A stretch of DNA of 34,977 bases from Alkalinema sp. FACHB-956 (GTDB lineage Bacteria; Cyanobacteriota; Cyanobacteriia; Leptolyngbyales; Leptolyngbyaceae). Position 1 is the stretch's first letter. Each line of letters opens with the position of its first letter. Positions 1 to 34,977 of this stretch are shown in pieces. Below the pieces are notes generated by a model that did no database searches, was not told where the DNA came from, and saw only the letters and a program-made list of their open reading frames with translations. A program made the translations under genes and the position numbers. The stretch spans positions 1 to 34,977 of the forward strand of contig NZ_JACJRC010000043.1 of NCBI RefSeq assembly GCF_014697025.1. The letters run 5' to 3'.

Positions 1-356
1 TACCGAAATCGAGGACGGAGCCTGCGGCATAATGTCCTGATTTTGGCACCGTCTCTCACAGAACTCAGCCACTTTAGCAGGTTGGGCAATTTTCCTCTGC
101 TTCTAATCCTTTAGTCCAAACTCCAGACCTAAGTTTTTAGTCCAAAAGTTTTTAGCCCAAAAGTTTTTACTCCACATTATCTAGCCCAGTTAACCAGTCT
201 TTAACTCAGTTAAGAAATCAAGCGTTTCATGAACTTTTACATCACTGATTAAACTTTCTTTTCAAGCCCCTAAATATTGATTGCGAACTTCCATGATCCC
301 CTCAAAAATCTGATAACTTCTCATAATTAAACCTATCCAGATTAAGGACGACAACT
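1..356. other. Leader region without a clear gene
   Basis: Nothing can be assigned firmly here. An open frame runs in from the window edge and stops at 38-40 (last residues DGACGIMS); another runs to a stop at 112-114. Either could be the tail of an upstream gene, but neither is recognisable. The rest is AT-rich and holds a three-unit 15-bp tandem repeat (131-175). It probably contains the promoter of the small membrane protein starting at 357; CATAAT at 323-328 could be a -10 box, but I see no convincing -35. Confidence 0.4.
131..175. repeat. 15-bp tandem repeat, 3 units
   Basis: Units at 131-145, 146-160 and 161-175 follow the pattern AAGTTTTTAGTCCAA, with one change in the second and a few in the third. 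It lies in the non-coding region upstream of the 32-residue ORF. The unit is not seen elsewhere in the window. Confidence 0.85.
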
Positions 357-455
357 ATGCAATCTCCCCGCAAGCACCTGGGTCAGTCGATCGGATTAGG
401 CGTTTTGTTGGCGCTGGCAAGTGTGGGTATGTTGTGGACGGTTGCATCGTTCTAA
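357..455 (+). CDS. Small single-helix membrane protein (32 aa)
   Basis: This short frame starts with ATG at 357, preceded by AAGGA at a good Shine-Dalgarno distance. It encodes 32 residues: a basic N-terminus with R5 and K6, then a hydrophobic helix from about residue 11 to 31 (GLGVLLALASVGMLWTVASF), and ends at TAA 453-455. A strong intrinsic terminator follows at 550-583, so the frame sits in its own short transcription unit. It resembles the small one-helix proteins of cyanobacterial membrane complexes in size and topology, but the sequence is not one of the Psb, Pet or Psa small subunits I can recall. It could alternatively be a cleaved signal-peptide remnant. Function unknown. Confidence 0.5.
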   Translation: MQSPRKHLGQSIGLGVLLALASVGMLWTVASF

Positions 456-549
456 CAGAAATACGACTAGTGGGATCTCTGGTAGGAAAGCCGATTCCCA
501 GGGATCACTTCTCTTCTGCAACATGTCTGCGTGGAACTCTCAAATAACA

Positions 550-583
550 AAAGCAAGGACTCCGATGTTCCTTGCTTTTTTTT
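550..583 (+). terminator. Rho-independent terminator after the 32-aa ORF
   Basis: A perfect 10-bp stem pairs AAAGCAAGGA (550-559) with TCCTTGCTTT (569-578) across a 9-nt loop and runs into eight T residues (576-583). It is the only good terminator between the small ORF and the convergent PHP gene. Confidence 0.85.
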
Positions 584-692
584 GGACAATATTACCCAGC
601 TCAAAAATCATTTCTCAAAAGTCCTGTCCCAAAAGTTATGCCCTCTCAGACGACTCTGGCGGAGCGAAGCTCTATGTCCTAGAGAGGTTTAT

Positions 693-726
693 GTATTTCA
701 GAGAGACAAGTATTTCAGAGAGGCAA
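693..726. repeat. 17-bp tandem duplication
   Basis: Two copies of GTATTTCAGAGAGACAA at 693-709 and 710-726, differing at one base, lie in the non-coding stretch between two convergent genes. A third copy starts (GTAT) and breaks off. Confidence 0.8.
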
Positions 727-821
727 GTATACCGGAGATGCGATCCATTGGAGAAAAGTTGTGGTATCCCGCTGCTGCTGACCATATAGCGCGGGACTCT
801 ATGACGCTCCAAAAAACTCAA

Positions 822-898
822 ACGTTAAACCCCAAAAAAAACAAAAACCAAAAAAAACCAAAAAAACAAGTTACAACCCAAGTTAAACCCGTTGCAAC
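822..898 (-). terminator. Terminator overlapping the end of the PHP gene
   Basis: Read on the minus strand, GTTGCAAC (891-898) pairs with GTTGTAAC (870-877) with one G-U pair, and is followed by long T tracts (complement of the A-rich stretch 822-868). The first stem arm lies in the last codons of the PHP gene and the stop codon (883-885) is in the loop. The A/T-rich tail is unusually long and interrupted only by GG pairs. Confidence 0.6.
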
Positions 899-1596
899 AA
901 GTTCACCCCGTGGGAATCAGTCCCACAGGTATTTAAAAGATGGTATTGCTGACTCAAACTGCGCACTTGCTGGGATTCTTCAGGACTAGGTCTCCAGGGC
1001 TTGGGGTTGCCATAGGCATAGTAGGTTTCCACCCCGTCAATTCCCACTTTGACCGCTGCCAGAATCAAATCCTCATGGGAACGGCGATAGCGAGCTGGGT
1101 GAGCCAACACCGCTACTCCTCCCCCCTGGTGAATGGCTGAAATCACCTGGTGGGCCTCCGCTTCATCCCCCCGAGGGGCCGTGCCCGTTAAATATTCCGC
1201 GATCGCGGGATGGAAGGGATCGAAGGCATAGCCCAAGATATGAACTTCCACATCCAGTAAGCGGGAGGTGATTTCGGTACCCGTCCAGAGGTGGGGAACG
1301 GGTTTACCCAGATTATTGGGTTGCTGCTGCCACTCTTCAAAAAAGTGCTTAGCCGCATAGAAGCCAGAAATCTGATGGTGATCGGTAATGGCAAAACCAG
1401 ATAACCCAATCTCCAGAGCTTGTTCAGCCAAAATATCTGGCCGAAGTTGCCCATCGGAGTGGGTTGTGTGCATGTGGAAATTGTAGGTATAGGGACAACT
1501 ATCAGCGTTAACTGAAGCGAAGACTCGACGAAGAGCTGCCAGATCCTGTGCTGCCGGCTTCTCGCTCGTTGCAGTCTGCGGAAGAACAACCGCCAT
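883..1596 (-). CDS. PHP-domain metal-dependent phosphoesterase
   Basis: The product (237 aa) is a PHP-domain protein, a metal-dependent phosphoesterase family related to the exonuclease domain of DNA polymerase III and histidinol phosphatase. The defining first motif NFHMHTTHSDG is near the N-terminus, followed by GFAITDHHQ, then EITSR, a LAHPAR histidine motif and a final GTDSHG; together these supply the His/Asp/Glu metal ligands. I chose ATG at 1596 because GAGG lies just upstream; a TTG 12 bp earlier is in frame but less likely. The gene is short for the family, close to a bare catalytic domain. The substrate is unknown; single-domain relatives hydrolyse nucleotides such as 3',5'-bisphosphates, which is only a family-level possibility here. 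It is monocistronic. Confidence 0.9.
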   Translation of the reverse strand: MAVVLPQTATSEKPAAQDLAALRRVFASVNADSCPYTYNFHMHTTHSDGQLRPDILAEQALEIGLSGFAITDHHQISGFYAAKHFFEEWQQQPNNLGKPVPHLWTGTEITSRLLDVEVHILGYAFDPFHPAIAEYLTGTAPRGDEAEAHQVISAIHQGGGVAVLAHPARYRRSHEDLILAAVKVGIDGVETYYAYGNPKPWRPSPEESQQVRSLSQQYHLLNTCGTDSHGVNLLQRV

Positions 1597-1718
1597 GGAG
1601 TGCCTCAAAATGGTGTGTTTGGCGTAACAACGTTACCTAACTTTACTTTAGTCTACGCGTTCACAAGTGTGGGAAAGGGGAATTTTTGCTTTTCTATAGT
1701 TGTATTTCGTTTTCGCTA

Positions 1719-1759
1719 TCAGTGCATTTATCCAGGGAAAGAACTCGTAAATGCACTGA
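1719..1759. promoter_or_regulatory. 12-bp perfect inverted repeat
   Basis: TCAGTGCATTTA (1719-1730) is mirrored exactly by TAAATGCACTGA (1748-1759) across 17 nt. It lies between the start of the PHP gene and the end of the response-regulator gene, both on the minus strand. There is no T tract directly after either arm, so it is not a typical intrinsic terminator. It could be an operator for a dimeric regulator of the PHP gene or an RNA hairpin at the end of the regulator transcript. Confidence 0.5.
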
Positions 1760-1840
1760 GAGACTGACTATTTGAATGAAAACTGGCTGGAAACACAACG
1801 ATGAGCGGCTTGCTCTTCCATGCAAGAAATGAGTGGAGAT

Positions 1841-2545
1841 TTAGTTTCCCTTCGGTTTCACTAATCCATGCTCTAGCGCGAACCGAACAAGTTCTGTACG
1901 GCTATTGGTGCCTGTTTTCGTAAACAACCGACTGACATATTTCTCCACGTTCCGCACACTGGTATCTAAGCGACGGGCAATTTCCTTATTCATCAACCCA
2001 TCCACCACCAATTCCAGAACGCTCTGTTCCCGAGGCGTGAAATCAATATGAATCGGGGCAGCGGTCGTCTGCAAGGTGCCTTTCTGGGTCAGCAGGGCTT
2101 TGATTTCCTTGATTTGACGAGCCAATTCTGCGACATCGGGGTTTTCAATATCACCTGACCCCGCTTGAGCCGCTTTTTGACGGGACAGAATATTTTTGAC
2201 GATCGCCACGAGTTCATCGGGGTCAAAGGGTTTTGGCAGATACGCATCACACCCGGCATCGTAGCCCTGGATGCGATCGTTGGTCATGCCCCGCGCCGTC
2301 AGGAAAATCACGGGCAGGGATTGGAAGCGAGGATCCTCCCGTAGCCGTTTTAGCAATTGGTAGCCATCCACCTGGGGCATCATGACATCACTAATGACCA
2401 AATCCGGCAGAATGCGCTGGGCTACGTCCCATCCTTCATCGCCGTTGGTTGCCGTATGCACCGTAAAGCCACTGTCTTCTAGGTAGGCTTGAACGGCCTC
2501 CCGTAGACCAGGCTCGTCGTCTACCAATAGAAGTTGCTCTGCCAT
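1841..2545 (-). CDS. NarL/LuxR-type response regulator (Ycf29-like)
   Basis: A 234-residue two-component response regulator. The receiver domain (about 1-120) has the acidic pocket D9-D10-E11, the phosphoacceptor D53 in VISDVMMP, T83 and K105 (YLPKP). A linker of about 45 residues leads to a LuxR-type helix-turn-helix from about residue 170 (FTPREQSVLELVVDGLMNKE, then RNVEKYVSRLF). A full phosphorylation set plus LuxR HTH means it should bind DNA when phosphorylated by an unidentified histidine kinase; none is encoded nearby. The layout resembles the cyanobacterial and plastid Ycf29 family, but I cannot confirm orthology. The ATG at 2545 has a good upstream GGAGAGGA. The neighbouring ruvX is separated by a non-coding gap with a 20-bp tandem duplication. 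Confidence 0.92.
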   Translation of the reverse strand: MAEQLLLVDDEPGLREAVQAYLEDSGFTVHTATNGDEGWDVAQRILPDLVISDVMMPQVDGYQLLKRLREDPRFQSLPVIFLTARGMTNDRIQGYDAGCDAYLPKPFDPDELVAIVKNILSRQKAAQAGSGDIENPDVAELARQIKEIKALLTQKGTLQTTAAPIHIDFTPREQSVLELVVDGLMNKEIARRLDTSVRNVEKYVSRLFTKTGTNSRTELVRFALEHGLVKPKGN

Positions 2546-2571
2546 AATCCTCTCCCTATCTCTTTCTACTT

Positions 2572-2611
2572 AATGTACTTGAGTTCTCAGCAATGTACTT
2601 GAGTTCTCAGC
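2572..2611. repeat. 20-bp perfect tandem duplication
   Basis: AATGTACTTGAGTTCTCAGC occurs twice head to tail (2572-2591 and 2592-2611) with no mismatch, just upstream of the response-regulator start. The perfect identity suggests a recent event. Confidence 0.9.
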
Positions 2612-2663
2612 GGTTGATGATTTTACTGTCTATCGGACTCCCATCAAACGACCTAACGCCGAT

Positions 2664-3113
2664 CTATCCGCTGGACTCACGGCGACGAGCCTCTAACCAA
2701 TCCTGGAGGATCAGTGCAGCCGCTTTACGATCGATCAATCCCTTGTTGCGAGAGGGCTGGATATTTTCCGCTTGCAGCAGTTGTTCCGCCGCAAAACTAG
2801 TCAAGCGTTCATCCACCCATTCAATCGGGAGATTCAGCGCTTTGGAGAGAGCCTTGGCAAATTTTTGGGTTTGCTTAGCCTGAGCCCCGATCGTGCCATC
2901 CATTTGGTAGGGGAGGCCAATGACTAAGACTTGCACCGATCGCTCCTGCACCAGAGGTTGCAAAACGCTGACCACATAGTCAAAGGACTTCCGCTCGATC
3001 GTCATTAACCCCGTTGCACCCAGTCCCAAGCCATCACAGCCTGCAACCCCAATCCGCTTTTTCCCCACATCCAACGCGAGGGCAGACAGTCTCTCCACAT
3101 TCTCTGTTCCCAC
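2664..3113 (-). CDS. ruvX: RuvX/YqgF-family RNase H-fold protein
   Basis: This 149-residue protein belongs to the YqgF/RuvX family, an RNase H-like fold annotated as putative pre-16S rRNA processing nuclease and Holliday junction resolvase. Seen here: ALALDVGKKRIGVA with the first catalytic aspartate (D15), the strand VLVIGLP, WVDERLTS with the conserved acidic pair, and a C-terminal LIDRKAAALILQDWL with the last acidic residue. Length matches the family (about 140-150). It starts with GTG at 3113, preceded by GAGGTGAGGG, only 16 bp after the stop of the upstream GNAT gene, so the two are very probably co-transcribed. Confidence 0.93.
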   Translation of the reverse strand: MGTENVERLSALALDVGKKRIGVAGCDGLGLGATGLMTIERKSFDYVVSVLQPLVQERSVQVLVIGLPYQMDGTIGAQAKQTQKFAKALSKALNLPIEWVDERLTSFAAEQLLQAENIQPSRNKGLIDRKAAALILQDWLEARRRESSG

Positions 3114-3129
3114 TGGCCCTCACCTCGCC

Positions 3130-4449
3130 CTAGCAGCAGGGATCGCCGTGATCATGGGGCGGGAAAAAGTCTTGGGTTTGACTCTCAGCGGTTGTGGAAG
3201 CGTCTTTGGCAGAACGATGTTCCTTGACGGACCAATGGTTGGGGCGCTTCGATTCGATCGTGATGCGTCCAGGAACCGGTTTACGAACGGGTTGTAACCC
3301 CGGAATGACATCCGCCAGTTGCAGTCCTTCCAGCGCTGGGGCCTGACGAGTTTCCCGGAGTTTATGCCAGACCGATCGGGACATGAGCAAGGTGTGGGCA
3401 ATCCGCTCCGCACCAATGCGTTCTAAGTAGGCTTCGCGTTCCGGGTGGTAATCCGCCGATAGAATCTCTAGGCTTTGCGAGGGCACCTCTTGGACAATCC
3501 GCGCCATTTGAGCCATGACTTCGGGGTAGAGCCAAGTATAGGCCGGATGCACCGTTAGCTGTGCCGTGTGAGGACGGGAGCCATCGCGGCAGAGTTGCAG
3601 TTGGAAGTAGGCGATCGCAACCTTACGCTGGGGTTCAAAGACATAGCCGCTCACTGCTTCGGTATTGGTCACCCATTGCTGAACCAAGCGCACTACTGAA
3701 CCCAGCAGGCTCGTTTTAAAATCCTGGGGATGGCGATCAAACACCTGGCGTACCAACGGTGGCATCGCCATATTGTCTAGCTGGTAGAGCAAATGGGCAT
3801 CGGCATTGCTCACTGGCAAAAGGTTAGGCAAGTCCGGTTCTCGGTCTGCCAATTCTTGAAGTTGCTCAGCGGAAATTTGCCAATAGGTCACCTGGGCGAC
3901 GGGCTGAAAGCCATTGTGACGATAGAGACTTAGCCCGGATTCATCATTGACATCCAATTCTAAAATCCAAGTCCGCGCTTGCAGAATTGTCTCAAAGCAA
4001 TAGCGCAGCAGCAGGGAACCCACTTCATTCCGGGTCAGTACCGCATTGGTGGAGACAGCAGGGGTTCCCTCCTCCACAGCACTACTTTTGGGAACGGTGT
4101 CAGAGGCCGCACGATCGCTGGACTGGACGATCGTGGACTCCATTGCCACCCGATCGACTCGCCAAGTGGTTCCTGCATGGTTGAAGGGCGACACTTTAAT
4201 CACGCCTTTGACCCGTTGTTCCACCTCTGCTACATAGGCAGAGAGTGCATGGCGCAGCGGATTGGGAAACCAACTGAGAAACTTGAGTAAACCATACCAG
4301 CGACTCAAGGAAATCGCTTGCTCCCGCACCATGGATGCAGCAGAATCCATCTCGTCGTGTTCCTGCATCAACCGATCGACGGTATCCACGTCACGGTAGT
4401 GCAGGGGACGAATGGACAGGTTTGTCGTCTGCCGAAAAGCTCGCATCAT
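3130..4449 (-). CDS. GNAT-like acetyltransferase-domain protein
   Basis: A 439-residue soluble protein. The N-terminal part starts like a GNAT N-acetyltransferase (IRPLHYRDVDTVDRLMQEHD) and carries a GNAT-like segment near residues 140-180 (VGSLLLRYCFETILQARTWI, ELDVNDESGLSLYRHNGF), the C-terminal half of an acetyl-CoA binding fold. A second, weaker GNAT-like half may follow at about 200-360 (YLERIGAERIAHTLLMSRSVWHKL). The last 70 residues are polar and probably disordered. A low-complexity stretch at about 110-135 interrupts the first domain. Substrate unknown. It directly precedes ruvX with a 16-bp gap. Confidence 0.72.
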   Translation of the reverse strand: MMRAFRQTTNLSIRPLHYRDVDTVDRLMQEHDEMDSAASMVREQAISLSRWYGLLKFLSWFPNPLRHALSAYVAEVEQRVKGVIKVSPFNHAGTTWRVDRVAMESTIVQSSDRAASDTVPKSSAVEEGTPAVSTNAVLTRNEVGSLLLRYCFETILQARTWILELDVNDESGLSLYRHNGFQPVAQVTYWQISAEQLQELADREPDLPNLLPVSNADAHLLYQLDNMAMPPLVRQVFDRHPQDFKTSLLGSVVRLVQQWVTNTEAVSGYVFEPQRKVAIAYFQLQLCRDGSRPHTAQLTVHPAYTWLYPEVMAQMARIVQEVPSQSLEILSADYHPEREAYLERIGAERIAHTLLMSRSVWHKLRETRQAPALEGLQLADVIPGLQPVRKPVPGRITIESKRPNHWSVKEHRSAKDASTTAESQTQDFFPPHDHGDPCC

Positions 4450-4470
4450 GGGAGAAGCCGTCCTAGTTCC

Positions 4471-5700
4471 TTAGGGTGAGGGATTGGGTGCTGGCACAGC
4501 AAGACCTGTTGTAGTCGCGGCAGTCGGACGGATCAGAACCAAGGGGGTTTGCTCATTGGCATTGCCTGCCGGATTGGTAATCAAAGCCTGAGTGAGAAAT
4601 TTTTCAGATACGTCCGAAGTCGATGCTAATATCTTAACCCTTCGTAAATCATTCACGTCTACCACCGCAGCGGAAAGCCCGGTTTCCCGTTGAATGCGAT
4701 CGCACAGACCCTGCGGATCGGCGGGGCCAAGGACGACAAATTTATCGTAGGGCGGAATTGTACCAGTTACATCATCAATCAGATTGGCCTGTTCTCCGGC
4801 TAAACGGTAGAACATTCCATCAACCTGGAGCGGTTTGGAAATCGATCGGGGCAACAGTTTGAACGGAATGCTGACCACGAAGGCAAAAAAGACGCGGGGG
4901 GCTCCGGCAATATCAATCAAGGTTTGTAGTCCACAGGCCGTTGCCAAGCTGGATGTCCGATCGAACATGTAGCACAGGCGTTTGGCCAACCAACCCGGTT
5001 GGATTTCAGTGTAGTGACGGTAGCGCCCCTGCATGATGGCAACAGGGGATTCGCCCAAGGTCACGACATCTCCTGGTTGAGCATGGGGAACCACGTAGCG
5101 CTTAACCACCTCAATCGGATCATCCAAGCTACTGAGCAGGTGGGTTTTGACGGGTAGCAGTTCGGCATTGTCCGCCGATCGCCATTGCTTAGACCCGGTG
5201 GCATCGGGAAATTTCAGGGGCACCACAATATGCTTGGTGCGCGGGATGCGTCCTCCGGGGCCGTAGGTCACAAAATGCACCTTAACCCAAACGGATTGCA
5301 AGCTGGCTAAATTCTCGCCACTGATTTCCACTTGCACTTCGATCGGCTCCCGTTTGCCAACCTCAACGATGTCGCTTTCCCAGTAGCCATCATCACGGGG
5401 ATCAATATCGGGGAATCGAGAAATAATTCGTGTTTTGACCTGATGCTGCTCGACGGGATCTTTAGACAGGAGCGTTGCTTCGGCCCAAATTTCCGGCACC
5501 ATCACATCGAGTCGTTGGGTTTGGTTGACGAACTCTAGATCCCCAATCAAAAGAATTCGATCGGCCTCTGCGACCTCTAGCCCCCACTTCCCTGCCGTTA
5601 ACTCTAGGCGATTGCCAGCCCGTCGCCGATATTGTAAGTCCAGTCCGATCGCGGCCAACCCAAAAATCCCTAGAACCGCCAGAAGAAGCTTGAGAATCAC
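4471..5700 (-). CDS. CofE-like (F420-0:gamma-glutamyl ligase family) membrane-anchored protein
   Basis: The product (409 aa from GTG 5700) starts with one hydrophobic helix (about residues 3-22, ILKLLLAVLGIFGLAAIGL). The middle resembles the F420-0:gamma-glutamyl ligase fold: around 205-227 there is YVVPHAQPGDVVTLGESPVA, the GDV-S--G nucleotide-binding element of CofE-like proteins, and near the C-terminus FVVLGPADPQ and AAVVDVNDLR. Family knowledge: CofE adds glutamates to coenzyme F420, but most cyanobacteria are not known to make canonical F420, so the true substrate is unclear. I prefer GTG 5700 because GAGGGA precedes it; an in-frame TTG at 5739 would add 13 residues. It lies 21 bp upstream of the GNAT gene on the same strand and may be its operon partner. 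Confidence 0.75.
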   Translation of the reverse strand: MILKLLLAVLGIFGLAAIGLDLQYRRRAGNRLELTAGKWGLEVAEADRILLIGDLEFVNQTQRLDVMVPEIWAEATLLSKDPVEQHQVKTRIISRFPDIDPRDDGYWESDIVEVGKREPIEVQVEISGENLASLQSVWVKVHFVTYGPGGRIPRTKHIVVPLKFPDATGSKQWRSADNAELLPVKTHLLSSLDDPIEVVKRYVVPHAQPGDVVTLGESPVAIMQGRYRHYTEIQPGWLAKRLCYMFDRTSSLATACGLQTLIDIAGAPRVFFAFVVSIPFKLLPRSISKPLQVDGMFYRLAGEQANLIDDVTGTIPPYDKFVVLGPADPQGLCDRIQRETGLSAAVVDVNDLRRVKILASTSDVSEKFLTQALITNPAGNANEQTPLVLIRPTAATTTGLAVPAPNPSP

Positions 5701-6064
5701 AATTCCCTCAACCTGCCCAATACACTTGGATAAATGCAATTAAATCAATGCAATGCCTGAAGATTATGCCTTAAAACGATGGCTTTACTTACATCGCTTT
5801 CTAGACTGACCTTGCTTTCTGACCTGACGTGCGTTCGACCAACGAAAGTGTCCCTTACAAATCTCCTGTGCTTGGACGCAGAATTCACTTTCGGGGGGTG
5901 TCGGGGGAGTAGAGTCCCCTGACATGGCAGGGGGGCGGGGAGAAGTTCCCCGATCTTTGCTGCGGAGCAGCCCCGACGATCGCGCCTCACCACAAATTCA
6001 TCGAACTTACGTTGACCTGACGTGCGTTTAAGAATCACCCCGATCGGCAAACAGGCCAAAATTC
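5701..6064. other. Non-coding gap with a repeat-bounded GC-rich block
   Basis: Between glk and the CofE-like gene lies about 360 bp with no believable gene. It is unusually rich in G runs and in small palindromes such as GCTGCGGAGCAGC, and is bracketed by a 16-bp direct repeat (5820-5835 and 6013-6028). It may be a decayed small mobile or interspersed repeat. Confidence 0.5.
5820..6028. repeat. Possible MITE-like element bounded by 16-bp direct repeats
   Basis: TGACCTGACGTGCGTT is found exactly at 5820-5835 and 6013-6028 in the same orientation. The 177 bp between them are GC-rich, contain CGAAAGTG and CACTTTCG as an inverted pair (5843-5850 and 5888-5895) and have no open frame with protein character. 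This could be a non-autonomous element with long direct repeats, or two members of a dispersed repeat. No transposase is nearby. Confidence 0.4.
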
Positions 6065-7135
6065 CTACAGCCGCGCTGCACACAAAGCCGCGCCAATCAA
6101 ACCCACCTGGGGATTGAGTACCACATGCACCGGAATTCTCTCCAGTAATGGACTCATGCGCCCTTTGTGGGCAAACGCTTGCAGAAATGGGCCAGACTGC
6201 ATCAGGGGTAAGATTTTTGCAGCAATCCCCCCGGCAATGTACAAGCCGCCATAGGGCAACAGTTTCAACGCTAAATTGCCTGCCTCGGAACCGTAGGCTT
6301 CCACAAACAGTTGCAAGGCTTGCTGACATAATCGATCGCTACCTGCTAGGGCAGCAGCCCCAATGATGCTGCCGGGATCCACTGTTTTTTCAGACTGCCC
6401 TGCTTCTGCTTCCCACTGACGAATGGCTGCAGCTATTTCCGGCGTTTCGGTGGCATAGTTACGATCGCGCAGAAATTGATAGATCGACACGATGCCTTGG
6501 CCTGACACCACCCGCTCCACGGACAGGCGATCGATATTGAACTTGTCTAATAGATAGCGCGATAGTTGATATTCGATCTCACTCCGTGGCGCAAAATCCA
6601 CATGGCCGCCTTCCGAGCTAAAGACCTGATATCCCGTGGCGCTATGAATTAGAAACCCTTGTCCTAAGCCCGTCCCGGCCCCAATCACCGCGATCGGCGC
6701 TGTACTTTCCGATTCCCCCACCTGCAAAGTGCACAAGTCCTGATCCTGGAGCCCCAACACGCCATACCCGACGGCGGCAAAGTCATTAATCAGCGACACC
6801 TTGGGAATCTTCAGTTCCTCAGAGAGGCGATCGGCTGCCAATAACCAGCCCAGATTCGTCAGTTTAGAGGTGTTGTTGACCACAGGCCCCGCGATCGCAA
6901 AACAGGCTTTTGCTGGAGATAAAGAGTTCCCCGCCTCTGGTTTCCCCGCCTCTGGTTTCCCTACCTCTGCTTGCGCCCTGTCTAAAAATGCCGTCACCAT
7001 GGGCACGAGGTCGGGATATTCTCCACTGAGATAGCGCATTTCATAAACGGTTTTCCAGTCTGCATCGGAGACCAAATCCACCAGTCGCAGAATGGTTTTT
7101 GTTCCGCCAATATCGCCAGCCAACAGGAGAGTCAT
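6065..7135 (-). CDS. glk: Glucokinase
   Basis: A 356-residue Glk-family hexokinase that phosphorylates glucose to glucose-6-phosphate with ATP in the cytoplasm. The phosphate-1 loop GDIGGTKT is at 7-14, the sugar-binding [18 protein letters not shown] at 80-97, the catalytic aspartate D118 in [11 protein letters not shown], the adenosine motif [10 protein letters not shown] at 151-160 and SEGGHVDF at 174-181. The C-terminal [10 protein letters not shown] is also typical. Length is normal. An oddity is a five-residue repeat at about 55-69 ([15 protein letters not shown]) encoded by three 15-bp units, probably in a surface loop. It diverges from pdxH, so their promoters share the 185-bp gap. 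Confidence 0.96.
6931..6975. repeat. In-frame 15-bp tandem repeat inside glk
   Basis: CCGCCTCTGGTTTCC is repeated exactly at 6931-6945 and 6946-6960, with a diverged third unit at 6961-6975. On the coding strand the units give [15 protein letters not shown], so copy number can change without breaking glucokinase. Confidence 0.85.
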
Positions 7136-7320
7136 GGAAAAGATGCCTAATGAATCGCATCGCCATTGTACTGAAGTCCGTCCTAAGGATGAACCATCGT
7201 CTCAGCCAAATCCTTGTCAGTGATTCGAGAACTCCATCAGCCACTGTGGCCCTCTTCCGGCCCACCTCAAACTGCCGTAAAATCTTAACTTCCAGCCTTG
7301 CTCAAAGACATCAACCTTCT

Positions 7321-7962
7321 ATGGATCGCGCAATTTCTGATCTTCGTAAAGACTACACACTCCAAGCGCTCAATGAAACTGATGTGAGCCCGAACCCCTT
7401 TGAGCAATTTCGCACTTGGTTTGATCAGGCTCTCGCAGCCCAGTTGCCGGAACCTAACGCCATGACGATCGCCACTGCCACTCCCGATGGCATTCCTTCT
7501 GCGCGTATTGTGCTGCTTAAGGGCTTTGATGAGCGGGGATTCGTCTTTTTCACGAATTACAACAGCCACAAAGGTCAGGAACTTCAAGCCAATCCCCAGG
7601 CGGCGATCGTCTTTCTTTGGCGAGAGCTAGAACGACAAGTTCGGATTCAGGGAACGGTGGAAAAAGTGGATGCATCGGAATCGGATGCCTATTTCCACAG
7701 CCGCCCCCTAGGCAGTCGCTTGGGCGCTTGGGCCTCGGAGCAGAGCGCGGTCATTCCCGATCGGGCAGTCCTAGAACAGAAACTCGCTCACTTAGAAGCC
7801 ACCTATCCCGATGGTGAAATTCCCCGACCCGACCATTGGGGCGGCTTTCGCGTGAAACCTAAAGTGATCGAATTTTGGCAAGGGCGATCGAGTCGTCTCC
7901 ACGATCGCCTGCGCTATCAACACATAGAAGGCCATTGGCACATCGATCGTCTGGCTCCCTAA
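7321..7962 (+). CDS. pdxH: Pyridoxamine 5'-phosphate oxidase
   Basis: A 213-residue FMN-dependent oxidase that converts pyridoxine or pyridoxamine 5'-phosphate into pyridoxal 5'-phosphate in the vitamin B6 pathway. Seen: the N-terminal [13 protein letters not shown] typical of Pdx[21 protein letters not shown], the FMN-binding [16 protein letters not shown], then [28 protein letters not shown] and the C-terminal [17 protein letters not shown] with the substrate arginines. The ATG at 7321 gives the family's usual length; the frame is open upstream to 7099, but that stretch has no PdxH character. There is no clear Shine-Dalgarno sequence. Confidence 0.95.
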
Positions 7963-8048
7963 AGTCAGACCAGTCTTGCTACGCCCGCTTGGTACAAGCT
8001 TTACACTTGGTACACTCGTTACAATAGTGCCAGCCTAACCAGTGAGTC

Positions 8049-8078
8049 CTCACCGAGCCAGTTCTCACCGAGCCAGTG
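8049..8078. repeat. 15-bp tandem duplication
   Basis: CTCACCGAGCCAGTT at 8049-8063 is repeated at 8064-8078 with one final-base change, immediately upstream of the small membrane protein gene at 8104. Confidence 0.85.
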
Positions 8079-8103
8079 CCCACCCTACCCGCCCCCAGGA
8101 TTC

Positions 8104-8499
8104 ATGTCCATTGATTTCGGCCCCTTTTTATTCACGATCGATCCCAATGCCATTGCAGCCACGGGGTTGTGGTCGTTAGCACTCTATCTGGGATTTTCGC
8201 CCGTCGCCGGCTGGATGACGGATCAACTCTCCAATTGGATGAGCTACGTCGATCGATCGCTCTATAGTTCCGCCCAGGAATACGAACGCACCCGCCCTGC
8301 CCGAGAAGCCCAAAATACCTTCTACGGTTCCTTACTCAGCATTATTCCGTTCTTTATTCTGGGGGCCCTGTGTAACTACGGCGTCGAGCGTGGGCTGGGC
8401 CACAATTGGGCTATCAGTGTGGCCATGCTGGTCTGTGTCGGGTGTGGAGTGTATGAGTTGGGGCGGCGAGATGGCAAAGCCGATCGGGATGACGATTAG
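8104..8499 (+). CDS. Small three-helix membrane protein
   Basis: A 131-residue protein I do not recognise. Three hydrophobic segments are visible: about 17-37, 72-93 (SLLSIIPFFILGALC) and 101-118 (AISVAMLVCVGCGVYEL). Between helices 1 and 2 is a polar stretch with YVDRSLYSSAQEYERTRPAR. It ends in an acidic and basic tail (GRRDGKADRDDD), probably cytoplasmic. The start ATG has a weak CCAGGA upstream. It follows pdxH on the same strand but 140 bp away with a tandem repeat between, so probably has its own promoter. Confidence 0.75.
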   Translation: MSIDFGPFLFTIDPNAIAATGLWSLALYLGFSPVAGWMTDQLSNWMSYVDRSLYSSAQEYERTRPAREAQNTFYGSLLSIIPFFILGALCNYGVERGLGHNWAISVAMLVCVGCGVYELGRRDGKADRDDD

Positions 8500-8532
8500 C
8501 TGGTCTAGCTGTTCAGCGGCAGCATCGGTCGA

Positions 8533-8582
8533 TTCCGTCGCAGTCCGTTGAATTGAATTCCGTTGCAGTCCGTTGAATTGAA
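8533..8582. repeat. 25-bp tandem duplication
   Basis: Units at 8533-8557 and 8558-8582 (TTCCGTCGCAGTCCGTTGAA plus five bases) differ at one base. They lie between two convergent genes, 3' of the small membrane protein. Confidence 0.88.
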
Positions 8583-8594
8583 CTGGATGCAATG

Positions 8595-8637
8595 TTTAAC
8601 CGGGGAACCTAGGGATTTAACCGGGGGAACCTAGTGA
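8595..8637. repeat. 21/22-bp tandem duplication over a stop codon
   Basis: Two units (8595-8615 and 8616-8637) built on TTTAACCGGGGAACCTAG. The second carries the TAG stop codon of the LpxB-like gene (8631-8633, minus strand), and the first carries a second copy of the same CTAG 22 bp downstream. Confidence 0.85.
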
Positions 8638-10013
8638 TTGCTCTGGGCCATCTCTTCTTGGACGATCTGGGCAACCTTGGTGGCAGCGCCCGGTTCTCCC
8701 CGGACTTGGCGCAGGGCTTCGCGCATGGCTTGTAGTTGTTCAGGATGAGCGATGTAGGTCAAAACGCGATCGGCGACCATTTGAGGCGTCAAATGTCCCA
8801 CCATTTCCGGCACAATTTCTCGCTTTGCCCAGATATTCGGCCAAGCCAATAACCCCAATCGCTTGAGCACCATCGTGTTAATCAGTTTGGCAAACAAGGT
8901 GCCCACCCCCGGCAAGTTTGCCAAGAGCCCTAATATCCCATCCCACGATCGCATTGCATCCAGTTGATTGGTGGGCAGCATGACAATCATCGGAATCCCC
9001 AAGGCTCCTAGTTCTGCGGTATTAGCACCCACGGTCGTCACGCAGAGATCACATTGCCGCAGCAGCCCATGGTGGGGCGTGTAGGGTCCATCATCTCCGT
9101 CCGTCCACAGTTCAATTTCTACACCTTGCTCCGTTTTTAAATAAGGTGTTACCTGTTTTGAATAAGGTGTTACCCGAGGCGTTTGAGCTGGAATCCCCTC
9201 TGAGCCAGCCTCCTGCGGCAGAATTAACGTCGCACCCACGCCATCCACCAGGGCTGCAATAGGGTTTTGGGTAGGATCAGCATACTTGGCCAAGGTGGTT
9301 AAATCCAACGAGGGAGCCATGGGAAGGACAAAGCGCGCCTGGGGATAAACTGCCGCGACCCATTCCGCGATCGCGCACATCAAGGGAACCCCTTGACTCA
9401 ATTTAGCGGCTTTGGATCCGGGCAACAGTCCAATCATAGGCTGAGTCGTAGGGCAGATGGGGCGATCGATCGCTTCTACATCACTCATCAGATCGCCCAC
9501 AACAACACATTTCTGCCGATCGACGGGTTTTAAAGCCTCGATCACATTAGACTGCATCACTGCAAAGCGATCGATCCATTGCACCCAGCGCACTTCCCAT
9601 TCGGCATAGACGACCGTGCGATACCCCAAGCGTTTAGCCAGCAGAACCGGGAAGAGTTGATCGCCTCCCAGAAAAATAATGACGCCGCGATCGCGCCAAT
9701 CCCAAGACTCCACCGTTTTGCCCCAGAGCAGAAACGGAAAAAAATGCTCAGCTGCCTGCACCCGATCGACCTCAGGATAACTTTGGGCAATCTCCGCCTC
9801 CCGACCACTGGCATTGGGACAGGGGGAGAGGACAACAGAAATGCGAACTTGCTGGCGATCGGGCCCCAATTGCGATCGCAGCGCTTTCACGACAGGTCTG
9901 ACCCAAGTACTTAATTCCCCTGGTCCATTGGACAAAATTAAGATATCCCAAGGGCCGCCGATCGGTTCATTGCCAGAAGCCTCTGGGGGATGGGGACGAA
10001 TCTGATGTTGCAT
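8631..10013 (-). CDS. LpxB-like glycosyltransferase (cyanobacterial family)
   Basis: A 460-residue protein related to lipid-A-disaccharide synthase, of the cyanobacterial conserved family that resembles LpxB (the TIGR03492 type, from memory). Seen: ILSNGPGELSTWVRPVVKAL at the N-terminus (nucleotide-sugar enzyme with a GPGE loop), FLGGDQLFPVLLAKRLGY, VGDLMSDV, the domain-2 motif IGLLPGSKAAKL, and CDLCVTTVGANTAELGALGI with MIVMLP, which match the donor-binding half of LpxB-type GT-B enzymes. Genuine lipid A synthesis is not established for this family, so the acceptor is unknown. An oddity is VTPYSKQ-VTPYLKT near residue 282, an in-frame 21-bp duplication. Confidence 0.85.
   Translation of the reverse strand: MQHQIRPHPPEASGNEPIGGPWDILILSNGPGELSTWVRPVVKALRSQLGPDRQQVRISVVLSPCPNASGREAEIAQSYPEVDRVQAAEHFFPFLLWGKTVESWDWRDRGVIIFLGGDQLFPVLLAKRLGYRTVVYAEWEVRWVQWIDRFAVMQSNVIEALKPVDRQKCVVVGDLMSDVEAIDRPICPTTQPMIGLLPGSKAAKLSQGVPLMCAIAEWVAAVYPQARFVLPMAPSLDLTTLAKYADPTQNPIAALVDGVGATLILPQEAGSEGIPAQTPRVTPYSKQVTPYLKTEQGVEIELWTDGDDGPYTPHHGLLRQCDLCVTTVGANTAELGALGIPMIVMLPTNQLDAMRSWDGILGLLANLPGVGTLFAKLINTMVLKRLGLLAWPNIWAKREIVPEMVGHLTPQMVADRVLTYIAHPEQLQAMREALRQVRGEPGAATKVAQIVQEEMAQSNH
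9134..9176. repeat. In-frame 21-bp duplication inside the LpxB-like gene
   Basis: Two near-identical units sharing AATAAGGTGTTACC follow each other. On the coding strand they produce VTPYSKQVTPYLK. The duplication is a multiple of three, so the gene stays open. Confidence 0.8.
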
Positions 10014-10301
10014 TGGTCGCTACTTTAAAATTCCGTATCTGTTGTTTATCAACTGTTTATCAACCCTTCATCCAGTGTGAAGCCAAGCCCCTCCAAAAGA
10101 GAAGAAATTTGGTATTCACTGGGTTGTGATCCATTCCCAGCAAGCCCCTACACTGCAAGCCATTCAGCCCTATGAGCCGCCCAAAATGGGATCGCCCCAC
10201 CACGGTATATTAGCGATCAAGCTAGGACTATCACCATTGCTTCGTTCGCCACTGCTTCGTAAATCGCTGCTCACCATGGCCCCTGATGGCCTCTCACCAC
10301 C
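10014..10301. other. Intergenic region between two divergent genes
   Basis: About 290 bp between the LpxB-like gene and the receiver-like gene. It contains an imperfect repeat of TTGCTTCGTTCGCCACTGCTTCGTAAATCGCTGC type (about 10230-10265) and no convincing gene. The open frame 10126-10365 here is in the wrong frame, with repeated LSPLLRSPLLRKSLL arising from the repeat. Confidence 0.5.
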
Positions 10302-10688
10302 ATGCCCTCTGACCACCATAGCGTTCTGTTGCTCTCACCACCTGCAACAGATACCCATTCCATAGAACGATCGCTCTATCACTTAGAATGCCCGGTGGCT
10401 GTTACCCATTCCGTCAGCCGAGCGATCAACGTTGCTAGTACGCATCGTCCCTGTTTACTCATCATTCAAGGCAGTGCCCAACAGTGGTCATTTAACCAAT
10501 TGCGTCGGCTCCGGACGATCGCCGATAGGAGCCGGATTACCCTACTCGCCTTGGCCGATTCCCATCTCCAGAGCTGGCTCTATCAAGAAGACAACCCAGG
10601 ATTTGACGGCTTTCTGGTCAACCCGGTTAGCCACGAGATTCTTCAGTCGGTACTTTGTGCTGCCAGCGCTCGCCAACTCTGTAAATAG
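10302..10688 (+). CDS. Degenerate receiver-like protein
   Basis: A 128-residue protein whose order of predicted strands and helices looks like a response-regulator receiver: HSVLLLSPP at the N-terminus, CLLIIQGS where the phosphoacceptor strand should be, RITLLALADS in the fourth-strand position, and GFDGFLVNPVSHEILQSVL at the end, like the usual GxxxYLxKPxxxxxL. The aspartate at the phosphorylation site is absent (QGSAQQW), and the lysine before the proline is N. So it is either a phosphorylation-independent pseudo-receiver or an unrelated fold. ATG 10302 has no clear ribosome-binding site. It lies 790 bp upstream of sigA on the same strand; a link is not shown. Confidence 0.55.
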   Translation: MPSDHHSVLLLSPPATDTHSIERSLYHLECPVAVTHSVSRAINVASTHRPCLLIIQGSAQQWSFNQLRRLRTIADRSRITLLALADSHLQSWLYQEDNPGFDGFLVNPVSHEILQSVLCAASARQLCK

Positions 10689-10700
10689 GAGATCCATTAC

Positions 10701-10790
10701 ATTCAGGCTAAACGTTCAGGCTAGAAGTTCAGGCTAGAAGTTCAGGCCAGACGTTCAGGCTAAACATTCAGGTACAACATTCAGATAAAG
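10701..10790. repeat. 13-bp tandem array, about 6.5 units
   Basis: Starting 12 bp after the stop of the receiver-like gene, units at 10701, 10714, 10727, 10740, 10753 and 10766 follow GTTCAGGCTAGAA, with a partial one from 10779. Units 2 and 3 are identical. There are no spacers, so this is not CRISPR. It lies between the receiver-like gene and sigA. Confidence 0.92.
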
Positions 10791-10928
10791 TTGCATTTCC
10801 AACCACTTCCCTCAAATTTCAAGACTCGAAACTTTAAGTGCGGCTTGTCATCATTGCAAGGAATCGCATCGTTAGAATTCACAGGACGATCGTGCCCCCT
10901 CCTGAAAAAATCGCGTAATTTCACTGAA

Positions 10929-11084
10929 ATGGCTGAATCTGATCAGCAATCCACAGCCCCCCTTTGGGTGAGATTCTCGATTAATTTAGGAGAGACCATT
11001 TATCAACGACTGAGTTTTGAGGTTGAATCTACGGTAGATTCGATCGCCACAAAGCTTGTTATTCATGGGTTATCTCCCTTTTGA
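10929..11084 (+). CDS. Possible small protein (51 aa)
   Basis: A short frame from ATG 10929 to TGA 11082-11084 with protein-like composition: a polar N-terminus (MAESDQQSTAP), then WVRFSINLGETIYQRLSFEV and VDSIATKLVIHGLSPF, suggesting strand/helix alternation. The frame is open further upstream to 10791, but that part comes partly from the tandem array. No family is recognised and no strong ribosome-binding site is visible, so this may be a chance frame in the region ahead of sigA. Confidence 0.3.
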   Translation: MAESDQQSTAPLWVRFSINLGETIYQRLSFEVESTVDSIATKLVIHGLSPF

Positions 11085-11481
11085 CAAGCTCAGAGCCTTC
11101 CATTTTGTATCCTAGTAAACTCTTTATAGGAGTTTAGAAAACAGGGTGCAACTTTGGTGAGAAAGGCTACAATCGGAAAAAGATTCCAAGCATTTAGTCA
11201 TAAACCCTGTATAGCGGCACCTTAATCTAGATGAAATAGTTTTGTATTGTGGTCAGCGTTTTGGGACTTTAGCGATAGTTCGGTATCACTCTCAAATCGT
11301 CTCCCGTAACGGTAGAGTCGATATTTTAGTGGAGTTGATTTCTAGAAGTTTCTATCTCCGGTCCATGTCATTGATCCCTGACACACAGTTCGGCTGTTAA
11401 TTACGATTGAGATGTGGTGCTGTTCTTTTAGGATGCTTGAACTTCATCACTCTACGACTTAAGGAGCATGAGGAACGCGGC
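11085..11481 (+). promoter_or_regulatory. Long non-coding region upstream of sigA
   Basis: About 400 bp with no believable gene lie before the sigA start. A 7-bp hairpin TAAACTC/GAGTTTA (11116-11122/11130-11136) and several AT-rich stretches are visible. A promoter and possibly a long 5' leader are expected here. The frame open upstream of 11482 (from 11407) has no homology to sigma factors. Confidence 0.45.
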
Positions 11482-12615
11482 ATGACCCAGGCCAACGACG
11501 TACTTGAACTAGAATTTGGTACCGCTGCCGAGGACATGGAGGCAGATGTTGATCTGTACGAGATGGACGAGGAGGATGAAGATGTTGAGGATCTTCCGTT
11601 AGACGAAGAGGATGAGAAAGCTGGCAAAGGTCGGACTTCTCGCCGTCGCGCCCAGGCTAAGAAGAAGCATTACACGGAAGACTCCATTCGCCTGTACCTT
11701 CAGGAAATTGGCCGGATTCGTTTGCTGCGCGCTGACGAGGAAATTGAGCTAGCTCGGAAAATTGCTGACTTGCTAGAGCTGGAGCGCACTCACTTCAAGC
11801 TGGAAGACAAGTTGCAGCGGGAACCCTCCTTAGAAGAGTGGGCTGCAGAAGTCAAAATGCCCATCCCTGCGTTCCGCCGTCGCCTCCACATTGGCCGTCG
11901 GGCGAAGGACAAGATGGTGCAATCCAACCTGCGTTTGGTGGTTTCCATTGCCAAGAAGTACATGAACCGTGGCTTGTCTTTCCAGGATTTGATCCAGGAA
12001 GGGAGCCTTGGCTTGATTCGGGCCGCGGAAAAGTTCGACCACGAGAAGGGCTACAAGTTCTCCACCTATGCCACCTGGTGGATCCGTCAGGCGATTACTC
12101 GGGCGATCGCGGATCAATCTCGTACGATTCGTCTCCCCGTGCACTTGTACGAGACCATTTCTCGGATCAAGAAAACGACGAAGCTCCTGTCGCAGGAAAT
12201 GGGTCGTAAGCCGACTGAAGAAGAAATTGCGACTCGGATGGAAATGACGATCGAGAAGCTGCGGTTTATTGCGAAGTCAGCGCAGTTGCCCATTTCTCTG
12301 GAAACCCCGATCGGGAAGGAAGAAGATTCCCGTTTAGGCGATTTCATTGAATCCGATGGCGAAACCCCCGAAGATCAAGTGTCCAAAAACTTGCTGCGGG
12401 AAGATTTGGAAGGCGTATTGGCCACCCTCAGCCCTCGGGAAAAGGATGTCCTGCGTCTGCGCTATGGTTTGGACGATGGCCGCATGAAGACCTTGGAGGA
12501 AATCGGCCAAATCTTCAATGTCACCCGCGAGCGCATTCGTCAGATCGAAGCCAAAGCGCTACGGAAGCTGCGCCATCCCAACCGGAACAGCGTCCTTAAA
12601 GAATATATTCGTTAG
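11482..12615 (+). CDS. sigA: Primary sigma factor SigA (group 1)
   Basis: The housekeeping sigma-70 factor that directs RNA polymerase to standard promoters (377 aa). A strongly acidic segment (about 13-46) precedes region 1.2 ([17 protein letters not shown]). Regions 2.1-2.4 are complete ([56 protein letters not shown], then RTIRLPVHL). Region 3 follows, and region 4 ends with the helix-turn-helix ([28 protein letters not shown]). This is the group 1 pattern in cyanobacteria. I chose ATG 11482 because GAGGAACG lies just upstream. A strong terminator follows at 12732. Confidence 0.97.
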
Positions 12616-12731
12616 TTCTGGGCGGTTCCAGGAAGAAATGCGATCGAAGTTGTGAACTTCGCCAGCAATCTTTCCAGAATCAATTCCTCAGTTTCAAGCG
12701 TTTAACTGACCTTTAACTCAATCAACGCAAG

Positions 12732-12758
12732 AAGGCATTCCTAAGGAATGCCTTTTTT
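12732..12758 (+). terminator. sigA terminator
   Basis: A 10-bp perfect stem AAGGCATTCC/GGAATGCCTT with a 3-nt loop (TAA) ends in six T residues (12753-12758), 116 bp after the sigA stop. Confidence 0.92.
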
Positions 12759-12792
12759 ACTGATTAACAGTACAAAAACCTGATAAAACTCG

Positions 12793-12823
12793 AAAAAAAG
12801 CGGACTATCAGCTAGATAGTCCG
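12793..12823 (-). terminator. Terminator of the hli gene
   Basis: On the minus strand a 9-bp stem CGGACTATC/GATAGTCCG (arms at 12815-12823 and 12801-12809) is followed by a T run (complement of A 12793-12799). It is 41 bp downstream of the hli stop. Confidence 0.88.
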
Positions 12824-12863
12824 TAAAACTTGCTTTTTAAGGTTGACCGGGATTCAGAAAAAC

Positions 12864-13043
12864 TTACATCAGACCCAAGAACTCAAGAATGCCTTGACCC
12901 GAAACAAACTCAGTAATCAAAGCCGCAACAAAGCCAATCATTGCCAACCGACCATTCCACAACTCAGCTTGGGGGGTGAAACCAAACTTCCAAGCATTCC
13001 GATCTTCAACGACAGGGGTTGTGACCTTTTGAGTGTCTTGCAT
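12864..13043 (-). CDS. hli: High-light-inducible protein (HLIP/SCP)
   Basis: A 59-residue one-helix chlorophyll-binding protein, unmissable from [20 protein letters not shown] (residues 22-41). E27, N30 and R32 form the ExxNxR chlorophyll-binding motif, and the helix continues through LITEFVSGQ. Length and the N-terminal polar tail match cyanobacterial Hli proteins, which protect photosystem assembly intermediates and quench excess energy in the thylakoid. It starts at ATG 13043. A sigma-70 promoter (13110-13138) and a likely RpaB site (13079-13096) lie just upstream and a terminator lies downstream, so it is a monocistronic stress-response gene. The sequence alone does not decide which Hli paralog this is. 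Confidence 0.95.
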
Positions 13044-13078
13044 AGTTATTACTCCAGGGCGAACTAGCTGTTAACACC

Positions 13079-13096
13079 AATGTAAATCATTGTTAC
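13079..13096 (-). promoter_or_regulatory. Likely HLR1 (RpaB) element
   Basis: Read on the minus strand, GTAACAAT GA TTTACATT forms two direct half-sites spaced by 2 nt. The HLR1 consensus for the response regulator RpaB is two (G/T)TTACA(T/A)(T/A) repeats with 2 nt between; the second half matches fully and the first has one change. It lies 36 bp before the hli start, downstream of the predicted -10, where binding would block transcription in low light. Confidence 0.6.
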
Positions 13097-13109
13097 GAAA
13101 TGTGCCACA

Positions 13110-13138
13110 ATATTACGATAGAAGTCATGAATTGTTAA
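13110..13138 (-). promoter_or_regulatory. Promoter of hli
   Basis: On the minus strand TTAACA (complement of 13133-13138) and TAATAT (complement of 13110-13115) are separated by 17 bp, a good sigma-70-type promoter. Transcription would start about 60 bp before the hli start codon. Confidence 0.6.
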
Positions 13139-13351
13139 CAATTAATAATTTAAATATAAATTTTATCAAGATAAATTTCTTGACAAAATTATCGAATTGT
13201 GAGTTTCTCTGACTTATTCCCAGTGTAATTCCTCAATCAGCAAGCTTTTGTAGCCAATTCCACGGGACAGTTAGCTGTTGATCGAGAAGATGCCGTTATC
13301 ATGGAGGGACGCTCGGTATTTGTAAAGAATCGTGTTTATAAAGAATCATCA

Positions 13352-14857
13352 ATGAATTTTTCCGATTCTGGGTTTGCGAAGTTTAAAGCAACGATGCAAG
13401 ACACGATGCAAGGCACCGTTCAAAAAGTGCAAAGCACCGTGCAGACAAAGTTGTTTTTTGGCCATGAGCCATCGCCGGAATTGCTGGCGATCCTATTGGT
13501 CTATTTTGTCCAAGGCATTTTGGGGTTGGCTCGTCTGGCCGTCAGCTTTTTCCTGAAAGATGAGCTAGCACTAGGCCCTGCGGAAGTTTCTTCATTGCTG
13601 GGGATCGTTTCGATTCCTTGGATGGTTAAGCCCCTGTTTGGTTTTATTTCCGATGGCTTACCGATTCTGGGATATCGTCGTCGCCCCTACCTGATTCTTT
13701 CCGGTATTTTAGGGGTTGCGTCTTGGGTTTCTCTGGCCACCTTGGTACACAGTGGCTGGTCTGCGACGTTAGCGATCGCCCTGGGCTCGCTGTCGATCGC
13801 CATGAGCGATGTGATTGTCGATTCGTTGGTGGTTGAGCGGGCACGGGCAGAGTCCCAAAGCGCAGCGGGTTCCTTGCAGTCCCTCTGCTGGGGCGCTTCA
13901 GCAGTCGGTGGTCTTCTGACCGCTTACTTTAGTGGATCCTTGCTACAACAGTTCAGTACCCAGACCGTTTTTTTAATTACGGCGACGTTTCCCTTGATTG
14001 TTTCTGCTGTCGCCTGGTTAATCGCAGAAACTCCACTGGATGAAAAGCCAAACTGGGCTGTCATTACCCAACAGTTTGGGCAACTGAAGCAAGCCATTTC
14101 CCAAAGAAGTATTTTCTTGCCCACCCTCTTTCTGTTTCTCTGGCAAGCTACACCCACTGGGGAATCTGCATTTTTCTACTTCACCACCAATGAATTGGGA
14201 TTTGAGCCGGAATTCTTAGGGCGAGTGCGGTTGGTCACTAGTTTCGCTTCGATCGCGGGCATTTGGATCTTTCAGCGATTTTTGAAGAAAATTTCCTTCC
14301 GCGTCATTTTTGGCTGGTCTACGGTGATTGCGTCGGTGCTGGGCCTATCGGCGCTGATTTTAGTCACGCACCTCAATCGGGAACTGGGGATTAGCGATCG
14401 CTGGTTCAGCTTGGGCGATAGTTTGATCTTGACCGTCATGGGTCAAATTGCCTTCATGCCTGTCCTGGTACTGGCGGCGCGCTTGTGTCCCCCCGGTGTG
14501 GAAGCCACTTTGTTTGCGTTGCTCATGTCTGTGGTGAATTTGGCTGGCTTTGTTTCCTACCAAGGTGGCGCATTCATGATGCGCTGGCTCAACGTCACCG
14601 ATCACAACTTTGAGCAGTTAGGGCTGTTGATTTTAATCACCAACCTGATGAGTTTACTGCCCCTACCTCTGTTAGGCTGGCTACCCTCAGCAGCGGAACT
14701 GCCCACGGGAGATGAAGAAGTTCCAGTGGCGATCGAACTCGATAGTTCCGCCTCCAAACATCTGGGTCAGCCATTTTTGCCGGATGTCATGGCGGAACGA
14801 GTGGTTGATCGGGTAACGGTTAAACCCGCTAGCACTGCAACCAATCCTCAGCAATAA
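13352..14857 (+). CDS. Folate/biopterin (BT1) family transporter
   Basis: A 501-residue integral membrane protein of the BT1 family (major facilitator superfamily), which transports folates or pterins. Motifs: LLVYFVQGILGLARLAVSFF in helix 1, SLLGIVSIPWMVKPLFGFIS, YRRRPYLILSG in the first cytoplasmic loop, the ADxxVDxxV-like SDVIVDSLVVERAR, and LFLWQATPT, all typical of the cyanobacterial and plant BT1-like proteins. About 12 hydrophobic segments are visible. The first 30 residues are polar and partly repetitive (MQDTMQGTVQKVQSTVQTK). ATG 13352 is preferred over 13301 because the upstream part has no homology. It diverges from hli and has repeats after its stop. Confidence 0.88.
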   Translation: MNFSDSGFAKFKATMQDTMQGTVQKVQSTVQTKLFFGHEPSPELLAILLVYFVQGILGLARLAVSFFLKDELALGPAEVSSLLGIVSIPWMVKPLFGFISDGLPILGYRRRPYLILSGILGVASWVSLATLVHSGWSATLAIALGSLSIAMSDVIVDSLVVERARAESQSAAGSLQSLCWGASAVGGLLTAYFSGSLLQQFSTQTVFLITATFPLIVSAVAWLIAETPLDEKPNWAVITQQFGQLKQAISQRSIFLPTLFLFLWQATPTGESAFFYFTTNELGFEPEFLGRVRLVTSFASIAGIWIFQRFLKKISFRVIFGWSTVIASVLGLSALILVTHLNRELGISDRWFSLGDSLILTVMGQIAFMPVLVLAARLCPPGVEATLFALLMSVVNLAGFVSYQGGAFMMRWLNVTDHNFEQLGLLILITNLMSLLPLPLLGWLPSAAELPTGDEEVPVAIELDSSASKHLGQPFLPDVMAERVVDRVTVKPASTATNPQQ

Positions 14858-14863
14858 GCAATT

Positions 14864-14916
14864 ATTTTCACGAAATCCCCTGATTTTCACGAAATCCCTT
14901 TTTTCACAAAATTCCC
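14864..14916. repeat. Tandem repeat between two convergent genes, about 3 units
   Basis: Units ATTTTCACGAAATCCCCTG (14864-14882), a near copy (14883-14900) and a diverged third (14901-14916) fill nearly the whole gap between the BT1 transporter and ftsW, ending at the ftsW stop codon. Confidence 0.85.
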
Positions 14917-16250
14917 TAGGGGCGCGATCGCCGTCGGCGCGATCGCGCCTTGTTTGTTGGCTTCTGGTTTGTCAGCTTCTGGGATGCTTTGGGCGAAGAT
15001 GAGGTGTGATCGCCGCGCATTTGAAACTTTTTCAGCCAAGATTGGAAAAAATTCGGGCGAACGGGCTTGGGAAAGGGAACCACCGTCGGACGCGGAATTG
15101 CCGCTTCTGGGAACGATACGACTTCTGCTTCTGTATTCTCCCGCGCGACCCTGATTAATAGCGCCACGGAAATAAAGCTGGACAACATTGAACTACCGCC
15201 GTAACTCCAGAGCGGAAACGGTAAGCCCGTAGTCGGCAGTGTGCCCGTTGCCACACCAATATTCAAAATTGACTGCCCCACAATCAGCACAACAATCCCG
15301 ATCGCGACTAAGCGGTGCACAATATTTTGGGCTTTTTGGGCGATATAGAGTCCCAGTGTGGCATAGGCCACCAGCATGAGCAGCAACATCACCCCCCCCA
15401 CGAGACCAAACTCTTCAGAGAACACCGCAAAAATAAAGTCAGTGTACTGAATCGGCAAAAAACCTAACTTTTGGTGCGATTGACCATAGCCGGTGCCAAA
15501 CCAACCTCCCGATCCGATCGCCATCAAGCTCTGGGTTAACTGATAACCATCACCCGTAGGATCCGCCCAGGGGTTGAGAAACGAGAGCACTCGTTTGCGC
15601 TGGTATTCCCGAAAAGCAATACTCAAAGTTGCCAGTAACACCCCACCGACCGCTGTACTGACTAAATAAACCCAAGGTAAGCCAGCCGCTAGGGCGATCA
15701 ACCAGATCACCATGCCACAGAGCGCAGTGGTACTGAGGTTAGGCTGAATCAGAATGCCCAGCAGCACCAGGCAAAACACCCCCAGCCAAGTCAGTCGTTT
15801 TTTCCAAGTCAGACGATCCCACTGGCCAAAAATCCGGGCACTTTGCAAGACCAGAAAGGGTTTGACAAATTCCGACGGTTGTAGCAAGAAAGGACCGATC
15901 GGGATCCATCGTGCGGCCCCTCCGATAGACGCAAAGCCCGGTAAATCCGTGACCCAAATTAACCCAAGAAACAGTAACAAGCCCCAGTGAGCCGTGGAAA
16001 GTAGGGTGCGCAGGGGGGAATGGATAATCCAGTTAAAGCCCACCAAACCAACTAAGGCAAAAATTGCTTGACGTTGGAGGTAGTACCAGCCATTGCCAAA
16101 CTCATTGTCACCCGCCGGATAGGAAGCGGAAAACATCACCATCAATCCCACCAACAGCCAAATAAAGGTGAGCCATCGTGCCAAGCGAGCTTCGATCGCC
16201 CAATCCTTGGCCGTGGTGTCAAAAAAGGGAATGAGGTAACGCAGTTGCAT
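14916..16250 (-). CDS. ftsW: FtsW lipid II polymerase (SEDS family)
   Basis: A 444-residue SEDS-family glycosyltransferase that polymerises lipid II during division, working with a class B penicillin-binding protein. About 10 membrane segments are visible. Diagnostic motifs: FLLQPSEFVKPFLVL, PNLSTT, RVLSFLNPWADPTGDGYQL, the catalytic-loop region SHQKLGFLPIQYTDFIFAVF followed by SEEFG, and the C-terminal PTTGLPFPLWSYGGSSML. The last 60 residues are basic and end in KARSRRRRSRP, encoded by two HIP1 octamers (14924-14931 and 14939-14946) placed 15 bp apart. The N-terminal FDTTAKDWAIEARLARW is typical of cyanobacterial FtsW. ATG 16250 fits the usual start. Confidence 0.93.
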   Translation of the reverse strand: MQLRYLIPFFDTTAKDWAIEARLARWLTFIWLLVGLMVMFSASYPAGDNEFGNGWYYLQRQAIFALVGLVGFNWIIHSPLRTLLSTAHWGLLLFLGLIWVTDLPGFASIGGAARWIPIGPFLLQPSEFVKPFLVLQSARIFGQWDRLTWKKRLTWLGVFCLVLLGILIQPNLSTTALCGMVIWLIALAAGLPWVYLVSTAVGGVLLATLSIAFREYQRKRVLSFLNPWADPTGDGYQLTQSLMAIGSGGWFGTGYGQSHQKLGFLPIQYTDFIFAVFSEEFGLVGGVMLLLMLVAYATLGLYIAQKAQNIVHRLVAIGIVVLIVGQSILNIGVATGTLPTTGLPFPLWSYGGSSMLSSFISVALLIRVARENTEAEVVSFPEAAIPRPTVVPFPKPVRPNFFQSWLKKFQMRGDHTSSSPKASQKLTNQKPTNKARSRRRRSRP

Positions 16251-16258
16251 GGCGAGTG

Positions 16259-16326
16259 CCGATTCTGGATAACTACCGATTTTGGATAACTACCGATTCT
16301 GGATAACTATCGACTCTGGATATCGG
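16259..16326. repeat. 17-bp tandem repeat spanning a gene end, 4 units
   Basis: Units at 16259, 16276, 16293 and 16310 follow CCGATTCTGGATAACTA. The fourth (16310-16326) codes the last residues of the exported protein (DIQSR on the minus strand) and the third contains its stop codon; the other two extend towards ftsW. Confidence 0.92.
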
Positions 16327-16918
16327 ACTCTACTTTAGCGAGATCTTCGTTGAGAAAGACGACGATTTTTCCGGCGTAGTTCAACCCCTTAGGATTACGC
16401 GCCACCTCAACCCAGTAGGCAAAGCGACGACCCCGACGCAGTTCTCCCTGGAGGGCAGCGGCGATCGGCTTATTTTGGCGCAGGGCATTCCGTTCTTCCT
16501 GGGCTGTGGGATAGCTGTAAACGACTTCGGCCTGCTCGTAGTCCTGGGTAATTTCCAGTCCATAGATCGATCGCAGCGCTTCTTCTAGCCGCGCTTTGGT
16601 GACGCCGTAGAGCATATCAAATAGTTGCAGCGATTCACTGCGCACCACCCCACTCGAAGCAGACTTGCGGGTTAGTTTCCCCGGTGCAAACATCGACGCT
16701 TCAAAAATCATGCGCTGGGAGGCCGTGTTGCTCCGCCGCACCGTTAATTTTTCCCCCGGACCGGGTTTGAGACTGGGGGTCGATCGCAGCCAAGTGGCGA
16801 CTTCATCAGTAGATTGTCCCGGTAGGGCGATCGCCGAAGGAGTCCAGACGCTAGACAGCCCTGTACTGAAGGCTAAAACCAAAGCGGCTAACGAGATTCG
16901 AAGCTCAGTGCGCTGCAT
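16307..16918 (-). CDS. Exported protein of unknown function
   Basis: A 203-residue protein I do not recognise. It begins MQRTEL followed by a hydrophobic stretch (ISLAALVLAFSTGLSSV) and a likely cleavage site near AIALPG, so it is probably secreted or periplasmic. The mature part has SLKPGPGEKLTVRRSN, a central LFDMLYGVTKARLEEALRSI and a C-terminal IVVFLNEDLAKVESDIQSR. I chose ATG 16918 because AAAGG lies upstream; TTG 16933 is the alternative. It is upstream of ftsW on the same strand, but the tandem repeat and 56-bp gap lie between. Confidence 0.75.
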   Translation of the reverse strand: MQRTELRISLAALVLAFSTGLSSVWTPSAIALPGQSTDEVATWLRSTPSLKPGPGEKLTVRRSNTASQRMIFEASMFAPGKLTRKSASSGVVRSESLQLFDMLYGVTKARLEEALRSIYGLEITQDYEQAEVVYSYPTAQEERNALRQNKPIAAALQGELRRGRRFAYWVEVARNPKGLNYAGKIVVFLNEDLAKVESDIQSR

Positions 16919-17050
16919 AATTCGACCTTTCAAAATCCTGTACTAAATCGAGTCTGGTAAAGGTGGCTAAAACTATATCTTGGAATCTCTCGATCGACAC
17001 AAAAGATTTTCCACAATTTACGCTGCTCTAGCATTCCCCCGACCTTTGCC

Positions 17051-18091
17051 TCACGGTTCCATGGCAACCTTGATAACTTTGCGATCGCGCATGTCGGCCA
17101 AGGCTTGGCCCAACTGATCCAGCGGTCGGTGGTCACTAATCAATAATTCCAAGGGGGCAATGCCACTGTGGATGAATTGGAGCGCTGCCCGGACAAATTC
17201 CGGGGTGTTGTGGAAAACGCCTTTGAGGGTGAGTTCGTTATAGTGCAACTGCTCAGTATTGACGGCAATCGTTGTATTTTTGGGACAACCGCCAAACAGG
17301 TTGATGGTGGATCCGGGTCGTCCACAGGCGATCGCCAATTCCCACGCACTGGGCACCCCCGTCGCTTCGATGACAATATCGGCTCCCCAGCCCTCGGTCA
17401 AACTCCAGATTAATGCGGGAATATCCGCCACCTCGCGATGGAGAAAGGTTTGGGTTGCGCCCAGTTGCTCCGCGATCGCCAACCGTTGGGGACTGCCACC
17501 GAGGACAATGATTTCCGAAGGTTGACCCACGCGATACCCCGCCGCCAAGGCCGCCACAAACAGCAACCCGATCGCCCCATCGCCTAACAAAACGATGCGA
17601 TTGCCGGGACGGGCATTCGATCGGGCAATGCCATGCAGCACACAGGCCAAGGGTTCGGTCATGGCGGCCAGGGCAAAGGGTAACTCGTCAGGAATCGGCA
17701 ACAGATTTTGGGCGACGATCGGCGCGGGAATTTTGACCCGTTCGGCAAAGGTGCCGTTATTGAATAGTAAATTTTGACAGAGGGAGAATTCCTGCCGCTG
17801 ACAGAAAAAACATTGGCCACAGGGGGCAGAGTTATTGGCCACGATCCGATCGCCCACCTGCCACTGGGTCACGCCCTCCCCCACTGCGGCGATCGTGCCT
17901 GCCACCTCATGGCCAAACAAAGTCGGAGGTTTGAGCATACGGGCATGGCCACCCCGTCGCCACACCTTCAGGTCAGTGCCGCAGGTCGTCGCCGCCTTGA
18001 CTTGAATCACCACTTCCCCCGCTGCGGGTTCTGGGTCGGGAACGGTTTCCAGTTTCAGGTCTTCCTGTCCGTAGAGTACAGCCGCTAGCAC
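17051..18091 (-). CDS. Zinc-dependent MDR alcohol dehydrogenase
   Basis: A 346-residue medium-chain dehydrogenase/reductase. The catalytic zinc ligands C37 and H61-E62 (TTCGTD, FGHEVAG) and the structural zinc cysteines C91, C94, C97 and C105 (APCGQCFFCQRQEFSLC) are all present. The NAD(P) Rossmann loop is LLGDGAIGLLF (about 167-177). It most resembles sorbitol- and threonine-dehydrogenase-like polyol oxidoreductases, but the substrate cannot be told from sequence. It starts with GTG 18091 with AGGAGA upstream and diverges from mnmA. Confidence 0.9.
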   Translation of the reverse strand: MLAAVLYGQEDLKLETVPDPEPAAGEVVIQVKAATTCGTDLKVWRRGGHARMLKPPTLFGHEVAGTIAAVGEGVTQWQVGDRIVANNSAPCGQCFFCQRQEFSLCQNLLFNNGTFAERVKIPAPIVAQNLLPIPDELPFALAAMTEPLACVLHGIARSNARPGNRIVLLGDGAIGLLFVAALAAGYRVGQPSEIIVLGGSPQRLAIAEQLGATQTFLHREVADIPALIWSLTEGWGADIVIEATGVPSAWELAIACGRPGSTINLFGGCPKNTTIAVNTEQLHYNELTLKGVFHNTPEFVRAALQFIHSGIAPLELLISDHRPLDQLGQALADMRDRKVIKVAMEP

Positions 18092-18229
18092 GATCGATTG
18101 GGTCTCCTGCGAAAGTGTGACCGCGATCGTACTGGGTTTCGGGGCCGTTAGCGCGGGGGAAATGCTAGCCTAGATAGGTCAATACTACGCATAGCGCCAT
18201 TCTGAGGCGATCGCGCCATACCAGTTGCC

Positions 18230-19294
18230 ATGAAAAAGGTTGTCGTTGGACTTTCCGGTGGGGTAGACAGTTCCACTACTGCGGCTCTCTTGCAGGATCA
18301 AGGATATCAAGTGGAAGGCATGACCCTTTGGTTAATGAAGGGCAAGGGGCAGTGCTGCTCGGAAGGGATGGTGGATGCGGCGAAGCTGTGCGAAAAAATG
18401 GGCGTCCCCCATCACATCGTCGATAGCCGAGACAACTTTGAAGAAAACATTGTGAATTACTTGGTGGAGGGCTATCGCCAGGGAATTACACCGTTGCCTT
18501 GCTCCAATTGCAATAAGGCGGTGAAGTTTAGCCCCATGCTGGATTATGCCCAACGGGAATTGGGGATTGACCTGATTGCGACGGGACATTACGCCCGCAC
18601 TCGCTACGATGAGGCGACGGGACGCTGGCAATTACTGCGGGCCTTCGATCGCAATAAAGATCAGACCTATTTTCTTTACGATTTAAGCCAGGATGTCTTG
18701 GCCCATGTGATTTTTCCGTTGGGTGAAATCCAGAAAACGGAAACGCGCCAACTGGCCAACCAATTTGAATTACACACTGCCGACAAGCCGGAAAGCCAGG
18801 ATCTCTGCTTGGTGGAAGCGAATGGTTCCATGCAGGCATTTTTGGATAAGTACATTACCTCCACCACAGGCGACATTGTTGATCAATCCGGCCAGGTGTT
18901 AGGTCAGCACGGTGGCATCCATCACTATACGATCGGGCAACGGAAGGGCTTGGGTATTGCCTACAGTGAGCCGCTCTATGTGATTGGCTTGGATGCGGTG
19001 ATGAATCGGGTCATTGTTGGAACGAAGGAAGAGGCGTACCAGACGGAATGCACGGTACAGCGGGTCAATTGGGTGTCGATCGGTCAACCCACGGCTCCCA
19101 TCCAAGCGGAAGTGCAAATTCGCTATCGATCGAAACCTTCGCCAGCGACGATCGTGCCGTTGGAAGAGGGTCGAATCAAGATTTTATTTAGCGAACCTCA
19201 ACTGAGCATTACCCCCGGTCAAGCAGCGGTTTGGTATGACGGTGAAGTGTTACTGGGGGGCGGCATTATCGAACGGCCTGCAACGTCACCCTGA
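18230..19294 (+). CDS. mnmA: tRNA-specific 2-thiouridylase MnmA
   Basis: A 354-residue enzyme that thiolates uridine 34 of Lys, Glu and Gln tRNAs in the cytoplasm, using sulfur relayed through a cysteine desulfurase. The PP-loop SGGVDSS is at 9-15. The two active-site cysteines are present: C94 in CNKAVKF and C193 in PESQDLC. ATGHYAR (118-124) and [10 protein letters not shown] (141-150) are also characteristic, and the C-terminal domain is complete. ATG 18230. It diverges from the alcohol dehydrogenase gene. No features suggest transfer. Confidence 0.96.
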
Positions 19295-19450
19295 AACACC
19301 TAAATATCACGCTGCAAAATCAAAACTCCTAGCACAATTGAAACACCTAAAACAGGTGTAGCGATCGCACCAGATGAAGCGACGGAAACGACTTGGAGCA
19401 ACAATCAACTAGAAGCCTCAGATATCAAACTTACCTAGAGGATCTACACC

Positions 19451-19678
19451 ATGAACACTGCTCAAATTAGCACCGATGGAACCCATCAAATTGTGATAAT
19501 CCCCGAAGACTTCAAAATGTCGGGCACTGAGGTTTACATCAAAAAAGTTGGAGGTGCGATCGTTCTGATTGCTAAAGATGCCCCCTGGCAGTCCCTGTTT
19601 GACAGTTTAGAGCAATTCTCTGACGATTTTATGACCGCTAGAGAGCAGCTCCCCCTCGACATTCGAGAGGCATTTTAG
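19451..19678 (+). CDS. vapB: VapB-type antitoxin (AbrB fold)
   Basis: A 75-residue antitoxin with the N-terminal AbrB/SpoVT DNA-binding fold expected of VapB: QISTDGTHQIVIIPEDFKMS at 5-24, then EVYIKKVGGAIVLIAKD. The C-terminal part (SLFDSLEQFSDDFMTAREQL) is the toxin-binding tail. Length is normal and the ATG has GAGGA upstream. Its stop lies directly before the vapC start, the usual operon order. VapB proteins repress their own promoter and neutralise VapC. Here the partner toxin is destroyed, so this is an orphan antitoxin. Confidence 0.9.
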   Translation: MNTAQISTDGTHQIVIIPEDFKMSGTEVYIKKVGGAIVLIAKDAPWQSLFDSLEQFSDDFMTAREQLPLDIREAF

Positions 19679-19868
19679 ATGCAATACCTGCTTGATACCA
19701 ACATTTGCATTTATCTGATCAAGCAAAAACCTCCCAAGGTATTGGAACGATTCAACACCCTAGCCATTTGCTGCCCATGCCCTAAGCCTTGGTGCTACGT
19801 TGGTCAGCAACAATGTACGAGAGTTCTCACGTGTTGACAATCTATCTCTAGAAAACTGGGCGGAGTGA
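19679..19868 (+). pseudogene. vapC: VapC PIN-domain toxin, internally deleted
   Basis: This is the remains of a PIN-domain ribonuclease toxin. The N-terminus is intact: MQYLLDTNICIYLIKQK with catalytic D6, then VLERFNTLAI. The authentic C-terminus then appears in another frame from 19770: AAHALSLGATLVSNNVREFS, then RVDNLSLENWAE, ending at TGA 19866-19868. The middle of the protein (about 70 residues, including the central catalytic acidic residues) is missing, and the join is out of frame, so the frame from 19679 ends at 19837 after 52 residues. The junction lies in ATTTGC around 19766-19771. The product cannot form an active PIN site. It is the partner of vapB. Confidence 0.9.
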
Positions 19869-19891
19869 ACTACGGTAAAGGAACAAGTGAG

Positions 19892-20224
19892 ATGACGATT
19901 GCGGCGATCGAACTACCGATGGAAAAAATTGCTGAGTTTTGCGATCGGTGGCAAGTGACAGAATTTGCCCTCTTTGGTTCCGTCCTACGCGATGACTTTC
20001 GCCCCGACAGCGATATTGATGTGATGGTGCAATTTCATCCAGAAGCCCATCCAACCCTATTCGACTTAGCTTACATGGAGGACGAATTAAAGGTACTCTT
20101 TCAGCGTGACGTTGATTTGGTGACCCGTAAAGGGATTGAGACAAGTCGTAACTACCTGCGTCGCAACGCAATTCTCTCCTCTGCTCAGGTAATTTATGGA
20201 ACGCGATCTTCAATCTCTGCTTGA
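19892..20224 (+). CDS. mntA: MntA-type nucleotidyltransferase antitoxin
   Basis: A 110-residue minimal nucleotidyltransferase of the MNT family. The signature GSVLRDDFRPDSDIDVMVQF contains the GSx10DxD active site. The rest is helical and strand-like (LAYMEDELKVLFQRDVDLVT). ATG 19892 is preferred over GTG 19865 because AAAGGA precedes it. Family knowledge: MntA is the antitoxin of HepT and inactivates it by AMPylation of a tyrosine in the RNase motif. Its end overlaps the hepT start by 29 bp, the standard arrangement. Confidence 0.92.
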   Translation: MTIAAIELPMEKIAEFCDRWQVTEFALFGSVLRDDFRPDSDIDVMVQFHPEAHPTLFDLAYMEDELKVLFQRDVDLVTRKGIETSRNYLRRNAILSSAQVIYGTRSSISA

Positions 20225-20534
20225 TATGTTGCAGTCTGCTCAAATTGTGATGAACTACATTGCTGGGCGATCTCAAGACGAATTAACAAGTGATTTACAA
20301 TTTCAAGATGCAATGATCCGCAGACTTCTGATTATTGGTGAAGCCTCAAAACGGGTTTCTGAAACAACTCGGCAAACCTTAACCACTATTCCTTAGACCG
20401 CAATCAGTGGGATGAGGAATCGGCTGGTACATGAGTACGACGAAATCGATTTAGATGTTATTTGGGATACTGCTGTCAATAGTTTACCAAATTTGATTTT
20501 AGAGCTAGAGAAAGTAGTTCCTCCTAATGAATAG
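20196..20534 (+). pseudogene. hepT: HepT (HEPN) toxin interrupted by an in-frame TAG
   Basis: A HepT-family HEPN ribonuclease toxin, about 112 codons. The first 66 codons read MERDLQSLLDMLQSA to LTTIP, then an in-frame TAG at 20394-20396 stops translation. Beyond it the same frame continues as TAISGMRNRLVHEYDEIDLD to an end at 20532-20534. Relatives usually have a tryptophan at the interrupted place (TGG to TAG is one base change). The RNase motif RNxxxHxY lies after the stop, so the truncated protein lacks the active site. Suppression or restart at ATG 20412 is possible but unlikely. mntA precedes it. Confidence 0.88.
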
Positions 20535-20576
20535 CTTGGATCAATTCGCAATTTGAAACCTTGGGGGCAAAATCTC

Positions 20577-21161
20577 ATGATGATGCAAGCTGAAGAGAAA
20601 AAAAGCTACACACCAGATGAGTATCTTGACTTTGAGGTGAGTTCAGACACACGCCATGAGTATATCAATGGAGAAATCATTCCCATGACGGGCGGCACCC
20701 CTGAACATAATGAAATTGCCAGTATTCTTAATGCAGCCCTGAGAATGAGCTTAAAAGGTCAACCCTACAGTATTTTTGTGGCTGATCAGCGGCTCTGGAT
20801 TCCCGATCGCCAGCTTTATACCTACCCAGATGTCGTGGTTGTCCCTCGGCCAATCCAGCGACAACAGGGGCGCGCCGACACAATTACAAACCCTGTAATG
20901 ATTGCTGAAGTCCTTTCCAAGTCAACCAAAAACTACGATCGTGACGAGAAATTTGCTGCTTATCGCACTATCCCAACATTCCAAGAATATCTATTGGTTG
21001 ATCAATACATTCCTCATGTTGAGCAATACGTCAAAACTGATGCTCACCAATGGATCTTTACTGAATATAACGATATGAATTCATCAATTTCCCTATCGTC
21101 CATTCCCTTAGAAATACAGTTAGCTGATCTCTATGAAAATATTGAATTTGGATCATCATGA
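20577..21161 (+). CDS. Uma2-family endonuclease-fold protein (copy 1)
   Basis: A 194-residue protein of the Uma2 family (DUF820), which has a PD-(D/E)XK nuclease fold and is massively expanded in cyanobacteria. Seen: YTPDEYLDFE, RHEYINGEIIPMTGGTPEHN with the first conserved acidic residues, YTYPDVVVVP and then PVMIAEVLSKSTKNYDRDEK, which provides the E-x-S/K catalytic strand. The end is complete. Three in-frame ATGs sit at 20577, 20580 and 20583. Cellular role is unknown for nearly all members; they are often linked with mobile or toxin-antitoxin regions. It is followed by a paralog. Confidence 0.87.
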   Translation: MMMQAEEKKSYTPDEYLDFEVSSDTRHEYINGEIIPMTGGTPEHNEIASILNAALRMSLKGQPYSIFVADQRLWIPDRQLYTYPDVVVVPRPIQRQQGRADTITNPVMIAEVLSKSTKNYDRDEKFAAYRTIPTFQEYLLVDQYIPHVEQYVKTDAHQWIFTEYNDMNSSISLSSIPLEIQLADLYENIEFGSS

Positions 21162-21284
21162 AAATTTTGAACGTAGGCATAGAGTGAGCCATTCTCTTTC
21201 AGAGAGGCGATGCTAACGAAACCGATGAAGTGACGGCAAACAGTGAAATGCACGAGCCACTAAAACCTTGGAGGTCAACCTAAC

Positions 21285-21863
21285 ATGATTGCTCAACTGG
21301 AAACAAAACGCTACAGCACTGATGAATATTTAGAACTCGAAATTGTAGCTGACATTCGCAATGAGTATCGCAACGGAGACATTATTCCTATGAATGGTGG
21401 AACACCCAACCATAATGATATTGCTGGTAATTTGTATATCCTATTGAAGTCCACCTTAAAGGGAAAAAAGTACCGAACATTCTATGCCGATCAACGGCTT
21501 TGGATTCCTTCAGTGACTGTCTACACCTACCCGGATGTAATGGTTGTTCCCCAACCGATCGAACTCCAAACCGGACGAAAAGATACCGTTGTCAATCCCT
21601 GTTTTATTGCGGAGGTATTATCTAAATCCACACAGAACTACGATCGTAGTGAGAAATTCATTGCCTATCGCAGCATTCCTACATTCCAGGAATATTTACT
21701 CATTGATCAATACCGCATCCACGTCGAGCATCATGTTAAAACTGCCCCGCATCAGTGGTTGTTTTCTGAATACGACGATCCAAACGCAACCCTCCCTTTG
21801 AGCAGTTTTGAGTTCCAAATTCAAATTGCCGATCTCTACGAAAGCATTGAATTTGAAGCCTAG
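21285..21863 (+). CDS. Uma2-family endonuclease-fold protein (copy 2)
   Basis: A 192-residue paralog of the preceding gene, at a rough estimate about 60 percent identical by eye. It keeps YSTDEYLELE, NEYRNGDIIPMNGGTPNHND, YTYPDVMVVPQPIELQTG, IAEVLSKSTQNYDRSEK and the C-terminal ADLYESIEFE. Both copies keep the presumed PD-(D/E)XK residues. GGAGG precedes ATG 21285. The two genes probably arose by tandem duplication and have diverged, mostly in the middle and near the C-terminus. Confidence 0.88.
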   Translation: MIAQLETKRYSTDEYLELEIVADIRNEYRNGDIIPMNGGTPNHNDIAGNLYILLKSTLKGKKYRTFYADQRLWIPSVTVYTYPDVMVVPQPIELQTGRKDTVVNPCFIAEVLSKSTQNYDRSEKFIAYRSIPTFQEYLLIDQYRIHVEHHVKTAPHQWLFSEYDDPNATLPLSSFEFQIQIADLYESIEFEA

Positions 21864-21988
21864 TCAATAATTTGTAAACGATAGAATCCCAATCCTCAGA
21901 CCCTGAGAGGAATCAGTCGATCGAAATGAATCCAGCAAAATTCGTCGCGATCGCAAACCCTTATTCCCAATGAATCATCAAATAGCTA

Positions 21989-22900
21989 TCAACCGATATT
22001 GCATAGCAACGGTAAGAGCAACGTCACAAAGTAATAGACTAACGGTGCTGTGAATACATAGCTATCAGTGCGATCAAGAATCCCCCCGTGGCCGGGAATC
22101 AACGCGCCAGAATCCTTCACCCCCGCATCCCGCTTCATCAAGGATTCCGTCAGGTCACCCAACAGGCTGGAAACCGCAATCAGCAAGCCAAACGACGCCC
22201 CAGACACCACGAAAAAGGGCCAGTGCAGCACCCATGCTCCCACGATCGCAATGCCTAGGCTACCTGCAAATCCGAATACTGCTCCTTCCACCGTTTTCTT
22301 AGGACTGATATCCGAGAGCCGCGTCCGACCCAGGATCCGACCAAACACATAGGCTCCAATATCCGCAGCCCAAATGCAGAAAAAGGCCAGAACAATGTGG
22401 CTAAGCCCCTGGGGAACCCCTTGCATCGTCACGGTTTTCCAAGACGTAATCCAGAAGCCATCTAAGGGCAAATTACTGAAATCAAGTTGCTGGAGTGCCC
22501 GCAAGCGAATCCAAAAACTGGGCAGATATCCCCCATAGAACAATCCCAAAACCGAAGCCGCAATGTCTGCAATGCTGGCCATCTTGGTTTGGAACAATAG
22601 GTAGAAGCAAATGAAGGTTCCAGCGATCGGGAACAGCGCGTCTGCCAGCGACGGATTGACATTCGACAAAACCAGTAACACTTGGCTGACAATCAATGTG
22701 GTTTTGATGGCCGGTGCCAACCCCTTAGCCTTGGCAAGCTGAAAATATTCCAACTGACCCAGCAATACAATGAGACAGAAGCCCGCCGTAAAATACCAGC
22801 CCCCCAACAGCAACATTACCAAAGCCAGGGGAATCGCCACCAAGCTACTGCCAATGCGCGCCCAAGGTAGTCCTGCCATTCCCTCAACGATCCATTTCAT
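21989..22900 (-). CDS. cdsA: Phosphatidate cytidylyltransferase
   Basis: An integral membrane enzyme making CDP-diacylglycerol from phosphatidate and CTP, the precursor of anionic phospholipids. Up to eight membrane segments are visible. The CDS signature at the C-terminus is clear: SLLGDLTESLMKRDAGVKDS followed by PGHGGILDRTDS. RLSDISPKKTVEGAVFGFAG earlier is also characteristic. The start is uncertain. The open frame begins at a TTG at 22978; ATG 22900 is used here, and ATG 22876 (MAGLPWARIGSS) is closest to relatives. It lies downstream of cbiT on the same strand with a gap of about 210 bp. Confidence 0.92.
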   Translation of the reverse strand: MKWIVEGMAGLPWARIGSSLVAIPLALVMLLLGGWYFTAGFCLIVLLGQLEYFQLAKAKGLAPAIKTTLIVSQVLLVLSNVNPSLADALFPIAGTFICFYLLFQTKMASIADIAASVLGLFYGGYLPSFWIRLRALQQLDFSNLPLDGFWITSWKTVTMQGVPQGLSHIVLAFFCIWAADIGAYVFGRILGRTRLSDISPKKTVEGAVFGFAGSLGIAIVGAWVLHWPFFVVSGASFGLLIAVSSLLGDLTESLMKRDAGVKDSGALIPGHGGILDRTDSYVFTAPLVYYFVTLLLPLLCNIG

Positions 22901-23113
22901 ACTCCGATTAGCTGAGAGGACAAGACCGTCTTGAATCCGCCGTAAAACCGAGTCATTCACCACAGATAAAAACCACAAGTAAAAAAAGGTTAAGAAGGTT
23001 AAGAACTACTCTGCATCACTTTAACGGATTGAACCTGCAAAGAGAAGCATAAATTAAGAATTCCACAGAGGAGAGCCACGAAATCCCCGCTGACGATTTC
23101 CCCAATGGCTCCT

Positions 23114-23719
23114 CTACCAATCTAACTTTTCTCCACTCAGAACAAAGATCGGATCAACCGCTGCAAAGGTTTGGCCACTGCCTCGTTTTTCCAGGCGATT
23201 AATCGACGATTGCACAACTTCGATATTGCGCACTTGCAGTTCCGCAAAACTTTCCGAAATTTGATACAGGCTTTCTAAGCTCGTGGCAATGGCAACCATG
23301 CGGCCTTCCGGCGCAAGGCGTTGCCAGAGGGCGGCTAGCAATAACTTGATGGGTCGTCCCCCCTCTAGGCAAATGCGATCGGGATTGGGCGCTAGGTCTG
23401 TTAAACAATCGGGCGCATTCCCTTCAATAATGTCAACATTGGCCACACCAAAGCGATCGCAATTACGGCGGATCAAGCTAGCGACTTCTTCATCCCGTTC
23501 CACCGCGACAATTTTCCCCTGAGGGCACAGTAAGCCCGCTTCTACGGGAATCGTGCCCGTCCCTGCCCCAATATCCCACAGCACTGAGTCCACCTTGAGC
23601 CGCAAATGAGACAGCAGCAACAACCGAATTTCCCGTTGACTCAGGGGGATTCCTGGCAAGCTCTCAAACAACTCATCGGGAATACCGGGGGTGACGTAGG
23701 GCCAGAGGGGAGCAGCCAT
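23114..23719 (-). CDS. cbiT: Precorrin-6Y decarboxylase/methyltransferase CbiT
   Basis: A 201-residue S-adenosylmethionine methyltransferase of the cobalamin (corrin) pathway, the decarboxylating C15 methyltransferase half of the CobL/CbiE-CbiT pair. Motifs: GIPLSQREIRLLLLSHLRL at the N-terminus, the SAM-binding WDIGAGTGTIPVEA (48-61), VAVERDEEVASLIRRN and a C-terminal half typical of CbiT. The ATG at 23719 is preferred over a TTG at 23734. It is the only corrin gene in the window. Confidence 0.92.
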   Translation of the reverse strand: MAAPLWPYVTPGIPDELFESLPGIPLSQREIRLLLLSHLRLKVDSVLWDIGAGTGTIPVEAGLLCPQGKIVAVERDEEVASLIRRNCDRFGVANVDIIEGNAPDCLTDLAPNPDRICLEGGRPIKLLLAALWQRLAPEGRMVAIATSLESLYQISESFAELQVRNIEVVQSSINRLEKRGSGQTFAAVDPIFVLSGEKLDW

Positions 23720-23803
23720 GGTAATAGCAACCAATAAAAGGAATCAGAGGAAACGCGATAACTGACTAAGCCCCTACAACTGCCTAGGGATCTACATAGC
23801 CTC

Positions 23804-23850
23804 AGGCTCTGCAAGCAGCTAAGGCTCTGCAAGCAGCTAAGGCCCTGCAA
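23804..23850. repeat. 18-bp tandem repeat copying a stop codon
   Basis: Units AGGCTCTGCAAGCAGCTA at 23804-23821 and 23822-23839, plus a partial at 23840-23850. On the minus strand the reading is GGG CCT TAG (end of the DUF3143 gene), then GAG CCT TAG, then GAG CCT GAG, so the stop codon has been duplicated in frame beyond the gene end. Confidence 0.92.
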
Positions 23851-24151
23851 ATACGGCAGATTCGATATCTTTGCGGCTCAGGGAATATTTGAACGATCGC
23901 TGCACATCCCGACCATCCTCTCCCGCATTGAGGTAGCGGATCGTCAGTTGTTCCGTATCAAGCCACAGTTCTGCCTGCCAAGCATCTCGCTGGATCGTCC
24001 AACAATGGAGAGAATCCCGATCTTGCTCGCAGCCGTGACCTTGTAACCATGCTTCAATCTGGGGCAAAGGATGGTTATACAGAGGGGTATCTGCAGAGGG
24101 CAAATCCAGCATAGGAGGTTTGGGTGAATGCTTCTTAAACCAGTCAAACAT
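23837..24151 (-). CDS. DUF3143 family protein
   Basis: A 104-residue soluble protein of the DUF3143 family found in cyanobacteria and plastid-bearing lineages. The domain is clear: DTPLYNHPLPQIEAWLQGHG, then LHCWTIQRDAWQAELWLDT and IRYLNAGEDGRDVQRSFKYS, ending in SRKDIESAVFAGP. It follows the J-domain gene on the same strand. The start is uncertain: ATG 24151 (MFDWFKK) fits the family, while ATG 24205 overlaps nothing and abuts the upstream stop (TAAATG), adding a hydrophobic stretch. A function in photosynthetic membranes is conceivable but unproven. Confidence 0.82.
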   Translation of the reverse strand: MFDWFKKHSPKPPMLDLPSADTPLYNHPLPQIEAWLQGHGCEQDRDSLHCWTIQRDAWQAELWLDTEQLTIRYLNAGEDGRDVQRSFKYSLSRKDIESAVFAGP

Positions 24152-24205
24152 GAGCAAGAGGTGGATGACAAAGTCAAAATGGATCGGTAATTCCCATCTC
24201 CCCAT

Positions 24206-24817
24206 TTACCCAAGGGTATGGTGGGTTGTGGAGGGGGAAGACACCAAAAACGAAGTTACAGAACCGTCAGATTCAGATACAGCAAGCGTAACAGGAGAAG
24301 GGTCTCCCAGGGAAACGGCCATTGGAGACCTCAGCACCTGGAATAGGGCGGCACGGGGCGGGGACTGGGTTAAACCCACCACCACCGCTAGCAAAATGCA
24401 GCCAATCAGCGTGACCCCCAAAATAAACAGTGCAAACAGTTCACCAGCCGATAGGGGGCGATCGTCGGGATCCAGGTAGGAAGACGCTAAGGGATCGTAC
24501 TGGGAGGGCGGTTCATACAACTTGGGCAGAGGCCGAATCACCGCGACCCGCGCATAGCCAATCGTGTGATCGTAAGCTAGGCGACGTTCAGGACTGCTTA
24601 AGGTGGCGTATGCTTCATTCAGTTCCTGAAAGGCTTGCTTGGCGATCGCGGGCGGTAGTTGCGTCGTATCGGGATGGTACAGCTTACTTAGGTCGCGGTA
24701 GGCCCGACGAATGGCAATTACCGATGCGGCGGGATGGAGTCCCAGGCGATCGTAGTAGGTAGCCTCTTTCCAATTCTGGGCGGGTAGCTGGCTCGGTTGG
24801 CTCGAATTCTGCGTCAT
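24206..24817 (-). CDS. J-domain membrane protein
   Basis: A 203-residue DnaJ-like protein. The J domain spans about residues 20-85, with TYYDRLGLHPAASVIAIRRA, the invariant HPD at 48-50, and AFQELNEAYATLSSPERR. The linker (88-120) leads to a single membrane helix at about 127-149 (LFALFILGVTLIGCILLAVV). The rest is a polar, probably extracytoplasmic tail. It should recruit an Hsp70 to a membrane. ATG 24817 is preferred over TTG 24856. The gene stops directly before a possible start of the DUF3143 gene, indicating an operon. Confidence 0.9.
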   Translation of the reverse strand: MTQNSSQPSQLPAQNWKEATYYDRLGLHPAASVIAIRRAYRDLSKLYHPDTTQLPPAIAKQAFQELNEAYATLSSPERRLAYDHTIGYARVAVIRPLPKLYEPPSQYDPLASSYLDPDDRPLSAGELFALFILGVTLIGCILLAVVVGLTQSPPRAALFQVLRSPMAVSLGDPSPVTLAVSESDGSVTSFLVSSPSTTHHTLG

Positions 24818-24829
24818 AAATTCTGCATC

Positions 24830-24894
24830 CCAACGGCAATAGTCAACCAACGGCAATATTAACCAACAGCAATATTAACCAACAGCAATGTCAA
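24830..24894. repeat. 16/17-bp tandem repeat, 4 units
   Basis: Units at 24830, 24847, 24863 and 24879 follow CCAACAGCAATATTAA. The array occupies the 5' region of the J-domain gene, between it and the divergent Crp/Fnr gene. Confidence 0.9.
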
Positions 24895-25023
24895 TGGGCA
24901 GTCCTCCCCATTATCTAGAGCCGGGGCAAAAATCTGCAAGACTTAACCCAACCCCAACCTGAAAATTACCTAACCTTGAGGTTCAGCCGATAGAGTGCGG
25001 AAGTTAGCCTCTTCACATGTTCA

Positions 25024-25698
25024 ATGGTTTTTGCCATGATGCAATCCTCAACCCTCGGTTCAACGGACGCCAAACAGCTTCGCCAACTTCTGGAAAATCA
25101 ATATCAAGGTTCCAGCCTCAAAACCTTCAAACGAGGTCAGACAATTCCTTTATTACCGCAGGATGTGTGGGTGGTCTACCGGGGGGTTGTTCAGCTGGTG
25201 ACCCTTTACCCCAGCGGCGATGAAGCGGTTTTGGGCTTTGCAGTGCCACTCATGCCCTTTGGGATGCCCCTCACCATCACGCAGCCCTACCAAGCGATCG
25301 CACTGACAGATGTGGATCTCATGCGATTGCAAATGACCGACATTGAACAGTCCCCAGCGCTGACCCAATGCTTGCTGCAACAAATGCACCGTCGCCTGCA
25401 ACAAACGGAAGCCCTGCTCGCCTTGGCGAGTTATCGCCGCGTTGAGGAACGTTTGCTGCACCTCCTCGATCTGCTCACCCAGGAATTGGGGCAACCCAGC
25501 GAAGATGGCAACATTCGCCTCAGTGCTCGCTTGACCCACCAGCATCTTGCCAACACGATCGGAACCACCCGTGTGACCATCACCCGCCTATTGGGGCAAC
25601 TCCGCGATCGGGGTTACCTCACCTTAGACGAGCATCGCCACTTGGTGATTCGCAACCGCCTCATTCAGCAGGCCATGGGGGAATCGTTCAGTGCCTAG
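25024..25698 (+). CDS. Crp/Fnr-family transcriptional regulator
   Basis: A 224-residue regulator with an N-terminal cyclic-nucleotide-binding-like barrel (about 30-130; TFKRGQTIPLLPQDVWVVYR, then LVTLYPSGDEAVLGF) and a C-terminal winged helix (SARLTHQHLANTIGTTRVTI, then LLGQLRDRGYL). The recognition helix GTTRVTITRLLGQL resembles NtcA/Crp-type DNA binding. The barrel lacks the arginine-serine phosphate pocket of true cAMP receptors, so the signal may differ. It is divergent from the J-domain gene. ATG 25024 chosen; 25036 and 25039 are other in-frame ATGs. Confidence 0.9.
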   Translation: MVFAMMQSSTLGSTDAKQLRQLLENQYQGSSLKTFKRGQTIPLLPQDVWVVYRGVVQLVTLYPSGDEAVLGFAVPLMPFGMPLTITQPYQAIALTDVDLMRLQMTDIEQSPALTQCLLQQMHRRLQQTEALLALASYRRVEERLLHLLDLLTQELGQPSEDGNIRLSARLTHQHLANTIGTTRVTITRLLGQLRDRGYLTLDEHRHLVIRNRLIQQAMGESFSA

Positions 25699-25992
25699 GG
25701 CTAGGCTTGGGGCGGATTTCTGCTTGCAGAAGGACATGACCCGTGGGCAAATCACCTTAGGCAAATCACCTTAGGCAAATCACCTTAGGTAAGTGACCTT
25801 AGATCCAATGACTTGGGAGATCTCATGCCTTGGGATAAATGAGATTGGGTGGATGAGATTGGGTAAAGTTTTCTAGTAAGTAAATGTTTTCCAGCCAGAA
25901 AAAATGTTTACCCTTTAAACTCAAGATATAATTTTATCTCGACAAGTTTTCGCTATGATTCCGCTACTTTTGCTATTAATACACCTCTTAGC
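25699..25992. other. Intergenic region with tandem repeats
   Basis: About 300 bp with no gene. It contains a four-unit 14-bp array (GGCAAATCACCTTA at 25746, 25760, 25774 and a diverged unit at 25788) and a further 15-bp pair (GATGAGATTGGGT-type, about 25838-25866). Confidence 0.8.
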
Positions 25993-26054
25993 ATGAAAGC
26001 CTTGCAATTTAGTAGAAAATTTGCCCAATTTAGTGCAAAGTTCCTGGGGAGAGT

Positions 26055-26090
26055 GTCATCCACCCCTCAAGAGTCATCCAACCCTCAAGA
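26055..26090. repeat. 18-bp tandem duplication
   Basis: GTCATCCACCCCTCAAGA at 26055-26072 is followed by GTCATCCAACCCTCAAGA at 26073-26090, one base different, in the gap 3' of rlpA. Confidence 0.85.
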
Positions 26091-26176
26091 GGGGTATGGG
26101 TCACTCCTACAATCTATACCTCAGGAGACCAGCGCTTTATCCCCAATCCGCCGGTGGATAGGCCGACTTTTACAGT

Positions 26177-26272
26177 ACAACAAACCGCTACTGCAAAACC
26201 GATTGCTACAACAGCACAACAAACCGCTACTGCACCACCGATCTTTGCTGAACCATAGACCTTTACTGCACA
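26177..26272. repeat. Interrupted repeats at the 3' end of rlpA
   Basis: ACAACAAACCGCTACTGCA occurs exactly at 26177-26195 and 26216-26234, and shorter diverged CTACTGCA/TTTACTGCA copies continue to 26272. The last copy includes the rlpA stop codon (TTA at 26263-26265 on the plus strand), so the gene end is part of the array. Confidence 0.8.
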
Positions 26273-27612
26273 GAAGAGGTGTCCTCAGCCTTAGCGATTT
26301 GCTGTCCTGCCGCTAGGGGAGAGCCAGGGCCTGGCGTCAGTACCACAGCTTCAATATCTGCTAAACCTGTTTCATCGCTATCCAAGCAGGTTGCGGCTCG
26401 GTAGGAAAGATCCAGAATGCGCAGATGTTCATCGACATAAGGGCCGCGATCGTTAACCCGTACCACGACGCTTTTGCCGTTTTTGCGATTGGTAACTTTC
26501 AAAAACGTATCAAAGGGCAAATCACGGTGGGCTACGGTGAGATCGAACTGGTTATACACTTCACCGGTGGCGGTAATCCGACCATGGAAGTAGGGGCCAT
26601 ACCAAGAAGCAACCCCATCTAAAACCTTGGGGGTTTCCTGCAACCCATAGATCTCAATTTGAGCCTGGGCTAAGTCCAAGGGATTTTGTCCAAGAGCCGC
26701 TCGTAAATTGTTAATCCAGTCGATCGCTAACAGTTCAGCGTTCCAGCCTAGCCTGTGGGCTAAGTCAGGAGAAATGCGGAAGATTTCCTGGTTCTCAATT
26801 TTGCCAACAAAGTCTTTGCCGTCTAAAACTGGTTTGAGTTGACTGAGATTCAGGGAGAGGGGTTGTAGTTGTTGGCTCAGGCGTTGGGCAAAGCTTTCCG
26901 CTTGGCCACGATCGGGGAAAATCGCCACCCGGCATCCTTTCACCCAAACATGGTAGAAACTTGGATCGGTAGGATTTGTTCCAAAGGATTTGGTGGGTTG
27001 AGAACAATTCCACAGGTGTTGGCGTAATTCTCTAAAAGAGACCCCTGCAATTAATTGCTCCGAATCCCGTGCTGAAACCACCACCACTGGGGGAAAAATT
27101 GCGTTCCAGTCTGCGGCCAAATCTTGAACATTCCCCACGAATCCTTGCATGGTCTGGAACAAGACTCCTCCAATCATCGGATCCTGACTGGCTGAGTTAA
27201 CAGCAGATTGAGAATCTTGGGGTTGTACAGACGGAGCAGACGCTTCTGCGGGCGTAGTTGGGGAAATGGCCACTGCAGCAGGATGGGCTTGAGTTTCTGG
27301 CGTAAAGAAAAAATGTTCTACACGGGTCACCCACGCTAAGTTAGTCTCCTGGTTGGACAAGTTTTTCCCAGAAGTGGGCGTAGGGGAAGCCACAGCCGCA
27401 GCCGCAGACAATGGGTAGGTTAACCAGTGGCCTAAGCCATGCATAACCTGGAAAGCGATGAAATCTTGGGAATCTTCTTCCCCCAGACTTTTCTCCTTGC
27501 TTGAATGAGACAGGTCAGGAAGAGAAGGTGGATTTTGACTGGGCAACATTTGCCCTACGGAAAGCAGGACGGTTGCCAGGGAAATCCCCCATGCTAAACG
27601 AGATATACGCAT
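26263..27612 (-). CDS. rlpA: RlpA-like septal lytic transglycosylase
   Basis: A 449-residue secreted protein. MRISRLAWGISLATVLLSVG is a signal peptide. The C-terminal double-psi beta-barrel (about 335-440) is typical of RlpA: GVASWYGPYFHGRITATGEV, LTVAHRDLPFDTFLKVTNRK and SVVVRVNDRGPYVDEHLRIL. The long middle part (about 60-330) is cyanobacterial in style, with no recognised domain. RlpA cleaves glycan strands lacking stem peptides at division sites. ATG 27612. It diverges from the PhzF-like gene across 450 bp. Confidence 0.9.
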   Translation of the reverse strand: MRISRLAWGISLATVLLSVGQMLPSQNPPSLPDLSHSSKEKSLGEEDSQDFIAFQVMHGLGHWLTYPLSAAAAVASPTPTSGKNLSNQETNLAWVTRVEHFFFTPETQAHPAAVAISPTTPAEASAPSVQPQDSQSAVNSASQDPMIGGVLFQTMQGFVGNVQDLAADWNAIFPPVVVVSARDSEQLIAGVSFRELRQHLWNCSQPTKSFGTNPTDPSFYHVWVKGCRVAIFPDRGQAESFAQRLSQQLQPLSLNLSQLKPVLDGKDFVGKIENQEIFRISPDLAHRLGWNAELLAIDWINNLRAALGQNPLDLAQAQIEIYGLQETPKVLDGVASWYGPYFHGRITATGEVYNQFDLTVAHRDLPFDTFLKVTNRKNGKSVVVRVNDRGPYVDEHLRILDLSYRAATCLDSDETGLADIEAVVLTPGPGSPLAAGQQIAKAEDTSSVQ

Positions 27613-28063
27613 GTGTCACTAGAGCAAAATGTAAGATGCACTACAATTTTCCACATTAAGATCGTAAAGATCATGTGAAGTAAATATATCTATCTAAGGG
27701 GAAGTATTTAGATAGATAAAGATGACCTTTTCGGGTGAAATCGACCACTTACTTCACAAAAATGGACAAAATTGATTGTGCTAATGAACAATGCGTAGAT
27801 GCTAATCCCTGAGAATCAATGGCCTTGCAATGGCCTAAAACAGTGGTTTAGATAGCAATTGAGTCATTTCTAAAACAGTTTACCTAAATCTTTGCAAAAA
27901 CTACACAAAAAGTAAAAAATATCCTGATATCACTAGCGTCATAGCGAAGAAATTAGATTGCATCTAAACAGCATTTATCTTGGGGCATTGCTGCACCCAG
28001 CCCCCTCTCGACAAGGCTCTCCTTCAGGCTTTAAGGTGGCGAGGTACTGCTTGGGAGATTACA
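27613..28063. promoter_or_regulatory. Divergent intergenic region between rlpA and the PhzF-like gene
   Basis: About 450 bp of AT-rich sequence with no gene. A perfect 11-bp inverted repeat TATCTATCTAA/TTAGATAGATA (27687-27697 and 27708-27718, 10-nt spacing) stands about 75 bp upstream of the rlpA start. It lacks a T tract, so it looks like an operator rather than a terminator. The open frame upstream of 28064 (from 27980) lacks homology. Confidence 0.5.
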
Positions 28064-28963
28064 ATGCCGTCCTTGCCCTTCGTGATTGTTGATGTTTTTT
28101 CAGAGCAGAAATACGCTGGCAACCAGCTTGCTGTTTTCCTAGCCGATGATTCACTTTCATCTGATGCGATGCAGCAAATCGCCCGCGAAGTTAATTTTTC
28201 GGAAACCACCTTTGTGCTTTCTCCCCTCCCCCGATCGGGCGGGTATGACGTCAGAATTTTTACTCCCACCGCAGAACTGCCCTTTGCAGGCCACCCCACC
28301 TTGGGCACGGCCTATGTGATTCAGCAAAAGTTGTTGCAAAGGGTCGTCCCAGAAGTGGTGCTGAATCTGGCGGTCGGGCAAATTCCCGTGCGCCTGAGCT
28401 ATGGCACAGAGCAGAATCCAAGCGATCGACCGGAGATTCTCTGGATGCGGCAAAATCCACCGGAATTCGCTGAAAAAAGGACCATTGCAGAGCTTACAGC
28501 CGTTTTGGGGTTGGCCGCCAGTGACTTCGACGATCGCTATCCCATTCAAACCGTGTCCACAGGACTCCCCTTCTTGATCGTCCCCTTAAAAACCTTGGAT
28601 GCCCTCCAACGGATCCGAATTAATCGCGATCGCTACCAAGCACTGGTTCAAGAAGACATTCCTGCCATCTTTGTTTTCTGTCCAGAAACGCGCAATTCTG
28701 CCCATCAGTTCAGCGCCAGAATGTTTGCTGAAGCTTGGGGCATTCCCGAAGATCCCGCAACAGGCAGCGCCAATGGTTGCTTTGCAGGCTATTTGGCTCA
28801 CTACCGCTATCTAGGGAGCGATCGGGTAGCGGTTCAGGTAGAACAGGGATATGAAATGGGCCGACCCGCGTTGCTGTATTTACAAGCCGATCGATCGCAG
28901 GATCGGATCGAGGTCTTGGTCGGGGGACAGGTGATCCTAGTGGCCCAAGGGGAATTTGTTTAA
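28064..28963 (+). CDS. PhzF-family isomerase-like protein
   Basis: A 299-residue PhzF-fold protein, related to phenazine isomerase and diaminopimelate epimerase. The catalytic glutamate is E47 in REVNFSETTFV, and the family motifs YDVRIFTPTAELPFAGHPTL and AWGIPEDPATGSANG are complete. Most bacterial members are of unknown function; no phenazine genes are near, so phenazine synthesis is not supported. ATG 28064 is chosen because the upstream part is not homologous. It is followed on the same strand by an M28 peptidase gene. Confidence 0.92.
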   Translation: MPSLPFVIVDVFSEQKYAGNQLAVFLADDSLSSDAMQQIAREVNFSETTFVLSPLPRSGGYDVRIFTPTAELPFAGHPTLGTAYVIQQKLLQRVVPEVVLNLAVGQIPVRLSYGTEQNPSDRPEILWMRQNPPEFAEKRTIAELTAVLGLAASDFDDRYPIQTVSTGLPFLIVPLKTLDALQRIRINRDRYQALVQEDIPAIFVFCPETRNSAHQFSARMFAEAWGIPEDPATGSANGCFAGYLAHYRYLGSDRVAVQVEQGYEMGRPALLYLQADRSQDRIEVLVGGQVILVAQGEFV

Positions 28964-28981
28964 TGGGATCTGTGGTAGCAC

Positions 28982-29013
28982 ATGTCTAACCCAGCGAATG
29001 TCTAGCCCAGCAA
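28982..29013. repeat. 16-bp tandem duplication
   Basis: ATGTCTAACCCAGCGA (28982-28997) and ATGTCTAGCCCAGCAA (28998-29013) stand just before the M28 peptidase start at 29025. Confidence 0.8.
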
Positions 29014-29024
29014 ACGGATAGTTT

Positions 29025-29873
29025 ATGCAGGATTTGCAGCAACGCTTACTCAATCACCTCTTGGAAATTGTGCGGGAGCGGGATCCGTATTTAGCGCCCC
29101 AAGGACATTTTTACGTGCAACAGTATGTCAAGTCACAATTGGCCCAGTGGGGAACCGTGGAAACCCATGAATTCACCTTTAACGTTCGTCAGCATCGGAA
29201 TTTGATTTTGAATTTGCCCGATCGAACTGGTAAGTTTAACCGACCTCCCATTTTGATTGGAGCCCATTATGATGGCGTTCCAGGGTCTCCGGGGGCTGAT
29301 GACAATGCCAGTGGGGTTGCAGTGCTCTTAGAATTGGCACGATTGTTTGCTGAACAGCCTGCTCGCTATCCCATTCAACTCATTGCCTTTGATGTGGAAG
29401 AATATGGCTTAGTCGGTAGCCGAGACTACGCAGATACCTTGTTACAGCAACGTCAAAAAATTCGGTTAATGCTATCGCTAGAAATGCTGGGATATTGCAA
29501 ACAGGAACGGGGAACACAACAGTATCCCCAACCATTACAGAAGTTCTATCCCGATCGTGGCAACTTCATTGGGCTGATTGGTAACATTCCAACCTTATTC
29601 GATATGTTGTGGTTAAAACAGGCGCTGCAAGCGGCAGGCGTGCCCACCCAATGGTTGCCTGCGGGCTGGAAGGGCCATATCGTGCGGGCAACCCGAGCCA
29701 GCGATCACGCCCCCTTTTGGGATAACAATTACCGCGCCATTATGGTGACAGATACCGCCTTTATGCGCAACCCTCATTACCATTTACCGAGCGATCGCCT
29801 GGAAACTTTAGATTTACAATTCATGACTCACATTTGCCAAGGACTCGCCCAGGGGTTACAAAAACTATATTAA
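29025..29873 (+). CDS. M28-family zinc aminopeptidase
   Basis: A 282-residue peptidase of the M28 (aminopeptidase Y/QC) fold. The metal ligands are visible: H81 (IGAHYDGV), bridging D92 (PGADDNASG), E125-E126 (FDVEEYGLVGS) as catalytic base and ligand, E153 (SLEMLGYC) and H253 (NPHYHLPSD). All five are present, so it should be active. No signal peptide is visible, so it is probably cytoplasmic. It lies 61 bp after the PhzF-like gene, possibly in one transcript. Confidence 0.92.
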   Translation: MQDLQQRLLNHLLEIVRERDPYLAPQGHFYVQQYVKSQLAQWGTVETHEFTFNVRQHRNLILNLPDRTGKFNRPPILIGAHYDGVPGSPGADDNASGVAVLLELARLFAEQPARYPIQLIAFDVEEYGLVGSRDYADTLLQQRQKIRLMLSLEMLGYCKQERGTQQYPQPLQKFYPDRGNFIGLIGNIPTLFDMLWLKQALQAAGVPTQWLPAGWKGHIVRATRASDHAPFWDNNYRAIMVTDTAFMRNPHYHLPSDRLETLDLQFMTHICQGLAQGLQKLY

Positions 29874-30057
29874 AGCTATTGTCCTCAGTCTATAGATTGT
29901 TATGATTCCTGAATTTCTCTCTGGATTGTACATTTCTGTATCGTACAACTTGCCACATCTGGCGTGACTCAGCAGAAGTCGCTAGCAATTTACATCGAAT
30001 TTCAGACTACTATACATTGAAGGAATCAGCATGTTGTAAAGAGTATCATTTAACGCC
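29874..30057. promoter_or_regulatory. Upstream region of the STAND ATPase gene
   Basis: 184 bp with no gene. A short inverted repeat TTGTAC/GTACAA with an 11-nt spacer lies near 29925-29947, and a TATACAT box near 30012 may be a -10. No Shine-Dalgarno sequence stands directly before the GTG start. Confidence 0.35.
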
Positions 30058-33000
30058 GTGGAAGGGTCCTTGAATGCATCAACCATTGGCCTGCAAAAGG
30101 TCGATCAAGCCCGCAAGCGCTTAGGGTGGAATCGGCAATCGATCGTGTGGGCCCAGGCGGCACTGACCTCCGTTGCGACTCTCAAACAATTTTGGCGCGG
30201 AGAAAGAATTAGCCGTGAAAATTTTATTCAAATTTGTCAGGCAGTCGGTATTGAAGATTGGCTCAGCATTGCGGAAGAGGTCATCAATGCAGCCCAGAAT
30301 GCAGCCCAGTTTGACGATTTAAGGAACCCACTCCCCCCCCAAGGCACACTGTCTTTCCCTGCGAATCAAATTGATTGGGGCGAAGCTCCAGAAATCACTA
30401 GCTTTATCGGTCGAGAGGAGGATTTAAACACCCTCCAAACCTGGGTGGAAAACCGTTGTAAATTAATTGCCATTTTGGGCATGGGGGGCATTGGAAAAAC
30501 CACGATCGCCGTTCGGCTGGCGGAAACGTTGCAAGACCAATTTGATCTTGTTATTTGGCGATCGTTGCGGAATGCGCCAACGTTATCGGACATTTTGAAT
30601 GATATTTTACAGGGGATTGGTGAGGCGGAAGCAACCCATCTCAATCACTTTATTAATCAGTTTCTACAACTTTTACGCAATCAACGCTGTCTGATTATTT
30701 TGGACAATGCCGAATCTCTCCTGTCTGAAGGATCTGGTGTGGGAACTTACCATATCGGCTATGAAGTGTATGGAGAATTACTGCGGCGAGTCGGCGAAGA
30801 ACGACACCAAAGTTGTCTTGTGTTAACCAGTCGAGAGCCCCCCCGAGAACTATCACGGTTGGTTAGCGAAAAGGTCAAATTACTCAACCTATCCGGATTA
30901 TCCAGCGATGCAGGCAGCCAAATTCTTGCCTCCGTTGCAAATTTATCCGATGCGAATTTAACGCCGGAACAGTTCCCCGCCAATTATTCCGAAATTGTGG
31001 CGCATTACGCAGGCAATCCCCTCGCTTTGAAGATTGTTGCGGCGGGAATTCGGGATTTACTCGATCGGGATGTTGCAGCGTTTATTGAGTTATTGAACCA
31101 AGGTATTTTCCTGTTTGGTGATATTCAAGACCTGTTGGCCCGACAGTTCGATCGTCTATCCCTGAACGAACAGGAAATTTTGTATTGGTTAACGATCGTT
31201 CGAGAGCCCATTACATTGGATCGCCTCAAGACCGTTCTATTGCTACCAGAACCTAAAACTAAACTATTAGAAACGCTGGACAGTTTAAAGCGACGATCGC
31301 TCTTAGAAACCTCACTGAAGGGTTACACCTTGCAGCCCGCTGTGATGGAATATGCGCTCCGTCGTTTTCTCGATCGGGTGAGCCATGGCCTCAGAGCTTG
31401 GGTGGCCCAGACCCCACCAGCTTCTGACGCAGACTTTCATTTGCCGTGGGAATTATCCCACTTTCCCTGGTTGATGGCCACGGCACCGGAATTTGTCCGG
31501 GAAGCGCAGACCAAGTTAATTCTCGAACCCATCCTCGATCGACTCCAAGCCCATATCACCCCTTCAGAACCACTAGCTACCGTCGTTCTCAGATTATTAC
31601 AGCAGTTACGAGGTCAACCCGCCCCCAAAGTTGGCTATTGTGGGGGCAGTTTAGTCAATTTACTCGGTCACGTTCAAGGCAGCCTAGCCCAGCAAGATCT
31701 CTCTCACCTAATTCTTTGGCAGGTCGATCTGTGCATTCTTTCGTTACACGCCGTCGATCTTTCCTATGCCGATCTTTCCCATTCAGCATTAATTCAAACA
31801 TTTAGTAACGTATTGTCAGTAGCATTTAGTCCCGATGGGAACATGCTGGTTCAGAGTGATGACAATGGGTGGGTGATTGTCTGGGATATTGCCACCCGTC
31901 AGCCCTTAGCCGCATGGCAAGCCCATCCCTATTGGATCTTTACTGTAGTCTTCAGTCCCGATGGCCGTTCGATCGCCTGTTGTAGTTTAGACGGCACCAT
32001 TACGGTCTGGGATTGGCAAGCCTTCCAACAGACCCAGCCCACACGCCTATTGAATTCGGGGATTTCTAGTCATCCCAGTCCTGTTTCCAACCGTGGAAAT
32101 CGGTCCTCTCGCCCTTTTCCCTCCTCCTCCCAGCAATCCCCGCAGCACCAGTTTAGTCATCACACCGCAGGCGTGAGCGAAGTCCTGTTTCATCCATCCC
32201 AGCCGTGGCTCGCCAGTTGTAGTGCCGATCAAACGATCGGACTGGTTAATCTGAAGTCCGGTGAAATGTTGGGGCAATTGACAGGCCATGGGGGAATTAT
32301 TCGCACGATCGCTTGGGCGGCAGAGGGTCGGTATTTAGTCAGCGGCAGTCTAGACCAGACGCTGCGGCTATGGGATGTGGCCCGCCAAATTTGCTGTGGG
32401 CAGATCACCCTGGATGAACCCATCTACAAAATTGTGGGGTTACCCCGTGAGGTTTTAGGGGTTGAGGCCGTTGCGGTGGCGGGGGAAAGCGGCGACATTC
32501 GCATTTTCGCGTTAGATGCGATGATCGGTTCAGAATTAGAAGCGACAACAATAATAGCAACAACAACAACAACAGCTACAACAACTACAACACAACAAAA
32601 ATCACCCCCCACATTACAGCCATCACTCACCCAACAGTCACCTGATCCAATTCAGCATTTAATCGGCCATGACGATCGCATTTGGGGGATGGCAATAACC
32701 CATAATGGCAAACTTATCAGCAGTAGTGACGATCGCACCGTCAAGCTTTGGAATCTCCAAACGGGACAGTGCGAAAAGACCTTCTACGGTCATCAAGCGC
32801 GGATTTGGTCTGTAGCGGCCAGTGCCCAGGGGCTGATCGTCAGTGGGGGGGACGATCGCAGCGTGCGCCTGTGGCATGGTCAGACCCATCGGCGCTTGCA
32901 TCGCTTTCAGGGGTATCACAATGCTATGACGCCTGTCATTTTTGACGGTGCAGAATTGCTGACTTTCAGTACCGATCAAATTTTGCGCCGCTGGAATTTG

Positions 33001-33951
33001 ACCCAGCCCGATCCGATTCAACAATTTCCCTTGCCCACACAATCTTCCCTACAAGCGGCTCTCACGCCCGATCGCGCCCTCATTGCCAGTGGCAATTTAG
33101 ACGGAACCATTCCCCTCTGTGATGGCCGCACGGGACACCTGCGCCGCACGTTACGGGGGCATGAAGCCTGGGTGCGATATGTAGACTTTAGTCCCGATGG
33201 CCAGTGGCTGGTCAGTGCATCGGGAGATCAAACTCTGCGGCTGTGGGAGGTGGCAACGGGTAGCTGCCGTCAAGTTCTGGTGGGGCACCTGGGGCCCGTG
33301 CAAGTGGCAATCTTTGCGCCCCATGGCCGACAAATTGCGAGTAGTAGTTGGGATCACACCATTCGCCTTTGGGATCTTGAAAGTGCCAGTTGCTTACAGG
33401 TGTTAGATCCTGCCAGTGTAACGAATCGATCGCCCGATCGTGCCCAAGTGGGCCATCGCATCACCACTTTACTATTTTCCCAGGAAGGTCGTTATCTGAT
33501 GGGGGCTGGAGCCCAGGCCCAGGTACAAATTTGGGATTTACAGTCCAACCCACCCACCTGTACCGTGTTACCCCATCCCGGAGCCGTGGCTTTGGCGCTG
33601 CATCCTACGCTTCCTCTGTTAGCCAGCGCCAGCCAAAACGGAACGGTGAAATTATGGGATTTGCAAACCCAGGATTGCTGCGCCACTTGGTCTACGCCAA
33701 CGAGTTACCACAGTAATTTAGTGTTTAGTGAACAGGGAGAGTTTCTGGCGATCGGGGCAGACAATAGCACCTGTACCGTTTGGGCGGTGGAGGACTTGTT
33801 GACCCCATCTAGACGGCAATCGCCTTTGGTCTTGCAGGTCTATCGGCCCTATGAAAATACCCTCATTACCGGGATTCAAGGTTTAACAGAGGCGCAAACT
33901 GCGACCTTTATTGCGCTGGGGGCGATCGATCGTTCCCAAGCTGGACGCTAA
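30058..33951 (+). CDS. STAND ATPase: HTH, NB-ARC, pentapeptide and 14-blade WD40
   Basis: A 1297-residue signalling ATPase. Residues 1-75 are a helix-rich DNA-binding-like domain (RKRLGWNRQSIVWAQAALTS, then LKQFWRGERISRENFIQICQ) typical of cyanobacterial STAND proteins. NB-ARC: the Walker A GMGGIGKTT is at 141-149, Walker B LIILDN at 212-217 and SCLVLTSREPP and AGNPLALKIV follow. After a winged-helix-like stretch come pentapeptide-like repeats (about 546-580; DLSHL, DLSYADLSHS), then about 14 WD-like units from 582 to about 1262, enough for two seven-bladed propellers. The C-terminal VYRPYENTLITGIQGLTEAQ is a family tail. Family knowledge: such proteins sense a signal through the propellers and oligomerise, but none of the partners is known here. 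GTG 30058 is the likeliest start. Confidence 0.9.
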   Translation: MEGSLNASTIGLQKVDQARKRLGWNRQSIVWAQAALTSVATLKQFWRGERISRENFIQICQAVGIEDWLSIAEEVINAAQNAAQFDDLRNPLPPQGTLSFPANQIDWGEAPEITSFIGREEDLNTLQTWVENRCKLIAILGMGGIGKTTIAVRLAETLQDQFDLVIWRSLRNAPTLSDILNDILQGIGEAEATHLNHFINQFLQLLRNQRCLIILDNAESLLSEGSGVGTYHIGYEVYGELLRRVGEERHQSCLVLTSREPPRELSRLVSEKVKLLNLSGLSSDAGSQILASVANLSDANLTPEQFPANYSEIVAHYAGNPLALKIVAAGIRDLLDRDVAAFIELLNQGIFLFGDIQDLLARQFDRLSLNEQEILYWLTIVREPITLDRLKTVLLLPEPKTKLLETLDSLKRRSLLETSLKGYTLQPAVMEYALRRFLDRVSHGLRAWVAQTPPASDADFHLPWELSHFPWLMATAPEFVREAQTKLILEPILDRLQAHITPSEPLATVVLRLLQQLRGQPAPKVGYCGGSLVNLLGHVQGSLAQQDLSHLILWQVDLCILSLHAVDLSYADLSHSALIQTFSNVLSVAFSPDGNMLVQSDDNGWVIVWDIATRQPLAAWQAHPYWIFTVVFSPDGRSIACCSLDGTITVWDWQAFQQTQPTRLLNSGISSHPSPVSNRGNRSSRPFPSSSQQSPQHQFSHHTAGVSEVLFHPSQPWLASCSADQTIGLVNLKSGEMLGQLTGHGGIIRTIAWAAEGRYLVSGSLDQTLRLWDVARQICCGQITLDEPIYKIVGLPREVLGVEAVAVAGESGDIRIFALDAMIGSELEATTIIATTTTTATTTTTQQKSPPTLQPSLTQQSPDPIQHLIGHDDRIWGMAITHNGKLISSSDDRTVKLWNLQTGQCEKTFYGHQARIWSVAASAQGLIVSGGDDRSVRLWHGQTHRRLHRFQGYHNAMTPVIFDGAELLTFSTDQILRRWNLTQPDPIQQFPLPTQSSLQAALTPDRALIASGNLDGTIPLCDGRTGHLRRTLRGHEAWVRYVDFSPDGQWLVSASGDQTLRLWEVATGSCRQVLVGHLGPVQVAIFAPHGRQIASSSWDHTIRLWDLESASCLQVLDPASVTNRSPDRAQVGHRITTLLFSQEGRYLMGAGAQAQVQIWDLQSNPPTCTVLPHPGAVALALHPTLPLLASASQNGTVKLWDLQTQDCCATWSTPTSYHSNLVFSEQGEFLAIGADNSTCTVWAVEDLLTPSRRQSPLVLQVYRPYENTLITGIQGLTEAQTATFIALGAIDRSQAGR
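30286..30309. repeat. In-frame 12-bp duplication in the STAND gene
   Basis: AATGCAGCCCAG at 30286-30297 is repeated exactly at 30298-30309, giving NAAQNAAQ between the N-terminal domain and NB-ARC. Confidence 0.85.
32541..32600. repeat. ACA-rich triplet microsatellite in the STAND gene
   Basis: Mostly ACA/ACT triplets translate as runs of threonine (ATTIIATTTTTATTTTTQQ) between the fifth and sixth WD units, in a linker. The unit is three bases, so length changes stay in frame. Confidence 0.85.
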
Positions 33952-33995
33952 CGGAATGCTTGCGGGCTGAATTCTCCAGTTGGGTTCCAATTTTT

Positions 33996-34610
33996 CTAGC
34001 TATCCTGTTTCTGAATATATTGTTGGATGGCAGCTAAATCTGTGAACTGATCCGCCACGTTAATCAACGCATCACTCGTCATGGAGCGTAAACTGACCAC
34101 TTCAACCGTAACCCCTCGATAGGTCACCGCATTAACGACGTACGCCAAATCACCATCCCCCGTCACAATCACCATCGTATCGCAGTGATCTGCCAGCATC
34201 AGCATATCGATCGCCATTTCCACATCGAGGTTGGCTTTGCGGGAACCGTCGGGAAGTTGCACCAACTCCTTGGTAACAACCCGATAGCCGTTGCGACGCA
34301 TCCACAGCAGAAATCCCTGTTGCTTTTCATTGTGCCGATCGCTGCCTGTATAGAAATAGGCCCGCAGCAATCGACGACCCTGGGTCAAAAAGACCAAGAG
34401 ACGAATGTAGTCAATTTCTATTTGCAACTGCATCGCAGCATAAAACAAACTGGCTCCATCAATAAAAATCGCAATGCGATCGCGGGTATTAATTAGATTG
34501 GGAGTTCTTTGGGGGCGATCGCTAAACGATTCAACAATGGGAGACAACCGAGCGTTCACCAAAGGTTCTGCGGGGTTTCCATTTGTTTCGGGGGACTGTC
34601 CTGGCTGCAT
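33996..34610 (-). CDS. LabA-like NYN-domain protein
   Basis: A 204-residue protein with an NYN/LabA domain (a PIN-like nuclease fold) from about residue 44: RIAIFIDGASLFYAAMQLQI with D51, ANLDVEMAIDMLML with D129 and D135, and VIVTGDGDLAYVVNAV with D152 and D154. The acidic set is complete. The first 40 residues are polar and probably disordered. Family knowledge: in Synechococcus the LabA protein shapes circadian negative feedback, and many NYN proteins are RNases; which applies here is unknown. It converges with the STAND gene with only 44 bp between stops. Confidence 0.9.
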   Translation of the reverse strand: MQPGQSPETNGNPAEPLVNARLSPIVESFSDRPQRTPNLINTRDRIAIFIDGASLFYAAMQLQIEIDYIRLLVFLTQGRRLLRAYFYTGSDRHNEKQQGFLLWMRRNGYRVVTKELVQLPDGSRKANLDVEMAIDMLMLADHCDTMVIVTGDGDLAYVVNAVTYRGVTVEVVSLRSMTSDALINVADQFTDLAAIQQYIQKQDS

Positions 34611-34977
34611 TACTATTTCGAATACCTTTACTAAATTACAGAATTACTAAAAACTGAAAAGATCAAAAGAGTTAATCAATTAACTGATCCAAGAAAAGAT
34701 ACATCAAGCTAAACAATTCAAAGTAAAGCCAAACAAGAAAGCTCAAAAAATCTTTAATTAGAATCCATCTGCCCAATCAAACTAATTGACTCCTCAGGCA
34801 TCAATTAGTTTGTATAAACAGCTTTGAATTCTGCCTCTCTTTGCCCCAATTGGGCTACCGTGTACACACAAGTCGGAATAAACTAGGAAAAAGCGTAACT
34901 ACTCAGGCTTAAAAAAATAGAGAGTTTTTACAAGAATCCAGAAAAAGCAGTTAATTTAGCATTCTATTAGGGACTAG
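34611..34977. other. Non-coding end of the window with a long hairpin
   Basis: AT-rich, with no gene visible. A perfect 12-bp inverted repeat CAAACTAATTGA/TCAATTAGTTTG (34778-34789 and 34801-34812, 11-nt spacing) stands about 170 bp upstream of the NYN gene start. There is no T run after it. Confidence 0.55.

Follow-up and report, generated by a model that had tools for sequence, protein, structure and literature searches.

Apaf-1 combines an NB-ARC ATPase with a winged helix, a helical domain and a double WD40 propeller behind a CARD as its head, and the STAND proteins MalT and AfsR join a STAND core to a DNA-binding-type domain and use helical or TPR sensors, the HTH of MalT being C-terminal and of the LuxR type. 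In cyanobacteria, Npun_R6612 (WRAP) of Nostoc punctiforme is described in the available part of the source as a STAND module followed by 14 WD40 blades in two seven-bladed propellers, with blades that are nearly identical and a gene that is coupled to a TIR-STAND gene (PMC9218822). Cyanobacterial proteins with a metacaspase, a NACHT NTPase, a pentapeptide stretch and WD40 repeats are likewise on record (PMC3501461, available part).

The window analysed here, a stretch of 34,977 nucleotides from Alkalinema sp. FACHB-956, is one entire contig of a 6.16 Mb genome; the contig ends at position 34977, and its final two genes encode a large ATPase and an NYN protein. The ATPase has the STAND and 14-blade layout of Npun_R6612, but its blades have diverged, and inspection of the window ORFs revealed no adjoining TIR-STAND gene of the Npun_R6612 type. 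With Apaf-1 it shares the whole series from NB-ARC to double propeller, whereas its head is HTH-like and no caspase partner is known for it. The union of a STAND core with a DNA-binding-type domain recalls MalT and AfsR, from which it differs in its WD40 sensors and its N-terminal Cro/C1-like head. NTPase, pentapeptide stretch and WD40 repeats follow one another as in the metacaspase proteins, which carry the metacaspase where the window ATPase has its HTH head (PMC3501461, as far as the available text describes them). The ATPase belongs to a class that has been described before, the large and widespread cyanobacterial STAND-WD40 family, within which it has diverged. The original prediction had singled out this locus as the best candidate for a new function in the window, a ranking that does not hold up, as cyanobacterial proteins with a STAND module and 14 WD40 blades have already been described (PMC9218822, available part). 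For the HTH-NB-ARC-WD40 type, a search of the open literature at the level of titles and abstracts found no report of a tested function.

Architecture and predicted fold of the ATPase

The features of the two genes are collected in Table 1. Pfam identified the NB-ARC domain (PF00931, 56.5 bits against a cut-off of 23.5) and the WD40 repeats (PF00400, 278.9 bits) of the ATPase, and the pentapeptide stretch reached 12.8 bits, under the cut-off of 20.2. The domain set first read from the letters is thus retained in its HTH-like, NB-ARC and WD40 parts, while the pentapeptide part is weak. The Walker A and B motifs, which had been called intact, are so; after Asp216 of Walker B comes an Asn instead of a second Asp, near-invariant in the 33-row alignment. 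Counting by eye gave 14 WD40 units.

Table 1. Positions of the ATPase gene, the NYN gene and their features, numbered from the first letter of the window.
Feature	Position	Strand	Remarks
HTH-NB-ARC-(weak pentapeptide)-WD40 STAND ATPase	30058..33951	+	GTG start, 1297 aa ORF
Putative N-terminal helix-turn-helix-like domain, aa 1-78	30058..30291	+	AF2 model, hhalign, conserved residues
NB-ARC ATPase, winged-helix, then helical domain, about aa 104-450	30367..31407	+	Pfam, alignment, AF2 model
Walker A GMGGIGKT, aa 141-148	30478..30501	+	Invariant across 33 aligned rows
Walker B LIILDN, aa 212-217	30691..30708	+	L212, L215, D216 invariant, N217 nearly (33 rows)
Pentapeptide-like linker, about aa 547-576	31696..31785	+	Score under Pfam cut-off
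First seven-bladed WD40 propeller (predicted), about aa 580-943	31795..32886	+	Model and unit count
Second seven-bladed WD40 propeller (predicted), about aa 944-1260	32887..33837	+	Model and unit count
Gap separating the convergent ATPase and NYN genes	33952..33995	.	44 bp
NYN (LabA/LalA-like) protein	33996..34610	-	ATG start, 204 aa, acidic residues intact

Residues 1-566 of the ATPase were modelled with AlphaFold2 (AF2) on the basis of 33 sequences (mean pLDDT 87). In VIA-align comparisons, which barely covered the HTH head, the ATPase part of the model matched the STAND protein 6mfv, which has a TPR sensor (Z 24.9, 317 residues, rmsd 4.0), plant NRC1 (Z 24.0), Apaf-1 (Z 21.9, 338 residues, rmsd 3.9) and chain C of 8bob, labelled 'negative regulation of the maltose system', which we take to be MalT (Z 20.8). 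Foldseek placed Apaf-1 at the top of its list, and a profile search found the bacterial regulatory protein AfsR (8k60, E 5e-5). A domain with Walker A and B, together with a modelled STAND fold that includes winged-helix and helical domains, places the protein among the STAND/NB-ARC ATPases.

The model of the C-terminal part (mean pLDDT 82) contains two seven-bladed propellers, which points to two on the earlier question whether the 14 units make up one propeller or two; low-confidence insertions occur in the first propeller at aa 661-693 and aa 828-858. Model residues 55-415 of this part superpose on one seven-bladed propeller over 279 residues with an rmsd of 1.4. The C-terminal model was also matched to Apaf-1 (Z 39.0, 538 residues, rmsd 14.8) and to 2ymu, a 'highly repetitive propeller' that is presumably the Npun_R6612 domain (553 residues, rmsd 15.4); such large rmsd values are what a different angle between the two propellers would produce.

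The N-terminal heads of the family

Neither Pfam nor NCBIfam has a model that matches the N-terminal domain of the window ATPase. In the AF2 model it is a compact helical head with an HTH-like layout (helices 9-21, 29-34, 39-46 and 53-62), with pLDDT values of 80-95 per ten-residue block up to residue 70, and its residues W24, W31, L42, F45 and W46 are invariant in 13 rows. Profile-to-profile comparison by hhalign aligned 13 window-type heads with 10 Cro/C1-like heads of relatives at 97% probability. Model and sequence comparison support the presence of a DNA-binding-type HTH domain as the head of the window ATPase; HTH-like heads could, however, bind proteins instead of DNA. Together with the Pfam and fold matches, these results uphold the original view that the protein is an NLR-like sensor of the prokaryotic kind and carries a DNA-binding-like domain as its head.

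Across the order, each of 42 genomes matches residues 1-566 of the ATPase, with 1 to 23 matches per genome. Scanning genome contigs with the single ATPase protein returned no relative, and an alignment-based scan gave 80 named loci, the best 80 of 533 matches to the alignment profile; ORFs of more than 1080 aa are found in 68 of these 80. One of them, open at its 5' end, was set aside, and the heads of the remaining 79 were surveyed together with that of the window. The stretch ahead of the ATPase measures 60-240 residues in these proteins and differs in kind. With overlapping memberships, Pfam assigned the 80 heads to HTH_26 (19), HTH_3 (16), HTH_31 (13), LacI (6), GerE of the LuxR type (5), Sigma70_r4_2 (5) and the adaptor domain EAD8 (1). 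These are mostly DNA-binding models, although the resulting HTH share is a biased estimate, since the profile used to collect the loci itself carried the HTH head and may have under-sampled heads of other kinds. Sorting by patterns of our own making gave eight groups and two others, one head type presumably answering to the label VMAP-M9; an HTH nature is established for none of types 3, 7 and 8, which take up 32 of the 79 heads. As judged from their sequences, the relatives bear different HTH heads upon the same STAND body. Similar combinations are described elsewhere, in the available parts of the sources: sigma-70 proteins of cyanobacteria have accessory domains that include NB-ARC and WD40 (PMC11119718), and the ECF-like HTH domains of bacterial TRADD-N proteins were read as transcriptional output (PMC8195603).

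The NYN gene and its neighbourhood

The NYN protein is matched by PF01936 (121.9 bits against a cut-off of 24.2) and by the VPA0982 structure 2qip (E 6e-16). Its acidic residues are complete, as originally predicted: D51, E131, D135, D152 and D154 are invariant in a 10-row alignment, and the window protein also has D129. PADLOC assigned it to a candidate defence model, 'LabA-like protein, NYN family nuclease' (93.5 bits, E 3.6e-27), and weakly to HEC-09. The NYN domain and the acidic residues are common to the LabA/LalA NYN family, of which LabA and LalA are presented as circadian clock output factors in the available part of PMC5520375. The protein probably works on its own, as an RNase-fold factor of the LabA/LalA type, and with its good match to the PADLOC NYN model it may have a defence role by itself.

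There are four NYN matches in the window genome. The window NYN is a separate paralog with a weakly supported tree position, 62-63% identical to L079 and L080 of the same genome; the near-invariant LabA-like copy, L080, lies between metG and lptC, and the window gene lies elsewhere. In the clade of L080:3793-7652, near-invariant in the order, both metG and lptC are found within 1.5 kb in 36 of the 104 rows and one of them in 4 more. Deep forks of the NYN tree are weak, and its row L161, probably mis-framed, has a very long branch. A paralog clade of eight (L075:12601-13188, L076:6975-7454, L077:6837-7316, L102 from 7603, L072:5956-6513 and L162-L164) has Asn in place of the window D129 (MNVE for LDVE), and in four genomes its NYN gene is divergent from an adjoining Asp-keeping one. 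Reading this Asn as loss of an active-site Asp, and hence inactivity, was dropped: no more than 69 of 104 rows (4 unread) have Asp at this position.

The ORF coordinates confirm the predicted 44 bp between the ATPase and NYN genes, which are convergent. An operon of the two was ruled out, as their tail-to-tail orientation allows no shared transcript. A scan of 33700-34977 listed one promoter-like site (shuffle mean 1.9) and three terminator-like sites (shuffle mean 1.2, sd 1.2), none of them inside the gap, and the gap region folds no better than shuffled sequence. The GC content of the ATPase/NYN region, 0.48-0.54, is inside the contig range of 0.42-0.55.

To assess conservation of the pair, 104 places of the main NYN family were fetched from 42 genomes of the order with flanks of on average 9163 of 10000 bases, the count leaving out an NYN subfamily of about 35% identity and short fragments. 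An ATPase relative lies within 5 kb at 2 of these 104 places, the window and G023, where 1.3 are expected from density (Poisson P of at least two, 0.37), distances being measured to the match of ATPase aa 1-540 and not to gene ends. The expectation derives from 336 ATPase relatives in about 247 Mb, with genome sizes rounded and the 336 being summed per-genome counts that include relatives without WD40 repeats. In G023 (L072) the NYN gene is 480 bp from an ATPase-family member on the same strand, and the genes are other paralogs (49% and 40% identity); in its NYN clade the other seven rows all lack an ATPase relative within 5 kb, G027 having one at 7.4 kb.

Seen from the ATPase side, no NYN gene was found in the available flank of any of the 80 named loci, even under a laxer limit. 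These flanks have medians of 6.7 kb upstream and 5.0 kb downstream, some loci having almost none on one side and 60 of the 80 at least 3 kb on both; the two neighbourhood tests partly overlap, since L188, one of the 80, and L073 (G028) are identical DNA. The closest ATPase homologues, in G040 (55%) and G028 (Pantanalinema, 52%), have no NYN neighbour: the former has on one side an ORF without a Pfam match, and the latter adjoins a histidine kinase with a receiver domain and a TPR-FHA protein. Flanking ORFs also differ among seven window-type relatives. Strict class-wide lists of best relatives (388 genomes) yielded no common place besides the window, a weak result, as the lists have no more than two genomes, G000 and G028, in common. 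The co-occurrence check proposed in the original prediction did find both families, yet it is uninformative, because each is present in 42 of 42 genomes. The two places against 1.3 expected, the absence of NYN genes at the 80 loci and the other neighbours of the closest homologues put the pairing at chance level, and the adjacency is probably incidental, which agrees with the initial caution that neighbours on opposite strands prove no link. Kinases, caspase p20 and DnaJ are reported near cyanobacterial WD40 genes in a study that, in its available part, reports none of the WD40 neighbourhoods to be conserved over the seven species compared (PMC5587647).

The contig offered further observations. 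An inverted repeat at 34778-34812, upstream of the NYN gene, has 17-nt arms of 88% complementarity and a 1-nt gap. The last about 130 bases of the contig (34851-34977) recur, in part or whole, elsewhere in the window genome, and each of the seven further copies with a locus on record is no more than 450 bases from the end of its contig, so that a dispersed repeat or mobile element may have its start upstream of the NYN gene, at a distance of about 240 bp; plasmid records gave no match to this repeat. A pair of similar, adjacent ORFs, each about 200 aa long (20553-21158 and 21285-21860, one BLAST cluster), lies in the lowest-GC stretch of the contig (0.423); both presumably resemble Uma2-type nucleases.

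A possible transcriptional output and its alternatives

We favour, at somewhat better than even chances, a reading of the ATPase as a stand-alone ligand-gated STAND switch with its HTH head as output and the NYN gene as an unrelated neighbour. By analogy, it would most likely join an Apaf-1-like body to MalT/AfsR-like logic. At rest the protein would be an ADP-bound closed monomer, as Apaf-1 and MalT suggest, until a ligand binds the two WD40 propellers; the NB-ARC domain would then swap ADP for ATP and, judging from the fold, the subunits would form a ring. Such a ring might cluster the HTH heads for DNA binding and so alter transcription of target genes, which is consistent with the HTH head and with the other HTH kinds in relatives. 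The EAD8 adaptor head of one relative and the possibility that HTH-like heads bind proteins weigh against such an output. As a tentative extension, which we think possible though not probable, cyanobacteria may have a large class of cytoplasmic one-component sensors, the window protein included. In these, WD40 propellers would gate a ring resembling the apoptosome, and the ring would present HTH heads of exchangeable kinds (Cro/C1- or LacI-like, LuxR- or sigma-4-like), becoming a multivalent DNA-binding ring when a ligand is sensed.

The main rival, to our minds rather unlikely, casts the ATPase as an immune NLR: its HTH-like head would be a protein adaptor for bringing in an effector from another locus, such as a STAND protein with a TIR or caspase domain, and infected cells would thereby be killed. 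It draws on the operon-like pairing of the 14-blade STAND protein Npun_R6612 with a TIR-STAND gene (PMC9218822, available part) and on the cyanobacterial metacaspase proteins, whose placing of a metacaspase on the same NTPase-pentapeptide-WD40 body makes a role in defence or death possible (PMC3501461, available part). The 1 to 23 matches per genome and the varied heads resemble what is seen in conflict systems, and Avs3 is also in the Foldseek list. Against this, inspection of the window ORFs, rather than a per-ORF domain scan, revealed no TIR, caspase or further STAND gene, and no second NB-ARC match is listed on the contig. Moreover, the PADLOC matches of the ATPase fall on its WD40 part (HEAT-ARM_XIII, E 3e-30) and only weakly on the NTPase part (Avs4, E 0.008, this part only), and the Pfam matches of the heads are mostly to DNA-binding models.

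Repressor-type heads such as LacI and Cro/C1 are a better fit to promoters than to DNA sensing in general. This makes it improbable that the HTH head or the propellers sense DNA, with foreign or damaged DNA serving as ligand and not as target, even though the heads of the family match nucleic-acid-binding models and DNA sensing has been reported for Apaf-1-like proteins (PMC11747288, available part). That the ATPase and the NYN nuclease, as its effector, form a single defence or regulatory pair is hardly credible: the 44-bp spacing, the intact acidic residues, the PADLOC matches to the LabA-like NYN model and, weakly, HEC-09, and the G023 case speak for it, but the relatives examined show no conserved neighbourhood, an outcome that the original prediction had named as refuting, 102 of the 104 NYN places have no ATPase relative within 5 kb and none of the 80 ATPase loci has an NYN gene, and the G023 genes are same-strand paralogs whose NYN clade mates stand apart from any ATPase within that distance.

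With the tempting defence pair removed as unsupported, the favoured reading of a stand-alone switch leads to a better question, namely why a family with an Apaf-1 body bears different kinds of DNA-binding heads in cyanobacteria, and the variety of HTH heads is the part worth following. If these heads bind promoters, NLR-type activation would in this family be tied to transcription instead of cell death.
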